Of a stretch of DNA of 64,000 bases, positions 1 through 64,000 are shown one piece after another; positions within the stretch are counted from its first letter, which is position 1, and each line of letters opens with the position of its first letter. The stretch comes from Fibrobacter sp. UWB13 (GTDB lineage: Bacteria > Fibrobacterota > Fibrobacteria > Fibrobacterales > Fibrobacteraceae): positions 620,001 through 684,000 of the forward strand of contig NZ_FXAX01000001.1 in NCBI RefSeq assembly GCF_900177805.1, in the 5' to 3' direction. The position numbers and the translations under genes are program-made. The notes below the pieces were generated by a model that ran no database searches, had not been told where the DNA came from, and saw only the letters and a list, made by a program, of their open reading frames with translations.

Positions 1-204
1 GATACTACACCAGGGGAAATGATTGTCGCAAATAGGGATTTGCGCAATTGGTCTCAAGTGACTCTTGCTGAAAAACTCGGTATTCAGGTGCAGAATCTTT
101 GCGCTATGGAAAACGGTCGAAGAACAGTATCTCGAAAAATGGCTGTTAAGCTCGGTGAAATTTTTGGCACTGATCCTGCCGCATTTTTTGATTTCGAAAA
201 ATGA
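1..204 (+). CDS. XRE-type HTH protein, 5'-truncated by the window edge
   Basis: The reading frame is open from base 1, so the true start probably lies outside the window; the first internal ATG is at 19. The residues seen form a Cro/C1-type helix-turn-helix: a Ser-Gln pair opening the scaffold helix, an LAEKLGI helix, then VQNLCAMENGRR as recognition helix and turn, and a C-terminal AAFFDF tail. This is usual for HigA-like antitoxins and small transcriptional regulators. A toxin partner would lie to the left and cannot be seen. DNA binding is inferred from the fold; the antitoxin role is only a possibility. Confidence 0.75.
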   Translation, partial: DTTPGEMIVANRDLRNWSQVTLAEKLGIQVQNLCAMENGRRTVSRKMAVKLGEIFGTDPAAFFDFEK

Positions 205-208
205 CAAA

Positions 209-246
209 GAAAAAGCGCAGTCCACGAGGGATTGCGCTTTTTTTCG
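209..246. terminator. bidirectional intrinsic terminator
   Basis: The arms AAAAGCGCA and TGCGCTTTT flank a short loop, with a T run on the + side and an A run on the - side. It sits between the convergent HTH and GH5 genes and can serve both. Confidence 0.8.
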
Positions 247-326
247 TGAAATAATGGATTCCCTCCTTTTGGTCGAGAATGACGATTCTAAGGATGAATT
301 GTCAAGAGGGACCGTGGAGGAAACGT

Positions 327-1964
327 TTATCCGAGGTCTTTGATGACCATGATGCCGCTGCGTTCGATCTTCGGGTATTGACGCATGCCTTCCCCGCCCT
401 TACCCTTGTCGAGAATCTCGAGGAGTTTGCCATCTGTGGAGTACAGGTGCAGTTCCCACGGGCCGTTCGGTGCGTTGAAGTAACCGGAGTTCTTTTGCAC
501 GTTGCGCTGGAACGTTCTATTCAAGCGGTCGGCGACGCTGCGGGCATGAACGAGCGAAACATCGGCGAGATTCCAGGATATCGGCACGCCACCCATGTCG
601 AATATGAGTACAGCATCGACATCGGTTTCTTCCTTCATCGTGAATTTCCAGCTGAAGTTCTGCCAGCTCGTGCTCAAGTCGAGAATACGGCCGTTTGCAT
701 ACGGTGTATAGCTTTCGCAGTCCTTCTTGATGTTCACGTTGAGCGTACGCGGCTTGTCAGCCTTGGCGCGCATGCTAAAGATGTACGTTACACCCTTGTG
801 GAGCGCGAAATGCTGCTTGAACTGGAGATTCCAGGAATCCTTGCCGCCCTTCTTGATGTCGAAATGCACAACGCCATCCTTGACGGTGACATCGCCCTTT
901 CCACCCCAGAAGTCGGTCGTCCAGCCAGAAAGCGGATCTTCGGCGTTGAATTCACCGTTTTCGATGATGTTCGCGCCAGTTCCCTGAGAACCGGTTGTGA
1001 AATCCTTATTCTGGATAAAGTTTGGAATCACGCTTGTGTTCTGGATGCCGAGAGGACTATCGACAGCGACTTCCTTGCCCCAGCCAATAAGCGTGTTGTA
1101 GGAGCCGTGAACCGTCATATCCATTTCTGGACTGTCGAAGTTACCCGGGCCCCAGCTCCATGCGAGCCAGCCGATGTTCAAGCGTTCGCATTCCGACATG
1201 ATAAACTTGTACGGAATTTCACGAACACCGCCTGCAGCCACCGGAGCAAATTCACCGACAATCAGGGGAATCTTACGCTTGAGGGATTCTTCGAGCGTAC
1301 CCTTGATGCGGTCCTTGACGGTTTCGTAGCCTGTTGCCACCGGATTGTGGCGTTCGGTCGGCCACCACATGTGAATCGAGAAAATCAAGTTGTGTTCGGG
1401 GTCTGCCTGCAAAAGCTTTGGGCCCACGTTCAACAAATTCTTTTCGTTCTGGCCCCATTCGTCGGCGTCGATCATAATCGGCACACGCACACCAGAGGCG
1501 CGGAGCTTTGTGACGATGATGTTATAGGCGTTGAAAAAGTCATCGGCGCTCTGAGCCTTGTCGCCCGGTTCGTTACCGATGTTCAAAATCAAATATTCCT
1601 GATGATTGTAAATCATCTGGAGTGTTTCTTCGCGAAGCCAAAATTCAAGGGCGTCGCTCAGGCGGTCCCAGTTACCGGTCGTGTCATGAATTTCCGGGAT
1701 AGGAATCATGCCGTTGGCAATACAAAGCGAAATAATGTTGTCGAGGTCGCTGATGCGGCCACGAGTATTCCAAACAATTCTTACACAGTTTGCGCCAGTC
1801 TTTGCAATTTCAGGAATGGTCTTGCCTTCACGATCCGTCCAAATAAACATGTGGTTTACACCACGAAGAACAACCTTTTCGTTGTCCTTGCTATACAGAA
1901 AAGAATCTTGAACGAAAAAGCCCGGTTTCACAGATGAGCCGTTCATGTCTTTAATTTTCTCCAT
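327..1964 (-). CDS. GH5-family glycoside hydrolase with carbohydrate-binding-like and C-terminal sorting-like domains
   Basis: Residues about 1-300 form a GH5 (clan A) barrel. LNIGNEP carries the likely acid/base Glu, VGEF the likely nucleophile Glu, and a conserved SIHMW His lies between them. Residues about 330-480 look like a CBM4/9- or CBM11-like beta-sandwich (SGWTTDFWGG... LQFKQHF). The tail (YSTDGKLLEI ... GIMVIKDL) resembles the type IX-like sorting domain of Fibrobacter hydrolases. Substrate is probably beta-mannan or beta-glucan; the subfamily is not settled. I chose the ATG at 1964 over a TTG at 1994, because the sequence around the TTG contains a TATAAT-like -10 element. Oddly, neither start gives a signal peptide, and an in-frame stop lies just upstream. 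Confidence 0.85.
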   Translation of the reverse strand: MEKIKDMNGSSVKPGFFVQDSFLYSKDNEKVVLRGVNHMFIWTDREGKTIPEIAKTGANCVRIVWNTRGRISDLDNIISLCIANGMIPIPEIHDTTGNWDRLSDALEFWLREETLQMIYNHQEYLILNIGNEPGDKAQSADDFFNAYNIIVTKLRASGVRVPIMIDADEWGQNEKNLLNVGPKLLQADPEHNLIFSIHMWWPTERHNPVATGYETVKDRIKGTLEESLKRKIPLIVGEFAPVAAGGVREIPYKFIMSECERLNIGWLAWSWGPGNFDSPEMDMTVHGSYNTLIGWGKEVAVDSPLGIQNTSVIPNFIQNKDFTTGSQGTGANIIENGEFNAEDPLSGWTTDFWGGKGDVTVKDGVVHFDIKKGGKDSWNLQFKQHFALHKGVTYIFSMRAKADKPRTLNVNIKKDCESYTPYANGRILDLSTSWQNFSWKFTMKEETDVDAVLIFDMGGVPISWNLADVSLVHARSVADRLNRTFQRNVQKNSGYFNAPNGPWELHLYSTDGKLLEILDKGKGGEGMRQYPKIERSGIMVIKDLG

Positions 1965-2096
1965 AATGTCAATTAATCCATTATAAATATACAACTAAAT
2001 GTTTTTTAGAGCCAAAATTTTTTCGCATATATAAAAAATTCAGCGCTCATTCATGGACTTTTTGAGCAAAATATGTGCCACAAGGCGTAAGCTCAG

Positions 2097-2957
2097 CTAT
2101 TTGAGCCTTATGGACGCTGACGCGTTTGATTTGGCGACTTCAGATGGAAGTTGCGGCGGCACTACATTTCCGATGTTTTTCGCCGAGTAGTTCGATAACG
2201 AACGTTCAGGAAGATGTTTCCAGTAGCGTACAGGCAGGCAACGTCGAAGAAGGCGCGGGTTGAGCCGCTCCTTGATTGCCATCGTGTCGTAGTAAGACTT
2301 CCACATACGAGTAAATTCATCTGGAGGCGCGTGCGCCGAAATGTAACTCGGGTCAGGAACCGTTACAAAATGTGTCCGGTAATTCTCGTAATAGACGCCA
2401 AAGCCTCGCTTGACATCAATAATCGCCCATGTGCCGTTGGGGTAACGGCATCGGAAATGCCCGACAATCATTTCGAGAATGTCGTACTTGGGTTCGATTT
2501 CAGCGATGTACATACCATCGGGGGCTTTATTGAAGCGCACCATTCCGTACATGTTGTCCATTTCGCGACGCACGGAACGCGCGATGGTAATGAGCGGAAT
2601 CATTTCGAGACTTGACGGATTGCGACCGTAATTCGGGTCTAGCCCCGCAAAAAGCTTGCGCAAGTACGCAAGAATGTTCATCTCGATGTTTGCGTCTTCG
2701 GAACGGAAACACGTTTCGAGTAAATTCAATACGTCCTTGCTTGCTGCTTTGGTAATAGCTCGCTTGAGGCGGTTGGCGGAATCTTCAGACGTTTCAACGT
2801 GGAAGGGTTGCGCGAAAAGGTCAGTTGCCGCTTCACGTTCCGCTTCGTACGTGCGTTCGGCGACAAAGCAAGAAACATCGAGATGTTGGCGGTAAATCTC
2901 GAAAACGGCACTCAAGAAGCCGTCGAAAGTAGAATCGTAATGAATCGCGAGGGACAT
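2097..2957 (-). CDS. TIGR03915-family probable DNA metabolism protein (DUF4130-like)
   Basis: This 286-residue protein has the features of the TIGR03915/DUF4130 family: an N-terminal YDSTFDGFL-type start, a middle segment with RSVRREMDNMYGMVRF, and a C-terminal FHVTVPDP/ARWKSYYDTMAI-like region seen here as HFVTVPDP and MWKSYYDTMAIKERLNP. The family is almost always encoded beside a radical SAM protein (TIGR03916), as here, where it follows 31 bp downstream on the same strand. The pair is predicted to act in DNA repair or modification, related to uracil-DNA glycosylase-like enzymes, but no reaction is established. Membership is confident; function is inferred from family annotation only. Confidence 0.85.
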   Translation of the reverse strand: MSLAIHYDSTFDGFLSAVFEIYRQHLDVSCFVAERTYEAEREAATDLFAQPFHVETSEDSANRLKRAITKAASKDVLNLLETCFRSEDANIEMNILAYLRKLFAGLDPNYGRNPSSLEMIPLITIARSVRREMDNMYGMVRFNKAPDGMYIAEIEPKYDILEMIVGHFRCRYPNGTWAIIDVKRGFGVYYENYRTHFVTVPDPSYISAHAPPDEFTRMWKSYYDTMAIKERLNPRLLRRCLPVRYWKHLPERSLSNYSAKNIGNVVPPQLPSEVAKSNASASIRLK

Positions 2958-2988
2958 TGTTTAGTAGTTAGTCAATGGTCATTAGTTA

Positions 2989-4287
2989 TTAGTTGTTTGC
3001 GATTGACAAAGCGTTAGTGTATGGTGCGGCTTTTGGCTGTGGCAGCGCTGCGGGCATGGAGTCGAACAGGTCGAGTTGATCGTTCTTGGGTTTGCCTGCA
3101 ATAAGCAAGGGGCGAATCATCTCAGGGTAAAGCTTGTGGAGTTCTCGCGGTACGTCGCTATCGTAGATGAAGTATTTTGCGCGCTTGAGCACCACCCCCA
3201 TTTTCTTTAAATGCTCGAGCCTGATTTTAGAATAACGCCTTCCACTGACAATGAGCTGAGCTGACCTCACGCCAATGCCGGGCACGCGCAAAATCATCTC
3301 GTAATCGGCGGATTGCAAATCGACCGGGAAACATTCCGGATGGCGGAGTGCCCACATCACTTTCGGATCCAAATCCGGGTCCAGGAACGGATTTTTCTCG
3401 TCAAGAATCTCGTTGTACTCGAACTTGTAAAAACGCATGAGCCAGTCGGCCTGATAAAGCCGGTGTTCGCGTAAAAGTGGCGGTTTTGTGGTAATTACGG
3501 GCAAGCGCTTGTCCGCATTTATGGGTACATAACCTGAGAAATAAACACGCTTCATTTGCTGTTGCTTGTAAAAGCCTGCCGAAAGCGTCAAAATCTGGAA
3601 GTCGGTCTCCCCCGATGCTCCGACAATCATCTGCGTGCTCTGCCCTGCCGGCAAGAACTTCGGAGAGTACTTGGACTTGTCCGTTTTGTATTCAAGCTTG
3701 CGTTCTGCCAAAAAATTCATCGGGCGGTAAATGGATGCAAAATTCTTTTCGGGCGCGAGGTATTGCAACTGCTTGTCCGAAGGAATTTCGATATTCACGC
3801 TGCTGCGGTCGGCATAAAGCCCGGCCTCGAACAAAAGCCTAGAACTTGCGCCGGGGATCGCCTTTAAATGGATGTAACCGCCAAAATGGTGTACCAAACG
3901 CAATTCCTTAGCCACCTTAATTAACAGTTCCATCGTGTAATCTGGCGAGCCAATCACGGCCGAGCTCAAGAAAAGCCCTTCAATGTAATTGCGGCGGTAA
4001 AATTCCAACGTGAGGTTAATGAGTTCTTTGGGCGTAAAAGTCGCTCGTGGGATATCGTTACTGCGTCGGTTCACGCAATAAGCACAATCGTACTTGCAGG
4101 CATTACTGAACAGCACTTTCAATAGCGAAATGCAGCGACCATCGGCGCTCCATGTGTGGCAAATGCCCGAGCTATGCCCGCACCCCATTCCGCCTTTTGG
4201 CGAATTGCGCTTGGAACCGCTCGACGAGCACGAAACATCGTACTTGGCGGCATCGCCTAGAATGTTCAGTTTATCGCGTAAATCCAT
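2989..4287 (-). CDS. putative DNA modification/repair radical SAM protein (TIGR03916)
   Basis: First gene of a two-gene operon with the TIGR03915 partner. Near residue 65-72 is the radical SAM CxxxCxxC cluster (CKYDCAYC). A partial TIM barrel follows, then helix-hairpin-helix-like residues near 330-345 (LRVPGIGVRSAQLIV), typical of DNA-binding repair proteins. Additional Cys lie in the N-terminal segment. The family is expected to bind a [4Fe-4S] cluster and S-adenosylmethionine and act on DNA; the substrate is unknown. Length (432 aa) is normal. The ATG at 4287 is about 90 bp from the edge of a repeat array, which therefore lies in its upstream region. Confidence 0.88.
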   Translation of the reverse strand: MDLRDKLNILGDAAKYDVSCSSSGSKRNSPKGGMGCGHSSGICHTWSADGRCISLLKVLFSNACKYDCAYCVNRRSNDIPRATFTPKELINLTLEFYRRNYIEGLFLSSAVIGSPDYTMELLIKVAKELRLVHHFGGYIHLKAIPGASSRLLFEAGLYADRSSVNIEIPSDKQLQYLAPEKNFASIYRPMNFLAERKLEYKTDKSKYSPKFLPAGQSTQMIVGASGETDFQILTLSAGFYKQQQMKRVYFSGYVPINADKRLPVITTKPPLLREHRLYQADWLMRFYKFEYNEILDEKNPFLDPDLDPKVMWALRHPECFPVDLQSADYEMILRVPGIGVRSAQLIVSGRRYSKIRLEHLKKMGVVLKRAKYFIYDSDVPRELHKLYPEMIRPLLIAGKPKNDQLDLFDSMPAALPQPKAAPYTNALSIANN

Positions 4288-4378
4288 TTTTTCCCATCGT
4301 TTTTAACGACACACTTGTTTACTTGCCTTTTTGTTCACTAAATATAATATTAACTGCACAAAAAAGCAAGTGTAAAAT

Positions 4379-4629
4379 GGCTCTGTCAAGCCAATCCGTA
4401 TAAAAAGTAGGTGCTAGCAAACTTTTCTCAATTTGTAAGCCCCTAGAAAACTGCATTTTTACTTCAAAAACGCCATTTTTAGGTAGTTTTTAGGTTTCGG
4501 CGCCGCAGCATAACCACAGCCAAAAAATAGCCGTACGACCAGACTTGACAGAGCCGTGGCTAAAACCGCAGCGTTGGCGCAGTTTTTCGGAAATAACCAC
4601 GCAGCTATATAAAAAGGCTTGACAGAGCC
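4379..4629 (+). repeat. GGCTCTGTC/GACAGAGCC intergenic repeat, copy 1a
   Basis: It begins GGCTCTGTCAAG. One complementary end (CTTGACAGAGCC) comes at 4555 and a second at 4629, so the unit has a core of about 177 bp plus a 74-bp tail. Internal blocks shared with the other copies are GCTAGCAAA, CTCAATTTGTAAGCCCC, an AAAACTG box and CGCCGCAGCA. The spacers between blocks are diverged and A/T-rich. No ORF or Shine-Dalgarno is seen. Confidence 0.85.
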
Positions 4630-4637
4630 ATAAAAAC

Positions 4638-4890
4638 GGCTCTGTCAAGTCATTTTATACGGTTCCATTGCCATAGCAAAAAATGTCGGTTTCGTAAGCC
4701 CCTCCGAAGCTGTTTATTCACTACAGAATTGCAGAATTTAGACTTTTTTGGCCATTTTTGGTTTCCGCAGCGTTTCTACAGCCATACGATTTGGTGTGAC
4801 AGAGCCGTGGTGATTTTTGCAGCCTAAAAACAGTTGGAATGCAGTGACCATGCAATTTTGTAAAAAAATACAGTTTGGCTTGACAGAGCC
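4638..4890 (+). repeat. GGCTCTGTC/GACAGAGCC intergenic repeat, copy 1b (tandem)
   Basis: A second copy, 8 bp after copy 1a and in the same orientation. Start GGCTCTGTCAAG, inner end at 4806 (GTGACAGAGCC), outer end at 4890 (CTTGACAGAGCC). It keeps the TAGCAAAAAAT, CGTAAGCCCCTCC and CCGCAGCG blocks. The outer end is only 17 bp upstream of the next ATG, so it forms part of that gene's leader. Confidence 0.85.
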
Positions 4891-4907
4891 CCACAAGGAA
4901 GTGCAAC

Positions 4908-5100
4908 ATGAAAAATTCCGAAGTAATCAAGGTCACCAAGGGCCGCCAAAGAGAAGCCCTCAAAATCGTCAAGAGAATCGAAGCCAGGCTGATGGCATTC
5001 CAGACAAACAAAAAAAAACAACTGGGGCCACGCCGGTTCCATGGGCGCTCTCTGGGATAAACTCATTGAAACCGAAACCTTCACCGACTTTCTCAAGTAA
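4908..5100 (+). pseudogene. small hypothetical gene, frameshifted at an A9 run
   Basis: An AAGGAAGTG Shine-Dalgarno precedes the ATG at 4908. The first 35 codons (MKNSEVIKVTKGRQREALKI...) are basic and helical. At 5010-5018 there is a run of nine A. Removing one A joins the frame to NNWGHAGSMGALWDKLIETETFTDFLK and a TAA at 5098, giving a 63-residue protein. As written, the frame instead ends early after about 56 residues. Explanations are real decay, phase variation by slippage, or a base-calling error. Function unknown; the following small gene appears to be a partner (14 bp apart). Confidence 0.6.
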
Positions 5101-5113
5101 TAGGAGCGACGCC

Positions 5114-5417
<304 letters not shown>

Positions 5418-5450
5418 TTTTCGGCAGGCAAACCGCCCGCTCAAAAAATT

Positions 5451-5478
5451 AGCCCGCGAGAAATCGCGGGTCTTTTTT
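5451..5478 (+). terminator. intrinsic terminator after the two small genes
   Basis: CCCGCGA and TCGCGGG arms with a short AAA loop, followed by TCTTTTTT. Confidence 0.85.
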
Positions 5479-5490
5479 ATATTTGCGGTT

Positions 5491-6201
5491 ATGGAAACCT
5501 ATATTTTTCAGCATGTTGAATACGAAGGTCCGGGAGCGATTCTCCCCTACCTGCAGGCCAAGGGGCACAACGTTCATATCGTGCGCCTTTACGCCGGCGA
5601 CCCCATTCCTCATGAAGACGACGTGGACTTCGCCATCTTGATGGGTGGGCCCATGAGCGTTCTGGACGAAACAAAGTACCCTCATTTTGTTCGCGAAAAA
5701 GAACTTTGCTGCGACATGGTGCAGCTGGGCAAGCCCCTTCTGGGAATCTGCCTCGGTGCCCAGATGATCGCAAGCGCCTTTGGCGCGGCCATCAAGAAAA
5801 ATCCCGAAAAGGAAATCGGCTGGTTCCCCGTCACCTTCACCGGCGATGCAGTCGAAGAAATGAATTTGCCCGAAAGCCTGGACGTTTTCCATTGGCATGG
5901 CGAAACCTTTGACATTCCAGAACTACCGGGCATTGCAGAACCATTCGCCTTTAGTGAAGCCTGCCAGAATCAGGCATTCAAAATCGGCAGCGGAATCGCA
6001 TTGCAGTTCCATCTAGAAGCCACGCCCGAATCCATGGAAAGCATGTTAAAGAACGGCGACGACGAAATCAAGGCAGGCATTGCCGCAGGTTTTGACTACG
6101 TTCAAAACCCGAAGGACATCCGCATTGCCGGTAAGACCGCCATGGGCCCCGCCAACGAATTGCTGGTAAAAATCTTGGATTACCTGTTGGAAGAAAAATA
6201 A
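5491..6201 (+). CDS. class I glutamine amidotransferase-like protein (GMP synthase GATase type)
   Basis: A stand-alone class I glutamine amidotransferase fold of 236 residues. The nucleophile elbow GICLGAQ (Cys about residue 87) and the FHLEAT segment (His and Glu about 175-177) give a complete Cys-His-Glu triad, and LMGGPMSVLDE is the expected oxyanion-region loop. Such proteins cleave glutamine or gamma-glutamyl compounds; close homologues are annotated 'GMP synthase-like' without known physiological substrate. It is the first gene after a terminator and is monocistronic. Cytoplasmic. Its upstream gap is short (12 bp from the T run), so the promoter probably overlaps the preceding gene or terminator. 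Confidence 0.88.
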   Translation: METYIFQHVEYEGPGAILPYLQAKGHNVHIVRLYAGDPIPHEDDVDFAILMGGPMSVLDETKYPHFVREKELCCDMVQLGKPLLGICLGAQMIASAFGAAIKKNPEKEIGWFPVTFTGDAVEEMNLPESLDVFHWHGETFDIPELPGIAEPFAFSEACQNQAFKIGSGIALQFHLEATPESMESMLKNGDDEIKAGIAAGFDYVQNPKDIRIAGKTAMGPANELLVKILDYLLEEK

Positions 6202-6244
6202 GCAGGATGATTTTGAATAAAGGCAAATAGGTTCTGTGACCGTT

Positions 6245-6315
6245 GGCTCTGTCAGGCTAATTCGTACTTTTTTACAAAGACTGCCAAAACGCTGCGAAAA
6301 TGACCTGACAAAGCC
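6245..6315 (+). repeat. short derivative of the GGCTCTGTC repeat family
   Basis: A 71-bp element starting GGCTCTGTCAGGC and ending CCTGACAAAGCC. The termini remain complementary although the inner bases (CAGG/CCTG) differ from other copies. The internal blocks are mostly lost except a GCTGCG remnant. Confidence 0.7.
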
Positions 6316-6486
6316 TAACTACCAAGGCCAGTAGAAGAGTGCGACAAGGAAAATGACTCCGATTTTGCCTCATGATGTTCACTTTCTGCAAACACATGCA
6401 CTCAGCTGCCGTTTAGACGCTCCGCCCGGACCACAACCGCTAGCACCACCAACAAAATAGACGGTCAGATTGCTATTTTATTGAAT

Positions 6487-7029
6487 ATGTCAAAGCAATT
6501 TATCGTTTCATTTCTTTTTATATGCGCCATCTCAATGGCGTTTGCGCATCCTTACGATGACATAGACTGGGAAAAAGCAAAAGCTCCCAACGGCTGCTTC
6601 AACAGTTCAGGAGCATTTTGGTGCGAAGATAAAGCAAAAGGTTTTGTCACAGTCACCATGCCTGCAAAAAGGATGCAATATCTTTATGCAAAGATAGATG
6701 GTCATTCAGGGTTCTATGTCAATTATTGTAAAGACCTCATTGCCTTGCCGACAAAAACGGACAAATAAGCTGCCGCCGCCCTAAACAAAGGTGATTACGA
6801 AAAATTTCATGCCTATCTCACAGAAGCTATGATGACAGGTGATTTTACCTGGACTTGCATGGGTGAGCGAAAAATCAAATCTGTTTTTTGTCTTGGAAAT
6901 AAAGATTGGAGTGGTAACTATTACATAAAAATTTCCAAGTATGATGAATATGGCATTTTGGACAGCGAAAAAGAAACCAGTACCCCAGAAAAAGATTACT
7001 GCAAAAAATTGTTAGACGCTGTTGAATAA
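6487..7029 (+). pseudogene. exported small protein gene interrupted by an in-frame TAA
   Basis: The N-terminus has a signal peptide (SKQFIVSFLFICAISMAFAH, cleavage after AFA), followed by a Cys-containing domain. Codon 94 is TAA (6766-6768). The same frame continues without another stop to 7029 (AAAALNKGDYEKFHAYLTEA, then a Cys-rich domain with FTWTCMGERK and VFCLGNKD). Without the stop it would be a secreted protein of about 180 residues. An ATG at 6829 could allow re-initiation, but it has no clear Shine-Dalgarno and would lack a signal peptide. I chose ATG 6487 over TTG 6481. Family not recognised. Confidence 0.7.
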
Positions 7030-7150
7030 CTTACGGATTATCTACTGATTGCATACATGCTCACCATTATTTCGAATAATGCAGAATCTCTAAATATGAA
7101 AAACTGCTAAAAGCTAAACATCTTCTTTAGATAAAAAATAGGTCGTCAGA

Positions 7151-7327
7151 ATGTGGATTTATAACGTGTGCAAGGTTCGCAAGCCGGAAGGCAACGGATA
7201 TGAAATCTTGGAAAGGTTCACTGACAGAACCGCGGCGTATATGCTGATGTTCGCCTTGATGAAGGCTGACAAATCAGACTCAGTCTATTTCGTTGAGCGA
7301 ATCTCGGATAAGAAACTTCGTAAATAG
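7151..7327 (+). CDS. 58-residue hypothetical protein
   Basis: An ATG-to-TAG frame of 58 codons (MWIYNVCKVRKPEGNGYEIL ... ISDKKLRK). Composition is protein-like, with mixed charged and hydrophobic residues and a plausible beta-beta-alpha-beta pattern. It has no signal peptide or membrane segment. An AGGTCG sequence 8 bp upstream is a weak ribosome site. It is followed 40 bp later by a terminator-like hairpin at the start of repeat B. Function unknown. Confidence 0.5.
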   Translation: MWIYNVCKVRKPEGNGYEILERFTDRTAAYMLMFALMKADKSDSVYFVERISDKKLRK

Positions 7328-7359
7328 TAGAATAAGTAGTAAGTCATATCATTATATAC

Positions 7360-7643
7360 AATAGTGGACACGAGCTTTTTCCAGGGTTACGAAACGGGTG
7401 TAAAAGCCCGTTTTTTCGTTGCTTCTGGCGGTCTTTTTAGGACTATCGAAAGAGACTTTATTTGTGATTCCACGGTGCGATTCTAGGCTGATTTTGGGGC
7501 TAAAACCATGTTCAACTATTTGGACTATGTTTCGCGAGTCCAGAAGTGCTCCAAAACGCGAATATGGCGATTCTAGCCTAAAAACGGTGATGGACTATTT
7601 TTGACGGGCTAGATATAGTGAACAGAAAGACACTAATAAAAAC
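7360..7643 (+). repeat. repeat B, copy 1 (about 285 bp)
   Basis: A near-identical sequence (about 85% by eye) occurs inverted at 40638-40925. It opens with a hairpin in which ACGAGCTTTT pairs with AAAAGCCCGT before a T run, so it probably terminates transcription of the upstream ORF. The rest has no obvious ORF constraint. It abuts a GGCTCTGTC repeat at both loci. Confidence 0.8.
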
Positions 7644-7876
7644 GGCTCTGTCGGGCTAAACTGTACACTTGTGCCCGGCTAGCAAAAAATCCTCAATCTG
7701 TAAGCCCTTCCAAAACTGTTTTTCGGCTGCATGACCGATGTTTTTAGGCTATTTCGGCCGGTTCCGACTTCGCAGCATGTTCGCAGCTATACGGCCTGGC
7801 CTAACAGAGCCAGAGGGGCATTTTCGCAGCTTTTTCGCAGTTTCGACCCCAAAGTACGGCCTGGCCCGACAGAGCC
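7644..7876 (+). repeat. GGCTCTGTC/GACAGAGCC intergenic repeat, copy 3
   Basis: Starts GGCTCTGTCGGGC. Inner end at 7811 (TAACAGAGCC), outer end at 7876 (GCCCGACAGAGCC). It shares long blocks with the copies at 40179-40637 and 43095-43262. The outer end lies about 25 bp from the stop codon of the convergent TIGR02171 gene. Confidence 0.9.
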
Positions 7877-7900
7877 ACAAAATGGAGTTTCGCGGGCTAT

Positions 7901-10780
7901 TTACGGCAAAGTTTGCAAAAGAGAATCCAGACGTTTCGTCATTTGAATAGCCCCTTCGTGGGCTAGATGGTTGCAGTCAAAAGCCATGTCGTCGGTGTAG
8001 TCGTGCTCCCCCATCTTGTTTTCGTCCATAAGGACAAAGTTGGGGTGTTCATCGTGTAAATCGGCGAGTTCCTTGATAAGCGCGGGAGCCTTGCTCCTCT
8101 GTATTCCGTGGAATCCGAGCGCACCGGTATTTTTGTATGCGGGGTTCTGCGGGAAGATGACGCCAATGACGTAAATTTCTCGCGCTTCACATTCTTCAAT
8201 AATCGTTTTCAATAAATTAAAGTTGTCGTAATAAAGGTTGGAATAGCGATTCAGCCACAAACTATCTGTCCAAATTTTAGGATCACCCCACCCTGCAGCT
8301 TCAAGTTGTTCGTAACCCATGGTATTCAATAGCGGTTCAAACTTGGAATATCCTGGAGAATTTCTCGTGTATTCAGCAAGCTTGCTCGGAACAGAATCCT
8401 TCCAATAATTATGGTCCTCGTCATAGGCGTAGCCGGGATAATTGCGGTGGTTGTTTAACAAGAAGCTGTTGGGCGCCGAATTGAACCAGATATCCATATC
8501 AACGGAAATGACGATATATTTGAGGTGGCTGACATGCGACAGAACGTAGTTTTCAAAAATGAAATTTGCGCAATAGAGCATGCTGTTTGAATTTGCCATA
8601 TTGAGCGCCTTGAACTTTTGATCGAAAAGCGACGGGATAACGCCGTGAAGCGCACGCGAAGATCCGAGAATGACTGTGTTTAGCGAGTCGTATTGATGCC
8701 AAAGCAAATCAATTTTATAGCGCCACTTGACAGCTATTTCAGACGTACCCGGGACAAAGTAAATTCCCGCACTGTCCGGATCCAATTGGAACGTATCTTT
8801 AGGAAGTGTATCGTTTTTAACGGTGTCTTTTTTAACAGTATCTTTGGGGATGGAGTCCTTAGGAATGGTGTCTTTGGGAATGGAATCCTTTTTTACGGTA
8901 TCTTGCGGAATAGTGTCCTTCGGTGCTTTGAAGACTTTTTTCACCCATAAATTGGGGTGCCAGAGTTCATCGCCTTCGGCAAGTTCCAAAATGCTATTGT
9001 CGGTAGGGTTTGCAAGCACGATTTTCGTGTGAGCTCCGTTTTTATTGACAAGAGTCGCTACGATGTTGGATCGTTCCCCATCAGTCGCCCATTCACTGTG
9101 ATCGAATGTATAGCCATCAGGAGATTTGACGCTCTGCAACAATTTGCCATTGCTGTCGGCGATAAGGATGCGTTCGTGCGTGGCGTATGGAGTTCCGACA
9201 AACTCAGTCCCGGTTTTTCCTGCAAAATCAAGGAATGCGGTGCGTTTGCTACCGTCTTGTGCTAGGGACGCATTGCAAGCTTGTTCGTCATTGTACCATA
9301 TAGTAGAGTTCGATTTTTGTGTAATGTCAGAACCAGAATCCGCAAAGAGGGCACGCAACAATCTTGCACCTGTAACAGCGAGTTTGTTGTCTTCGCTAAC
9401 GCCGCCGTGATAAGCTCCGTCGAAAAGTTTTTCTGGGACGCCAAATTTGCCATTTGCGAATTTGACTTGCCACGTACTCGTCGCTGCAAATGCGGTTTCG
9501 TCTTTGTTGTTGCCAGCATCCGTGACGTAAACGATAACCGTGTCGCCGTTTACAACGCGCCAACGCGGAATAGCAGCGCTTGGAACATCGAGCTTTACAA
9601 GATTTGAACCGTTTGCGTTCATGTCGCGAACGTAAAGGCGGGATTCTCCAGCAATACCTTCAAATCGAGTGCAGAATGCTACATGTTTTCCGTCAGGCGA
9701 AATATCGGGATGGTAAACTTCCAAAGTGTCTTCAATTTCTGTAACGGACAACGTTCCGTCATTGTAATTGATGTAAGCAAGATTCCCGCTAATGTCGTTT
9801 CTGAAAGCGAGAATCGTGTTGTACGTTCCCGTATAAGATTTTAAGGCTGTCGCGCTTGCAAGCGGAGAGACTATGCTCTGTTGCACTTTGCCATTATCAT
9901 CAAGCCATGTCGGAGATGGAATTTTTCCAAAAGCGAGTCGGAACCCAATTCGTTCTGCATGAGATGAGGATTCTACGGTGTAATCATCGCCACGGGAAAC
10001 CAAATTTATTTCTGATGCGCGGTCTGAATAATATCCGCCTTTTAAAACTCTTTCCCCAACAGCGCCACCATCTGGAGCACCGACATAATTTGTAACAGTC
10101 GTGTCGCGGAACATCCCCGCCCAGTCATTTACCCACTCTTTTACATTTCCTGCCAAGTCGCAAAATCCTAAAGAATCCTTCCCTGCAGTACAGACGGGGT
10201 GCGCATGAAATTCAGAATTATCAGAATTCCAGCTTTTTTCTTTGGGATTCCAGCCTTGTGATGCCGCGAGAACCCACTCTGCTTCTGTCGGGAGTCGGAA
10301 AGCATCGGCATCAGGATGGAACGCAAAACCTTCTAGATTTGTGCAATGGCCTTCGGTATCGTAAGTTGCTTTTGTGTACGTGTAAGCAGTATCATGATTT
10401 AGTTCTACGCTCTTGGCATTCGCATAAAGAACGGCGTCGAAGTAAGTAACATTGGCTAACGGCAGCTCATCGTTTGCGCGTTCGCCAAAGTCTTTCACCT
10501 TGCCTTTTTTCGCGAGAATTCGATAGTCCCCGCAAGTAACTTCGTGAACATCTAAATAAAATTCATAATCGAGATGGACTTTCATAGCGGGGCGTTCAGC
10601 AGCTCTGAACGAAGATTCGTTACTCCCCAAAACCAGATCACCGCCTTTGATGACCTGCATGCCCTCCATTCTTTCAGGTTCGGGTTCGACGTCGGGTACA
10701 ATATCGTTGGACGAGCTACTGCTATTGCTACAAGCTCCCCATAATATTGATATAATTAACAAAAAAAGCCAAATTTTCAT
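7901..10780 (-). CDS. TIGR02171-family lipoprotein: FGE-sulfatase domain, beta-propeller and SGNH-like C-terminus
   Basis: A 959-residue predicted lipoprotein (Cys17 after ILWGA, then a Ser run). Residues about 40-290 match the formylglycine-generating-enzyme/sulfatase-modifying fold (GGDLVLGSNE, RLPTEAEW, DLAGNVKEWVND, GFRLAFG). Residues about 310-610 look like a TolB/PD40-type propeller (HPDISPDGKHVAFCTR). A linker of repeated KDTIPKDS-type hexads spans about 616-664. The last 290 residues resemble an SGNH/AlgX-like hydrolase: ILGSSRALHG near 705 for the Ser block and DCNHLAHEG near 933 for Asp/His. The family was defined as F. succinogenes-specific with unknown function. Domain reading is mine; envelope polysaccharide modification is an inference. 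Confidence 0.85.
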   Translation of the reverse strand: MKIWLFLLIISILWGACSNSSSSSNDIVPDVEPEPERMEGMQVIKGGDLVLGSNESSFRAAERPAMKVHLDYEFYLDVHEVTCGDYRILAKKGKVKDFGERANDELPLANVTYFDAVLYANAKSVELNHDTAYTYTKATYDTEGHCTNLEGFAFHPDADAFRLPTEAEWVLAASQGWNPKEKSWNSDNSEFHAHPVCTAGKDSLGFCDLAGNVKEWVNDWAGMFRDTTVTNYVGAPDGGAVGERVLKGGYYSDRASEINLVSRGDDYTVESSSHAERIGFRLAFGKIPSPTWLDDNGKVQQSIVSPLASATALKSYTGTYNTILAFRNDISGNLAYINYNDGTLSVTEIEDTLEVYHPDISPDGKHVAFCTRFEGIAGESRLYVRDMNANGSNLVKLDVPSAAIPRWRVVNGDTVIVYVTDAGNNKDETAFAATSTWQVKFANGKFGVPEKLFDGAYHGGVSEDNKLAVTGARLLRALFADSGSDITQKSNSTIWYNDEQACNASLAQDGSKRTAFLDFAGKTGTEFVGTPYATHERILIADSNGKLLQSVKSPDGYTFDHSEWATDGERSNIVATLVNKNGAHTKIVLANPTDNSILELAEGDELWHPNLWVKKVFKAPKDTIPQDTVKKDSIPKDTIPKDSIPKDTVKKDTVKNDTLPKDTFQLDPDSAGIYFVPGTSEIAVKWRYKIDLLWHQYDSLNTVILGSSRALHGVIPSLFDQKFKALNMANSNSMLYCANFIFENYVLSHVSHLKYIVISVDMDIWFNSAPNSFLLNNHRNYPGYAYDEDHNYWKDSVPSKLAEYTRNSPGYSKFEPLLNTMGYEQLEAAGWGDPKIWTDSLWLNRYSNLYYDNFNLLKTIIEECEAREIYVIGVIFPQNPAYKNTGALGFHGIQRSKAPALIKELADLHDEHPNFVLMDENKMGEHDYTDDMAFDCNHLAHEGAIQMTKRLDSLLQTLP

Positions 10781-10903
10781 GGAAAAAAACGCTGTACGAG
10801 CTTACTTTTCTACGCCAAAATTATGAATTGTAAAGACTTTTGTCAAATAAAGTGCATGTGGGCGACAAAAGGCTTAGTTCAAGCGCAATTTTACACCTTG
10901 TTT

Positions 10904-10918
10904 TTACACTTTCTGTAA
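10904..10918. promoter_or_regulatory. TTACA-N5-TGTAA dyad upstream of glnN (candidate activator site)
   Basis: A 15-bp dyad, TTACACTTTCTGTAA, centred about 114 bp upstream of the -24 element of the glnN sigma-54 promoter. The same half-sites and spacing occur twice upstream of pyrG. A further TTTACA half-site lies just upstream at about 10890. Confidence 0.55.
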
Positions 10919-11022
10919 ATTAACATTCGTTTTTCCAAAATTTGAAAAACATCGTTTTTTGTAAAGAGGGCTAGAAACCCGCAAATTACACATTTTTCGC
11001 ATAAAATCATTCAAATTCCATT

Positions 11023-11039
11023 TTGGCACGTTTTTTGCA
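11023..11039 (+). promoter_or_regulatory. sigma-54 (-24/-12) promoter of glnN
   Basis: TTGGCACG-N4-TTGCA, a full match to the sigma-54 consensus, with GG and GC separated by exactly 10 bp. It ends 43 bp upstream of the glnN ATG. This predicts RpoN-dependent, activator-driven transcription, as expected for nitrogen assimilation. Confidence 0.9.
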
Positions 11040-11081
11040 AATAGGGCAGCGAAAAACAAAAAACAATAAGGAGTTTGCCAA

Positions 11082-13202
11082 ATGAGCAACGCATATAGAT
11101 TAAAAGCAATCAAGGAAATCGCGAGCGAAGCCGCCGGCGCAAACATGGCCGCAGCCCCCGCAAACATCGACTTTTATGGTGAAGACGTTTTCAACGCCGA
11201 CGCCATGCGCACTTACCTGCCGAAAGACATCTGCAAAAAGCTTTTCGCAACTATCGACGATGGCGCACCGCTCGATCCGAGCATCGCTGGCGAAGTTGCA
11301 CACGGCATGAAAAAGTGGGCCCTTGATCGCGGCGCTACTCACTTTACTCACTGGTTCCAGCCTCTTACCGGTTCCACTGCCGAAAAGCACGACTCTTTCT
11401 TGGAACCCGAAGGCGACAAGGCTATCCTCGCTTTCAGCGGCAAGAACTTGATCGTCGGCGAACCGGACGCATCTTCTTTCCCGAGCGGTGGTCTCCGTTC
11501 TACTTTCGAAGCTCGTGGTTACACCGCTTGGGACCCGACTTCCCCGGCTTTCATCAAGCGCCACGGCAACGGCGCAACGCTTTGCATCCCGACCGCATTC
11601 TGCAGCTACACTGGCGAAGCACTCGACAAGAAGACCCCGCTCCTCCGTTCCATTCAGGCCTTGCAGAAATCCGCCGACCGTCTCATGGGTCTCTTCGGAG
11701 TCGCCCAGCAGAAGGTCACCGTCACGCTCGGTGCCGAACAGGAATACTTCCTCGTCGACAAGCGCTTCTACCTCCAGCGCCCGGACCTCTACCAGGCCGG
11801 CCGCACCTTGTTCGGTGCCGCTCCGGCTAAGCACCAGCAGATGGAAGACCACTACTTCGGTAGCATTCCGTCTCGCATTTTGAACTTTATGAACGATGTG
11901 GAAAAGGAACTCTGGAAGCTCGGCATTCCGGCAAAGACCCGCCACAACGAAGTCGCTCCGGCTCAGTTCGAACTTGCTCCGATGTTCGAAGAAGTGAACC
12001 TCGCTTGCGACCACAACATGCAGATTATGGAAGTCCTCCGTCAGGTCGCTGACCGCCACGGACTCGTCTGCCTCCTCCACGAAAAGCCGTTTGCAGGCAT
12101 CAACGGTTCTGGTAAGCACAACAACTGGTCTGTGAACTATGGTAAGACCAACCTCTTGAACCCGGGCAAGGACCCGCACCAGAACGCCATCTTCCTCACC
12201 ACGCTCTGCGCTGTGATTTACGCCGTCGATACTCACGCTGACTTGCTCCGTATGGCTGTTGCAAGCGCTGGTAACGACCACCGCCTTGGAGCAAACGAAG
12301 CTCCTCCGGCAATTATCTCCATGTACCTCGGCGACCAGCTTGCTGATGTCGTCGATCAGCTCGAAAAGGGCGATCCGAAGTCCAGCAAGCAGGCTGGCGC
12401 TCTCAAGCTCGGTTCTGACACTCTCCCGCCGCTCCCGCGTGACGCTACGGACCGTAACCGTACTTCTCCGTTTGCATTCACAGGCAACAAGTTCGAATTC
12501 CGTGCACCGGGTTCTAGCCAGAGCTGCTCTGAACCGAACGTTATCCTCAATACGATTGTTGCAGAAGCATTCGACATCATTGCAGACAAGCTTGCCGACG
12601 TTCCTGCAGACAAGTTCCACGAAGAACTCCAGAACCTTCTCCAGAAGATCGTTAAGGAACACAAGCGCGTTATCTTCAACGGCAACGGCTATACCGACGA
12701 ATGGGTTGAAGAAGCTGCAAAGCGCGGCCTCCCGAACACCCGCACTACCATGGAAGCCCTCCAGGCACTTACCAAGAAAGAAAACGTCGCCCTCTTCGAA
12801 AAGTACGGCGTGTTCAACAAGCGCGAACTCGATTCCCGCTACGAAGTCAACATGGAAGACTACCACAAGAAGATTCACATCGAAGGTGAAATCGCTCGCG
12901 ACATGGCGAAGGACATCATTCTCCCGCAGGCTATCGAAGCTTACTCCGCTGCTCTCAAGGCAAACGAAATGGCTCTGAACCAGGGCTTCCCGGCTCTCGA
13001 TTCTTACGCCAAGCCGCTTGGCGAAGGCATCAAGAAGTTGCTCGCAGCTATCGAAGTGATGGAAAAGGCTCTCGCCTCCAAGCACGAAGATATCTTGAAC
13101 GGTATGCTCGACCTCCGCTTGGTTGTGGACTCTCTCGAAAAGATTGTTCCGGACGAAAAGTGGCCGCTTCCGAAGTACCGCGAGATGTTGTTCATCTACT
13201 AA
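11082..13202 (+). CDS. glnN: glutamine synthetase type III
   Basis: A 706-residue type III glutamine synthetase, which makes glutamine from glutamate, ammonia and ATP. Length is right for the class, against about 470 for type [10 protein letters not shown] near residue 217 carries metal-ligand Glu residues; ELAPMFEE and the [10 protein letters not shown] segment near 341 match the type III active site, and the [12 protein letters not shown] block is class-specific. An AAGGAG Shine-Dalgarno lies 9 bp before the ATG. Upstream are a sigma-54 promoter and a dyad shared with pyrG. A terminator follows directly, so it is monocistronic. Codon use is strongly biased, as for a highly expressed gene. 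Confidence 0.97.
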
Positions 13203-13230
13203 TGATTTAAGCACATCAAAACCGAAGACA

Positions 13231-13262
13231 AAATCACTCGTCGAAAGGCGGGTGATTTTTTT
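13231..13262 (+). terminator. terminator of glnN
   Basis: A 10-bp stem (AAATCACTCG/CGGGTGATTT with one G-U pair) followed by a seven-T run. Confidence 0.88.
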
Positions 13263-13350
13263 GCTAAACTTCTTTTTGTTGTAAAAACTTACATCGGGAT
13301 TTTGTCTAAACCACTATAAAAAGTGGCGAAATGAAAATATAATTGTTTTC

Positions 13351-14973
13351 ATGAAATCAACAAAACTTTGTGCATTCTCTCTTTCCTTGCTGTTCAGTGC
13401 CGCTATGGCCACTGCAGCTGATACCGCAGGTAATTTCTTTGATGAAAACGGCGCTTACTACGGCCCGGACTGCGAAAAAGATGGTTCCCAGTTCAACGGC
13501 GCATATTACACCGGCAACTATGAAAGCCCGTTCAAGACCTACTTGGGCAAGACCGACGCAGAAATCAAAGAAAAAATGGATGCGATGTGGGAACACTATT
13601 TTAAGGGCGACAACAATTCCAAGGTGTTCTTCGACAATGGTAACGAAGGTTACATCAAGGATATCAACAACAACGACGTTCGCTCCGAAGGTATGTCTTA
13701 CGGCATGATGATTGCCGTGCAGACAGGTCACAAAGAAGAATTTGACAAGCTCTGGAAATGGGCCAAGAACCACATGTGGCACAAGGGTGGTGACTGGGAC
13801 GGTTACTTTGCCTGGCAGCGTGGTGACAACGGCATGGGCGGTGACGACAACTGCGCACCTGATGGCGAAATGTACTTTATGATGTCACTCTTGTTCGCAG
13901 CAAACCGCTGGGACGATGATCAGTACAGAAAAGACGCTCTGTACATCATGGACAAGATGTGGAACAACCCAAGCCACAAGCTCTTTAACCAGGGCAACTA
14001 CATTATCGTGTTCCAGCCGCTCGGCAACGGAAACGATTTCTCTGACCCGTCTTATGACTTGCCTGCTTACTTGGAACTCTTCTCCCGCTGGGCAGAAAAG
14101 GATACTGACAAGTGGAAAAAGGCAGTCACCGCTGCTCGCGATCACCTTTACAAGTCTTCTAACACGAGCTCAGGCTTGTTCGCCGACTATAGCTCCTTCA
14201 ACGGTCAGCCGCAGTCCTATTCTTACAACTCCAACTCCACCAAGTACATGTACGACGCCATGCGTTGCGCTATGAACTTCGGTATGGACTACTACCTGTT
14301 CGGTGCTGACTCCACCAGAGAAATTGAAATGGCAAATCGCATCATCAATTTCTTTGAAAAGGACGGCTACAAGCACGCTCGCTTTAACTGGGATGGTTCC
14401 AATCCGCAGGAACAGTACACGCAGGGCGAAGCCGGTGCAAACGCAGTTGCCGCCATCGCTTTGAGAAGCACTGCTGATTCTGAAGAAAAGATCAAGAAGA
14501 ATCTCCAGAACGCTTGGGACACGAAGTTCATGACCGGTCAGTACCGCTACTATGATGGCTTGGTCCACTACCTCGCCATGCTCCACTTGAGCGGTAACTT
14601 CAAGATTTGGAAGCCGAAGCCGACCGTCGAAGAAAAGTCTGTCGAAGCAAGCGAATACTGTGGCGTGAAGATTGAAAAGGATACCACGTTCTACGCTTTC
14701 GAATCTTGCAAGCTTTACAAGGTTAGCGCAAAGCCGGAAACCATCGCCATTGGGTCCAAGATTAAGTTGAACAACGCTGTGAGAGTTTGGTCTACCAATA
14801 GCGCCATCGTTATTGAAAACGCTGTGGTTGGCACCAAGTTCGCTGTTACGGATCTCAATGGTCGCGTGCTCAAGTCTGCAAAGACAAGCTCCGCCATGCA
14901 AGAAGTCCGCATCAATAGCAGAGGCAACTTCCTCGTCATCGTTGGCGATAAGACCTACAAGGTTGTGAAGTAA
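13351..14973 (+). CDS. secreted GH8 glycoside hydrolase with C-terminal sorting-like domain
   Basis: A signal peptide (LSLLFSAAMATA|A, cleavage about residue 23) leads into a GH8 (alpha/alpha)6 barrel of about 390 residues. RSEGMSYGMM holds the likely proton donor Glu113, NCAPDGEMYF holds Asp171, and DGYFAWQ and GLFADYSSF are further family blocks. GH8 members here could be endoglucanase, xylanase or reducing-end xylose-releasing exo-oligoxylanase; I cannot tell which. The C-terminus (KFAVTDLNGRVLKSAKT ... NFLVIVGDKTYKVVK) looks like a type IX-type sorting tail. Probably secreted to the outer surface for hemicellulose or cellulose breakdown. Monocistronic with its own terminator. Confidence 0.92.
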   Translation: MKSTKLCAFSLSLLFSAAMATAADTAGNFFDENGAYYGPDCEKDGSQFNGAYYTGNYESPFKTYLGKTDAEIKEKMDAMWEHYFKGDNNSKVFFDNGNEGYIKDINNNDVRSEGMSYGMMIAVQTGHKEEFDKLWKWAKNHMWHKGGDWDGYFAWQRGDNGMGGDDNCAPDGEMYFMMSLLFAANRWDDDQYRKDALYIMDKMWNNPSHKLFNQGNYIIVFQPLGNGNDFSDPSYDLPAYLELFSRWAEKDTDKWKKAVTAARDHLYKSSNTSSGLFADYSSFNGQPQSYSYNSNSTKYMYDAMRCAMNFGMDYYLFGADSTREIEMANRIINFFEKDGYKHARFNWDGSNPQEQYTQGEAGANAVAAIALRSTADSEEKIKKNLQNAWDTKFMTGQYRYYDGLVHYLAMLHLSGNFKIWKPKPTVEEKSVEASEYCGVKIEKDTTFYAFESCKLYKVSAKPETIAIGSKIKLNNAVRVWSTNSAIVIENAVVGTKFAVTDLNGRVLKSAKTSSAMQEVRINSRGNFLVIVGDKTYKVVK

Positions 14974-15014
14974 TAAGACATAGAGATTCCTGCTTTGTGT
15001 CGGGATCTATAAAT

Positions 15015-15043
15015 GGGCGTGCAGAAATGCGCGCTCTTTTTTT
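15015..15043 (+). terminator. terminator of the GH8 gene
   Basis: GGGCGTGCA/TGCGCGCTC stem with two G-U pairs and a GAAA tetraloop, followed by seven T. Confidence 0.85.
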
Positions 15044-15054
15044 GTAAGTTGTGA

Positions 15055-15099
15055 TTACATAAAATGTAAAACAAAATTGAAAATTTACATTTTATGTAA
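15055..15099. promoter_or_regulatory. paired TTACAT-N3-ATGTAA dyads upstream of pyrG
   Basis: TTACATAAAATGTAA at 15055-15069 and TTACATTTTATGTAA at 15085-15099. Each is a dyad, and together they form a perfect 16-bp inverted repeat with centres 30 bp apart. They lie about 105 and 75 bp upstream of the -24 element, the usual place for an enhancer-binding protein. Confidence 0.65.
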
Positions 15100-15164
15100 A
15101 ATATTTTCGTGTGGAGTTTGCGTCCGTTATCGGAAAATTCGCAAAAATCGCCATATCTCCACTT

Positions 15165-15181
15165 TTGGCACGTCTTTTGCT
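15165..15181 (+). promoter_or_regulatory. sigma-54 (-24/-12) promoter of pyrG
   Basis: TTGGCACG-N4-TTGCT, a full sigma-54 consensus with 10 bp between GG and GC, ending 48 bp before the pyrG ATG. Unusual for a CTP synthase gene. Confidence 0.9.
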
Positions 15182-15228
15182 TATAGCGACAAAAAGAATT
15201 ACAATTTGTGTAAATTAGGAAAATTAAA

Positions 15229-16899
15229 ATGGCATTACAGCATAGATACAACGGAAAGACTAAGTTTATTATCGTCACCGGAGGCGTCATCTCCGGACTC
15301 GGCAAAGGGGTAGCGGCAGCGTCCATCGGGGCGCTGCTTTCTGCTAGAATGAAGGTGGTTCCGGTCAAGTGTGATGGTTACCTCAACACAGATCCGGGCA
15401 CGATGAACCCGACCGAACATGGTGAAGTTTTTGTTTTGGATGACGGTGGCGAATGCGACATGGACTTCGGCCACTACGAACGCTTTTTGAACGTGACCGC
15501 CAAGAAAGATTGGAGCCTCACGATGGGTCGCATCTTTAAGATGATCCTCGAGAAGGAACGCCGCGGCGACTATCTTGGCCATACGGTGCAGTTCATCCCG
15601 CACGTGACCGACCTTATCAAGGAACAGTTCTACAGAATTGCAAATCAGGAAAAAGCCGATGTGCTGTTGATTGAAATCGGCGGTACCGTGGGCGACCTTG
15701 AAAACCAGTTCTACATCGAAGCCGCTCGCCAGTTGAGCCATGAAGTTGGCGACCACAACGCCATTTTCGTACACCTCACCTACGTTCCGATTCCGTCTGG
15801 TGTGAACGAACAGAAGTCTAAGCCTACGCAGATGTCTGTGCGTGACTTGAACAAGCTCGGCATTTACCCGGAAATTGTTATCGGTCGTTGCGAAGAATAT
15901 ATCAAGCCGCACCTCAAGGCAAAAATCGGCTTGTTCTGCAATCTGCCGGCAGACCATATCATTTCGGGCATTGACGTGAAGCACGTTTACGAATGCCCGC
16001 TCGTTTACGATGCCGAAGGCATTCCTGAGATTCTTTCCAAGACGCTTGGCATTTACGCCCCGCCGAAACTTGATCAGTGGAGCAAGCTCGTGGACGCTCT
16101 CAAGCGCAATTCTGTAAATCCGCGCAAGACGCTTACCGTTGCCATTTGCGGCAAGTACCTTGCCCTAGAAGATTCTTACGCATCCGTCGTCGAAGCGATT
16201 ACGCACGCCTCCGCCCATTTGGATTTGCATGCCAACATCCGCTGGGTCGATACGGAGAAAATTGAAAATGGTACAGTCTCTGTCGAAACGGCTCTCAAGG
16301 GCGTCGATGCAGTCATCGTGCCGGGCGGTTTCGGTAGCCGCGGTATCGAAGGTAAGATTCAGGTTATCCGCTACGTGCGCGAAAACAAGATTCCGTTCCT
16401 CGGCATCTGCTATGGCATGCAGCTCTCCGTCGTGGAATTTGCACGCCACGTCTGCGGTATGCAGGGCGCAGGTACGGTCGAAATGGAAAGCGAAACGAAC
16501 CACGTCGAAGTTCCGGTCATTGCATTCCTCCCCGGCCAGGAACACATCAAAGATCTGGGTGCGACGATGCGCCTCGGTGGTCACGATGTCGTCATCAAGG
16601 AAAACAGCCTTGCCGCCCAGGTTTACGGTTCTACCGCCATCCGCGAACGCTTCCGCCACCGCTACGAAGTGAACCCGCAATATGTCGAACAGATTGAAAA
16701 GGGCGATCCGACCGGCGCAAACCAGCAAAAGCTCGTTTTCTCCGGAAAAGCTGCCAACGAAGACATTATGCAGATTATGGAACTCACGGACCACCCCTAC
16801 TTTATGGCCTGCCAGTTCCACCCTGAACTGAAGTCCTCGCTGATTCACCCGGCACCGCTCTTCCTCGGACTCCTCAAAGCCGCAGACGAGAAAAATTAA
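15229..16899 (+). CDS. pyrG: CTP synthase (glutamine-hydrolysing)
   Basis: Converts UTP to CTP with ATP and glutamine. Residues 1-270 form the synthase domain (GGVISGLGKGVAAASIG P-loop, then MNPTEHGEVFVLDDGGECDM and EIGGTVGDLEN). Residues about 300-556 form the class I glutaminase domain with Cys394 in GICYGMQ and His531/Glu533 in FHPEL. All catalytic residues are present and the length of 556 is normal. An AGGAAAAT ribosome site precedes the ATG. It has its own sigma-54 promoter with paired upstream dyads and is followed by a separate sigma-70-like promoter for carAB, so it appears monocistronic, though read-through is possible because no terminator lies between its stop and that promoter. 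Confidence 0.97.
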   Translation: MALQHRYNGKTKFIIVTGGVISGLGKGVAAASIGALLSARMKVVPVKCDGYLNTDPGTMNPTEHGEVFVLDDGGECDMDFGHYERFLNVTAKKDWSLTMGRIFKMILEKERRGDYLGHTVQFIPHVTDLIKEQFYRIANQEKADVLLIEIGGTVGDLENQFYIEAARQLSHEVGDHNAIFVHLTYVPIPSGVNEQKSKPTQMSVRDLNKLGIYPEIVIGRCEEYIKPHLKAKIGLFCNLPADHIISGIDVKHVYECPLVYDAEGIPEILSKTLGIYAPPKLDQWSKLVDALKRNSVNPRKTLTVAICGKYLALEDSYASVVEAITHASAHLDLHANIRWVDTEKIENGTVSVETALKGVDAVIVPGGFGSRGIEGKIQVIRYVRENKIPFLGICYGMQLSVVEFARHVCGMQGAGTVEMESETNHVEVPVIAFLPGQEHIKDLGATMRLGGHDVVIKENSLAAQVYGSTAIRERFRHRYEVNPQYVEQIEKGDPTGANQQKLVFSGKAANEDIMQIMELTDHPYFMACQFHPELKSSLIHPAPLFLGLLKAADEKN

Positions 16900-16923
16900 A
16901 AGCAAAAAATCTTAAATAATGGA

Positions 16924-16952
16924 TTGTCGTAAACCTGTCAATTTACTATAAT
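16924..16952 (+). promoter_or_regulatory. sigma-70-type promoter of the carAB leader
   Basis: TTGTCG, a 17-bp spacer, then a perfect TATAAT. The predicted start near 16959 would place the leader ATG (16962) at or within 3 nt of the mRNA 5' end. Confidence 0.7.
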
Positions 16953-16961
16953 TAGCCCCCG

Positions 16962-17150
16962 ATGAAAAGAATGGAACTTGTCGACTTCGAACTCGCCTTC
17001 AAGGAAGCAGTTTCGGCCCACAAAAAGGTCGGTTGGGTTTCAGTTTTTGACAAGACTATTCATTTTTTTAAGAGTTTTATTTTTAAGGCAAAGGCATTTA
17101 GCTTTTGCCTTTCTTTTTATACACAGCCTTTTAACTATAGCAACGAGTAA
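16962..17150 (+). CDS. 62-codon leader ORF of carAB (candidate attenuator leader peptide)
   Basis: The ORF runs from just after the predicted promoter start to a TAA three bases before the carA ATG. Its second half reads through U-rich codons (CAT TTT TTT AAG AGT TTT ATT TTT) directly before the intrinsic terminator, and then through the terminator stem itself (KAKAFSFCLSF). A ribosome close behind RNA polymerase would therefore prevent the hairpin forming. This is the layout of the E. coli pyrBI leader, where UTP-dependent pausing at U tracts sets the coupling. The peptide resembles no protein I know. Translation and function are inferred. Confidence 0.6.
   Translation: MKRMELVDFELAFKEAVSAHKKVGWVSVFDKTIHFFKSFIFKAKAFSFCLSFYTQPFNYSNE
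17085..17120 (+). terminator. attenuator terminator before carA
   Basis: An 11-bp stem, AAGGCAAAGGC/GCTTTTGCCTT with one G-U pair, a 5-nt loop, then TCTTTTTAT. It lies between the predicted carA promoter and the carA ATG, so full-strength termination would silence the operon. It is covered by the leader ORF. Confidence 0.8.
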
Positions 17151-17153
17151 ATC

Positions 17154-18284
17154 ATGAACGAAAAATTTCAATGGAAAGCAAAGCGCGAGCGCAAGGCTTT
17201 TATAGCCTTGGCTGACGGAGCCGTATTCCACGGTTACGCCTTTGGCGAAAAGAAAGACACCGTCGGCGAAGCCGTGTTCAACACAGGTATGGCTGGCTAC
17301 AAGCAGATTTTGACCGACCCGTCTTACGCTGGTCAGTTCGTGGTTTTCACCACGGCCGAAGTTGGCGCTTACGCTACGAACTTTGAAAAGTCCGAATCCC
17401 GTCAGGTTTTCTTGAATGGCATTGTCGTGAACTCCCTCGACTGGGTTTCCAAGGAACTGAACGAAGAATCGCTTCATGATTACATGCTCGCCCAGAAGAA
17501 GGCTGGCATTGCAGGCGTTGATACTCGCGCCCTCACGCTCCACCTCCGCACGCACGGCGCCCAGAAAGCTTACCTCCACGTCGAAGACACGGAGATGACC
17601 GAAGCCGAAGCAATCGCAAAGGCAAAGGCTTGGGAAGGCCTCGATGGTCAGGACTACGCGAGCAAGGTGAGTGACCCGAACGGCTACGAATTCAATAACG
17701 AAGGCAAGTACCACATTGTCGCTCTCGATTTCGGTATCAAGACGAACATCTTGAGAAACCTCGCCGCTCAGGACCTGCGCATCACGGTCATGCCGATTGG
17801 CATGAGCTACGAAAAGATCATGGAACAGAAGCCGGATGGCGTGTTCCTCTCCAACGGCCCTGCCGACCCGAACAGCCTCCCGCAGGTTTACAACATGGTC
17901 AAGCAGCTCCTCGGCAAGATCCCTCTCATGGGTATTTGCCTTGGTAACCAGCTCCTCGGCCTTGCTCTCGGTGCTAAGGTTTCCAAGCTTAAGTTCGGCC
18001 ACCACGGCTGCAACCATCCGGTCAAGAACCTCTTGACGGGCGCTGTCGAAATCACGTCACAGAACCACAACTACGCCATTGACGAAACGTCTCTCCCCGC
18101 CGATGTCGAAGTCACGCACATCAACCTGAACGACAATACGGTCGAAGGCATCCGCCACAAAAAGTTCCCGGCATTCAGCGTGCAGTACCATCCGGAATCT
18201 GCCCCGGGTCCGAACGATTCCATGTACTTGTTCGAAGAATTTAAGAAGATGATTGAAGATTTCAAGGGAGGCAAGAATGCCTAA
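17154..18284 (+). CDS. carA: carbamoyl-phosphate synthase small subunit
   Basis: Glutaminase subunit supplying ammonia to CarB for carbamoyl phosphate, the entry to pyrimidine and arginine synthesis. The N-terminal domain has [17 protein letters not shown] and [12 protein letters not shown]; the C-terminal class I GATase domain has Cys262 in GICLGNQ and His346/Glu348 in YHPES. Length 376 is typical. The Shine-Dalgarno is weak, and the start lies three bases after the leader ORF stop, so translation may be coupled. It overlaps the carB start by 8 nt. Confidence 0.97.
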
Positions 18285-21200
18285 GCGTACCGACATCAAG
18301 AAGATTATGCTCATCGGTTCTGGCCCGATTGTGATTGGCCAGGGCTGCGAATTCGACTACTCCGGCGTGCAGGCTTGCAAGGTGCTCCGTCGTGAAGGTT
18401 ACGAAGTGGTGCTCGTGAACTCCAACCCGGCAACCATCATGACCGACCCGGAAATGGCTGACCGCACCTACATCGAACCGCTGAGCGTCGATATTCTCCA
18501 CGAAATCATCCGTCGCGAACGCCCCGATGCATTGCTCCCGACTCTCGGTGGCCAGACCGCCTTGAACCTCGCCATGGAACTCAACGAACGCGGCATTCTC
18601 GACCGCTACCAGGTGGAACTCATCGGTGCTAAAGCCGAATCCATCCAGCGCGCCGAAGACCGTCACTTGTTCAAGGAAGCCATGCTCAAGATCGGGCTGG
18701 ACCTCCCCCGCTCCGGTTCCGCACACTCCATGAGCGAAGCAACCGCTATCGCCCACACCATCGGAAGCTGGCCCTTGATCATCCGTCCGGGCTTTACGCT
18801 TGGTGGTACTGGTGGCGGTATCGCCCACAACGAAGAAGAATTCGAAACCATCGTGAACCGCGGTCTTGACGCCTCGCTCAACAACGAAGTGCTTATCGAA
18901 GAATCGCTCCTCGGCTGGAAAGAATTCGAAATGGAAGTCATGCGCGATAAGAAGGGCAATGCCGTTATCGTCTGCTCCATTGAAAACCTCGACCCGATGG
19001 GCGTTCATACGGGTGACTCCATCACGGTCGCTCCGATCCAGAGCCTTGATGACCGCGCTTACCAGGCCATGCGTGACGACTCCCTGAAGGTCATGGAAGC
19101 TATCGGCGTGGAAACCGGTGGATCTAACGTGCAGTGGGCTATCGAACCGAAGACCGGCCGTCGCATCATCATCGAAATGAACCCGCGTGTGTCCCGTTCT
19201 TCTGCTCTTGCATCCAAGGCAACGGGCTTCCCCATCGCAAAGATTGCAGCACTTCTCGCTGTGGGTTACACGCTTGACGAACTCCGCAACGACATCACGC
19301 AATCTACTCCGAGCTGCTTTGAACCGGCTCTCGACTACGTTGTCGTGAAGGTTCCGCGTTTCACATTCGAAAAGTTCCCGAAGGCAGATTCCACACTCGG
19401 CACCCAGATGAAGTCTGTGGGCGAAGCCATGGCAATCGGTACGAACTTCAAGCAGGCTATGCAGAAGGCTCTCCGCTCTCTCGAAACGGGATTCGGCGGA
19501 TTCGGGGCCTGCGCCAAGTGCGAAAAGTTCAAGGAATATGACGACGAAACACTCGCCAAGGAAGTCGCACGCCCGAGTGCAGAACGCATCTTCGTAGTCT
19601 ACGAAGCATTCCGCCGCGGTTGGGACATCGAAAAACTTTACGAAGTCACCAAGATTGACCGCTACTTCCTCCGTCACCTCGAAGAACTCGCCTGCTTCGA
19701 AGACGAAATCACGGCTGCAGGTTCTATCGAAAACCTCGCCAAGGATAAGGCACTCTTCCGCCAAGCCAAGGAATTCGGCTTCAGCGATATCCAGATCGGT
19801 TACCTCTTCCACAAGACTCCGGAAGAAGTCATGGGTGTGCGTAAGCAGATCGGTCTCGTCCCGAGCTACTACTCCGTCGATACTTGCGCCGGCGAATTCG
19901 AAGCCATCACGCCGTATTACTACAGCTGCTACGCCGACAATACCGAACCTGTCCGCGAAATTCCGGGTCACCAAAGCAAGAAGCGTATCATGGTGCTCGG
20001 CGGCGGTCCGAACAGAATCGGTCAAGGTATTGAATTTGACTACTGCTGCTGCCACGCTGCATTTACGCTCCGCAAGCACGGCTTTGAAGTCATCATGGTG
20101 AACTCCAACCCCGAAACGGTTTCTACCGACTACGATACTTCGGACAAGCTCTACTTTGAACCGCTTACGCTCGAAGACGTGATGGGCATTTACGAACGCG
20201 AAAAGTGCGCGGGCGTGATTGTTCAGTTCGGTGGTCAGACTCCGCTGAACCTTGCTATGCGTCTCAAGAAGGCTGGTGCAAATGTCATCGGTACAAGCCC
20301 CGAAGACATCGACCTCGCCGAAGACCGCGACTTCTTCAAGCAGCTCGTCACCAAGATTGGCATCAAGCAGGCTGAAAGCGGCATTGCACACAACGTCGAA
20401 GAAGCCCTCGCCATTGTCGATAAGATCGGCTACCCGGTTCTCGTGCGCCCGAGCTTCGTTCTCGGTGGCCGCGGCATGGTGATTGTTTACAAGGAAAAGT
20501 ACCTTCGCAAGTTCGTGGAAGAAGCTGCCGCCATTGGCGAAGGCAAGCCGATTCTCATCGACCGCTTCCTCGAAGACGCAACCGAACTCGATGTGGACTG
20601 CATCAGCGATGGCAAGCACACCGTTATCGGCGCTATCATGGAACACGTGGAACCCGCAGGCATCCACTCTGGTGACTCCGCCAGCGTTATCCCGCCGATG
20701 ACTCTCTCCAAGGAAATTCAGGACAAGGTCCGTGAATTCGCCAAGGAATTTGCAAAGGAACTCCACGTTGTCGGTCTCATGAACATGCAGCTCGCCGTCA
20801 AGGATGGCGAACTCTATATGATCGAAGTGAACCCGCGTGCATCACGTACGGTGCCGTTCGTTTCCAAGTCCATCGGCGTGCCGCTCGCAAGCTATGCAAC
20901 ACGCTGCATGACCGGCGAAACGCTCGAACAGATTGGCTTTACCGAAGAAGTCCGCGTACCTTACGTGAGCGTCAAGGAAGCTGTCTTCCCGTTCGTCAAG
21001 TTCCCGGGCGTCGACATCACGCTTTCTCCGGAAATGAAATCCACTGGTGAAGTCATGAGCCTCGATCGCGACCGCGGCCTTGCCTACCTCAAGAGCCAGC
21101 TGGCATCGGGCAACAAGGTCCCGAGCCAGGGCAACATTTTCGTCTCGCTCAAGGACGAAGACAAGCAGAAGGCAGTTCCGCTCATCAAGCGCCTCGTGGA

Positions 21201-21540
21201 CATGGGCTACCAGATTTACGCCACCCGCGGCACCTCTACGATGCTCTACAACGAAGGCATCAAGACCCGCGCCGTGTTCCGCATCTCCCGTGGCCGCCCG
21301 AACCTGCTCGACCTTATCCACGATAAGGAAGTGCAGTGGATCGTGAACACCACCGAAACTGGCGCAGAAGCCATGGTCGACGAAATCCAGATGCGCTCCA
21401 AGGCCGTTGTCTCGGGCATTCCTATCACGACGACCATCGCCGCCCTCACCTCTACCGTTGAAGGTCTCATGGACAAGCATGACTTCGGAAGATTCGAAGT
21501 GTGCAGCCTCCAAGAGTATCATAGGCATGTGAAGAAGTGA
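18277..21540 (+). CDS. carB: carbamoyl-phosphate synthase large subunit
   Basis: Synthesises carbamoyl phosphate from bicarbonate, ammonia and two ATP. It has two homologous ATP-grasp halves (N half beginning [21 protein letters not shown] half beginning [20 protein letters not shown]) and a C-terminal allosteric MGS-like domain from about residue 930. Length 1087 is normal. I start it at ATG 18277 rather than 18253, because GGGAGG lies 5 bp upstream and the family begins MPKR. The 8-nt overlap with carA implies translational coupling. Expression depends on the carA leader. Confidence 0.97.
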
Positions 21541-21548
21541 CACGACGT

Positions 21549-21616
21549 GTCATCCTGAGTCCCGGAATAAGTCCGGGATAAACTCCGCCCGTAAAGCGCG
21601 AAGTCGAAGGATCCAG
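21549..21616. repeat. GTCATCCTGAG...GGATCCAG dispersed palindromic repeat
   Basis: Begins GTCATCCTGAG and ends GTCGAAGGATCCAG, with an internal CCCGGA/TCCGGG hairpin. Related elements lie at 40090-40140, 45081-45110 and 56863-56967. Non-coding; located after carB. Confidence 0.65.
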
Positions 21617-21624
21617 AGTATTAA

Positions 21625-21657
21625 AAAAGAGAATTGCTTAATAGCAGTTCTCTTTTT
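21625..21657. terminator. bidirectional terminator between carB and the envelope cluster
   Basis: AAAGAGAATTGCT/AGCAGTTCTCTTT stem with a TAAT loop. A T run on the + side and an A run on the - side serve both convergent genes. Confidence 0.85.
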
Positions 21658-21676
21658 CATATGGAGGGAAACAATA

Positions 21677-22786
21677 TTATTTACCTTCACCTTCATTAAA
21701 ACCGAATTTTTGGCGAGCCCATGTTTCCATATAGGGCAGAATTTCCTTGTAAGGTACCACAATCATCACGCTACCGTGGGTATGCCAGCCGATGTCGAAC
21801 GACAAACCGTCAAAACCGATACCGTCCTTCAAAAAAGAAGGCTCCAGCTGGAAATCCATGCCGATGGCTTCGGCCCTGGCATCGTATTTTTCCGCATATT
21901 TGCGAAGAAGCGATATAATCGCTTTCTTTTCATTTGGATTGAAAATAGTGGAATCAACCAACGACCCGTCTTTCTTCGAGAAGGTCCGGTGATACTCGTA
22001 AAAGTATCCTCCGGCAGCACCGGCTTCGTACCCGGCGTTCGAAATATAATAAGTCGTCCACAGCAGTGAATCGAATGCGACATCTATACTGTCCTGGCGT
22101 TCGTAATGGAGGGTGGCGGCAACTTGCGTATGGGCGCTGTCATAGTACCAGTCATTGGGATAATTCCTGAGTTCGGACTCAATGTTCCTCATGTATTCTT
22201 CCGCCTGACGGTAAAGGGCTCTTTTATGAATTTCTCCTAAATGTTCAGAATCAAGGATCGTGTCGGCATCGGTCAATTCCTCGCCCAACAGCCCCTTGAT
22301 GATTTTCCGGTGGACCCGTTTAGGATAAACCTGGAACCTCGGCAGCACCCAATGCAAGGAAACCGTGTAAAACCTGTTGCTGTCGCGTTCCGTTCCATAA
22401 TTGGTAAATTGCAAACAGCCTTTCATTTTTGTGGGGTCGCACTCAATCAATTCGTCGTCATGTAAGGCAATCTCCGCTTTGATCCGCTCCAGATCATCCG
22501 GAGCCTGCAATGCAACGGTTGGTTCCGTTTTGGGGGCTTCTTCCGATTCTTTGAAATTGTTTTTGAAAAAAGTAAGTGGGCAGACAATTACCGCGATAAG
22601 GTATGCTGCCGATAAAAACGAGCTTGCGATTTTTTTTGCCTTGGAACCCGTTGGACTCGGCCTGTTCATAATAGCGAGCACGAACGCCACTATGGCAAGC
22701 GGAAGCAAGAATAGGTACATTCCGCCCCGCGACACAAGGCCAATGAGAATCCCTGCCATGATAAAAAGAGTTTCAAAAACTGCCAT
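21677..22786 (-). CDS. membrane-anchored DUF3298-like protein (paralogue 1)
   Basis: Starting at ATG 22786 (AAGGAAA 5 bp upstream; the longer frame to 22882 adds an unlikely N-terminus), this is 369 residues. It has about three hydrophobic segments in the first 100 residues and a large extracytoplasmic domain. The C-terminal block (FSKKDGSLVDSTIF, LEPSFLKDGIGFDGLSFDIG, VMIVVPYKEILPYM) matches the DUF3298 pattern, the domain of the lysozyme-binding anti-sigma factor RsiV. The protein encoded at 23771-24808 shares this block. Last gene of a four-gene cluster. Function unknown. Confidence 0.7.
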   Translation of the reverse strand: MAVFETLFIMAGILIGLVSRGGMYLFLLPLAIVAFVLAIMNRPSPTGSKAKKIASSFLSAAYLIAVIVCPLTFFKNNFKESEEAPKTEPTVALQAPDDLERIKAEIALHDDELIECDPTKMKGCLQFTNYGTERDSNRFYTVSLHWVLPRFQVYPKRVHRKIIKGLLGEELTDADTILDSEHLGEIHKRALYRQAEEYMRNIESELRNYPNDWYYDSAHTQVAATLHYERQDSIDVAFDSLLWTTYYISNAGYEAGAAGGYFYEYHRTFSKKDGSLVDSTIFNPNEKKAIISLLRKYAEKYDARAEAIGMDFQLEPSFLKDGIGFDGLSFDIGWHTHGSVMIVVPYKEILPYMETWARQKFGFNEGEGK

Positions 22787-22827
22787 ATTTTTCCTTCGGC
22801 TAATAAAAGCCCTATAAGATGTTTGGA

Positions 22828-23409
22828 TTAATGTCGAGATTGGAAGTGGAGATGTTCGTTCACGGTTCCCTGGCTTTCCCATTCTACCTTATATTCCTTG
22901 GGCAGGGTTCCTTGTAGAATTTTGACGACTCGTCTTCTCTTGTAGTATGGTAGGTCCACGAGGCTGATATCGACAGCTCGACCTGTTTTATGATGGGACC
23001 ACTTGTCATGTCTATCGAAGGAGTCATGGGCGGATATAATGGTCGGGGCGAAGTCCTCTCCGAACTGGCTTTTGAACACTTTGATGACATACACGAGGCC
23101 TCGTTCAAGGGCGGGTGTAAGCTCCATGACGACATAGCCCTTCTGGATGGTGTTCTCCATGATGTAGTCATGGTTTTCACCCACTTGGACAGGGACATTG
23201 GTTCGGAAGTCGTAGTTTTCTTCCTGGGTCTTGGGTTCCCTACGCTCGGGATTCGAATATGTCTGTTCTGCTACAGGTCTATGGGACCAGCTGCTGTTAG
23301 GTGATTCGGGTCTATACGGATCGAAGATGAGCTTATAACCCACGATAATCATGATGGCAATCATGATTAAGCCTAGGAAGATTTTGATAAGGTTGACAAG
23401 GCATCCCAT
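22828..23409 (-). CDS. membrane-anchored M15-type peptidase
   Basis: An N-terminal membrane anchor (about residues 7-27), a Pro/Ser/Glu-rich stalk and a C-terminal M15-like domain. SHHKTGRAVDIS fits the SxHxxGxAxD zinc motif, and NEHLHF supplies the ExxH catalytic Glu and third ligand. M15 enzymes are D-Ala-D-Ala carboxypeptidases or L-Ala-D-Glu-type peptidoglycan endopeptidases, so a periplasmic cell-wall substrate is likely. At 193 residues it is compact. The gene is 41 bp upstream of the DUF3298-like gene and 24 bp downstream of the small membrane gene, hence probably one operon. Confidence 0.8.
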   Translation of the reverse strand: MGCLVNLIKIFLGLIMIAIMIIVGYKLIFDPYRPESPNSSWSHRPVAEQTYSNPERREPKTQEENYDFRTNVPVQVGENHDYIMENTIQKGYVVMELTPALERGLVYVIKVFKSQFGEDFAPTIISAHDSFDRHDKWSHHKTGRAVDISLVDLPYYKRRRVVKILQGTLPKEYKVEWESQGTVNEHLHFQSRH

Positions 23410-23433
23410 GGTGACAACTCCGTTGTTGATGGT

Positions 23434-23670
23434 TCACTTCCCGTATTGTTCCTCATAGAGGCGTTGCAAAGCCTCCTTGTATTGTGCGTCTCGTTCAGCC
23501 TCGATTTTCTGTTTCTGGATTTCTTGAGAGTGATCCACATAAGGGTTCTTGTTGTGCCTGTTAGTTGCGAGGGCAAGCAAGACGACTGCGAGAACGATGA
23601 TGATTAACAAGACCACCTGCGTGAAGAAATACGTTATGCGTTCTAGGATGTTACTGATGAAGTCAAACAT
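23434..23670 (-). CDS. small single-span membrane protein
   Basis: Started at ATG 23670 (MFDFISN..., AGAGG upstream), 78 residues. It has one strong transmembrane helix (about residues 17-36, rich in Val/Ile/Leu) followed by a charged, probably coiled-coil tail (QEIQKQKIEAERDAQYKEAL). No family recognised. Its place between the two DUF3298-like genes and beside the M15 gene suggests an accessory role in the same envelope complex. Confidence 0.65.
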   Translation of the reverse strand: MFDFISNILERITYFFTQVVLLIIIVLAVVLLALATNRHNKNPYVDHSQEIQKQKIEAERDAQYKEALQRLYEEQYGK

Positions 23671-23770
23671 GGTTATGCCTCTGTTGGTTTTCCTCTCTGT
23701 ATAATTATCGATGGATATCCCGCCAATGTAAAGCAAGTCCGCACTCTTTATTTGAGAACATTATGACGCT

Positions 23771-24808
23771 TTAATATTTTTCGAAGCCGAATTTTTTCAG
23801 CACATCCTTACGGATTAGCGGAAGAATCTGGCTGTAAGGCACCACAACCAAGCCGTCTTTTGTGTTGAAATCGGTAGTGCCGATATCGAAATATTTGAAT
23901 CCGACACCGTCTTTCAAGAATAAGGCGAGCCTTGGCTGGATTTCCTGGTTAATTTCGTGGACATTGACGTGCCCGGCCGCATTTTTTCGGATAAGGGCGG
24001 CTAGAAGGTCTTGCGACCCTGGCAAGAAAATGGAACTGTCTACTACGGAACCGTCTTGCTTGGAGAACGTCATGTAGAGGTTTCTTCTCCAATGGACGGC
24101 TTCACAGTCTTTGTCTTCCCTTTTGTGCAGCAGGTAGGTCGCCCAGGATTTCGTTTCGTATATGGGGGCAATGCTGTCAACCAATTTCATAGGTATGGTG
24201 TCATAGCTATAGCGTTGTTCTAAAACTTGAATATTTGTGGTGGTATCTGAAGGATACATACATCTGTGGATTTGGTCTTTGCGCACGTCATCGGCGAATC
24301 TTTTTAAAATCGCCTGCATGTGCGACTTATCTAATGTCAAATCGGTCTTTTGAACCTTGTCACCTAGAAGCGTGCGGATTATCCTGTTTCGGGCTGTTTT
24401 GCTTATACCCTTGGCGGGGAGCGTCCAATGAGCGTAAACTTCACTGAAAGGCCTTTGCACCGTGTCTATGGAGACTGTGAAGTGTTCAATGTCGTTGTTT
24501 TCCGCGAGAGCCTCGTGTGCGTATAGGCTGTTTTGGAATTCGTCTCTCAGCGAATCCTCAAGTAAGAACTGTCGAAGCGTGGAGTCCAAATTTTTTGACC
24601 GTTCCTGTGACAATTCTAATTGTTCCTGCAGGATAAGCTTCTGGTCATGCAGGGCGCTCTTCTGCTCCTGCGTTTTGAACAGCAGTTCCCTCGTCTTCCG
24701 TAGGTTGCTTTTTGTCTCTTCCTGGTCATGCTTGATTAAATTAAACAGCCAAAATGCATATATGCATGTAATCAGCACTATTACAATAGACGTAATTATT
24801 TTTTTCAC
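23771..24808 (-). CDS. membrane-anchored coiled-coil DUF3298-like protein (paralogue 2)
   Basis: One N-terminal transmembrane helix (about residues 3-22), then a Gln/Glu/Lys/Leu-rich coiled coil to about residue 75, then an extracytoplasmic domain. Its end (FSKQDGSVVDSSIFLPG, ALFLKDGVGFKYFDIG, LVVVPYSQILPLI, KKFGFEKY) parallels the 21677-22786 protein. I prefer the GTG at 24808, which has an AGGAG 8 bp upstream, over the GTG at 24835. Probably first gene of the four-gene cluster, with an A/T-rich TATATTATA-type promoter region near 24845. Ligand unknown; lysozyme- or muropeptide-binding is a guess from DUF3298. Confidence 0.68.
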   Translation of the reverse strand: MKKIITSIVIVLITCIYAFWLFNLIKHDQEETKSNLRKTRELLFKTQEQKSALHDQKLILQEQLELSQERSKNLDSTLRQFLLEDSLRDEFQNSLYAHEALAENNDIEHFTVSIDTVQRPFSEVYAHWTLPAKGISKTARNRIIRTLLGDKVQKTDLTLDKSHMQAILKRFADDVRKDQIHRCMYPSDTTTNIQVLEQRYSYDTIPMKLVDSIAPIYETKSWATYLLHKREDKDCEAVHWRRNLYMTFSKQDGSVVDSSIFLPGSQDLLAALIRKNAAGHVNVHEINQEIQPRLALFLKDGVGFKYFDIGTTDFNTKDGLVVVPYSQILPLIRKDVLKKFGFEKY

Positions 24809-24907
24809 GACCTGGTCTCCTGCGGAAATTCGCACGTTTATAATATAGTTTTATAGAATGTCATATTATGACATTTTGAGATTTTTGTAAAAAATGAGAA
24901 AAAAGTA

Positions 24908-24986
24908 AAAGCCTTGTGCAGATCCGCATCAAGGCTTTGTGTGCTAAGGAAGGGGTGCCCTGCAAAAGCTGGGCGTTTTTATTTAT
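24908..24986. other. two hairpins between convergent-free gene ends
   Basis: The first hairpin pairs AAAGCCTTG with CAAGGCTTT (24908-24938). The second pairs GCCC with GGGC and is followed by GTTTTTATTT on the + strand (24957-24983). No + strand gene ends here, so the second may be fortuitous or may end an unseen short transcript. Confidence 0.4.
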
Positions 24987-24993
24987 GAATTTT

Positions 24994-25920
24994 TTAACCG
25001 AACATGTTCGAGGTGTCGCAGTCAAGGCGTATTTTCCAATTGCTGATGATGTCTCCATTGAAATCACTACGGAAAAACATCTCGCTCATATCGGTCACAT
25101 TGGACACATTCCACTTGCTGATATCACTATTGAACGCACTTCCTTCGAACATTCCGCTCATATCGGTCACATTGGACACATCCCACTTGCTGATATCACC
25201 ATTGAACGGGGTACCGAGGAACATCCCGCTCATTCCGATTGCTTTGGACACATTCCACCTGCTTAAGTCTCCATTGAAATAGCTATTCCAAAACATGCAG
25301 CTCATTTTGGTTACTTTGGACACATTCCACCTACTTATGTCGCCGTTGAATGCGCTTTGGGAGAACATACTACTCATGTCGGTCACATTAGATACATTCC
25401 ACCTACTGATGTCACCGTCGAATTTGCAATCCCAGAACATACAACTCATATCGGTCACATTGGACACGTTCCACTTGCTGATATCGCCATTGAACGGGCT
25501 ACCGAAGAAAATCCCGCTCATTTTAGTCACATTGGACACGTTCCACTTGCTGATATCACCATTGAACTGGCTGCCGGAGAACATCCCGGTCATGTCGGTC
25601 ACATTGGATACATTCCACTTGCTGATGTCGCCGTTGAATTGGCTGTCAAGGAACATTCCGCCCATATCGGTCACATTGGAAACGTTCCACTGACTGATGT
25701 CGCCTTTGAAGTTGTTTTCACGAAACATCCTACTCATATCGGTCACATTGGACACGTTCCACTTGCTGATGTCACCATTGAATTCGCATCCTTTGAACAA
25801 CTCGCTCATGTCGGTGATGCCCGAAACATCAATGTCGTTCAAGTTGCACTCGGGCCCCTCGGTCTGAATGCGGTTCTCGATGATTTTCTTCAGTTCTTCC
25901 TTATTTGCGGGTTTGAGCAT
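24994..25920 (-). CDS. DUF285/BspA-type repeat protein
   Basis: A short N-terminal helix (LKPANKEELKKIIENRI) is followed by about ten near-identical units of roughly 25 residues, each FNGDISKWNVSNVTDMSxMF-like. This is the DUF285 repeat common in surface proteins of mycoplasmas, Bacteroidetes and Fibrobacter. It probably folds as a beta-solenoid for protein or ligand binding. No signal peptide or lipobox is present, so location is uncertain. The repeats are also very similar at DNA level (about 75-bp period), which invites copy-number change by recombination. One unit (near residues 210-235) is the most diverged. Confidence 0.85.
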   Translation of the reverse strand: MLKPANKEELKKIIENRIQTEGPECNLNDIDVSGITDMSELFKGCEFNGDISKWNVSNVTDMSRMFRENNFKGDISQWNVSNVTDMGGMFLDSQFNGDISKWNVSNVTDMTGMFSGSQFNGDISKWNVSNVTKMSGIFFGSPFNGDISKWNVSNVTDMSCMFWDCKFDGDISRWNVSNVTDMSSMFSQSAFNGDISRWNVSKVTKMSCMFWNSYFNGDLSRWNVSKAIGMSGMFLGTPFNGDISKWDVSNVTDMSGMFEGSAFNSDISKWNVSNVTDMSEMFFRSDFNGDIISNWKIRLDCDTSNMFG

Positions 25921-26327
25921 AGTCTATTCCTTTAAATAGTAATGAGCCACTAGTTGCAAAGTAAATATAATTCTTTTCATCGCTCCACTAACCTTGTGCT
26001 TAGTCCCCAAATAAGGAAACACTCGCCTAAGCCTCGCATAATAGGTCTTTTTCTCACATTTATCCATAGAAAAAGACCTACTTAACTCTATCAACTTGGT
26101 CTTTTTCCCACTTTTTTATCGAAAAAAAACAAGTTTGAGTAAAAAGCGGCGTTTTTGACGAAAATTCGACAATTTTAAAGAAAATTTAAAAAACTTAACG
26201 AATTTTTAACGAATTTCCAAAAATTTCGACGAAAAATTTTAAAATTTAACGAATTCAAAAATGCGTTAAAAACGAACAAAACTGCAATCTCTTGCATTTT
26301 GAAATTCTTTCATAGATATTTAAAAAT
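25921..26327. other. A/T-rich intergenic stretch with inverted and direct repeats
   Basis: No gene is seen in 407 bp. A 13-bp perfect inverted repeat, TAGGTCTTTTTCT/AGAAAAAGACCTA, lies at 26042-26080; the core GGTCTTTTTC recurs as a direct repeat near 26099. Around 26150-26270 is a very A/T-rich tract with several TTAACGAATT/CGACGAAA-like repeats. It could hold promoters for the flanking divergent genes. Confidence 0.5.
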
Positions 26328-26498
26328 ATGAAAGAATTATTGAAAAATCAATCCGTCAATTTAGAGTTCAATGGCAACAATCCAGTCCTCACCAAGAAAC
26401 TTATCGAGTCCATCGATGAGGGCGAAAAACTCGCTCACGCCCTGAATGCCAAAACATATTCGACACCACAGGAACTTTTGGACGAACTGGGCTTCTAA
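26328..26498 (+). CDS. 56-residue antitoxin-like orphan
   Basis: An ATG-to-TAA frame of 56 codons (MKELLKNQSVNLEFNGNNPV ... TYSTPQELLDELGF). The tail (Tyr, then Ser-Thr-Pro-Gln-Glu-Leu-Leu-Asp-Glu-Leu) resembles the C-terminal toxin-wrapping segment of RelB/Phd-type antitoxins. No ORF for a toxin is seen nearby, and a terminator follows at once, so it would be an orphan. There is no clear Shine-Dalgarno. Antitoxin assignment is weak. Confidence 0.5.
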   Translation: MKELLKNQSVNLEFNGNNPVLTKKLIESIDEGEKLAHALNAKTYSTPQELLDELGF

Positions 26499-26502
26499 CA
26501 AA

Positions 26503-26530
26503 AAAGTCGTCCCTTGCGGGGCGACCTTTT
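26503..26530. terminator. bidirectional terminator
   Basis: GTCGTCCC/GGGGCGAC stem, an A run on the left and CTTTT on the right. It lies between the orphan ORF and the convergent GH30 gene. Confidence 0.75.
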
Positions 26531-26532
26531 GC

Positions 26533-28026
26533 TTATTTCAACACCACTCGTTGCGTCTTCGCATTGCCGAGTTTGACCATGTACACGCCGCGGCTTAAGC
26601 CTGCGCTTGTCATGGCGTTGCGAAGTTCGCCGATGTGTTCCGCTTGGAATTCGCCGATAAACGTACCAATCGGGCTAAATACTTTATATGAGCTTTGATT
26701 TTTTTGTACAGAACGTATCCTGAAGGCTATGGCGTCTGTTGAATCTTTGGGCGGTTCCACCTTTGGCTCTTGCCATAGAATGAATTCGACTGTCGTTGCG
26801 CTGCGGGCCGGGACGCTGTAGCTGCACTTTGTACCGTCAACCTTGACTTCGTTCCCTTCCTTGAGGTTGTTATTGTCGTCGGTGACATAGGGCTTAAAGC
26901 TTCCAATCTTTGTGCTTCCGAAGTCAAAGTCCGCCTTGAATTCCTCATTCTTGGAATTGAGAATGACGACTGCGATTTTCGTCTTGAGGGAGTCGCGGTA
27001 GGCGGTGACCTTTACATCTCTTTCGGGATTCTTGGTAGCATCGATTCTCCAGGAGCCGGGGCGTGCGAAGCGGCTATAGTTTCCCATGACCCAGAGTCGT
27101 TTGGTGGGCTCCACGTTATCGGGGTTGCCTTGTCCTTGTGGCCAAAGCGCTCCGTTACCGCAGCTGGGTTCGCTGCATGAATAAATCCACCAGAAATGCC
27201 AGGCGTTCATATTCGAAATCGTAAGGGCGTCGTGGATCATGTTTGCAACGCGGAGAGCGCTTCCCATGCCAACGTCTTCCTTGTTGCTTCCGAGATCGTA
27301 GACTTCTGTTTCCCAGAATTCTTTGCCTGCTTCATGGATTTCGGGGTAAGCGGCTGGGTCTCCACCGTATTCGTGCGTTCCAAAAATGTCCGTGTATTTT
27401 AAGGCGGCAGGATTGTTGAAGAATGCTTTTTTGTAATTGGGGAATCCGTACCAGTTGATGGCTTCGGTGCCTATGATTTTGATGCCCGTGGTATCGAGGG
27501 TGGGACCAAGATAGTCGCCTACCCAACGAGCCAATTCATCGGGTTCGTAGTGGTTATCGCCGGTGCCGTCAGGCTCATTTTGCGACGAAATCGCGTACAG
27601 GTTGACTCCAGCTTTACGCATGTCTTGCGTAAACTTTAAGATGGTGTTTGCCCAGTCTTGAGCATGATTGAAATCCAGATGCTTTTTGTTGCCATCGTAA
27701 TTTACGGTGTATTTGGATGTCCATGGAGCGGCCCAGACTTTGACGCCGTATTCACTCGCCTTTTTTGCGATACTTGTTTCGGAGGTGGAGCCGTCCGGAG
27801 CAATGCGGATGCGATGCAGCGTAAGCCCCGCGCCGCTAGTGGAGTCCCAAAGGAAGGCTGCGTTTTTGTCGGTAATGGAACCCGCCCATGCCGATGCTGC
27901 ACCAAAGCCGCTGATGCGCTGGTATTCCTTGCCCATGTCAACGTTTATCGTTGCAGCACAGGCAAGAGTGCTCAAAAATGCGATGGAACCTGCAAAAAGA
28001 GAAAATCCCTTAATTGAAACCGTCAT
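26533..28026 (-). CDS. secreted GH30 (xylanase-type) glycoside hydrolase
   Basis: A signal peptide (cleavage about residue 24, LACAA) leads into a GH30 barrel beginning QRISGFGAASAW. SSQNEPDG holds the acid/base Glu151 and FWETEVYD the likely nucleophile Glu241; AYISSQNEP and HFWWIYSC are family blocks. A beta-side domain follows, and the end (YKVFSPIGTFIGEFQAE ... GVYMVKLGN) looks like a type IX-type sorting tail. Closest in style to xylan-acting GH30 enzymes. A strong AAAGGAGG precedes the ATG, and an 18-bp palindrome lies just upstream. Outer-surface xylan degradation is the likely role. Confidence 0.9.
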   Translation of the reverse strand: MTVSIKGFSLFAGSIAFLSTLACAATINVDMGKEYQRISGFGAASAWAGSITDKNAAFLWDSTSGAGLTLHRIRIAPDGSTSETSIAKKASEYGVKVWAAPWTSKYTVNYDGNKKHLDFNHAQDWANTILKFTQDMRKAGVNLYAISSQNEPDGTGDNHYEPDELARWVGDYLGPTLDTTGIKIIGTEAINWYGFPNYKKAFFNNPAALKYTDIFGTHEYGGDPAAYPEIHEAGKEFWETEVYDLGSNKEDVGMGSALRVANMIHDALTISNMNAWHFWWIYSCSEPSCGNGALWPQGQGNPDNVEPTKRLWVMGNYSRFARPGSWRIDATKNPERDVKVTAYRDSLKTKIAVVILNSKNEEFKADFDFGSTKIGSFKPYVTDDNNNLKEGNEVKVDGTKCSYSVPARSATTVEFILWQEPKVEPPKDSTDAIAFRIRSVQKNQSSYKVFSPIGTFIGEFQAEHIGELRNAMTSAGLSRGVYMVKLGNAKTQRVVLK

Positions 28027-28045
28027 ATAGCCTCCTTTGGACCTT

Positions 28046-28063
28046 ACTTACTTTAAAGTAAGT
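28046..28063. promoter_or_regulatory. perfect 18-bp palindrome upstream of the GH30 gene
   Basis: ACTTACTTTAAAGTAAGT, exact and centred 28 bp before the ATG. It is placed like a repressor operator or a 5'-leader hairpin just before the Shine-Dalgarno. Confidence 0.55.
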
Positions 28064-28129
28064 TGAAAAGTTCACTTTTTATGAGGCTAAAAACGAATTT
28101 GTCTTGATAAAATGACAATGATAATGACT

Positions 28130-31100
28130 TTATTGCTTTATCATTGCAATGCGATTTCCGTCCTTTGCAATAAATTTCATCATGGCAGCCCATTCGATGG
28201 CTCTGTCGATGACATCCTTCATTTGCGAAGTGCATTTCGTAAATCCTGAAACTTTCGCAATCAATCGTTCCATTTCTTCGAGCTCGATGCTTATTTGACT
28301 ATCGACAATCGCCTTGACTGCAAATGCAATCTCCTGCATGGGGATGTCGTCCACATTGCGCTTGAATCCGTCTGAAGGTCTCCTAAATTCAACAAGTCCC
28401 TTGCTATCCGGGTTCCAATAGAAAGTCTTTCCATTTTCTTGCTTTTCGGCAAAATGGAGATACTTACAAAAACCGTGTATGCGATTTATGAATTTTTGCG
28501 TGCGCTTGGCATTCCACAAATCCGAGAGACGAGCGTCGAGTACGGTAGACGAGATTGGAGATTCCGCTCTTACGATTTTCTCGATCTGACTTTTCAGAAG
28601 TTCTGTAGAAGACATATCATATATGTCGCGACCTTTGGGCGGGTGCTCCACATTTGCGAGCTGATACGTTTTGAACATCGACTGGAATGTTTTTAGCCCG
28701 GTGGTTTCATCGGAGACATTTGTCCCCGTATCACCACTTGCGTTTTCCGCCGGAAGCGCCGTTTCTTCGACTGGGCTTGTTTCGACATCATCAATTAAAA
28801 CGGGCTGCTTTTCCTTTTCGATGATTTGGTCAATCTTTTGCTTTATTCCCTGCACAATGCGGTCGCGGTGTTCCCTGTTCAAGAACCATTCAAATGACCA
28901 CAAGCGGACAATGTTCCATCCGAGTGTTTCTAGGATACTTTGTTGTAAAACGTTTCTGTCTTTTGCTGTGCGGGCTTTCTTGTAGTTTTTCCCGTCGCAA
29001 AGAATTCCCAAAATGAACTTCTTTTCGTTTTCGGGATGTACAATTGCCAAGTCCATTTTAAACTTCGAACAACCGACATCCAGTTCAACGTTATAGCCTA
29101 ATTTTTTCAGTTCATTTGCAATTGAAATTTTGAAGAAATCTTTCGCAGACGTAGCCCCTGCAACATGCGATACCGGGAGCGCCCTCTTGCCGTATTTTGC
29201 ATAAGTCAAGAACGCTTTGAGTCCAGCGACACCTTCGGACGAAGACCTATTCAAGTCAATCTGTTCCGGCTGCAATGTCGAATACACAAGCATTTCATAA
29301 CGCGAACGGGAAACCGCCACGTTCAAGCGACGCCATCCGCCGGCATTGTTGATCGGTCCGAAATTGAGCGACACGTTTCCATTATGGTCCGGTCCGTACC
29401 CAATAGAGAAAATAATCACGTCGCGTTCATCACCCTGTACGCTTTCCAGATTCTTGATGAAAATCTCCTCGCCAGACGTTTTCGACCATTCTTCCAATTT
29501 CGGATTTTTGGAGAATTCATCATCGAGCAAGTCATCAATGAGATTCTGCTGAACAACGCTAAACGTGACGACCCCGATGCTTTTTTTGCGTTCGGATTTG
29601 TCTTTTAAGCGTCTGATTATTTCTTCCACTATTAGTTTCGCTTCGGCGAGGTTTTGGCGGGTCTTGCTTCGATCGTATGTACCCTTGACCGGAATGAACT
29701 TCACGCAACCTTCTATATCGCTTGGCGACGGGAACGTAAATAACTTATGGTCATAGTATTTGTAGTTACTAAAAGCAATGAGGCTTTCGTCTTTCGAACG
29801 GTAATGCCAAAGCAAGTGCATTTCGGGCATAGAGATTGCCAAGCAATCGTCCAAAATGCTTTCCAAGTCTTCCTTGTCTAGATTGTCTTCGTCAGTATAT
29901 CCCTTTTTGAAGAAACTTGTCGGGGGCATTTGTTTGGGGTCGCCGACAACGATGAGATTTTCTCCGCGTGCAATCGCGCCAACCGCTTCGCAAGTCGGTA
30001 GCTGGGACGCTTCGTCAAAAATGACAAGGTCAAATTTTGGGAATGTCGGACCGATATATTGCGCCACAGAAATCGGGCTCATCAACATGCACGGGGTCAG
30101 CTTGCGTAGTAAAGTAGGGATTGAATCGAACAACTGGCGTATGGATTTTCCCTTGCATTTGCTTGCGATGCTCCTCTTCAAAATGCCAATTTCAGATGAC
30201 GACGCGACCATTGTAGAAGATGGAATATTCGCCGAAAGTTTTGCAATAAGTTCTTTACGGGTAAGCTCGGCAAATTTTTCGATGGACTGCTTGTAATGCT
30301 TGATTTCGTGTTCAATCAAGCTAGCGTTGATGTTGCCTAATTCAGAATCTTCTTCGATGTAAAGGATTATCAGTCGATAAGCAACGTTTGTTCTAAACGC
30401 AGTCGTCACATCAGAAATTGCAACTCGTCCTGATTCAATCGCACGAGAAACGCATTTTATGCCTAAATCAGCGAGAGTCTTTTTGCAGGCATTGTAATTA
30501 CACCAGTCACGCAATCCGTGGAGGTTGGCTTTCCATGAACGGATTTTTTCTAGGAGCCCTGTTGTCCAATTATCGCCAAATGGAATTTCTCGTTCCATGT
30601 TTGTTAAGGTGCGAATGAACCTCCAGAGATTTTGCATTTCCTCATAGGTTCGCTTAAAATCAGCGAGAACTTTGTTGTTTCTTTCGCGGAATGTTCCTAA
30701 GTCTGCTATATCTTTGCATGCAGCGCTAATGTCGTTTGGATCATTGTATAGGCGGCTTATTATTCCGTACTGTTTCGTGCCTAGAGCGTATTGTTGTTCA
30801 AGAAGATTCCAGTCGCTTTTGTACGATTTCCAGAAATTGCCATAGGCATTCGAAAGAACTGCTGCGGATTCGTCAATCGATTTTGAGTGCCGTTTGAATT
30901 CAACCAATTTGTCCAGTATTTCGGCGACGTGGTCTTTATCAATTTTCGGATTTTTCGCCAGACGCCTAAGTGCCGAAATTGTTTTTCTCTGACCGAAAAA
31001 TTTCGGAATGAACCATTTGGCAGATGCGTCCTTCCATTCTCCGCGTAAAGCGACGGCATCGATGTCATAGATTTCAGGTTCAAATATGTTATCTATTTTA

Positions 31101-33997
31101 TCCTGAATTTCATTTCTCAGGCGTCCATTTTTACAGGCATCCGCCAAAGCATTTTCAAAGTCAGAATTTCCCTTAAATAAAACGCCCAATGGCAATGCAT
31201 CGATTGTTCCGAGATTATCACATAAAGATGATAACGCTTCGGCTTTATCTTGCGAATCAATATTCAGCGTTGTAAATTTTTGTTTGAGTTCCGAAAGGAT
31301 TTCCGAAATGTGGATGACGCAATGTTCAAGTTGATCTAAGAAGTTTGAAATGTTTTCTCGCTCCGTCTCGGAATATTGGTAACAGTTCCAATCTGAAAGC
31401 GGATGACTAGACACATTTCCACAAAGTTCGCCCATGATTTTGAAACGATCACTAGCGTCGAACCATTCTTTCAATTTTGCGGAATCTGCGCTCTTTACAA
31501 GATTGTTCTTGACAGGAATTGCTCCGACAAATTCCGGATGTTCCTCGAAGAGTCCAATGACGTCGTAAAGGGAATATCCTGAAGCGCGAACCTTGTGGAT
31601 TTTATCCATAAGGCTATTCAAATGGACGCGCATCTTGTGGAGATTTTCGGCTTCAGATTTGTATTCGCTCGGTGCTTGGCGTTTCCCAAATTCCAATGCT
31701 GAATTCAGTTGCTTCATGACCGAAGACTTGTTTGCCTTATTGGAATGGAGCTCAAGACAAAAAGCACCAAGTCCTTGCTTCTCAAGACGGTTTTGAACAA
31801 CAGAAAGGGCCGCCATTTTCTCGGCAATAAACAGCACGGATTTTCCGTTGAACAAAGCATTTGCAATCATGTTTGTAATGGTCTGCGATTTTCCGGTTCC
31901 CGGAGGACCATGCAGCACAAAGCTACACCCTTTCGCAGCAGAACAGATTGCCGCCATCTGTGAAGAATCGGCGCTTAGCGGAATTGCCATGTCCGAAGGC
32001 TTGAACGATGCATCCAATGTTTCTGATGCAACAAGTTCCGGCAGAGTTTCTGGAAGTACTCCGTCAATAAGCCCCTTGACAATCTTATTCTTGGAAAGTT
32101 CTTCACTACGTTGTCTGATATCGTTCCACATGATATATTGCGAGAACGAGAACTGTCCAATAAATGCGTAATCTACAACATCCCAGCGCTTCTTGTTTTT
32201 GATAGCTTGGCGGACTGTCGCGAAAATTTTCTTTATATCTAAACCGCTCCCGTCAATTGGCAACGGATCAAGACCGTTTATGACAAGATTGAATTCCCCA
32301 CGCAGTTTCTCAAGTAACGTAATGTTGAATTGCGGTTCTTCATCGCGTTCGCGAATGATAAAGTTTTGTCCAGCCGATTTATGGACAATTTCAAGAGGCA
32401 ACAAAACAAGAGGAGCATAAAGAGCTTTTTCGCTGACCTTCGTCTCGTACCATTTTAAGAATCCAAGTGCGAGGTATAGCGTGTTGGAGCCGTTTTCTTC
32501 TAGGCTGGCTCTTGCGGCGCGGTACAGTGCACGAATTTTATTTTCTGTTTCCGTCTTCCCCATGAAAGTGCGAAGGCGTTTGTTCTGGAATTCATGATCC
32601 AGAAGTTCATCGATATCATCGTCTTTGGCGATGGAAATGAAGTTGTTTTCAAATTCCTTTTTCCGTCCGTCAAAAAATTCAACAATCTTGAATTCCTCTT
32701 TTGCTGTAAGGGCGTCTTCCAAAATTCCCAAATCATTGCAAATCAGCTGAATGGACTTGCCTGTCGGTTTGAAATTCAAAAGTGAATTTCGGAGCGTCAT
32801 GTTCAGGAGCTTGTTCTGCCAAATTCTCTGCTTGCTGTGTTTTACGGGACCTTCGCTTTCGTCCTTTTCTGCAATTTCGATTTCTTCGGGAGCGCTCCAC
32901 GTCGTTTCATCTAGCTTTTCTTCTTGATTTTCAGGCAGTTTTTCCAAATTGCCTTCTGCATCATATTTTCTCTGCGGAATCGGGCGAATTGAATTGCCAA
33001 ATCTGGCTTGTTTTACATCGATAAAAAACTGAAAATAGTTTTCTTTCAAAAGATGATTTTTCGCTTCGTTGACGGCTTTGTCAAAATCAATCTGTGTTCC
33101 TTGTGCAAAAAGAGTACATTCAACAAGACAAATTTCACCGACATCGTTGCTGACGCGTTTCGAAAGAAGGCTTAGGTCATCCTGGACTGCACTGGCAAAC
33201 GTCTCTTCAACAAGCCAACAGCCTGCAAATGCGTGGTCCTTTGTCAGAACGATAATCGGGTGGAGCCACGCTTGTTCCAAACATGAGGCGTAAAGAATCG
33301 AGAGGTCTAGGCAAGTTCCCAATTTTTGCGTTGCAATTTCATCACAAGTTCTGATTTTCTGTCCTGAAATTTCAAAGCCTTGCGGAGGCATGGAGTAATG
33401 GATATCCAACTCTTCTAGAGCTGCAAAAATGGCAGCCATCTGCTTTAGCACATGATTTTCACTTTTCCTCTGGTAACCACATAATGCCCCATCACCCGTC
33501 CACGATTTCAGCTTTTCCGATGCTCGGCGCAGTACCTGTGCTACAAGCGGATGATTCGGTGTAATGTAGGCGGCAAGTAATTCGGGCAAGACATAATCGC
33601 CACCCCATTCATTATAGGCAAGTAAACTAATTTCTTGCGTCAGCCGTTCTACTTCGACCGAGTTCACGGATACCACAATTTCAAGGAGCCCTGCAAAGCG
33701 TTCTGTAATACCCATGAAAAAATTGGGATCTAGATGCAAGTCGACCACTTCCGAAAATGTCTGCCGGTCATCTGGTGATGTAATATCCACCAATTCCTGT
33801 GGGTCGAGATTTTCAAAGGTGTATTTCGCTGGAGCTGAAAATTCCGGTTTTGCAAAAATTTCAACCGTTATCTTTTCCAAACGTTTTTCTGATATGTTGG
33901 CAATCTGCAATGAACGGATGACAGGAACACGATTCTGCTGCATTGCAAAGTTTAAGACTTTCGAAAAATCACACTTGACTTTAATTAACTTGCCCAT
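28130..33997 (-). CDS. giant DUF4011/DUF3320 superfamily I helicase with REase domain
   Basis: 1955 residues in one frame. The N-terminal 350 residues include a transglutaminase-like patch (LGTCLDLSILYASC ... KDHAFAGCW). A DUF4011-type region follows, then an SF1 helicase core: Walker A GPPGTGKS near 697, DEAS near 1327 with VVGDPKQMPPTSFF, QGDERDVIIFS, and motif VI NVAVSRSRYEMLV. Near 1640-1720 is an MTES_1575/Vsr-like nuclease domain (FKMDLAIVHP, CDGKNYKKARTAKDRN, LGWNIVRLWS). DUF3320 occupies the last about 140 residues. Such proteins are suspected of nucleic-acid defence or maintenance, without a settled role. It stands alone, with no methylase or partner nearby. Confidence 0.88.
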   Translation of the reverse strand: MGKLIKVKCDFSKVLNFAMQQNRVPVIRSLQIANISEKRLEKITVEIFAKPEFSAPAKYTFENLDPQELVDITSPDDRQTFSEVVDLHLDPNFFMGITERFAGLLEIVVSVNSVEVERLTQEISLLAYNEWGGDYVLPELLAAYITPNHPLVAQVLRRASEKLKSWTGDGALCGYQRKSENHVLKQMAAIFAALEELDIHYSMPPQGFEISGQKIRTCDEIATQKLGTCLDLSILYASCLEQAWLHPIIVLTKDHAFAGCWLVEETFASAVQDDLSLLSKRVSNDVGEICLVECTLFAQGTQIDFDKAVNEAKNHLLKENYFQFFIDVKQARFGNSIRPIPQRKYDAEGNLEKLPENQEEKLDETTWSAPEEIEIAEKDESEGPVKHSKQRIWQNKLLNMTLRNSLLNFKPTGKSIQLICNDLGILEDALTAKEEFKIVEFFDGRKKEFENNFISIAKDDDIDELLDHEFQNKRLRTFMGKTETENKIRALYRAARASLEENGSNTLYLALGFLKWYETKVSEKALYAPLVLLPLEIVHKSAGQNFIIRERDEEPQFNITLLEKLRGEFNLVINGLDPLPIDGSGLDIKKIFATVRQAIKNKKRWDVVDYAFIGQFSFSQYIMWNDIRQRSEELSKNKIVKGLIDGVLPETLPELVASETLDASFKPSDMAIPLSADSSQMAAICSAAKGCSFVLHGPPGTGKSQTITNMIANALFNGKSVLFIAEKMAALSVVQNRLEKQGLGAFCLELHSNKANKSSVMKQLNSALEFGKRQAPSEYKSEAENLHKMRVHLNSLMDKIHKVRASGYSLYDVIGLFEEHPEFVGAIPVKNNLVKSADSAKLKEWFDASDRFKIMGELCGNVSSHPLSDWNCYQYSETERENISNFLDQLEHCVIHISEILSELKQKFTTLNIDSQDKAEALSSLCDNLGTIDALPLGVLFKGNSDFENALADACKNGRLRNEIQDKIDNIFEPEIYDIDAVALRGEWKDASAKWFIPKFFGQRKTISALRRLAKNPKIDKDHVAEILDKLVEFKRHSKSIDESAAVLSNAYGNFWKSYKSDWNLLEQQYALGTKQYGIISRLYNDPNDISAACKDIADLGTFRERNNKVLADFKRTYEEMQNLWRFIRTLTNMEREIPFGDNWTTGLLEKIRSWKANLHGLRDWCNYNACKKTLADLGIKCVSRAIESGRVAISDVTTAFRTNVAYRLIILYIEEDSELGNINASLIEHEIKHYKQSIEKFAELTRKELIAKLSANIPSSTMVASSSEIGILKRSIASKCKGKSIRQLFDSIPTLLRKLTPCMLMSPISVAQYIGPTFPKFDLVIFDEASQLPTCEAVGAIARGENLIVVGDPKQMPPTSFFKKGYTDEDNLDKEDLESILDDCLAISMPEMHLLWHYRSKDESLIAFSNYKYYDHKLFTFPSPSDIEGCVKFIPVKGTYDRSKTRQNLAEAKLIVEEIIRRLKDKSERKKSIGVVTFSVVQQNLIDDLLDDEFSKNPKLEEWSKTSGEEIFIKNLESVQGDERDVIIFSIGYGPDHNGNVSLNFGPINNAGGWRRLNVAVSRSRYEMLVYSTLQPEQIDLNRSSSEGVAGLKAFLTYAKYGKRALPVSHVAGATSAKDFFKISIANELKKLGYNVELDVGCSKFKMDLAIVHPENEKKFILGILCDGKNYKKARTAKDRNVLQQSILETLGWNIVRLWSFEWFLNREHRDRIVQGIKQKIDQIIEKEKQPVLIDDVETSPVEETALPAENASGDTGTNVSDETTGLKTFQSMFKTYQLANVEHPPKGRDIYDMSSTELLKSQIEKIVRAESPISSTVLDARLSDLWNAKRTQKFINRIHGFCKYLHFAEKQENGKTFYWNPDSKGLVEFRRPSDGFKRNVDDIPMQEIAFAVKAIVDSQISIELEEMERLIAKVSGFTKCTSQMKDVIDRAIEWAAMMKFIAKDGNRIAMIKQ

Positions 33998-34199
33998 GTA
34001 AACCTCGTGATGAAATATATATTAATGGGAATTCTCTTTTTTGCTGTGCTCTCCTCCCCTATATAAAACGCTTTGTTGCATATAGAAAATGTTTTGACAA
34101 TTTTCTCAACAGAAATAGCGATATTTCAAAAATTTACACATTTTTGTTGTGTTGCTGAATTATATTTTAAGTTGTGTAAAACAAGAAGGAGGTGTTAAC

Positions 34200-35783
34200 A
34201 TGAAAAAGAAATGGTTGGCGGTTATAGCGTTTTCGCTATTGAGTACCGCTTGTAGCGACGATAATGGCGCTAATTTTGCGAGTACCGCGGGCATCGACGA
34301 AACTCCCGTAAGTGCGGGGATCGAAAGCTCCGGTGCAGAAAGCTCAAGTGTCGAAAGCTCTGCCGATAGTCCCAAAGCCGAAAGCAGTTCTGCAATGTCT
34401 TCTAGCATTGAAAGCTCTGCAGAAAGTTCTACAGAAAGCTCCGCTGAAAGTAGCTCGGGAACAGAAAGTTCCTCAAGTGTTACGCCCAAAAGCAGCGCGG
34501 CAAATACCACAGATACGCCTTTTGGTGACTATGAATTTGCCCTTACTGATAGCTACGAAGGCGGTGCGGGCGCTCCTGGTGGCTTTGGCGGCGGATTCTC
34601 TGATGCAACCACTTCTACGAAAGGCGGCGGTGCCGGTGGCGTAACAGGTGGTGCCGGAGGCGTTAGCGTAACAGGCGGATCTCCAGGGGGCGCTGGTGGT
34701 GTCGGCGGAACGAGCGGCGCGGGAGGCCTTGGTGGCACAAACAACAGAACATCGGGTTTGCTCACGGCTGGTGAATGGAACGATCTCGACAATTGGAAGT
34801 TCTGGAGCGACCTCCTCAACGAAAACAAGTATTACGAAAAAACGAGTTACTGGAAATTCTATCCCAAGAATTTAGTGGCAGTACAAGTTGTCGACGGGAA
34901 TAACACGGCCATTGCAAACGTCCCCGTGGAACTCCTTAAGGGAGGCTCCGTACAATTCTCCACAAAGACGGATAATGCCGGGTTCGCTTACTGCTGGCAG
35001 AGCCTTTTTGCCAATGATGATAGCGATATCGTAGCGGCCGATTATTCTCTTAACGTCAATGGCGCAAGCTATATCGAACCGCTAAAGTTCACAATGCAGG
35101 GCGATGAACAAGTCAATCTTAACGTTGTCGTAAGTGCCGACGCCCAACAGGCCGCAGCAAAAGCCGATATCGCATTCATCGTGGATGCAACAGGCTCCAT
35201 GACCGACGAAATCCGCTTCCTCATTTCGGACCTCAATTACATTATCGACCACGCTAGTTCGGGCAACAACATCGCTTTGCGCACTGCAGCATTGTTCTAC
35301 CGCGATGTCCAAGACGAATACATCACTCGATACGATGATTTTTCAGATAACGTTTCTATGACTCAGGAATTTGTCGCCAAACAGAAAGCAGGCGGTGGTG
35401 GCGACTATCCCGAAGCTGTTGACTATGCACTTGAAGCTGCCTTGCAAAAGCTTTCCTGGAACGAATCGGCTCGTGCACGTATCGCTTTCTTAATTCTTGA
35501 CGCCCCTGCGCACCATAAGGACAACGTCATCGAAAGCCTGCAAAAATCTATTGCACTCTTTGCCCAGAACGGCATCAAGATCATCCCGGTAGCTGCTAGC
35601 GGCGTGGACAAGGACACCGAATTTATGCTGAGATTCTTTGAACTTGCAACGGGCGGCACGTACGTCTTCCTCACTAACGATAGCGGCATCGGAAACAAGC
35701 ATATTGAAGCTTCCGTCGGCGATTATGAAGTGGAAAAGCTAGCCGATTTGATGGTCCGCCTCATCAAGAAATATATAGAATAA
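34200..35783 (+). CDS. VWA-domain lipoprotein with Ser-rich and Gly-rich linkers
   Basis: Started at ATG 34200 (AAGGAGG 7 bp upstream), 527 residues. The lipobox LLSTAC places Cys at about residue 18. Residues about 35-105 are a Ser/Glu linker, and about 135-200 a low-complexity Gly-rich stretch. After a small beta domain, a von Willebrand A domain starts near residue 320 with the MIDAS motif DATGS (Asp329) and runs to the end. VWA domains bind proteins through a metal ion; the partner is unknown. Probably outer-membrane anchored, with the linkers spanning away from the surface. Confidence 0.85.
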   Translation: MKKKWLAVIAFSLLSTACSDDNGANFASTAGIDETPVSAGIESSGAESSSVESSADSPKAESSSAMSSSIESSAESSTESSAESSSGTESSSSVTPKSSAANTTDTPFGDYEFALTDSYEGGAGAPGGFGGGFSDATTSTKGGGAGGVTGGAGGVSVTGGSPGGAGGVGGTSGAGGLGGTNNRTSGLLTAGEWNDLDNWKFWSDLLNENKYYEKTSYWKFYPKNLVAVQVVDGNNTAIANVPVELLKGGSVQFSTKTDNAGFAYCWQSLFANDDSDIVAADYSLNVNGASYIEPLKFTMQGDEQVNLNVVVSADAQQAAAKADIAFIVDATGSMTDEIRFLISDLNYIIDHASSGNNIALRTAALFYRDVQDEYITRYDDFSDNVSMTQEFVAKQKAGGGGDYPEAVDYALEAALQKLSWNESARARIAFLILDAPAHHKDNVIESLQKSIALFAQNGIKIIPVAASGVDKDTEFMLRFFELATGGTYVFLTNDSGIGNKHIEASVGDYEVEKLADLMVRLIKKYIE

Positions 35784-35804
35784 ATCGTAACCAATAACAT
35801 ACTC

Positions 35805-35838
35805 AAAGTGCCGCGACGTTAAGCCGCGGCACTTTTTT
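35805..35838. terminator. bidirectional terminator
   Basis: An 11-bp perfect stem (AAAGTGCCGCG/CGCGGCACTTT) followed by six T, between convergent genes. Confidence 0.92.
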
Positions 35839-35852
35839 AATTCCTTTTTGGA

Positions 35853-36464
35853 TTATTTTTCAAGAGGCGTTTCTTTAACGACTTTTTTAGCAATCCCCTT
35901 TATGACACTTTCCCAGTCGCCCTTTGTCATGGCAAAAGTGAAAGAGCTCTTGTCGTAAGCTCCGCCATAAGCTAACACTTTTGTATCATCCACAGAAACG
36001 ATACTGTACATCACTTGTAGATTAAGGTTGTTGTTGCCTATGCAGCCGTTTCGGTTATGGCAAATGTCGGTGTCTCTCCAAAAGCGGATTGGATGGATGG
36101 AGACGACAATACCGCTTATTTCCTCGATCTTTTCTTTCTCTGGCAACGGGATAGCGATATAGCCATCTTCAAGAGGGGCTTGGCTCATGATAAAGGTTTC
36201 GTCTTTGGCTTGCATTACCGTATGAGGCACTTCTGTGTACGAAGAAAATGCGCTATCCATATATGCAAGCAACCATTGCTTAAATGAGTCCTCATCGCCA
36301 AAGTCATCCGTGACATCGTCGGAATTTGCAACATAAGGTTCCGAAATGAGAATCGTAAAATTCTTGGGCGGGGTTTTCCATTGCGGATCAACCGCCAAAC
36401 GCTTGCCGCCACAGCCGACTAGCAAAAGCGAGAATACTGCAACTAAACATGCTCTAAACTTCAT
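35853..36464 (-). CDS. hypothetical lipoprotein
   Basis: 203 residues with a lipoprotein signal (LLLVGC, Cys18). The mature part has a periplasmic-type alpha/beta look (NFTILISEPYVAN, GYIAIPLPEKEKI, NLQVMYSIVSVDDTKVLAYGG), reminiscent of small envelope lipoproteins that measure or modify outer-membrane components. No catalytic motif is visible. It follows the 36474-37952 gene by 9 bp and is surely in its operon. Confidence 0.7.
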   Translation of the reverse strand: MKFRACLVAVFSLLLVGCGGKRLAVDPQWKTPPKNFTILISEPYVANSDDVTDDFGDEDSFKQWLLAYMDSAFSSYTEVPHTVMQAKDETFIMSQAPLEDGYIAIPLPEKEKIEEISGIVVSIHPIRFWRDTDICHNRNGCIGNNNLNLQVMYSIVSVDDTKVLAYGGAYDKSSFTFAMTKGDWESVIKGIAKKVVKETPLEK

Positions 36465-36473
36465 ATAACCTCC

Positions 36474-37952
36474 TTAGTACCAAGATGCCGGCTTCGGTTT
36501 CCAGAATCGAATGCCAACACCAATGCTTAATGTCCATTGAATTCCGTCCCAGAATCTTTCGGTTTCTGCTTTATCGTCATTCCTGTTTGGGTCATTGCAA
36601 TAATAACCGTAACCACGAGGATCGTAGTTCCAGTAGCTATCCCTGCAATAGTTTTCGACAAAATTCATGCGGGCTTGGGCAAATGCGGTAATGTCCCAGG
36701 AATCCGAAATCGGGAAATAGTAGTTCCCTTGTACAGCAAATGTCCAGGATTCATCATCGAGAATAGCGGCAGGCATGTCATTGCTTTTCGGGTAGACATC
36801 GACATACATGATACCGAACAGAATATCGACGGTAAACTTCTTTTTAGGGCCTATTGCGGCTCCTGCCATCAGAGAGTAAGACTTTTCCGAAATGGAGCCA
36901 CCCTTGTTGTTATCGCCGATAGAAAAGTTATACTGGTATTGGAAAAATGCCCTACGGTAGCTTGCTCGTAGCGCAATTCCAAAAGCGTTCGAAACATCAA
37001 AGTTGTCGTCAAAGCCTGAAGTGGATGTCGAAGGTATACCGAACATCGCAATACCCGTCAATGCTACCCAGACATCGCGTTCTGCGATTTTCTTGGCAAT
37101 TTCCTGTTCTCGAATTTGTTGCTTGATGAGCTTGTTTTCTTCTTTTGCTTGTCTCTTTTCTTCGGCGGTTCTATCAGCAAAGCCAGGCATCTGTGTTTCG
37201 ACAAAGCCACGATATTCCGATTCCGGATATTTCTTCAAGAATGCATTCTTGTCTTCGCCAAGCCAGCTTGTATCGCACCTTATAGCAGGCTTGATGCTGC
37301 AGCGGTAATGGTAATCATATTTAGCTTTAAGGTACTTGAAAAAAAGTCTCAGCACATCTTTATCTTCGCGAGAGCCGTTCAATTCGGCTAGTTTTCTTTC
37401 GATGTATTCTGCTGAAACATGGCGCAAAGCGAGTTCTTCGTCATATGTGTTGAACTGGTCAAGAACGTTAAAGCCGGCTTCAGATTCCTGAACTTCTTTA
37501 TAATGAGTTATGTACGATAGTAGTTCATTGAAGGCTAATGCTTTCAGGTCGTCTTCTTTTGCAGCCCAGTAAAACAGGTAAGAGTTTTTCTCGTCTGTAG
37601 AGTAAAAAGATGTATTCGGATGGTTTGTCTTGAGGCATGTCACAAGGGTCTTCAATGTGTCTATGTACTCTCTAAAGCACCTTTGTTCTTCAATCTGACC
37701 CGATTCGCCTTCTGCCACCGTGAAAAAGAGGATGGAGATTGAATAATGCGAATATTTTTCAGTGCATTCGCCAAATTTCTTTGCCAGATTTCTCTTTTGT
37801 AGTGAAAGTTGCGCTAAGTTATCCGAACATTTGGCTATTTGCGTTGATGCTGCTTGTTGATTCCCCGTCTCGGTTGGTGTGAAATTGTAGTAGAAATCTG
37901 CCAATGAGACTGAAATTGCAATTAAGATAAAGAAGAATATTTTATTTACCAT
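36474..37952 (-). CDS. exported protein with helical N-terminal half and outer-membrane beta-barrel-like C-terminus
   Basis: A signal peptide (FFFILIAISVSLA|DF) is followed by a Cys-containing, mostly helical region of about 270 residues, then a basic linker (EEKRQAKEENKLIKQQIREQ). The last 200 residues alternate polar and aromatic residues in beta-strand fashion (FGIALRASYRRAFFQYQYNF, SYSLMAGAAIG, WDITAFAQARMNFV, LSIGVGIRFWKP), as in small outer-membrane barrels. I do not recognise the family. Operon with the following lipoprotein suggests an envelope assembly. Confidence 0.65.
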   Translation of the reverse strand: MVNKIFFFILIAISVSLADFYYNFTPTETGNQQAASTQIAKCSDNLAQLSLQKRNLAKKFGECTEKYSHYSISILFFTVAEGESGQIEEQRCFREYIDTLKTLVTCLKTNHPNTSFYSTDEKNSYLFYWAAKEDDLKALAFNELLSYITHYKEVQESEAGFNVLDQFNTYDEELALRHVSAEYIERKLAELNGSREDKDVLRLFFKYLKAKYDYHYRCSIKPAIRCDTSWLGEDKNAFLKKYPESEYRGFVETQMPGFADRTAEEKRQAKEENKLIKQQIREQEIAKKIAERDVWVALTGIAMFGIPSTSTSGFDDNFDVSNAFGIALRASYRRAFFQYQYNFSIGDNNKGGSISEKSYSLMAGAAIGPKKKFTVDILFGIMYVDVYPKSNDMPAAILDDESWTFAVQGNYYFPISDSWDITAFAQARMNFVENYCRDSYWNYDPRGYGYYCNDPNRNDDKAETERFWDGIQWTLSIGVGIRFWKPKPASWY

Positions 37953-38006
37953 AACGTAAATATAGTTTATTTCATAGCCAACTTGTTAAAAAAAATAAAC
38001 ACAAAA

Positions 38007-38044
38007 TAAAAATCCCCGCTACCTTTGGGGTAACGAGGATTTTA
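38007..38044 (-). terminator. terminator of pckG
   Basis: Read on the minus strand, AAAATCCTCGTTACC pairs with GGTAGCGGGGATTTT (two mismatched or wobble positions) and is followed by a T-rich tail. Confidence 0.8.
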
Positions 38045-38063
38045 AAGTTCCTAAAGGGAACAA

Positions 38064-39926
38064 TTATGCCTTATTGAGGCGATCCTGGATCATGTCGATG
38101 ATTTCAGAGAGTTCCTTCGGGAGGTGCTTGCCGAACTTCGGATAGTGGTTTTCCTTAACGTCAGCGAGTTCCTTCTTCCAGCCTTCCACGTCAACCTTCG
38201 TGATCTGCGGGAGAGTTTCCTTATAGTAGTCAGCGAGACCATCAGTATTGATGGCGCCTTCCTTCGGCATGTAACCGATCGGAGTTTCGACAGCGTTGTC
38301 AACACCGTTGCAGCGGTCGAAGATCCAAGCGAGCACACGGCTGTTGTCGCCGTAACCCGGCCACATGAAGCCACCCGGAAGCTTTTCGTTGTTGGCATCC
38401 TTGCGGAACCAGTTCACGTAGAAGATCTTCGGAAGCTTGTCTTCAGTGGACTTCTGACCGATTTCGATCCAGTGCTTGAAGTAGTCACCCATGTTGTAGC
38501 CGCAGAACGGGAGGATTGCGAACGGGTCGCGACGGATCTTACCGACCTGAGAGGCGTCAATCGTAGAGGCAGCCGTGATTTCGGAACCCACGATGGAGCC
38601 GAGGAACACGCCGTGGTTCCAGTTCAAGGACTGGTGAACCAGAGGAATGGTGGACGGACGACGACCGCCGAAGAGGATTGCGGAGATAGGAACGCCTGCC
38701 GGATCTTCCCATTCCTTAGCAATGCACGGGCACTGCTTAGCCGGAGCGGTGAAGCGAGCGTTCGGGTGAGCCATTTCTTCGCCCTTAGGAGCCTTGTCCT
38801 TCGGGAGAGCGTCACGGGTCTTGCCCTTCCAGTCAACGAGCTTGCCCTTAGCCGGGTAGCCGATGCCTTCCCACCACACGTCGCCGTCTTCAGTGAGAGC
38901 GCAGTTCGTGTAGATCGTGTTCTTTTCAGCAGAAACAAGAGCGTTCTTGTTGGATTCTGCAGAAGTACCCGGGGCAACGCCGAAGAAGCCAGCTTCCGGG
39001 TTGATAGCATAGAGACGGCCATCCTTGCCAAACTTCATCCATGCAATGTCGTCACCGATGGTTTCGACCTTCCAGCCCGGGATAGTCGGGATGAGCATGG
39101 CGAGGTTCGTCTTACCGCAAGCAGACGGGAATGCGCCAGTCACGTACTTGACTTCGCCCTTCGGGTTGGTGAGCTTGAGGATGAGCATGTGTTCAGCGAG
39201 CCAGCCTTCGTCGCGAGCGAGAACGGTAGCAATGCGGAGAGCAAAGCACTTCTTGCCGAGGAGGGCGTTTCCACCGTAACCGGAACCGTAGGACCAAATG
39301 AGGCGTTCTTCCGGGAACTGCGTGATGTACTTGTATTCAACGTCAGCGCACGGCCAGATGCCGTTGTCGCTTTCGCATTCGCGGAGCGGCTTACCAACGG
39401 AGTGGAGGCACGGAACGAAGTCAGCGTTCGGGTCAGCATTGAAGATATCGAGAACCTTCTTGCCAGCGCGAGTCATGATGTCCATGTTGAGAACGACGTA
39501 TTCGGAGTCAGTGACTTCGATACCGTTCTTGGAAATCGGGGAGCCGAGCGGGCCCATGCAGAACGGGATCACGTACATGGTACGGCCGTGCATACAACCC
39601 TTGTAGAGCTTACGCATCGTCTGCTTGAGTTCAGACGGGTCGATCCAGTGGTTGGTCGGACCTGCATCTTCTTCCTTGACGGAGGAGATGAACGTACGGG
39701 ATTCGACGCGAGCCACGTCAGACGGAAGAGAACGGAACAAGTAGCAGTTTTCCTTCTTGGCAAGCTTCGTTGCGAGGCCAGCCTTGACGCACTTCTGCAT
39801 GAGGGCATCATATTCTTCCTGGGTACCGTCAACGACGACGACGTTGTCCGGTTCGCACATGGCAATCATTTCATTCACCCAAGTACTGATTTTCGGGTGC
39901 TTGATATCGTTAAGAGTAAGACTCAT
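38064..39926 (-). CDS. pckG: phosphoenolpyruvate carboxykinase (GTP)
   Basis: Interconverts oxaloacetate and PEP using GTP/GDP. In this succinate-forming organism it probably runs in the carboxylating direction. The 620-residue length and motifs are of the GTP type: FPSACGKTN as the Cys-containing P-loop, GDDIAW for metal binding, [12 protein letters not shown] and NWFRKD. AGGAG lies 6 bp before the ATG. Strong codon bias indicates high expression. It is monocistronic with its own terminator; a run of repeats lies upstream from 40090. Confidence 0.96.
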
Positions 39927-40089
39927 TATGAGCTCCTATTGGTTTAACGTGTTAGATTTCGAGATATTTCGAACGCGCTACAAGATAGCAAAAAATATGG
40001 GTATTGGTCAATGAATTTTAGCGATTAGTAGGCGGTAGGAAGTAGGCAGTAGGAAGAAAATGGAAAGATTCAACCTAAACATTAAACCT

Positions 40090-40140
40090 GTCATGCCCGC
40101 CGGAGCCTGTGCTGAGCGAAGTCGAAGTAAGCGGGCACCA
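40090..40140. repeat. GTCATGCCCGC...GCGGGCACC dispersed repeat
   Basis: A palindromic end pair (GCCCGC/GCGGGC) with an internal GAGCGAAGTCGAAG block shared with the 21549 element. Confidence 0.6.
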
Positions 40141-40178
40141 CCCTTTCAAGAACGGCATCACCTTATAACACAATGTAA

Positions 40179-40411
40179 GGCTCTGTCGGGCTAAACTGTA
40201 CACTTGTGCCCGGCTAGCAAAAAATCCTCAATCCGTAAGCCCTTCCAAAACTGTTTTTCGGCTGCATGACCGATGTTTTTACGCTGAAATGACCGTTCGG
40301 CGGTCCGCAGCATGTTCGCAGCTATACGGCCTGGCCTAACAGAGCCAGAGGGTCATTTTCGCAGCTTTTTCGCAGTTTCGACCCAAAAGTACGGCCTGGC
40401 CCGACAGAGCC
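40179..40411 (+). repeat. GGCTCTGTC/GACAGAGCC intergenic repeat, copy 4a
   Basis: Start GGCTCTGTCGGGC, inner end at 40346 (TAACAGAGCC), outer end at 40411 (CCCGACAGAGCC). Almost identical to the 7644 copy over long stretches. Confidence 0.9.
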
Positions 40412-40637
40412 TCGGGCTAAACTGTACACTTGTGCCCGGCTAGCAAAAAATCCTCAATCCGTAAGCCCTTCCAAAACTGTTTTTCGGCTGCATGACCGAT
40501 GTTTTTACGCTGAAATGACCGTTCGGCGGTCCGCAGCGTTTCCGTAGCCGTACAGAATGACTGGACAGAGCCAAAGGGCCATTTTCGCAGCTTTTTCGCA
40601 GTTTTGACCCCAAAGTACGGCCTGGCCCGACAGAGCC
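40412..40637 (+). repeat. GGCTCTGTC/GACAGAGCC intergenic repeat, copy 4b (tandem, first bases lost)
   Basis: It begins TCGGGCTAAACTG directly after the end of copy 4a, so its GGCTCTG is missing or shared. Inner end at 40572 (GGACAGAGCC), outer end at 40637 (CCCGACAGAGCC). The 3' third of the core differs (CCGCAGCGTTTCCGTAGCCG) from copy 4a and resembles copy 1b instead. Confidence 0.88.
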
Positions 40638-40925
40638 GTTTTTATTAGTGCTTTTTTGTTCATTACATTTAGCTCACCAAAAATAGTCCATTACCGTTTT
40701 TTTGCCTAGAATCGCCATATTCGTGTTTCGGGGTACCTCTGGACTCACGAAACAAAGCCCAAATAGTTGAACATGGTTTTAGCCCCAAAATCAGCCCAGA
40801 ATCGCGCCGTGGAATCACAAATAAAGCTGTTTTTGCTAGTCCTAAAAAGACCGCCAGAAACAACGAAAAAAACGAGCTTTTACACCCGTTTCGTAACCCT
40901 GGGAAAACTCGTTTCCAATAATGTC
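40638..40925 (-). repeat. repeat B, copy 2 (inverted relative to copy 1)
   Basis: On the minus strand it starts 11 bp after the stop of the FISUMP gene with a hairpin (AACGAG-TTTT pairing with AAAAGCTCGTT, then a T run), and continues with the sequence seen at 7360-7643. It abuts copy 4b. Confidence 0.8.
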
Positions 40926-40936
40926 TACAAACACCC

Positions 40937-42097
40937 CTACTCAGAGTCCTTGACACAGCGGACAGAAAGTCCGTCGTTTTCGTTATCGGCACAGACACTT
41001 ATCATTCCTGCAGAACTATTGCTGAATTCGACTATCACAGGACAGTCATTATTTCTTGTGTCTATGGTAGATGTCCAGAAATAGGCGGAAGTTCCGGGCT
41101 CAAAAAACTTTTGGAATTCTGCGGAATATTCGCCGGCAGGCAGAGCGGCAAAGCCGTATTTGTCAATTGCTTTTTTCCAACCTTGGGCGGCATAATCGTA
41201 AAATGCCGAATAGCCCCCATTTCCACTGAACGGCCATTCCTCTATTGAAGGAAGGTGCCATCCTGAAGGACATACAGAATTGGCTGCCTTGAGAGTATAT
41301 AGGCGCCCATACTTGTCGCAGTTTTCCGTCTTGTTTTCGTTACACCAGCTCTGGACTCCGTCTTCCATTTCGTAGTTGAGGTTTTCAGCCATCCAGACGC
41401 CTTCTTCTAATTGGACCGTCTTATAAGTTTTGCTATCACGGGAATCGTCCATAACGGAATAGTCGTGTTCGCGTTTTGTAGGCTCTGGAGCCGATCCTTC
41501 GCTGATTTCGTAGGTGATTCCGCTGAACCGAACAAACTTGACATTCTTGTTGTTCGCATCAATGTCGAACCAGTGATCACTATAGCACGAACATGTCGTT
41601 TCCATATAATGCTCTCCGTATTCGATTTCCAATGTATCACCGGAACGCTTTGTCAACAGGTCTGCTTCAACTTGACAGAGATCCATTACGTTCAAAATCA
41701 TCACTTGGTAATTTCCTTTACCGTCTTGAAGAATGTAAGCCTTGGGCAATTCTTCTGATGAGTCTTCTACACTAGCAATGAGGGCAGATCGTTTGGCTAA
41801 TACTCGTTGCTCTAAACCAGATGAAATGCAAAAGCCGAGTTTCAAGCCTCGTTTAGTGTCTTCTGCAAACGCATTTGAAGGCTCTGCTTTGTCACTAGAA
41901 CTAGATTGCAACTCACTTGATGAAGAATGTTTGACGTCTACGGAACTGGACGAATTATCTACGGAGCTCGAAGAACTATCGTTCTGCGCCACGGTGTTGT
42001 CAATTTCTGTAGTCCCCGCCTCGTTAGGAGAATCGGAGCAGGCCCAGAGCAGAGCTACGGATAAAGCGATTACGAAATTTGTCTTATTCATATTCAT
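40937..42097 (-). CDS. FISUMP-domain (TIGR02145) lipoprotein
   Basis: A lipoprotein signal (ALLWAC, Cys20) is followed by a Ser-rich linker (about 40-70), a middle domain with six Cys, and a C-terminal F. succinogenes major paralogous domain: VWMAENLNYE, CDKYGRLYT, VCPSGWHLPSIEEW, YFWTST and the terminal SVRCVKD. The fold is thought to be C-type-lectin-like; the role in Fibrobacter is unknown, probably surface binding. Its ATG overlaps the TAA of the upstream TIGR02147 gene (TAATG), so the two are translationally coupled. Confidence 0.88.
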   Translation of the reverse strand: MNMNKTNFVIALSVALLWACSDSPNEAGTTEIDNTVAQNDSSSSSVDNSSSSVDVKHSSSSELQSSSSDKAEPSNAFAEDTKRGLKLGFCISSGLEQRVLAKRSALIASVEDSSEELPKAYILQDGKGNYQVMILNVMDLCQVEADLLTKRSGDTLEIEYGEHYMETTCSCYSDHWFDIDANNKNVKFVRFSGITYEISEGSAPEPTKREHDYSVMDDSRDSKTYKTVQLEEGVWMAENLNYEMEDGVQSWCNENKTENCDKYGRLYTLKAANSVCPSGWHLPSIEEWPFSGNGGYSAFYDYAAQGWKKAIDKYGFAALPAGEYSAEFQKFFEPGTSAYFWTSTIDTRNNDCPVIVEFSNSSAGMISVCADNENDGLSVRCVKDSE

Positions 42098-42936
42098 TAG
42101 CCTTTCCTTGATTCAATGTTGCTAATCTTGTCTGTCAAAGGGAAAATTTGCAAATTCATTTGGTAGACCTGATCTATCTTTTGACACTCGTTGGCAATGT
42201 CGATAATCTTCTTGCGGAAAATTTCGATTTCCCTGGTGATACGATCATAAGTGCGCTTGTCAATGCCCATGGTGATTCCCGAAAAGTTGCGTTCCTCGAC
42301 AGAATCGTTGGCGATGGAGCGTGCCGCCAGTTCGGTCATCTTTTTATTCATGGTTCGAATGACAAGGGGTATAGTTTCCTTGGAGCCCTTCACGGCCTTT
42401 TGCGTTTGCTCATATGTTTCGTCAGCATTCTTTTTGAGCAGGTCTGCCTTGACAAGGAACTGCAGGGTGTCGCGGACTTGTGCCGCCGTCGTCTCGCTAC
42501 GGATTTTGGAAGCGATCTCACCAAAAGTAGCTCTCGGCATGACGGGCGCAAGTTCGCGGACGATAGGACAGGTCGGGTCTTCATAGTAGCGAAATGCATC
42601 TGCATCAATTATTCGGATCTTATTCATGCGGGCTTCGCGTTCAAGCGCCATAAGGGCCGCTTCCTTTTCGCTGTCGTTCTTGGCGTTGCCAAATCTTACG
42701 AGCAAGGCGAAATAGGTGAAATCAAAACCTTCTAGATTCATGGCACGAGCCACCTTAGCGACACCCGGCTTGCTCAAGCTTGTTTTGCCATCGCAGACCA
42801 GTTTCAGGTATGCCGGAGAAGCAAAACCAGCAAGGCTTGCGAATTTACGCCATGTGAAGTAAGAACTTCTTTTGCGTTCTTCATAGAAGTCTTGCATATA
42901 TTGGCGGTAGTCTTGATATTCAGTAACGGGTCTCAT
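42097..42936 (-). CDS. TIGR02147-family putative transcriptional regulator
   Basis: 279 residues from ATG 42936, where the family consensus (M-x-P-x-x-E-Y-x-D-Y-R) starts; the longer frame to 42975 adds an unconserved stretch. The N-terminal part (FTWRKFASLAGFASPAYLKLVCDGK) is helix-turn-helix-like; the rest is a DUF4423-like helical domain. The family was defined as F. succinogenes paralogues and is often encoded beside FISUMP lipoproteins. Regulation of the coupled lipoprotein is a reasonable guess. It lies downstream of a repeat copy at 43080-43262. Confidence 0.82.
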   Translation of the reverse strand: MRPVTEYQDYRQYMQDFYEERKRSSYFTWRKFASLAGFASPAYLKLVCDGKTSLSKPGVAKVARAMNLEGFDFTYFALLVRFGNAKNDSEKEAALMALEREARMNKIRIIDADAFRYYEDPTCPIVRELAPVMPRATFGEIASKIRSETTAAQVRDTLQFLVKADLLKKNADETYEQTQKAVKGSKETIPLVIRTMNKKMTELAARSIANDSVEERNFSGITMGIDKRTYDRITREIEIFRKKIIDIANECQKIDQVYQMNLQIFPLTDKISNIESRKG

Positions 42937-43079
42937 GTTATGAAAAATAAAACAAAAATAGCGATTTTGCAACAAAAATCACCGTTTTTCAAAAAATTTT
43001 CAAAAGAAAAACGAATATGATACAAATGCGTTTCATAAACAACTTACAAAAAATCAACTTTCCACATTTGCGTTAGCCT

Positions 43080-43262
43080 GGCTCTGTCGGGCTAGGCTCT
43101 GTCGGGCTAAACTGTACACTTGTGCTCGGCTAGCAAAAAATCCTCAATCCGTAAGCCCTTCCAAAACTGTTTTTCGGCTGCATGACCGATGTTTTTACGC
43201 TGAAATGGTCATTCGGCGGTCCGCAGCATGTTCGCAGCTATACGGCCTGGCCTAACAGAGCC
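43080..43262 (+). repeat. GGCTCTGTC/GACAGAGCC intergenic repeat, copy 5 (no tail, duplicated start)
   Basis: A 15-bp start (GGCTCTGTCGGGCTA) is duplicated at 43080 and 43095. The core runs from 43095 to 43262 (TAACAGAGCC) and lacks the 65-bp tail. This shows the 168-bp core can stand alone. It lies between the divergent TIGR02147 and metallo-beta-lactamase genes. Confidence 0.9.
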
Positions 43263-43327
43263 CAATGTAAACCTGCACATCTGGATAGAATTTTTAGCAA
43301 AAAACAATTATATATTAAAGCCTAGCT

Positions 43328-44386
43328 ATGATTACAACGATTATTTTAACAGTCCTTTTCATTTTGGGCGATGCGGGCGTTCTGTTCCTAAGCCAAGATA
43401 GCTTTGGCAAGCTACCGCAAGGCAAGCGATTGGAACGCGTCAAAAAGTCCCCGCATTACGATGGCAAGCAGTTCGTGAATGACGAAGAAACGGAATTCAT
43501 GACAGGCAACAAGAGCACGCTTACCGTCTGGCGTGAATTCATGTTCAACAAAAAAAAGAACACCGTCCCCGACACGGCTTTGCACGCGATCAAGACGGAT
43601 TTGAGAAAACTCCCGAATGACAAGGATTGGATTGTTTGGTTCGGCCATTCGTCGTACCTTGTGAACCTTTCGGGTAAGAAAATTTTGGTGGACCCGGTGT
43701 TTTACAAGGGCTCCCCCGTCAAGTTTGCCAATAAGATGTTCAAGGGTACGGACATTTACAAGCCCGCCGACATGCCGGATATCGATTACCTGGTTATTAC
43801 TCACGACCATTGGGATCACTTGGATTACGAGACCGTCACGGAGTTGGAACCGCGCGTCAAGAAGGTCATAACCGCACTTGGCGTAGGCTCGCATCTGGAA
43901 TATTGGCACTACCCCGTGAGCAAACTTATTGAGCTCGACTGGTGGGAAAAAGCGCAGCTTGGCGACAGCACCCGCGTTACGGCAACGCCTGCAAGGCACT
44001 TCTCGGGGCGCGATTTGCACAAGAACAAGACGTTCTGGGCGTCGTTCGTTTATGAATCACCCAAACGTACAATTTGGATAGGCGGAGATGGCGGCTACGG
44101 ATCGCACTACTCAAAAATCAAGGCAAACTTCCCGAACATCGATTTAGGGATTCTTGAAAACGGACAATACAATCCGGATTGGGCGCAAGTCCATACGATG
44201 CCGCAATATTTGGGTCGTGAAATGCTTGAGCTAGGCGCGAAGCGCTATCTGACGGTTCACCATTCCAAGTTCTGCCTGAGCAAGCATCCGTATTACGAGC
44301 CTCTCGAAAATGCGAAAAAGGCCGCCAAGGAATCTGGCAAGCCTTTGCTCATGCCGCTAATCGGCGAAGTTGTGTATTTAGATTAG
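43328..44386 (+). CDS. MBL-fold metallohydrolase (NAPE-PLD/UlaG-like)
   Basis: An N-terminal hydrophobic segment (MITTIILTVLFILGDAGVLFL) anchors or exports the protein. A metallo-beta-lactamase fold follows: WFGHSSYLV, THDHWDHLD (zinc ligands), ATPARHFSGRD, WIGGDGGYG and TVHHSKF. The architecture matches the NAPE-hydrolysing phospholipase D-like branch, which cleaves phospholipid or other phosphodiester bonds. Length 352 is typical. It stands alone; the substrate cannot be predicted. Confidence 0.87.
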   Translation: MITTIILTVLFILGDAGVLFLSQDSFGKLPQGKRLERVKKSPHYDGKQFVNDEETEFMTGNKSTLTVWREFMFNKKKNTVPDTALHAIKTDLRKLPNDKDWIVWFGHSSYLVNLSGKKILVDPVFYKGSPVKFANKMFKGTDIYKPADMPDIDYLVITHDHWDHLDYETVTELEPRVKKVITALGVGSHLEYWHYPVSKLIELDWWEKAQLGDSTRVTATPARHFSGRDLHKNKTFWASFVYESPKRTIWIGGDGGYGSHYSKIKANFPNIDLGILENGQYNPDWAQVHTMPQYLGREMLELGAKRYLTVHHSKFCLSKHPYYEPLENAKKAAKESGKPLLMPLIGEVVYLD

Positions 44387-45061
44387 TTACACCCCGCGCA
44401 TGTCGGGGTCCCACACGATTTTGTGGAGTTGCACTTGGAAGCGTGCGTTGTTTTGTGTCATGACCTTGCTACTCACCATCCAATTGACAATTTGCTCGTT
44501 GGTGAGTTCGCCCCATACCGGCGAAATAAAAATGTGCGGCATATTATCTGGAGATGTTAGCGAGAGTCGCGCGACAACGCCTTCTGCTTCCAGCAAATCT
44601 TCTACACTCCCAACAACGAACTTGAGCACGTCATTTTTGCCGAGTGAAATGATATTTTCCATCTTCATTCGGGCAGACATGCCGCTGCTTTTGCACTTCC
44701 AGTCCATCGTGTAGAACAGCCCCGGTAACTGCCATTTGCAAGGAACCGTGCCGTTTGTTTCGATGTTGACTTCAAAGCCGGCATCACTGAATGCAGTAAG
44801 CAACTCGCCCACGCCTTCGTGAATCAGCGGTTCGCCTCCGGTGAGCGTCACGCATTTTACACCGGATTCGTTGCGATACGCTTCAACCGCTGCAAGGACC
44901 TCCCCCACGCTCATCTGCTTAAAGTCAGGACCTTCGACCGCATACTTCGAATCGCAATAGCTACAGCGCAAGTTGCAGCCGTGCAGGCGCACGAACACTG
45001 CCGACTGCCCCATGCGAATCCCTTCGCCCTCGATACTCTTAAAAATTTCGGAGACTTTCAT
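44387..45061 (-). CDS. queE: 7-carboxy-7-deazaguanine synthase
   Basis: Radical SAM enzyme converting 6-carboxytetrahydropterin to 7-carboxy-7-deazaguanine, the second QueCDE-specific step to queuosine. The start at ATG 45061 gives 224 residues beginning MKVSEIFKSIEGEG. The cluster motif is CNLRCSYC (CxxxCxxC, about residue 31-38), with TLTGGEPLIH as the GGE SAM-binding segment. Third gene of the queC-queD-queE operon, 74 bp after queD, with a dispersed repeat in the gap. The longer frame to 45211 is rejected because it overlaps queD. Confidence 0.93.
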   Translation of the reverse strand: MKVSEIFKSIEGEGIRMGQSAVFVRLHGCNLRCSYCDSKYAVEGPDFKQMSVGEVLAAVEAYRNESGVKCVTLTGGEPLIHEGVGELLTAFSDAGFEVNIETNGTVPCKWQLPGLFYTMDWKCKSSGMSARMKMENIISLGKNDVLKFVVGSVEDLLEAEGVVARLSLTSPDNMPHIFISPVWGELTNEQIVNWMVSSKVMTQNNARFQVQLHKIVWDPDMRGV

Positions 45062-45080
45062 AAAAACACCCATAACTTGA

Positions 45081-45110
45081 CTGGATCCTATCGCTGCGCT
45101 CCAGGATGAC
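45081..45110. repeat. short GGATCC...GGATGAC dispersed repeat
   Basis: CTGGATCCTATCGCTGCGCT then CCAGGATGAC: the complement of the GTCATCCTGGAGCG...GGATCC pattern seen at 21549. It lies inside the que operon between queD and queE. Confidence 0.55.
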
Positions 45111-45135
45111 AGTGCAAACCGCGGCACAGTCACCA

Positions 45136-45465
45136 TTACACTTCGTACTCGACGGTATTGCCTTCGCTTTCCTGGACCTGCACCTTGTAGCAATGCGGCA
45201 CCTGTTCGCAAATCCAGCGAGCCAAGTTCTCCGCCGTCGGATTAAAGTCCACCACATCGTTCAAGAACTGGTGATCGAGCTTGCCCTTCACAATTTTCTT
45301 GATGTGCGAGAAATCGACCACCATGCCGTTTTCGTCGAGAGTTTCGGACTGGCAGAACACCGTGATAATCCAGTTATGGCCATGCAGACCGCGGCACTTG
45401 CTTTCGTACGGGAGCGAGAGCTTGTGAGCCCCAGAAATTTCAATACGCTTGATAACTCTGTACAT
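45136..45465 (-). CDS. queD: 6-carboxytetrahydropterin synthase
   Basis: Turns dihydroneopterin triphosphate into 6-carboxytetrahydropterin. 109 residues from ATG 45465. Zinc ligands are His14 (GAHKL), His28 and His30 (LHGHNW), with catalytic Cys24. DFSHIKKIV and DHQFLND are further family blocks. The start is one base after the queC stop, so translation is coupled. The upstream extension of the frame to 45660 lies inside queC and is not used. Confidence 0.94.
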   Translation of the reverse strand: MYRVIKRIEISGAHKLSLPYESKCRGLHGHNWIITVFCQSETLDENGMVVDFSHIKKIVKGKLDHQFLNDVVDFNPTAENLARWICEQVPHCYKVQVQESEGNTVEYEV

Positions 45466-45466
45466 A

Positions 45467-46120
45467 TTACGCCTCGTATTCCGTTGTGTCGTTGATGCCC
45501 GCTTCGGCGAGAGCCGCCTTGCGTTCCAGGCAGGTTGCGCACTTGCCGCAATGGATTTTACCGCCCTTGTAGCAAGACCAAGTTTCGCTGTAATCCAAGC
45601 CAAGAGCCTTACCCTTGCGAGCGATATCCGCCTTGGAAATGTTCGTGTACGGAGCATCAATTGTGATGTTTGCGTATGTACCCGCCGAAATCGCCGCCGA
45701 CATGTTCTTCACGAATTCTTCGCGGCAGTCCGGGTAAATCGCATGGTCGCCAAAGTGGTTTGCCATCATCACGCGCTTGAGGTCACGGCTTTCGGCAAGC
45801 CCTGCCGCCACAGAAAGCATAATGCCATTGCGGAACGGCACCACCGTCGATTTCATGTTCTCGTCGGCGTAAGTCCCTTCTGGGATGGCATCTGCCCCCG
45901 AAAGGAGTGACGACGTAAAGTAATCGTGCATGAACTTGAGCGGAATCGTAATGTGCGGAATCCCGAGTTTTTCGCAATGCATGCGCGCAAAAGGAATTTC
46001 TTTGTCGTTATGGTTGCTGCCGTAATCAAATGAAACGGCAAGCGCAATATCCGCAGCGCGGTCGTAGAGCAAGGTCACACTGTCCATTCCACCGGACAAG
46101 ACCAGCAAAGCGTCTTTCAT
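45467..46120 (-). CDS. queC: 7-cyano-7-deazaguanine synthase
   Basis: ATP-dependent enzyme converting 7-carboxy-7-deazaguanine to preQ0. The N-terminal PP-loop is SGGMDS (residues 9-14), and the C-terminal zinc motif is CYKGGKIHCGKCATC, four Cys. Length 217 is normal. First gene of the operon. Its Shine-Dalgarno (AGGAG, 5 bp from the ATG) is the 3' end of a preQ1-I-like riboswitch. Confidence 0.95.
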   Translation of the reverse strand: MKDALLVLSGGMDSVTLLYDRAADIALAVSFDYGSNHNDKEIPFARMHCEKLGIPHITIPLKFMHDYFTSSLLSGADAIPEGTYADENMKSTVVPFRNGIMLSVAAGLAESRDLKRVMMANHFGDHAIYPDCREEFVKNMSAAISAGTYANITIDAPYTNISKADIARKGKALGLDYSETWSCYKGGKIHCGKCATCLERKAALAEAGINDTTEYEA

Positions 46121-46125
46121 AAAAT

Positions 46126-46167
46126 CTCCTAGTTTTGTTTAGAGTCAGGATGGGTCTCGAACTGACT
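46126..46167 (-). promoter_or_regulatory. preQ1-I-type riboswitch upstream of queC
   Basis: Minus-strand RNA: stem P1 AGUCAG/CUGACU, a C-rich loop (UUCGAGACCCAUC), then the A-rich tail CUAAACAAAACUAGGAG ending in the queC Shine-Dalgarno. The tail matches the conserved AACAAAACUA-GG of preQ1-I aptamers. Pairing of loop C residues with the tail GG would form the H-type pseudoknot and hide the ribosome site when preQ1 is bound. Confidence 0.85.
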
Positions 46168-46193
46168 ATTGCAAAGATAGAAATTTTGCGACA

Positions 46194-46218
46194 CTTTTCA
46201 AATATTAAAAAGCGGACT
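46194..46218 (-). terminator. weak terminator after bioD
   Basis: On the minus strand, immediately after the bioD stop: AGCG, a 4-nt loop, CGCT, then TTTTT. The stem is short. Confidence 0.35.
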
Positions 46219-46222
46219 CGCT

Positions 46223-46888
46223 CTAAAATACCTGTACGCCTAAATCGCTGTCGCCTTCCTTGACTTTTGCAAGAATTTCAAGCCCCGTCAAGTCCTGCAT
46301 CATGCGGATATTGTCATCTTCCATTTCAAAATTGCCGCTACAGCCGTAACGGTTCACGATAATTCCACGGATATCTAGGCCGCGACTACGAGCGTATTCT
46401 ATAGTGAGCACGCAAGCGTTGATGGAGCCGAGCGCCGCCGTTGTTACGATAAGCAGCGGAAGCTTGAGCGTCTTGATGATATCTTCGAGGAAAATTTTCT
46501 GGTCATCATAGCGGATGGGGCAAATGATTCCCCCGCTTCCTTCGGCAAAGATGAATTCGTGGCGCGAACAGGCCGCATTAAAGTCCGCTTGAACTTTCGA
46601 AAGTTCAACGGGATTGCCTTCTTTTTGTGCGGCCAGATGCGGTGAGACCGCCTCTTTGTAAACGTAACTGACGAGCTGTTCTTGCGTGTCCGGGAGATTT
46701 GCAATGCGCTTGACATAATCGGCATCGCCTGCAATCCACTTGCCATCACGGAGTTCAGCACCACTAAGAGCCGCTTTGTAATAGCCAGCGTCAATGCCGG
46801 AATCGCGCCATTTTTTCACCAAAAGACCCGTGATAAAAGTTTTACCGACATCCGTACCTGTCGCCGTAACGAAATAACCTTTGCTCAT
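46223..46888 (-). CDS. bioD: dethiobiotin synthetase
   Basis: ATP-dependent carboxylation of 7,8-diaminopelargonate to dethiobiotin. ATGTDVGKTF is the P-loop near residue 9; EGSGGIICPI and VTTAALGSINACVLTIE match the family. 221 residues. It overlaps bioF by 4 nt (ATGA type), so the two are coupled. Third gene of bioW-bioF-bioD. Confidence 0.94.
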   Translation of the reverse strand: MSKGYFVTATGTDVGKTFITGLLVKKWRDSGIDAGYYKAALSGAELRDGKWIAGDADYVKRIANLPDTQEQLVSYVYKEAVSPHLAAQKEGNPVELSKVQADFNAACSRHEFIFAEGSGGIICPIRYDDQKIFLEDIIKTLKLPLLIVTTAALGSINACVLTIEYARSRGLDIRGIIVNRYGCSGNFEMEDDNIRMMQDLTGLEILAKVKEGDSDLGVQVF

Positions 46889-48090
46889 ATCGCCTCCGCA
46901 ATTTTAGCTGCAGCAAATTCAAGTTCTTCTTTTGTATGCGTTGCCATGAGGCTTGCGCGTAAGCGGGCCTGCCCTTTTGCAACCGTCGGATAACGGATTG
47001 CAGGAATCAAGACGCCCTCATTCTGGAGCGTTTCCGAAATCCGCAAAGCCTTCGCCTCATCCCCAATGATAATCGGGATAATCGCCGATTCCGTCTGCGG
47101 AACTTGCAACCCATGCAAGCGCAAAGCATCGCAAAAGAATTTCACGTTGTCACGCAATTGCTGGACGCGCTCCGGGTGCGCATCGATGAACTGCAAATTG
47201 CGGAGTGCAGCCGCCGCTACCGCAGGGGCCATCGCTGTCGTGAAAATGAAACTGCGAGACTTGTTTTTCAAGAATTCAATCAACTGCTTGGAGCCGGCGA
47301 CAAAGCCGCCTTCGGCGGCCACGGCCTTGCTCAAAGTCCCGACGGTCACATCGGCATGTTCACAATTGTAATGTTCCGCAAGTCCGCGCCCCGTGCGCCC
47401 AAGGACGCCCGTGGCATGCGCCTCATCAATCATCAAAAGGCAATCGCGAGCGTGAGCAATGCGCAAAAGCTTCGGCAAATTCGCCAAATCGCCATCCATG
47501 CTGAAAACAGCATCCGTCACGATGAGCCCGCGGAAATTCGAAACCGCGTTTTCCGCAAGCTTTTCTCGTGCGCAGAACTCAGCCTTGGCCGCTCCAATCG
47601 CGCGTTCCAAATCCGCCATGTCATTGTGCTTGTACACAAAGCATTTTGCACGCGAAAGACGAATACCATCAATGATGCTTGCGTGATTCAGTTCATCGCT
47701 GAAAATAAAATCGTTCTTGCCGCACAACGCCGAAATCGCACCCACGTTTGCCATGTAACCCGTGTTGAACGCAATAGCCGCCTCTTCGCCTTTGAACTTT
47801 GCAATAAACTCTTCGAGTTCATCGTGCGGAGTCTTGTTGCCGGTCGTGAGGCGAGCGCCACCGCTCCCCGTACCCCATTCAAGGACCGCATCCGCCATCG
47901 CCTGCTTGAGTTCAGGAACGTTCGCCAAATCCAAGTAAGAATTCGAAGCGAGCAAAACCGTATCCTTGCCCGCAATCGTCACATGCGATGCTTCTGGCGA
48001 CGAGATGTGACGCAACGTGCGGTACGTATTGTTCGCACGCGCCGCTTCAAGCGCATCTTTTGTGAAAAGGTCTAAAATTCGTTCGTTCAT
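46885..48090 (-). CDS. bioF: 8-amino-7-oxononanoate synthase
   Basis: PLP enzyme condensing pimeloyl-CoA with L-alanine. 401 residues. GSGGARLTTGN, DELNHASIIDGIRLS and DEAHATG are conserved; the PLP Lys lies in VGTLSKAV. The BioF-specific assignment over other alpha-oxoamine synthases is supported by its place between bioW and bioD. Confidence 0.93.
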   Translation of the reverse strand: MNERILDLFTKDALEAARANNTYRTLRHISSPEASHVTIAGKDTVLLASNSYLDLANVPELKQAMADAVLEWGTGSGGARLTTGNKTPHDELEEFIAKFKGEEAAIAFNTGYMANVGAISALCGKNDFIFSDELNHASIIDGIRLSRAKCFVYKHNDMADLERAIGAAKAEFCAREKLAENAVSNFRGLIVTDAVFSMDGDLANLPKLLRIAHARDCLLMIDEAHATGVLGRTGRGLAEHYNCEHADVTVGTLSKAVAAEGGFVAGSKQLIEFLKNKSRSFIFTTAMAPAVAAAALRNLQFIDAHPERVQQLRDNVKFFCDALRLHGLQVPQTESAIIPIIIGDEAKALRISETLQNEGVLIPAIRYPTVAKGQARLRASLMATHTKEELEFAAAKIAEAI

Positions 48091-48093
48091 TTT

Positions 48094-48843
48094 TTACTTC
48101 TGAATTTCCACGAGTACTTTCTTTTTCTGCAAGTACTCGATGCATTCTTCGGCGGATGCTTTTCGAGAATCAAACAAGAAAATGCGGCCTCCGTTTTCGT
48201 CGCCCATTTCCTTCATCTTCATAATGCGAACATAGCCGAGTTCCTTGCTCGCGACATAGCCCGTCACGTAATTCGGGTCATCGCTTACGCAGAATTCTGC
48301 CACCATACCCGGTGCATTTGCCACCTTGGTCGCAAGGACAATCGCTTCGTTAAAGTGATTCTTGCAACTATCCACTTCGCTTGAATGAAGCGCATCCATA
48401 TACGTCGCACGGACACCGCGATCTTTATCCGGTTCCAAGCGGTTTCCCGTTGCAATATCGTAAAGCATAGCCCCGCGCATCGGGAACGTTGCCCGCAAGA
48501 GTTCCTGCAATTTTTCGCGCAGTCCACAACCGGAGCCCATCAGCGGAGTAATCAAGCCAAACGCCTTTTCCAACCCTTCCTGCCACGTTTCCACATCCAC
48601 GCGCGTTACAGGGAGCGATTTCAAGACCTGAATATCGCTTTCGTGAACCTTTTCAATTTTCACATTGATAAAATCCGGGTCGCCTTTGGAATGATTCATC
48701 GCACGGCGCACCATCGCCGCACACACAGCTTCCACGGAATCACGACCAACAATACGTTCAGCACCGGAAATATGCTGTTCATGGGAGTTTTCGCCTTCGC
48801 CAACATGCTGCGAGGCTCGCATTTTTAAACTGTAGTAATCCAT
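48094..48843 (-). CDS. bioW: 6-carboxyhexanoate-CoA ligase (pimeloyl-CoA synthetase)
   Basis: Activates pimelate to pimeloyl-CoA, the first committed step when free pimelate is used. 249 residues. N-terminal LKMRASQ, ISGAERIV and the DRGVRATYMD block with its basic residues are family hallmarks. First gene of the operon, 3 bp before bioF. Presence of BioW implies this route rather than BioC/BioH; bioB is not in the window. Confidence 0.92.
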   Translation of the reverse strand: MDYYSLKMRASQHVGEGENSHEQHISGAERIVGRDSVEAVCAAMVRRAMNHSKGDPDFINVKIEKVHESDIQVLKSLPVTRVDVETWQEGLEKAFGLITPLMGSGCGLREKLQELLRATFPMRGAMLYDIATGNRLEPDKDRGVRATYMDALHSSEVDSCKNHFNEAIVLATKVANAPGMVAEFCVSDDPNYVTGYVASKELGYVRIMKMKEMGDENGGRIFLFDSRKASAEECIEYLQKKKVLVEIQK

Positions 48844-48952
48844 AAGAGCCTTCTTTTACGCGCCACAATTTAGAAAAAAGGTCTTTATTTTTTCATTGAA
48901 ATGAATATATTTTTGCTAGTAACGGGAGTAATGACTTTTCTTGGTAACTGAT

Positions 48953-50266
48953 ATGGGTGATTGCAAAAAGTTTATCGCGGACTTTCCTGTGGACTCTGCG
49001 GAGTTTTTCACAGCTATAACTTACGCCACATCTGAACTGTACATTTCAATGCATGTACTTGATCTTGAGAATAATACAGCGTTTCCTATCAAGACCAACG
49101 AATTCATCGATAAGTTCATGAAATGCGGCAGCACCCTACAGGATAGTATTACCAATATCATGGTGAACCTTGCATGCCCAGAAAGCGTTTCAACCATCAA
49201 GAATTTTACGATCCTTTCAACATTGTCGGAACGCATGAAGAATGCAAATGTTATTTCCGAAATTTTTCACGGGAAAATTCACGGTTGGAGTAAGGCAATG
49301 TTTGTACGCGTTGGTGATGACAAGCCACTACGTCGAGTCCTGTACGTTGTCGAAAACGTGAATGCGCAAATGACAAAGCTGGAACAAGAGAAAGAGCTCT
49401 TGGAGCAGAACCGCAAACAACAAAATATGATAAATGCGCTCATGAACGGATACGCCTCTGTAGTCGGAGTCGATTTCGTCACAGAAAAGGTGGAATTTTT
49501 CCGCACAAGCGATCGAATCAAAAGTGCTCTTGGCTTCATGAAAGAACCGCCTCCGTTCAAGATCCTTGTTGAAAAACTTATCAATACGGCTGTACACGAA
49601 GAGGATCGAAAAAGTATCCGAGAAGTGGCTGATGAGTCCTATATTAAGGAATACTTGCCAGTTGGCAATAGTTTGTCAAAAATATTTCACAACGAAGTCG
49701 GCCATTATGTTGAAATGAAAATTGTGCGAACCGGCGAAGAAACAACCGTGTTCGGTTTCACCGACAAAAATAACGAAATCACGGAAATAAACGATAAAAT
49801 CTACAGGGATTCGTTGACTCAAGTGATGAACCGCAAGTATTTTGATGATAAACTATCATCGCGTAATAGTCAAGCCGTCGTAATGGCTGATATTGACTTT
49901 TTCAAAGATGTTAATGACAATTACGGCCACCAGTGTGGTGATGCAGCCATTGCTGCCGTTGCATCGATACTGAATTCATCTGTTCGTAATTTAGACCGCG
50001 TAGTACGTTATGGTGGCGATGAATTTTTAATTTCGTTCAAGGGTATTACTCATGAAGTGCTGAGAAACAGACTTGAACAGATGCGCGCTCGCGCAGAAAA
50101 AATTAAACTGCAAGATTACCCAGGTGTAAAGTTAACGATGAGCTTTGGCGGAACATTCGGAGACGGAATTGTTTCAGATATGCTCTCCTTTGCCGACAAG
50201 GCGCTCTACGTATCAAAGAAAAAACGGAACTGTGTGACCTTAGTTCCGTTTGAAGAAAAAATTTAA
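48953..50266 (+). CDS. diguanylate cyclase (GGDEF) with N-terminal sensory region
   Basis: 437 residues from ATG 48953 (a TTG at 48941 is an alternative). The N-terminal 265 residues hold one or two PAS-like domains joined by a short coiled coil (TKLEQEKELLEQNRKQQNMI). The C-terminal GGDEF domain begins DSLTQVMNRKYF; the active-site loop RYGGDEF is intact, so it should make cyclic di-GMP from two GTP. No EAL domain, signal peptide or membrane segment, so a soluble cytoplasmic sensor. It sits in reverse orientation between bioA and the bioWFD operon. Confidence 0.93.
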   Translation: MGDCKKFIADFPVDSAEFFTAITYATSELYISMHVLDLENNTAFPIKTNEFIDKFMKCGSTLQDSITNIMVNLACPESVSTIKNFTILSTLSERMKNANVISEIFHGKIHGWSKAMFVRVGDDKPLRRVLYVVENVNAQMTKLEQEKELLEQNRKQQNMINALMNGYASVVGVDFVTEKVEFFRTSDRIKSALGFMKEPPPFKILVEKLINTAVHEEDRKSIREVADESYIKEYLPVGNSLSKIFHNEVGHYVEMKIVRTGEETTVFGFTDKNNEITEINDKIYRDSLTQVMNRKYFDDKLSSRNSQAVVMADIDFFKDVNDNYGHQCGDAAIAAVASILNSSVRNLDRVVRYGGDEFLISFKGITHEVLRNRLEQMRARAEKIKLQDYPGVKLTMSFGGTFGDGIVSDMLSFADKALYVSKKKRNCVTLVPFEEKI

Positions 50267-50273
50267 GTTGTAT

Positions 50274-51605
50274 TTACTCGTGGAATTCGTCCTCGCCATC
50301 TACAATCGGTGCGGGTTCGCATTTTCCAATCATCTTAATCGCTTCACAAATGCGGTCCACTTCAGCATCGCTCGTGATGAACGGCGGCATCGTATAGACG
50401 TAATTGCAGAACGGACGTAGCCACACGCCAGTTTCTTTGATGACTTTCAGAATATCGTCTGCACTTGGCTTTGCCTTGAGTTCCAAAACGCCAATTGCAC
50501 CGAGCACACGCACGTCCGCCGCATTTTCGAGCGAACGTAGCGGTTCCAAATTCGCCTTTAAGCGCTTTTCAATACGCGCCACGCTTGATGCATAATCGCG
50601 ACTTTCAAACAGCGAAAGCGAAGCAATCCCAGCCGCGCACGCTAGCGGGTTTGCCATGTACGTCGGGCCATGCATAAATGCCGGAATCTTGCTATTCGTA
50701 ATCGTGTCAGCGACCTTCTCGGATGCGACACATGCCGCCATAGTAATGCTACCGCCCGTAAGCGCCTTGCCGATGCACATAATGTCCGGCTTTATAAAGT
50801 CGGCGCAATCCTGTGTTGCGGTATGCATCATAGCAAATCGCGGGCCCGTGCGGTAAAATCCAGACGCAATTTCATCCAAAATAAGCAAAATGCCATAACG
50901 GTCGCAAAGTTCTCGGAGACGCTTGAGGTAGCCAGCATTGTAAAGCCACATGCCGTTTCCGCCCTGGAAAACAGGCTCGCAAATGACGGCCGCAATTTCA
51001 TTTTTATGCTCTTCAACAACGCGTTCCATCGAAGCAAAATCGCTATCGTCCCAATCGCTATCAAAACGGCAATTCGGGCGTTCCGCAAAGTAATGGTGCG
51101 GCATGATTCCGCGGAAAAGCACGTGCATGCCATCGGGATCGCTCAAAGCCATTGCACCTGCTGTATCGCCGTGGTAGCCGCCCTTCAAGGCGACCAACTT
51201 ACAGCGCTCCGGGCGACCCAGCGAATGCTGGTACTGCACCGCCATCTTGGCGGCGCATTCCACGGCGATGCTTCCCGAATCAGCAAAGAAAATCTTGTTC
51301 AAGCCTTCGGGCAAAAAGTTCACCAACTTTTCGCCAAGTTCAATTGCAGGCTCGTGCGTAAAACCGCCGAACATCACGTGGCACATCTTTTCGCTTTGCT
51401 TGCGAATCGCTTCAACAATTTCAGGAGCGTTATGCCCGTGAGCCATGCACCACCAGCTCGATACGGCATCAATCAATTTCAATCCATCGGCGGTTTCAAT
51501 CGTCGTTCCGTGAGCCGACTTTGCAAGGAATCTTGCGGGAGTATTTTTCAGCGCAGCATACGGGTGCCACAAATGCTCGCTGTCGAAATTCAATAGCGTA
51601 TTCAT
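50274..51605 (-). CDS. bioA: adenosylmethionine-8-amino-7-oxononanoate aminotransferase
   Basis: PLP-dependent transfer of the amino group of S-adenosylmethionine to 8-amino-7-oxononanoate. 443 residues from ATG 51605 (MNTLLNFDSEHLWHPYAALK). HLWHPY, SSWWCMAHGHN, DEIASGFYRTG and the PLP-Lys segment GKALTGG are typical of BioA. It converges with the GGDEF gene (7 bp between stops). A GCGCAAT/ATTGCGC inverted repeat lies 5 bp before the ATG, so the leader is very short or structured. Confidence 0.94.
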   Translation of the reverse strand: MNTLLNFDSEHLWHPYAALKNTPARFLAKSAHGTTIETADGLKLIDAVSSWWCMAHGHNAPEIVEAIRKQSEKMCHVMFGGFTHEPAIELGEKLVNFLPEGLNKIFFADSGSIAVECAAKMAVQYQHSLGRPERCKLVALKGGYHGDTAGAMALSDPDGMHVLFRGIMPHHYFAERPNCRFDSDWDDSDFASMERVVEEHKNEIAAVICEPVFQGGNGMWLYNAGYLKRLRELCDRYGILLILDEIASGFYRTGPRFAMMHTATQDCADFIKPDIMCIGKALTGGSITMAACVASEKVADTITNSKIPAFMHGPTYMANPLACAAGIASLSLFESRDYASSVARIEKRLKANLEPLRSLENAADVRVLGAIGVLELKAKPSADDILKVIKETGVWLRPFCNYVYTMPPFITSDAEVDRICEAIKMIGKCEPAPIVDGEDEFHE

Positions 51606-51720
51606 TTGAAGCGCAATATAGAAAATTGCGCGGGCATTCCCACGCGACTTCTCGTAATTAAATGTGCCGCGCGGCATTCACCGGCGGCATCTCGAAACAG
51701 CGCGGAGTCTCGCGAAGTTT

Positions 51721-52302
51721 CTATCGAATGAAGTTCGTGTAGACTTTCTGCTTGGCATCAGGCTGCGTCACGCCCGCCTGCTTGCCCGCATCAATGCTCT
51801 TGAGGAGCCATGCCATATTGCGGCCCAGTTCCTTCATAATCTGCACGCCTTCTTCGTCTTTCAGCACATCTTCCGGATTCGAACCATGGACCATGTTCCA
51901 GTAGCGCGAAGTCACGAGCGGCTGTTGCGCATAAGTCGGGTACTTGTTGAGCACATCGAGAGTTGCAGTCGTTCCTGCACGGCGTGCGGAAACCACGTTT
52001 GCGGCCGGCTTGAATAGCAGATTCGCTTCTGCGACACCATAAAGACGGTCGAGGAACATCAGCATTTCGCCACTCGGAGAGGCGTAATAAACCGGAGAAC
52101 CGTAAACAACGCCGTCCGCCGTTTCCAAGAGTTCCTTGGCTTCGTGGACAACTTCGTTCACCTCGCCCTTGAGCACTCGCCCACCGACAAACACGATTTT
52201 CGTCTCGATTCCAGCGGCCTTGAGCTGGTTTGCGACGATGTTCAGAGCTGTATAAGTGCAGCCATTTTCACGACGGCTGCCGTTAAACAAGATGACCTTC
52301 AT
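51721..52302 (-). CDS. flavodoxin-fold NAD(P)H-dependent FMN reductase
   Basis: 193 residues of flavodoxin-like fold: FNGSRRENGCTYTALN binds the FMN phosphate, GSPVYYASPSGEM the isoalloxazine, and RRAGTTATLDVLN is typical of the NADPH:FMN reductase group. Likely a flavin or quinone reductase. It overlaps the hydrolase gene upstream by 4 nt. A TGCCGCGCGGCA palindrome about 45 bp after the stop may terminate it. Confidence 0.85.
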   Translation of the reverse strand: MKVILFNGSRRENGCTYTALNIVANQLKAAGIETKIVFVGGRVLKGEVNEVVHEAKELLETADGVVYGSPVYYASPSGEMLMFLDRLYGVAEANLLFKPAANVVSARRAGTTATLDVLNKYPTYAQQPLVTSRYWNMVHGSNPEDVLKDEEGVQIMKELGRNMAWLLKSIDAGKQAGVTQPDAKQKVYTNFIR

Positions 52303-52847
52303 TTTAGAACCTCCGTTGATTCAAATTCTGCAAGGAATTTACGCCCCTGTTCCCATTCACCGAGATCGGAATCCGAATTGATATGTCCAAGAGCACCTGC
52401 GTTAAACAGCTTTACGCCCCAGGCGCTTGCAAAAAATTCAGAACGTTCCATCGAGACAAACGGGTCGTTTTCACTTGCCACGACACACGCCGGAATCGGC
52501 AGTTTTTCAAGCGGCATCGGCGCAAAGTTCCCAATAAGTTCTACGTTATCCACATCACTTGGCGAAACAAGGAAAGCCCCTTTGATGTACGGCGGAACGC
52601 CACCTTGCGATTTCGCCTTCAAAAGATAGTTGACCGTCGTGCAAACGCCCAAGCTATGCGCCACAAGAATCGTATCCGCATTCAACTGCTGGATGCACTT
52701 GTCTAAAGTCTCGACCCAGTCCGCTTTCTCGGGATGGTCCCAACAGTGCTGGATGACGCGAGTCGCATTCGGCAAGCTCTTTTCCCAGAAGCTCTGCCAG
52801 TGTTTCGGTCCGGAATTATTCAATCCAGGAACAATCAAGTAATTCAT
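52299..52847 (-). CDS. RBBP9/YdeN-type serine hydrolase
   Basis: A small alpha/beta hydrolase of 182 residues from ATG 52847 (AGAGG before it). VPGLNNSGPKHWQ is the start block; the triad is Ser in AHSLG, Asp in ENDPF and His in LGHIN. Substrate unknown; the family cleaves small esters. Two-gene operon with the FMN reductase. Confidence 0.87.
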   Translation of the reverse strand: MNYLIVPGLNNSGPKHWQSFWEKSLPNATRVIQHCWDHPEKADWVETLDKCIQQLNADTILVAHSLGVCTTVNYLLKAKSQGGVPPYIKGAFLVSPSDVDNVELIGNFAPMPLEKLPIPACVVASENDPFVSMERSEFFASAWGVKLFNAGALGHINSDSDLGEWEQGRKFLAEFESTEVLK

Positions 52848-53083
52848 TATAGCCTCTTTTCCTACCAAATTAGTATAAAAATTAAATCACTTTCCCGTTA
52901 AAAAACAAATTTACGGCAAATTTCGCCCAAATTCGCGCTTTCCCTGCATAACACTACTGCACACTCGATACAGCTGATCTTTTAAATACATTCTATTTTA
53001 TTGGTTATTTAATTTCGCTAACTTATCTTTATGTTCGGTTAAATGGGATTCTGTTTTGTACAGAAACTTCATGGAGATAAAAT

Positions 53084-54136
53084 ATGAACATCAAGAAAAC
53101 TGCAGTTAAGAGCGCTCTCGCCGTAGCCGCCGCCGCAGCAGCCCTCACCACCAATGTTAGCGCAAAGGATTTTAGCGGTGCCGAACTCTACACGTTAGAA
53201 GAAGTTCAGTACGGTAAGTTTGAAGCCCGTATGAAGATGGCTGCCGCATCGGGAACGGTCAGTTCCATGTTCCTCTACCAGAATGGTTCCGAAATCGCCG
53301 ATGGAAGGCCCTGGGTAGAAGTGGATATCGAAGTTCTCGGCAAGAATCCGGGCAGTTTCCAGTCCAACATCATTACCGGTAAGGCCGGCGCACAGAAGAC
53401 TAGCGAAAAGCACCATGCAGTTAGCCCCGCCGCCGATCAGGCTTTCCACACCTACGGTCTCGAATGGACTCCGAATTACGTCCGCTGGACTGTTGACGGT
53501 CAAGAAGTCCGCAAGACTGAAGGTGGTCAGGTTTCCAACTTGACAGGTACACAGGGACTCCGTTTTAACCTTTGGTCGTCTGAGAGTGCGGCTTGGGTTG
53601 GCCAGTTTGATGAATCGAAGCTTCCGCTTTTCCAGTTCATCAACTGGGTCAAGGTTTATAAGTACACGCCGGGCCAGGGCGAAGGCGGCAGCGACTTTAC
53701 GCTCGACTGGACCGACAATTTCGACACATTCGATGGCTCCCGCTGGGGCAAGGGTGACTGGACATTCGATGGCAACCGCGTCGACCTCACCGACAAAAAC
53801 ATCTACTCAAGAGACGGCATGTTGATCCTCGCCCTCACCCGCAAAGGTCAGGAAAGCTTCAACGGCCAGGTTCCGAAAGATGACGAACCGGCTCCGCAAT
53901 CTTCTAGCAGCACTCCGGCATCTTCGAGTAGTGTTCCGGCAAGCTCCTCCTCTAGCGTCCCGGTCTCTTCGAGCAGCGAAATCATTCCGCCGAGCTCCTC
54001 GAGCGCCACAAACGCTATTCATGCAGTCCGTACAACTCCGACGGTTGCAAAGGAACGCCGTAGCATCGTGAACGCCAAGGGCGCCAAGGTGAATCCGAAC
54101 GGTCACAAGCGCTATCGCGTGAACTTTGAATTCTAA
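53084..54136 (+). CDS. GH16 beta-1,3-1,4-glucanase (lichenase), circularly permuted
   Basis: Secreted mixed-linkage glucanase, recognised as the F. succinogenes enzyme. A 27-residue signal peptide is followed directly by ELYTLEEVQYGKFEARMK; the active-site strand WVEVDIEVLG (Glu79, Asp81, Glu83) is near the N-terminus, while the DWTDNFDTFDGSRW segment, N-terminal in Bacillus lichenases, comes after it near residue 235. That is the known natural circular permutation. A PxSSSS linker (about 275-315) precedes a basic tail (KGAKVNPNGHKRYRVNFEF). The linker and tail differ from S85 as I recall it. Own terminator follows. Confidence 0.97.
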   Translation: MNIKKTAVKSALAVAAAAAALTTNVSAKDFSGAELYTLEEVQYGKFEARMKMAAASGTVSSMFLYQNGSEIADGRPWVEVDIEVLGKNPGSFQSNIITGKAGAQKTSEKHHAVSPAADQAFHTYGLEWTPNYVRWTVDGQEVRKTEGGQVSNLTGTQGLRFNLWSSESAAWVGQFDESKLPLFQFINWVKVYKYTPGQGEGGSDFTLDWTDNFDTFDGSRWGKGDWTFDGNRVDLTDKNIYSRDGMLILALTRKGQESFNGQVPKDDEPAPQSSSSTPASSSSVPASSSSSVPVSSSSEIIPPSSSSATNAIHAVRTTPTVAKERRSIVNAKGAKVNPNGHKRYRVNFEF

Positions 54137-54173
54137 TCGTGTCAGTTTCTCTTTATAATTCTCCTTATCGTAA

Positions 54174-54206
54174 AAGCCATGTGGTTTACTCCACATGGTT
54201 TTTTGT
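54174..54206 (+). terminator. terminator of the GH16 gene
   Basis: GCCATGTGG/CCACATGGT stem with a 6-nt loop and a T6 run. Confidence 0.88.
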
Positions 54207-54249
54207 TAAGTCCACTAAAATTAGGGGAATTTCGCCAATTTTTTTGAAT

Positions 54250-54269
54250 TTTGACACTAAAATGTCAAA
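54250..54269. promoter_or_regulatory. TTTGACA/TGTCAAA dyad upstream of ssb
   Basis: Perfect 7-bp arms with a 6-bp spacer, 55 bp before the ssb ATG. Possible operator; it does not match the LexA box reported for Fibrobacter (TGCNCN4GTGCA). Confidence 0.4.
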
Positions 54270-54324
54270 CTAGATTTTGTATTTTTGATTTCGAAATTTT
54301 TAAAAATTAAAATAGGATAATTAT

Positions 54325-54804
54325 ATGGCTTATTTGAATAAGGTTATGCTCATCGGTAATATCGGTAAGGATCCGGAAGTTCGCGTCAATCCCAACGGCG
54401 GTCGCAAGCGCGTTTCATTCTCCCTCGCCACTTCTCGTCGCTATCGTGACAACAACGGCGAACAGAAGGAACAGACCGACTGGCATAACATCATTGGCTG
54501 GGGCAAAATCGCAGATATCGTTGAACAGCTTGGTATTCGCAAGGGCATGAGCCTCTATGTTGAAGGTTCCCTCACCAACCGCAGCTGGACCGACCAGACA
54601 AGCGGTCAGAAACGCTATGTCACAGAAATCAACATGGACACGTTCCAGCTCCTCACTCCGCGCGGCCAGGGTGGCGCTCCGGGTGCAGGTGGTTTCAGCC
54701 AGGCAAACAGCTACCAGCCCAACAGCTTTAACGGCATGCAGCAGAATAGCGCTCCGGCATACGATGCAGGCATGGCAGAAGACGACGTCGATCTTCCGTT
54801 CTAA
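54325..54804 (+). CDS. ssb: single-stranded DNA-binding protein
   Basis: 159 residues: an OB fold (LNKVMLIGNIGKDPEVR, RRYRDNNGEQKEQTDWHNII, SLYVEGSLTNRSW), a Gly/Gln/Asn-rich flexible linker, and the acidic tip DDVDLPF that recruits replication and repair proteins. AGGA lies upstream. It is followed 14 bp later by the 54819 membrane-protein gene. Confidence 0.96.
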   Translation: MAYLNKVMLIGNIGKDPEVRVNPNGGRKRVSFSLATSRRYRDNNGEQKEQTDWHNIIGWGKIADIVEQLGIRKGMSLYVEGSLTNRSWTDQTSGQKRYVTEINMDTFQLLTPRGQGGAPGAGGFSQANSYQPNSFNGMQQNSAPAYDAGMAEDDVDLPF

Positions 54805-54818
54805 TCAAGACTATCTGA

Positions 54819-55775
54819 ATGAATCAAGGAATTGCAGAAATAACGCTTATCTACGGGCTGCCGCTTGGAATATCGTTTGTAACGCTATTCGCCACGGCAA
54901 CTAGTCCTGGGCGTCATACGAAGGTCATCGGAGCCATTCTATCGACTCTCACGATCGTTATAGACTGCTTGTTCTATTTCGTAAAGAATACCATCATCCT
55001 TCAAAATGTCGAAGGTGGTATTCTGCTGTCGTTCTTTTTGCTTTTCTTGTTCAGCATCTTTTGCATCGTACAAAGCGAAGAATGGTCCACTCGTGCTTCG
55101 TTCTTGCTGTTCTCCATGTGCATGCTCGTTGGCTGCATTGGTTCGGCATGTTACGAACGTCCGACCCTGGTGCTGACGTCTTCCTATTCGCCGACTGACT
55201 TGGTAACGCACAACAAAAAGTACGAAGACTACATTTCGTCTTTTGATAATGCGAACAGCGGAAGCAAGGAACCGGAAGCGGTAAGCGTCGCTGCAAAGAA
55301 CAGCAACAAGTTTGCTAGCGATGATATTGATGAAGATGTTGACCTCGCTCCTGAAGTCATGGATCGCCTTGATACTTATACAGACAAGGCGGAAACGGTC
55401 ATCGACAAGATGTTCGATATCATGCGTTCTATAGATTCCTTCGAACCCGTGGAACAAAACGCAAGTGAAATGGAACGAGAAAAGAGAAGCCAGCAAGCCC
55501 TCGCCATCAACAACAAGGCGACTTTGCTGAACCGTAAAGCCATTGGAATTTTCCATCCGATGGCGGCACGCGAAGCTCATTCAGAACTGGTCCAAGCATC
55601 TGAAACAATCCGTAGTGCTTCACACACTTTGTATTCATACTGCCTTCTGGAAGACCCGCAAGAAGCGATGAAGAAATACACACAAGCGCGCGACTTGATT
55701 GTGATAGCCAAAAGGCATATTGAAAAATTCAACAAGATCATTCAAAATTTAACGAACACTCAACCTCAACAATAA
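54819..55775 (+). CDS. hypothetical multi-span membrane protein with helical cytoplasmic or periplasmic tail
   Basis: Residues 1-115 contain four hydrophobic helices (for example PLGISFVTLFATA and LLSFFLLFLFSIFCIV). The rest is soluble, acidic and largely alpha-helical, with coiled-coil-like stretches (about 185-300: DTYTDKAETVIDKMFDIMRS, KKYTQARDLIVIAKRHIEK). No family is recognised. It lies between ssb and asd, each gap under 20 bp, so may be co-transcribed with both, but no functional link is evident. Confidence 0.75.
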   Translation: MNQGIAEITLIYGLPLGISFVTLFATATSPGRHTKVIGAILSTLTIVIDCLFYFVKNTIILQNVEGGILLSFFLLFLFSIFCIVQSEEWSTRASFLLFSMCMLVGCIGSACYERPTLVLTSSYSPTDLVTHNKKYEDYISSFDNANSGSKEPEAVSVAAKNSNKFASDDIDEDVDLAPEVMDRLDTYTDKAETVIDKMFDIMRSIDSFEPVEQNASEMEREKRSQQALAINNKATLLNRKAIGIFHPMAAREAHSELVQASETIRSASHTLYSYCLLEDPQEAMKKYTQARDLIVIAKRHIEKFNKIIQNLTNTQPQQ

Positions 55776-55794
55776 GAAAACAAAGGTTAAATCT

Positions 55795-56784
55795 ATGATT
55801 CGTAACGTAGCGATCATGGGCGCCACTGGCGCAGTAGGTCAGGAACTCCTCAAGATTCTTGAACAACGTAACTTCCCGCTTCAGAACCTGAAGCTTCTCG
55901 CCTCCGAACGCAGTGTCGGCCGTGAATATGAATTCAAGGGCGAAAAGCTCAAAGTTGAACTGACTTGCAAGGACGCTTTCAAGAACGTTGACCTCGTGCT
56001 CTCTTCTGCAGGCGCAAGCGTTTCCAAGGAATTCGCTCCGATTGCTGTTGACGCTGGCGCAGTCGTCGTCGACAACACGAGCTTCTTCCGCATGGACCCG
56101 AACGTTCCGCTCGTTGTCCCGGAAGTGAACCCGGAAGACATCAAGCTCCACAAGGGCATCATCGCTAACCCGAACTGCACGACCATCATGATGGTTGTCG
56201 CTCTCAAGCCGATCAATGACTTGAGCAAGATTACCCGCATCCACGTCGCTACTTACCAAAGCGCAAGCGGTGCTGGTGCAACCGGTATGTCCGAACTCAA
56301 GCAGCAGTATCAGGAAATCGTCGAAGGCAAGCCGGTCACCGTAAAGAAGTTCGCACACCAGCTCGCTTATAACCTCATTCCGCACATCGACGTGTTCACC
56401 GACAACGGCTACACGAAGGAAGAAATGAAGATGTTCAACGAAACGCGCAAGATTATGCACAGCGATGTCCGCTGCGCTGCAACCTGCGTCCGCGTTTCCG
56501 CACTCCGCTGCCATTCCGAAGCTATCAGCTTCGAAACGGAACGTCCGCTTTCTATCGAAGAAGTTTCGAACGCCATCAAGAACGGCGAAGGTCTCCAGCT
56601 CTGCGACGACGTTGCAAACAACGTCTATCCGATGCCACTCAACCTCATGGGCACGGATGACGTCTATGTTGGCCGTATCCGCAAGGACCTCGCCTGTGAC
56701 AACGGCATGAACATCTGGATTGTTGGTGACCAGATCCGCAAGGGTGCTGCTCTCAACGCTGTCCAGATTGCAGAACGCCTCTAA
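55795..56784 (+). CDS. asd: aspartate-semialdehyde dehydrogenase
   Basis: Reduces aspartyl phosphate to the semialdehyde with NADPH, for lysine/diaminopimelate, threonine and methionine. 329 residues. GATGAVGQELL is the Rossmann motif; Cys128 in NPNCTT is catalytic; SGAGATGMSEL and the Arg/His region RVSALRCHSE complete the site. Followed by a strong terminator. Confidence 0.96.
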   Translation: MIRNVAIMGATGAVGQELLKILEQRNFPLQNLKLLASERSVGREYEFKGEKLKVELTCKDAFKNVDLVLSSAGASVSKEFAPIAVDAGAVVVDNTSFFRMDPNVPLVVPEVNPEDIKLHKGIIANPNCTTIMMVVALKPINDLSKITRIHVATYQSASGAGATGMSELKQQYQEIVEGKPVTVKKFAHQLAYNLIPHIDVFTDNGYTKEEMKMFNETRKIMHSDVRCAATCVRVSALRCHSEAISFETERPLSIEEVSNAIKNGEGLQLCDDVANNVYPMPLNLMGTDDVYVGRIRKDLACDNGMNIWIVGDQIRKGAALNAVQIAERL

Positions 56785-56824
56785 TCGCGATTGCACTCCA
56801 GCCAAAGGCTGGGGAACGCTTTTA

Positions 56825-56858
56825 AAAAAGAGTCTAGCTTTTGCTAGGCTCTTTTTTT
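56825..56858 (+). terminator. terminator of asd
   Basis: AAGAGTCTAGC/GCTAGGCTCTT stem (one mismatch), TTTT loop, then a T7 run. Confidence 0.9.
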
Positions 56859-56862
56859 GCAT

Positions 56863-56967
56863 GTCATCCCAGCCCCAGAGCCGGGATCGCCATTATACAA
56901 TAACGCCTCCCATTCGGGAGGCGCTGTTGTTCATTTTGTGGAGATTCCCGCTCAAGGCGGGAATGAC
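56863..56967. repeat. GTCATCCC...GGGAATGAC palindromic repeat
   Basis: Outer ends GTCATCCC and GGGAATGAC are nearly complementary. Inside is CGCCTCCC/GGGAGGCG. Same family type as 21549-21616. Confidence 0.65.
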
Positions 56968-56978
56968 AATCCTAGCAA

Positions 56979-58256
56979 TTAGAAGCGGACCATCGCACTG
57001 AAGTCGATGAACGTTCCATCAGCCTGGAAGTAGTTGCCAAGACCCGTGAAGAGCTTTTCGCCGAGACCAAGTTCAACAGCGAGGAAGTCCTTGTACTGGT
57101 AACGGAAACCGATAGAAGCATTGACGGCATCCATCTTGTCCATCATCTTGGAATAATCGGCATTCTTATTCTTCACATAACGGAATGCAACCCAGTCATA
57201 ACCGACTTCACCGTAGAACATTAAGTTCTTGCTTTCGCCAACGAAAACTTCACCCATCATGCTCGGTTGGAGAACGGCGGTAAGGGCGTACATGTCAACC
57301 GGATCATCAAAGTTTCTGTAAGAGAAGATTGCTGCGGCACCGAGAAGAATGCGTGCATTTTCGTTTTCAAGAACGGAGAGACCGCCACGGATGTACGGAG
57401 CGAGATCCCAGTAAGAAGGAATCGGAGTGCCCGGTTGCTTTACATCGCCATCGATTTCCGTTTCATTATTGAAGCTGACGAATCGTGCACCGAGAGTCCA
57501 GGTAAAGTTCTTGGCAGTCGGAGCGTTGGTCAAGCTGAGGCCGACCGTGAGGCTGTCAAAGCGGTCTTCGGTTTCTGCACCAAGATCCGGATCAGTGTGG
57601 GTCTGAGTCTTCGTAGTGAGCCAGTCCACATTTGCAGCAATGTTCATGCCCAAGAAGCTCTTGGCGATAGCTGCTGCCCAGTCATCACCACCAAAGGTCT
57701 TCGATTTAACGCCAGGTGCAACTTCATCACCTTCAACGTTCTGTGTTACAGTACCGTCGTTGCTGACGCGGTCACGACCAAGACCTGCTCTGACATAGAA
57801 GCCAAAGCCCGGAGCGGCGTAACCGAGAGTGAGACGACCGAGCTGGCTGTCATCATACGGAGCCTTGCTAATGTCAAATGCGGTGAAGAAAGAACCGAGA
57901 GAAACAATGCCAAGCTTGTTGGTCGGTTCAATGTAGAAGAACTTGCGGTTTGCAAACAAGTTCGGGAAATCGAGCAAGAGGTCCGTATTGTTTGCTGCGG
58001 CCATGTTGCGGTTTCTGTTGTAGGACTTGCCGTGCAAGATAGCATTGAACGGAGTTCTTCTGGATTCCTTCGGAATTTCCGGAGCAACGAAAGGAACCGG
58101 AGCTGTGAGGCTTTCAGAAGAAGCAGCCTGTTCTTCCTGCTGTTGGAGCTGCTGTTCGCTATAGGACGGAGCTGTCGTAGCGGATTCAGAAGCTTCCTGT
58201 GCAAAAGCGACACCGAAGCTAACGAGGCCAATGCCAAACATCGTTTTCAAATTCAT
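56979..58256 (-). CDS. outer-membrane beta-barrel protein
   Basis: A signal peptide (FGIGLVSFGVAFA|QE), then a Gln/Glu/Ser-rich periplasmic-type segment (residues 20-65), then about 350 residues of alternating beta-strand pattern ending in the aromatic FIDFSAMVRF, typical of porin-like barrels. Family not identified. Its gene is convergent with asd and is preceded by the M29 gene 48 bp upstream. Strong codon bias suggests abundance. Confidence 0.78.
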   Translation of the reverse strand: MNLKTMFGIGLVSFGVAFAQEASESATTAPSYSEQQLQQQEEQAASSESLTAPVPFVAPEIPKESRRTPFNAILHGKSYNRNRNMAAANNTDLLLDFPNLFANRKFFYIEPTNKLGIVSLGSFFTAFDISKAPYDDSQLGRLTLGYAAPGFGFYVRAGLGRDRVSNDGTVTQNVEGDEVAPGVKSKTFGGDDWAAAIAKSFLGMNIAANVDWLTTKTQTHTDPDLGAETEDRFDSLTVGLSLTNAPTAKNFTWTLGARFVSFNNETEIDGDVKQPGTPIPSYWDLAPYIRGGLSVLENENARILLGAAAIFSYRNFDDPVDMYALTAVLQPSMMGEVFVGESKNLMFYGEVGYDWVAFRYVKNKNADYSKMMDKMDAVNASIGFRYQYKDFLAVELGLGEKLFTGLGNYFQADGTFIDFSAMVRF

Positions 58257-58304
58257 AGTCTTTCCTTGTAATAAGATTTTTTGAATTGTGTGAGAAAAAT
58301 ATAA

Positions 58305-59420
58305 TTAAACAAGGTTCTCTGGATTCAAGCACTTGAGCTCATCGACCACAAAAAGACCATCCTTGCGGATGAGCTTGTCGTCGAACCAAATTTCGCCGCC
58401 ACCGTATTCCGGGCGCATGATCAAGACCAAGTCCCAGTGGATGGCAGACTTGTTCCCGTTCGGGGCATCTTCGTAGCACATGCCCGGCGTAAAGTGGATG
58501 GAACCAGCAATCTTTTCGTCGAACAGAATGTCGCACATCGGAGAGAGCACAAACGGGTTGAAACCAATCGCGAATTCGCCCACGTAGCGAGCGCCTTCGT
58601 CCGTATCAAAGATGGCGTTCAGGCTCTTGTTGTCGCCCGTTTCGCAAGTCGCTTCGACAATTTTGCCTTGCTTGAAGACGAGACGGATATTGCTAAACTG
58701 CTTGCCTTCGTAAAGTGTCGGCGTGTTGTAATGGATGACGCCTTCGATACTCCCCTGCACCGGCGCCGTATAGACTTCGCCATCGGGAATGTTCATGTTG
58801 CCGCAGCACGGCACCGCCGGAATGTCCTTGATACTGAATGTGATGTCCGTGTCCTGCGCCACGAGACGCACCTTGTCCGTCTTGTTCATAAGGTCGACCA
58901 AAGCCTGGGCGGCGCGCTGCATCTTCGGGTAATCGGCAAGGCAAGCCTTGAAGTAGAAGTCTTCGAATGCATCCGTGCTCATCTTTGCGCCCTGTGCCAT
59001 GGACGGGTTCGGCCAGCGGAGCACGCACCAGCGCGTGTTGTTCACGCGGTAGTTGAGCACATCCTGCGTGATGGTCCTGTAGGCAAGCATCTTCTTGTCA
59101 TCGATGTCGCAGTTTTCCATCGCGTTGTTCATTGCGCGGATAGAAAGGTAAGCTTGCATCTGCTTCATCTCGTTCATCGCAAGGTCCGCAGAGAGCTTCA
59201 TCTGTTCTTCGGAGGCGCTACGGATAACTTCGCGGCGCACACGGCTATTGTAATTGTGGACAAATGCGTTACCGCCAACTTTGGCAACAGCCTTGATGAG
59301 CTCAGTCGAGAGCTCGTCCGGCGTATCGGTCGTTTCGATTAAAATGTTTTCGCCCGCCTTGAGTGCAATGGCGTTATTTATCAAATTTTCTGCAAGTTGC
59401 GTAATGCGAGGATCTTTCAT
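58305..59420 (-). CDS. M29-family aminopeptidase
   Basis: 371 residues, thermophilic-aminopeptidase-type (AmpS/PepS). The C-terminal metal site is readable: SIHFTPGMCY (His, with Tyr seven residues later) and IHWDL (His, then Asp two later), as in the Thermus enzymes; the two Glu ligands lie in IPDGEVYTAP and YVGEFAIG. Cytoplasmic removal of N-terminal amino acids from peptides is likely. Confidence 0.9.
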   Translation of the reverse strand: MKDPRITQLAENLINNAIALKAGENILIETTDTPDELSTELIKAVAKVGGNAFVHNYNSRVRREVIRSASEEQMKLSADLAMNEMKQMQAYLSIRAMNNAMENCDIDDKKMLAYRTITQDVLNYRVNNTRWCVLRWPNPSMAQGAKMSTDAFEDFYFKACLADYPKMQRAAQALVDLMNKTDKVRLVAQDTDITFSIKDIPAVPCCGNMNIPDGEVYTAPVQGSIEGVIHYNTPTLYEGKQFSNIRLVFKQGKIVEATCETGDNKSLNAIFDTDEGARYVGEFAIGFNPFVLSPMCDILFDEKIAGSIHFTPGMCYEDAPNGNKSAIHWDLVLIMRPEYGGGEIWFDDKLIRKDGLFVVDELKCLNPENLV

Positions 59421-59521
59421 TCTTTACCCCATAAATTAAAATCACCGAAAGTCGGCGACAAAAATCGCCGACTTAAATTTAAAAATCTATTTGTCTTTAT
59501 TCTACTCCAATTTCCATTCCA

Positions 59522-60466
59522 TTACTCCGTAAAGGTAAACGGAATCGTCACTGTCGTATTTCCAGATTTGATCTTGCTGAATTTCCATCCACTCACAGAC
59601 TTCTTGACTTCGCTATCGAATTCGGCATATCCCGTCGTAGAACCCACCACAGCGATGCTGATGATTTCGCCTCCCGGCGCAATAGTGAACTTCATTGTCA
59701 CCTTGCCTTGGAATCCAGGTTTCTTCTTCAAGTATTTGTTGTAAATGTGGCGAAGTCCCGGTGTACGCTGCTTAACGACCTTCATGATTTCAGAAGCCGA
59801 ACGTGATGCACTCGGAGATCCCATATCGATTTCATTCATCTTCGGTTCCTTCATAGTACCCATAGCCTGTGTCGAGATGGCTCCTGCAGAACCGCCGAGC
59901 AAGCCGTCAAGCATGTCGCCAATTCCACCAGAACCTCCCGCAATGCTTCCAGGATTGAATTTACCTCCTCTTTTGCCACGACGCTCACCAATTTTTGTCT
60001 TTCCAGATTTCATCACGCCATTGACATGAGTGAGAACTTCATGGATATCTTTAGCAAACTTCGTACCCATCAAATCGTAAGGAGACAAGCCTGCTTTACT
60101 TGTTCGTATGGCAAGTTCCTTAAGGACACCGCGGTTGACAGGAGCCCTCGGGTTACCTTCACCTTTAGGCTTTGCTGCACCTCCTTTATGTTTACGATTG
60201 ATTTTTTCATCATTTTTCTTTACATCTTTTTTGACTTTCGGTTCCTCCTTTAAAGGTTCGTCAATTTTCATTGTTGTTGTGATTGTTGGACTTTCAGGTG
60301 CTGGTTCAAACATGACCTCACCAATCAACGCTTCATACGTAGATGCCCAGAAGCCAAGCATCAATGCGACAATAAGCGATGCACCAGAAATGCGCACCAT
60401 CTTCTTGTCGGAATCTGGCATCAAGGATGCGATGAAAGCATCTTGTTTTTGCTTTGTTGTTTTCAT
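59522..60466 (-). CDS. AgmX/PglI C-terminal-domain (TonB-like) envelope protein
   Basis: 314 residues from ATG 60466 (GGGAGGA 8 bp upstream). One membrane helix (about 27-46: GASLIVALMLGFW), a Pro/Lys/Glu periplasmic stretch (about 65-110: KEEPKVKKDVKK), a Gly-rich linker, and a C-terminal TonB-like domain (LRHIYNKYLKKKPGFQGKVT, FTIAPGGEIISIAVVGSTTG). Such proteins link inner-membrane motors or gliding/secretion systems to the outer membrane. No ExbB/D is adjacent. Preceded by a structured leader. Confidence 0.82.
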   Translation of the reverse strand: MKTTKQKQDAFIASLMPDSDKKMVRISGASLIVALMLGFWASTYEALIGEVMFEPAPESPTITTTMKIDEPLKEEPKVKKDVKKNDEKINRKHKGGAAKPKGEGNPRAPVNRGVLKELAIRTSKAGLSPYDLMGTKFAKDIHEVLTHVNGVMKSGKTKIGERRGKRGGKFNPGSIAGGSGGIGDMLDGLLGGSAGAISTQAMGTMKEPKMNEIDMGSPSASRSASEIMKVVKQRTPGLRHIYNKYLKKKPGFQGKVTMKFTIAPGGEIISIAVVGSTTGYAEFDSEVKKSVSGWKFSKIKSGNTTVTIPFTFTE

Positions 60467-60510
60467 GATTTTATCCTCCCTTTGCAGGAATTTGGATGTT
60501 TTTGTTTTTT

Positions 60511-60586
60511 GGGTATCAGCAAACCAACTACCCCGTGAGCGGAGTATCAATTTGCCGAATGGCAATACTTCGGAATAAGGCTACCC
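60511..60586 (-). ncRNA. candidate structured 5' leader of the AgmX-like gene
   Basis: On the minus strand, GGGUA and UACCC ends enclose two hairpins: CCGAA/UUCGG (or the alternative UUGCC/GGCAA) and a long GCAAA...UUUGC arm containing UACUCCG-CUCA-CGGGGUA. The shape is a three-way junction. It ends 45 nt before the ATG. It matches no riboswitch class that I can recall; without alignment it may be chance. Confidence 0.3.
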
Positions 60587-60967
60587 GAACAAGCCTTGAT
60601 TGCGAAGTTTCACGCGATTACATATAATGTCAGAAAAAGTTTAATTACAAAGTAAGGTATTTACTTAAACAACCCACATCCTTACCACACCCATAAAGTA
60701 CCAATAAAAAAATCGCAAAAACCACTCCAAAACAGTAAAGAAAATTTCATACGAAAGTTTGTAAACTCAGATAAAATAAGGCTTGGCGCGTAGTTATTGG
60801 GCTTGCTCGCGATTATCGATTTTTTCTCAGCTTTAGATTTTTACAAAACTTAGACCAGTATAATTTATTCCATATTAGAATAGAATTCACAAAACACCCT
60901 CTATATTTGCGTTTTTTTACCGATCGCGAGCCCATTTTTAAAATGGCTTACCTATATTTCCATTATC
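60587..60967. other. A/T-rich intergenic region between the AgmX-like gene and alr
   Basis: No ORF, tRNA or repeat of the families above is seen. TATAAT appears near 60626 on the + strand and near 60860, and a GGGCTTGCTCGCGAT / ATCGCGAGCCC partial inverted repeat lies at about 60807-60933. It probably holds promoters for both divergent genes. Confidence 0.4.
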
Positions 60968-62191
60968 ATGAAACTTTTAGCTACTCCTCCCGATTTAAAT
61001 AAGATTGCTCGCCCGAACTGGATTGAAATCAACCTAGACGCCCTCTGCAACAACATTCAATTTATCAGAAGCCAGATTCCGGCTTCCACAAAGATTTTGC
61101 TCCCTGTCAAGGCCGACTCTTACGGTCACGGAAGCCTCGCCTGCTCTTTCGCCGCTAAGTTCGGTGGTGCCGATTACCTCGGTGTCGCCCACATCAGCGA
61201 AGGCATGCTGCTTCGCCAGTACGGCATGGACTTGCCGATTCTCGTGCTTGGTCCTTGCACACCTTCTGACTTTGCATACTTTGTCGAATACCAGCTCACG
61301 GCTGCCATTACCGACATCCGCACCGCAATGGCTTTCGACCAGTTCCTTGGTGAAACAGGCACCGAATGCAAGGCTCACCTCGCCATTGACACAGGCATGA
61401 ACCGCTACGGTTTTGATGCCGAAGACTTCAACAACATCCGCGCTGCACTCAGCCTCAAGCATCTCAAGTTCGAAGGCATGTTCACGCATCTCGCTACAGC
61501 CGACATGCCGGGCAACCCGAAAACAGAAATTCAGATCCAGCGCTTTACACGACTCGTCGATGTGCTCGAAGCTGAAGGACTCCGTCCTGAAATTTGCCAC
61601 TGCTCTAGCTCCGCAGGCACGCTCACACACCCCGAAAGCCATTTCGACATGGTGCGCCCTGGTCTCACGCTTTACGGCTACAATTGCATGGGTGCAGTCC
61701 CGACCACATTGCCGATCAAGCCGGTCATGAAAATCAAGTCCACCATCCGCCACGTGCACGACGTGAAGCCTGGCGAAACTGTTAGCTACGGCGGTTACTG
61801 GGCAGCCCAGCAGCTCACGCGCATCGCAACCATCGCAATCGGTTACGGCGACGGTTACCTCCGCGGCGAATACAACAAGGGCTTTGTCTTCATTCGCGGA
61901 CAGCTTTGCCCGATTCTCGGACGCGTCTGCATGGATGCGACGATGGTCGACGTAAGCCACATCCCGGATGTGCAAGTTGGCGAAACTGTTGACGTCGTGA
62001 ACGGTGAACTCGACTTCCGCATTTCGATGGAAAGCGTTGCTGAAGAACACCACACGATTCCGTACGAAATCACTAGCCGCGTGGCTCGCCGCCTGTACCG
62101 CAAGTACTACTGGAAGAACCGCCTCGTGCGCTGGGATTACCTCAAGGAAGAATTCGGCGTCAAGGAATTCAAGGAATATCCATTGCGCTAG
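60968..62191 (+). CDS. alr: alanine racemase
   Basis: PLP enzyme giving D-alanine for peptidoglycan. 407 residues, N-terminal TIM barrel with PLP Lys48 in VKADSYGHG; TGMNRYG and HCSSSAGTLTH in the barrel; C-terminal beta domain with catalytic Tyr in VSYGGYW and GRVCMDATMVDV. Followed by ogt 17 bp downstream with a Shine-Dalgarno immediately after the alr stop, so co-transcribed. Confidence 0.95.
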   Translation: MKLLATPPDLNKIARPNWIEINLDALCNNIQFIRSQIPASTKILLPVKADSYGHGSLACSFAAKFGGADYLGVAHISEGMLLRQYGMDLPILVLGPCTPSDFAYFVEYQLTAAITDIRTAMAFDQFLGETGTECKAHLAIDTGMNRYGFDAEDFNNIRAALSLKHLKFEGMFTHLATADMPGNPKTEIQIQRFTRLVDVLEAEGLRPEICHCSSSAGTLTHPESHFDMVRPGLTLYGYNCMGAVPTTLPIKPVMKIKSTIRHVHDVKPGETVSYGGYWAAQQLTRIATIAIGYGDGYLRGEYNKGFVFIRGQLCPILGRVCMDATMVDVSHIPDVQVGETVDVVNGELDFRISMESVAEEHHTIPYEITSRVARRLYRKYYWKNRLVRWDYLKEEFGVKEFKEYPLR

Positions 62192-62208
62192 GAGAAGCAC
62201 CGCATGGT

Positions 62209-62769
62209 ATGAAGTTTAATGACCCGAAATTCACAAAGATAAGCCACCGGAATGTCTGGGGCGAATGGACCTTTATCTTCGAAGGATCAAAGCTTTGTGG
62301 TCTAAAATTTCGGGAAACTTCAGATGAAGTAAAAGCGACTCCGAGCAACGTGCAGGCTTGCGCCTATGCAAGCCCCGACATGGAAACGCAATTAAATAGT
62401 CGCGTTCGCAGCGCCTACCGCAAGGCGGTGAACGAACTTAATTTGTACCTCGCAGGCAAGATCTGCGAGTTTTCTATACCCATAAAAATCTACGGCACCG
62501 ACTTTCAGAAGAAAGTTCTCGAAGTCACACGCAAAATTCCATACGGTAAAACTTGTACGTACAAACAAGTTGCCGAAGCTGTCGGACATCCGCAGGCAGT
62601 CCGCGCCGTTGGGAATGTTCTGCACAACAATCCGATTCAGGTCGTCATCCCCTGCCACCGCGTGATTGACAGTCGCGGTCGACTGAGCGGTTATGCGCTT
62701 GGCGTCGGATTAAAAAGAAGGCTCCTCTGCATGGAGGGAGCCATTCCGAATGAATTAATGTTGGAATAA
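62209..62769 (+). CDS. ogt: methylated-DNA-protein cysteine methyltransferase
   Basis: Repairs O6-alkylguanine by suicide transfer to Cys149 in PCHRVI. The C-terminal domain shows IPYGKTCTYKQVAEAVGHP and RAVGNVLHNNPI (DNA-recognition helix with Arg finger). 186 residues with the usual N-terminal domain. Start ATG 62209 with GGAG 14 bp upstream. Second gene of alr-ogt. Confidence 0.93.
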   Translation: MKFNDPKFTKISHRNVWGEWTFIFEGSKLCGLKFRETSDEVKATPSNVQACAYASPDMETQLNSRVRSAYRKAVNELNLYLAGKICEFSIPIKIYGTDFQKKVLEVTRKIPYGKTCTYKQVAEAVGHPQAVRAVGNVLHNNPIQVVIPCHRVIDSRGRLSGYALGVGLKRRLLCMEGAIPNELMLE

Positions 62770-62771
62770 TT

Positions 62772-63185
62772 TTATGCGCATTGCAGTGCACCGAGCATGT
62801 CATAGACTTGAGCTTCGATACTCAAAAGTTCCATGTCGTAATTCGGGGCCCACTCAAGAATCGGCACGTTGTTGCTTTGGGCATATTCGCGGAAGAGGCT
62901 CTTGTCGCCAACGGAATGGCCTAACAGCACCGGGCAAGTATTGTTATGAATGTTCAAGCCTTCGATGAGCTTGTCGGATTTAAATCCATAGGACAAATTG
63001 AACACGAAGTCGGCGTTGGCACATGCTTCATCGATAACATCCTTGTCGGAGTCTGCGTCACAGGCAAAGATTTCCCCAATTTCGATATTACCGATAGCGT
63101 TGAACACACCATCCTTAATGTCCTTGAGCATGGACAGGAGCCCATGACCCAGAATCGTATCGGATCCCCAGATCAAAACATTCAT
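62772..63185 (-). CDS. hypothetical Rossmann-like protein
   Basis: 137 residues from ATG 63185 (GAAGGTGG 5 bp upstream). Begins MNVLIWGSDTILGHGLLSML, a dinucleotide-binding-like strand-loop-helix similar to NAD-dependent epimerase/dehydratase N-termini. Later segments (ADFVFNLSYGFKSDKLIEGL, CPVLLGHSVGDKSLF, VPILEWAPNYDMELLS) suggest an alternating alpha/beta fold, but the protein is too short for a full dehydrogenase. No close family recognised. Confidence 0.68.
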   Translation of the reverse strand: MNVLIWGSDTILGHGLLSMLKDIKDGVFNAIGNIEIGEIFACDADSDKDVIDEACANADFVFNLSYGFKSDKLIEGLNIHNNTCPVLLGHSVGDKSLFREYAQSNNVPILEWAPNYDMELLSIEAQVYDMLGALQCA

Positions 63186-63551
63186 ACATCCACCTTCTTT
63201 TTTGAGAATCAAGCAATGTTTGCCGGATGACATTCATTACTTTTTTCTTACGCGCCGCATATATAGTAAAATTTACTCTAATTTGGAATAAAAAGTTAAA
63301 AAAATCATACAAAAATTTGATTTTTATCACATTTCGTAAATAAATTAAAAGGCGAGTGCCGCGACCATACTTGTATGGTCATGGTCGAGCCGTAAGGTTG
63401 GCGCTTGCGCCAGGATGGGTTTAAGTTTTTCCGAGCTGGGGCCCCGCCCGCATGACGTACTTTTTGGTTCTTGAAAAGAATAATTACTATATTTACGCCG
63501 GATTTTAACCAAAAACCCGCCTTTTTGCGGGATTAACAAAAGGAATAAACA
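63186..63551. other. intergenic region with strong hairpins upstream of the PPi-PFK gene
   Basis: GACCATAC-TT-GTATGGTC at about 63363-63380, TGGCGC-TT-GCGCCA at about 63399-63412, and GGGGCCCC near 63440. They form a G/C-rich island in A/T-rich surroundings and look like a palindromic intergenic repeat. A CCCGCCTTTTTGCGGG hairpin at about 63519-63534 lies just before the ribosome site. Confidence 0.5.
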
Positions 63552-64000
63552 ATGTCCGAAAATCTCTCTGTACTGACCAAGGCCCGTCAGGCCTATCAGC
63601 CGAAGCTCCCGGTCTCCCTCAAGAATGGTGCCCTGAGCGTGAAGATTAACAAGGGTGCAGCTACGGAATCCGTTAGCGACCAGGCAAAGATCAAGGAACT
63701 CTTCCCGAACACCTACGGTCTTCCGGTTGTTCAGTTCGAAGCTGCCGAAGCCAAGGCTGGCAAGGCTCTCCGCATGGGCGTGGTTCTCTCTGGTGGCCAG
63801 GCTCCGGGTGGACATAACGTTATCGCTGGTATCTACGACGGCATCAAGTCCGTTTCCAAGGATTCCGTCCTTTTCGGTTTCCTCGGCGGTCCGAGCGGTC
63901 TCGAAAACGGCAAGTACATTGAAATTGACGACGCCAAGATGGACGCCTACCGCAACGCCGGTGGCTTCGACATGATCCAGTCTGGTCGTACCAAGCTCGA
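63552..64000 (+). CDS. pfp: pyrophosphate-dependent 6-phosphofructokinase, 3'-truncated by the window edge
   Basis: An AAGGAA ribosome site precedes the ATG at 63552; 149 codons are visible and the frame is open at the edge. VLSGGQAPGGHNVIAGIYDG and FGFLGGPSGLENG are the phosphate-binding segments of the long, plant-like PPi-dependent enzyme, which phosphorylates fructose 6-phosphate with pyrophosphate reversibly. Strong codon bias suggests a main glycolytic enzyme. Confidence 0.93.
   Translation, partial: MSENLSVLTKARQAYQPKLPVSLKNGALSVKINKGAATESVSDQAKIKELFPNTYGLPVVQFEAAEAKAGKALRMGVVLSGGQAPGGHNVIAGIYDGIKSVSKDSVLFGFLGGPSGLENGKYIEIDDAKMDAYRNAGGFDMIQSGRTKL

Follow-up and report, generated by a model that had tools for sequence, protein, structure and literature searches.

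The window analysed here, a stretch of 64,000 nucleotides from Fibrobacter sp. UWB13 (contig NZ_FXAX01000001.1, positions 620,001 to 684,000), encodes a protein of 1955 residues that, judged by its sequence, is almost certainly a full-length member of the NCBIfam ProA family (NF058533) and very probably serves in defence. The family is already named, so the protein is not new as such and the find is a further member. The new detail is a well-supported ProA clade, to which this protein belongs, in which the nuclease site has lost its conserved Glu but the helicase motifs and, with one exception, the Cys-His-Glu triad are retained. Taken as a whole, the evidence leads us to favour, with some caution, a one-gene anti-phage or anti-plasmid ProA protein that was gained by replacement and in whose clade a peptidase-like domain is the likelier effector.

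The open reading frame (28130-33997, minus strand) starts with ATG and is uninterrupted, with no internal stops, as had been described correctly in a sequence-only reading of this DNA; the SF1 helicase, MTES_1575 nuclease and DUF3320 that the same reading had assigned to the protein were all matched by Pfam (Table 1). Against NF058533, the NCBI-curated equivalog "anti-phage protein ProA", the protein scored 2043.4 bits and matched profile positions 1-1902 of 1903. Since it passes the cut-off (1500) of a curated anti-phage equivalog, the defence reading is supported, and with it the earlier proposal of a single-gene defence candidate. PDC-S37, a single-gene system, was the nearest PADLOC model in a search without a cut-off; this candidate model scored 1224.8 bits over residues 392-1947 (profile positions 12-1541 of 1550). 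Membership of Hhe (NF042953) was rejected, as the score of 790.1 bits lies far under the curated cut-off of 2000. The GC content of the gene is 43.6%, compared with 48.2% for the whole window.

Table 1. Features of the ProA locus, in positions of the window
Feature	Position	Strand	Basis
ProA-family gene, 1955 aa	28130..33997	-	NF058533 match over protein residues 16-1920 (2043 bits; cut-off 1500)
N-terminal beta-sandwich, residues 1-130	33608..33997	-	AlphaFold model (blocks mostly pLDDT 82-93, two blocks 57-66); generic Ig-like or transglutaminase beta-barrel matches, Z about 9-10
Transglutaminase-like peptidase domain (putative), residues 131-345, with C229, H255 and E293	32963..33607	-	Residue conservation and similarity to a Transglut_core protein
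DUF4011 domain, residues 396-565	32303..32812	-	Pfam, 1.7e-46
SF1 (Upf1-like) helicase core with long insertion, residues about 680-1571	29285..31960	-	Pfam AAA_11/AAA_12 segments and motif alignment
MTES_1575 (Vsr-like) nuclease, residues 1622-1710	28868..29134	-	Pfam PF18741, 2.7e-26; predicted fold like I-Bth0305I
C-terminal DUF3320 region, residues about 1791-1955, two predicted winged helices	28133..28627	-	Pfam DUF3320 at 1791-1833 (1.5e-7) and model
Swapped segment, about 5.9 kb	28119..34058	.	Absent from four relatives keeping both flanks at about 85-91% identity

A transglutaminase-like patch at the N-terminus, which the sequence-only reading had also proposed, is borne out by two lines of evidence. 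Of the 32 ProA homologues that have the N-terminal region, 31 retain C229, H255 and E293 (one with Asp in place of Glu), and the region matches a stand-alone protein encoded in this genome (L023:8019-9395) that itself scores 23.5 bits against the Pfam model Transglut_core (cut-off 23.0). This stand-alone protein scores 88.6 bits against the ProA model and shares 28% identity with the window protein over 129 residues (E 5e-12). Pfam matched no family on residues 1-390 at E 0.05, so there is no direct match to a transglutaminase model. The AlphaFold model of the N-terminal part (mean pLDDT 79.7) shows a beta-sandwich (about residues 5-125) and then a mixed domain, with a helix beginning at C229 and a strand beginning at H255, and transglutaminases head its list of Foldseek matches (factor XIII, E 8e-5). 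The matches of a second structure aligner cover only the beta-sandwich (residues 2-126), at Z scores of 9-10 that are common to unrelated Ig-like domains, and the transglutaminase catalytic part was absent among its best structural matches. Overall, a putative transglutaminase-superfamily triad, and homology of the N-terminal part to that superfamily, are supported. The stand-alone protein (G000:C1:1568537-1569259) looks by eye like a secreted lipoprotein, with a signal and a lipobox, and has a ProA-type beta-sandwich and transglutaminase-like part; many genomes of the genus have similar matches, in open reading frames that span about 250-620 aa.

The SF1 motif set of the helicase core is complete (GPPGTGKS, FDEASQ, GDPKQ, HYRS, QGDERD and LNVAVSR), with Walker A at G697-S704, the DE of Walker B at 1328-1329, HYR at 1398-1400 and QGDER at 1521-1525, and the four helicase residues that were checked are intact in 33/33 rows of the homologue alignment. 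This alignment comprises 33 rows, 32 of them with the nuclease and eight of them from viral contig scans, which yielded 29 and 6 loci; a genome contig scan with a single protein as query gave one relative only. Residue counts leave out L040, which repeats L021, as well as L003 and L043-L047, which are partial or lack the N-terminal domain.

The nuclease domain matches PF18741 at 91.9 bits, above the Pfam gathering score of 38.2. Inspection of its residues, as suggested by the sequence-only reading, gave a divided picture: the Asp pair (D1649 and D1668) is kept, but the conserved Glu has become Leu (L1666) and the conserved His has become Lys (K1673). The protein thus does not have the full Asp-Glu-Asp-His set read off the MTES_1575/Vsr-like alignment, which we take to be the catalytic residues; Vsr itself is not known to have a Glu at the corresponding place. 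Of the 32 nuclease-bearing ProA rows, ten have Leu, Ile or Met in place of the GxECDG Glu and 22 retain it; the His is likewise kept in 22, Glu and His occur together in 20, and two Asp and one Arg are invariant. Both Glu and His are kept, where aligned, in 6/6 relatives outside ProA (L003, L043-L047). In the model of the C-terminal part (mean pLDDT 74.5), two winged helices accompany a nuclease-like fold. The predicted nuclease part resembles the catalytic domain of I-Bth0305I (Z 10.4, 96 residues), tied with a mitoribosomal protein in the top row, and Foldseek returned no match to the C-terminal model at E 0.001 or better.

The loss of the Glu is largely a property of one lineage. In a tree built on the DUF4011-helicase part, with L042 left out (no nuclease column), nine of the ten Glu-lost rows, including the window protein, form a single clade with 100/100 support; the tenth, an Acinetobacter plasmid copy (L031), lies outside it on a long branch. 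Near-copies were kept in the tree (L038/L039, L028/L037, L029/L099/L106 and L103/L104), and the ten rows therefore stand for about seven lineages. The clade spans this genus, Bacteroides and Bacillota; the nuclease Glu is lost throughout, usually together with the His, and the helicase motifs persist. The Cys-His-Glu triad is kept in nine of the ten Glu-lost rows. The exception is a clade member from Bacillota (L021:10001-15862), which has lost the triad (Cys to Ile, His to Lys) as well as the nuclease Glu and His and keeps the checked helicase residues; the peptidase would therefore not be needed in every clade member. Comparison of the window gene with the copy in genome G006 over 1948 codons, with synonymous sites near saturation, gave a dN/dS of 0.076 overall, 0.071 for the transglutaminase-like domain and 0.075 for the nuclease. 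Given these low values in every domain, no domain looks abandoned, and purifying selection, as estimated from this pair, appears to act on all of them.

On this basis, we propose that the protein would contact invading DNA through its winged helices, its nuclease-fold domain and its SF1 helicase, and that the helicase, as it moves by ATP hydrolysis, would signal the presence of the invader and, presumably, switch on an effector. DNA-driven ATP hydrolysis can reasonably be inferred from the complete helicase motifs and the DNA-binding-looking C-terminus. For most ProA members, either the Vsr-like nuclease or the transglutaminase-like Cys peptidase could serve as effector, or the two together. 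With a substituted nuclease site and a retained triad in the window protein's clade, the likely effector there would shift to the intact peptidase-like domain, and the nuclease fold would more likely be a DNA-binding or structural part. That the putative peptidase-like domain is the effector in this clade is a reasonable suggestion to which we would give at best an even chance. The fuller scheme, a helicase-gated peptidase defence across this genus, Bacteroides and Bacillota in which the nuclease now serves to bind DNA and a putative Cys peptidase, switched on once invading DNA is recognised, cleaves proteins of the phage or the host, is tentative and, in all its details, rather unlikely.

A possible though doubtful alternative retains ProA defence and has the nuclease still cutting: D1649 and D1668 would hold the metal without the Glu, the helicase would feed in invader DNA, and the transglutaminase-like domain would be a regulator or a protein-binding part. 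The strong purifying selection on the nuclease (dN/dS 0.075), the 88% identity of this domain between the two genus copies (window and G006), the two Asp and one Arg invariant in 32/32 rows and the intact predicted fold (Z 10.4 to I-Bth0305I) all speak for this alternative, and with the two Asp and the Arg kept under selection like that elsewhere in the protein, the nuclease may indeed still cut. However, the window protein is without the Glu and the His, although each is kept in 22 of the 32 ProA rows and both in all six outside relatives, and the Cys-His-Glu triad is the more conserved site across the family (31/32 against 22/32 for the nuclease site).

Full-length ProA is rare in the genus, being present in 2/80 genomes, namely the genome studied here and G006, whose copies are 81% identical and lie at different loci (G006 has an estimated contamination of 8%); a third genome, G033, has a ProA relative without the N-terminal domain. 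In the same phylum, 2/150 genomes have a protein over the ProA cut-off, and ProA is present in 5/299 genomes of the phylum around G060. At the locus itself, the flanking GH30-like and VWA genes are conserved in relatives, and in the four relatives with both flanks together (G001, G380, G014 and G365) the DNA between window positions 28118 and 34059, which holds exactly this one gene, is replaced. The replacement in three of them is one 864-aa gene encoding an SNF2 helicase fused to a SprT-like domain; in G365 it is a fragment of this gene and another ORF. No mobile-element ends were seen at the swap junctions, and a mobile element at the swap was rejected, as the repeats within 27950-34250 were limited to short pairs that look like chance matches. 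The copy in G006 lies beside a DnaA-like gene and two genes matching PDC-M42A/B, about 2.7 kb from a type IIG restriction-methylation gene (1108 bits), and the stretch beside that genome's own GH30 gene (L055) has no DNA match to the ProA gene. The window gene was thus probably gained by gene replacement, and its locus would be an additional example of the exchange of single defence genes where no mobile element is visible. The SNF2-SprT gene found at this site in relatives (L048:1711-4305, minus strand) occurs in 4/80 genus genomes and is DrmD/DpdE-like by PADLOC (354 bits); its 864-aa product is possibly another one-gene defence protein.

The window gene stands among polysaccharide and surface genes, and PADLOC at 1e-10 found no defence gene among the 19 ORFs around it, the only match being to a QueC model, in agreement with the earlier remark that other defence genes are lacking here. 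Homologues gave a different result when defence-island association was examined, as had also been suggested: they lie near restriction, BREX-type and toxin-antitoxin genes, whereas the window copy does not. ProA matches occur on 453 plasmid records, conjugative Klebsiella plasmids among them; in 55 records the match spans 80% of the query or more. Seventeen plasmid surroundings were inspected, 16 of them annotated, and in 11 of these 16 defence or toxin-antitoxin genes lie within 10-12 kb, counted by product names and with no background control; two are borderline (L028 and L036) and three have none (L034, L138 and L140). Plasmids are generally rich in toxin-antitoxin genes. The 64 neighbour ORFs at seven non-plasmid loci include type I restriction genes and PglW, as matched by PADLOC.

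Several further observations were made on these surroundings. The ProA genes of Rhizobiales (L032, L133, L136 and L036) adjoin an SbcD-like exonuclease gene, with multiubiquitin or ThiF genes in three of the four loci, and by this arrangement sit as if they were part of a multi-gene system. The Bacteroides "plasmid" with the best ProA match (L028, NZ_OY725931.1) also carries rpsA, ftsK and a glutamine synthetase gene and resembles a chromosomal fragment that was recorded as a plasmid. Elsewhere in the window, long ORFs of 1095 aa (18253-21540, plus strand) and 834 aa (18262-20766, minus strand) overlap on opposite strands, and one of them is probably spurious.

That the protein is instead a housekeeping or DNA-repair helicase with no part in defence is very improbable. 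Its position among polysaccharide and surface genes would suit such a role, and, since a degenerate relative is found universally in the genus as a single copy (77/80 genomes), related proteins can be domesticated. However, full ProA itself is confined to two of the 80 genus genomes at different loci, unrelated DNA occupies the site in 4/4 relatives with both flanks, and relatives are found in plasmid and defence-neighbour contexts; on the rarity and the replaced locus, the housekeeping reading was rejected. Universal presence at one locus, named beforehand as the sign of housekeeping, was thus looked for and not found for full ProA, although a universal relative does exist, as a degenerate paralogue at another locus. 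Even less probable is a decaying, non-functional remnant, which the substituted nuclease residues might suggest, in view of the open 1955-aa frame, the dN/dS of 0.076 in the 1948-codon comparison with the G006 copy and the intact helicase motifs and triad.

The paralogue, of roughly 1360 aa (L024:9056-13138; G000:C1:1864055-1868134; L068-L097), occurs once per genome in the 77 genomes that have it, and in 40/40 of the most complete genus genomes. All helicase motifs are lost in 30/30 aligned copies, dN/dS is 0.07-0.12 in five comparisons, and a GluQ-RS-like gene (named by eye) adjoins it in 29/30 loci. From these sequences, it has the appearance of a pseudo-helicase that descends from a defence-type protein and has been conserved.

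A literature search on ProA, DUF4011, DUF3320, PDC-S37 and Hhe found, in the accessible parts of the sources, no study of the ProA family except the 2013 work discussed below (PMC3710099) and a paper on Pseudomonas hotspots, in whose accessible part a core DUF4011 gene serves as marker; the main text of a rumen defence survey (PMC11834463) makes no mention of PDC-S37, Hhe or DUF4011. Among the known models, PDC-S37 resembles the window protein over residues 392-1947 (1225 bits) and begins after the N-terminal domain, so that the window protein has an extra beta-sandwich and transglutaminase-like part. Hhe (NF042953, DUF4011 anti-phage protein) has DUF4011, the helicase and the nuclease in common with it; the window protein stays under its curated cut-off, and Hhe is a sister family. 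Giant proteins combining HEPN, transglutaminase, SF1 helicase, Vsr and wHTH were described in 2013 (Anantharaman 2013, PMC3710099), and in the accessible part of that article the authors proposed that they act without modification, the wHTH recognising DNA, the Vsr-type domain cleaving it and the transglutaminase-like domain possibly cleaving protein. As far as that part describes them, the giants and the window protein are both single genes without a methylase that have a transglutaminase-like domain, an SF1 helicase, a Vsr-type nuclease and DUF3320/wHTH; the window protein differs in having no HEPN by Pfam and a substituted nuclease site.

The closest likeness is to ProA itself, which the window protein matches over its whole length, above the curated cut-off and with the same domain order. 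It departs from the family, together with its clade, in being without the nuclease Glu and mostly also without the His, the Glu being kept in 22/32 sampled members. The Glu-lost clade is therefore a natural experiment within ProA, in which the nuclease site has changed and the helicase and Cys-His-Glu triad have been kept, and it makes directly testable whether the peptidase-like domain, put forward in the accessible part of the 2013 article (PMC3710099) as a further line of defence, is the effector.
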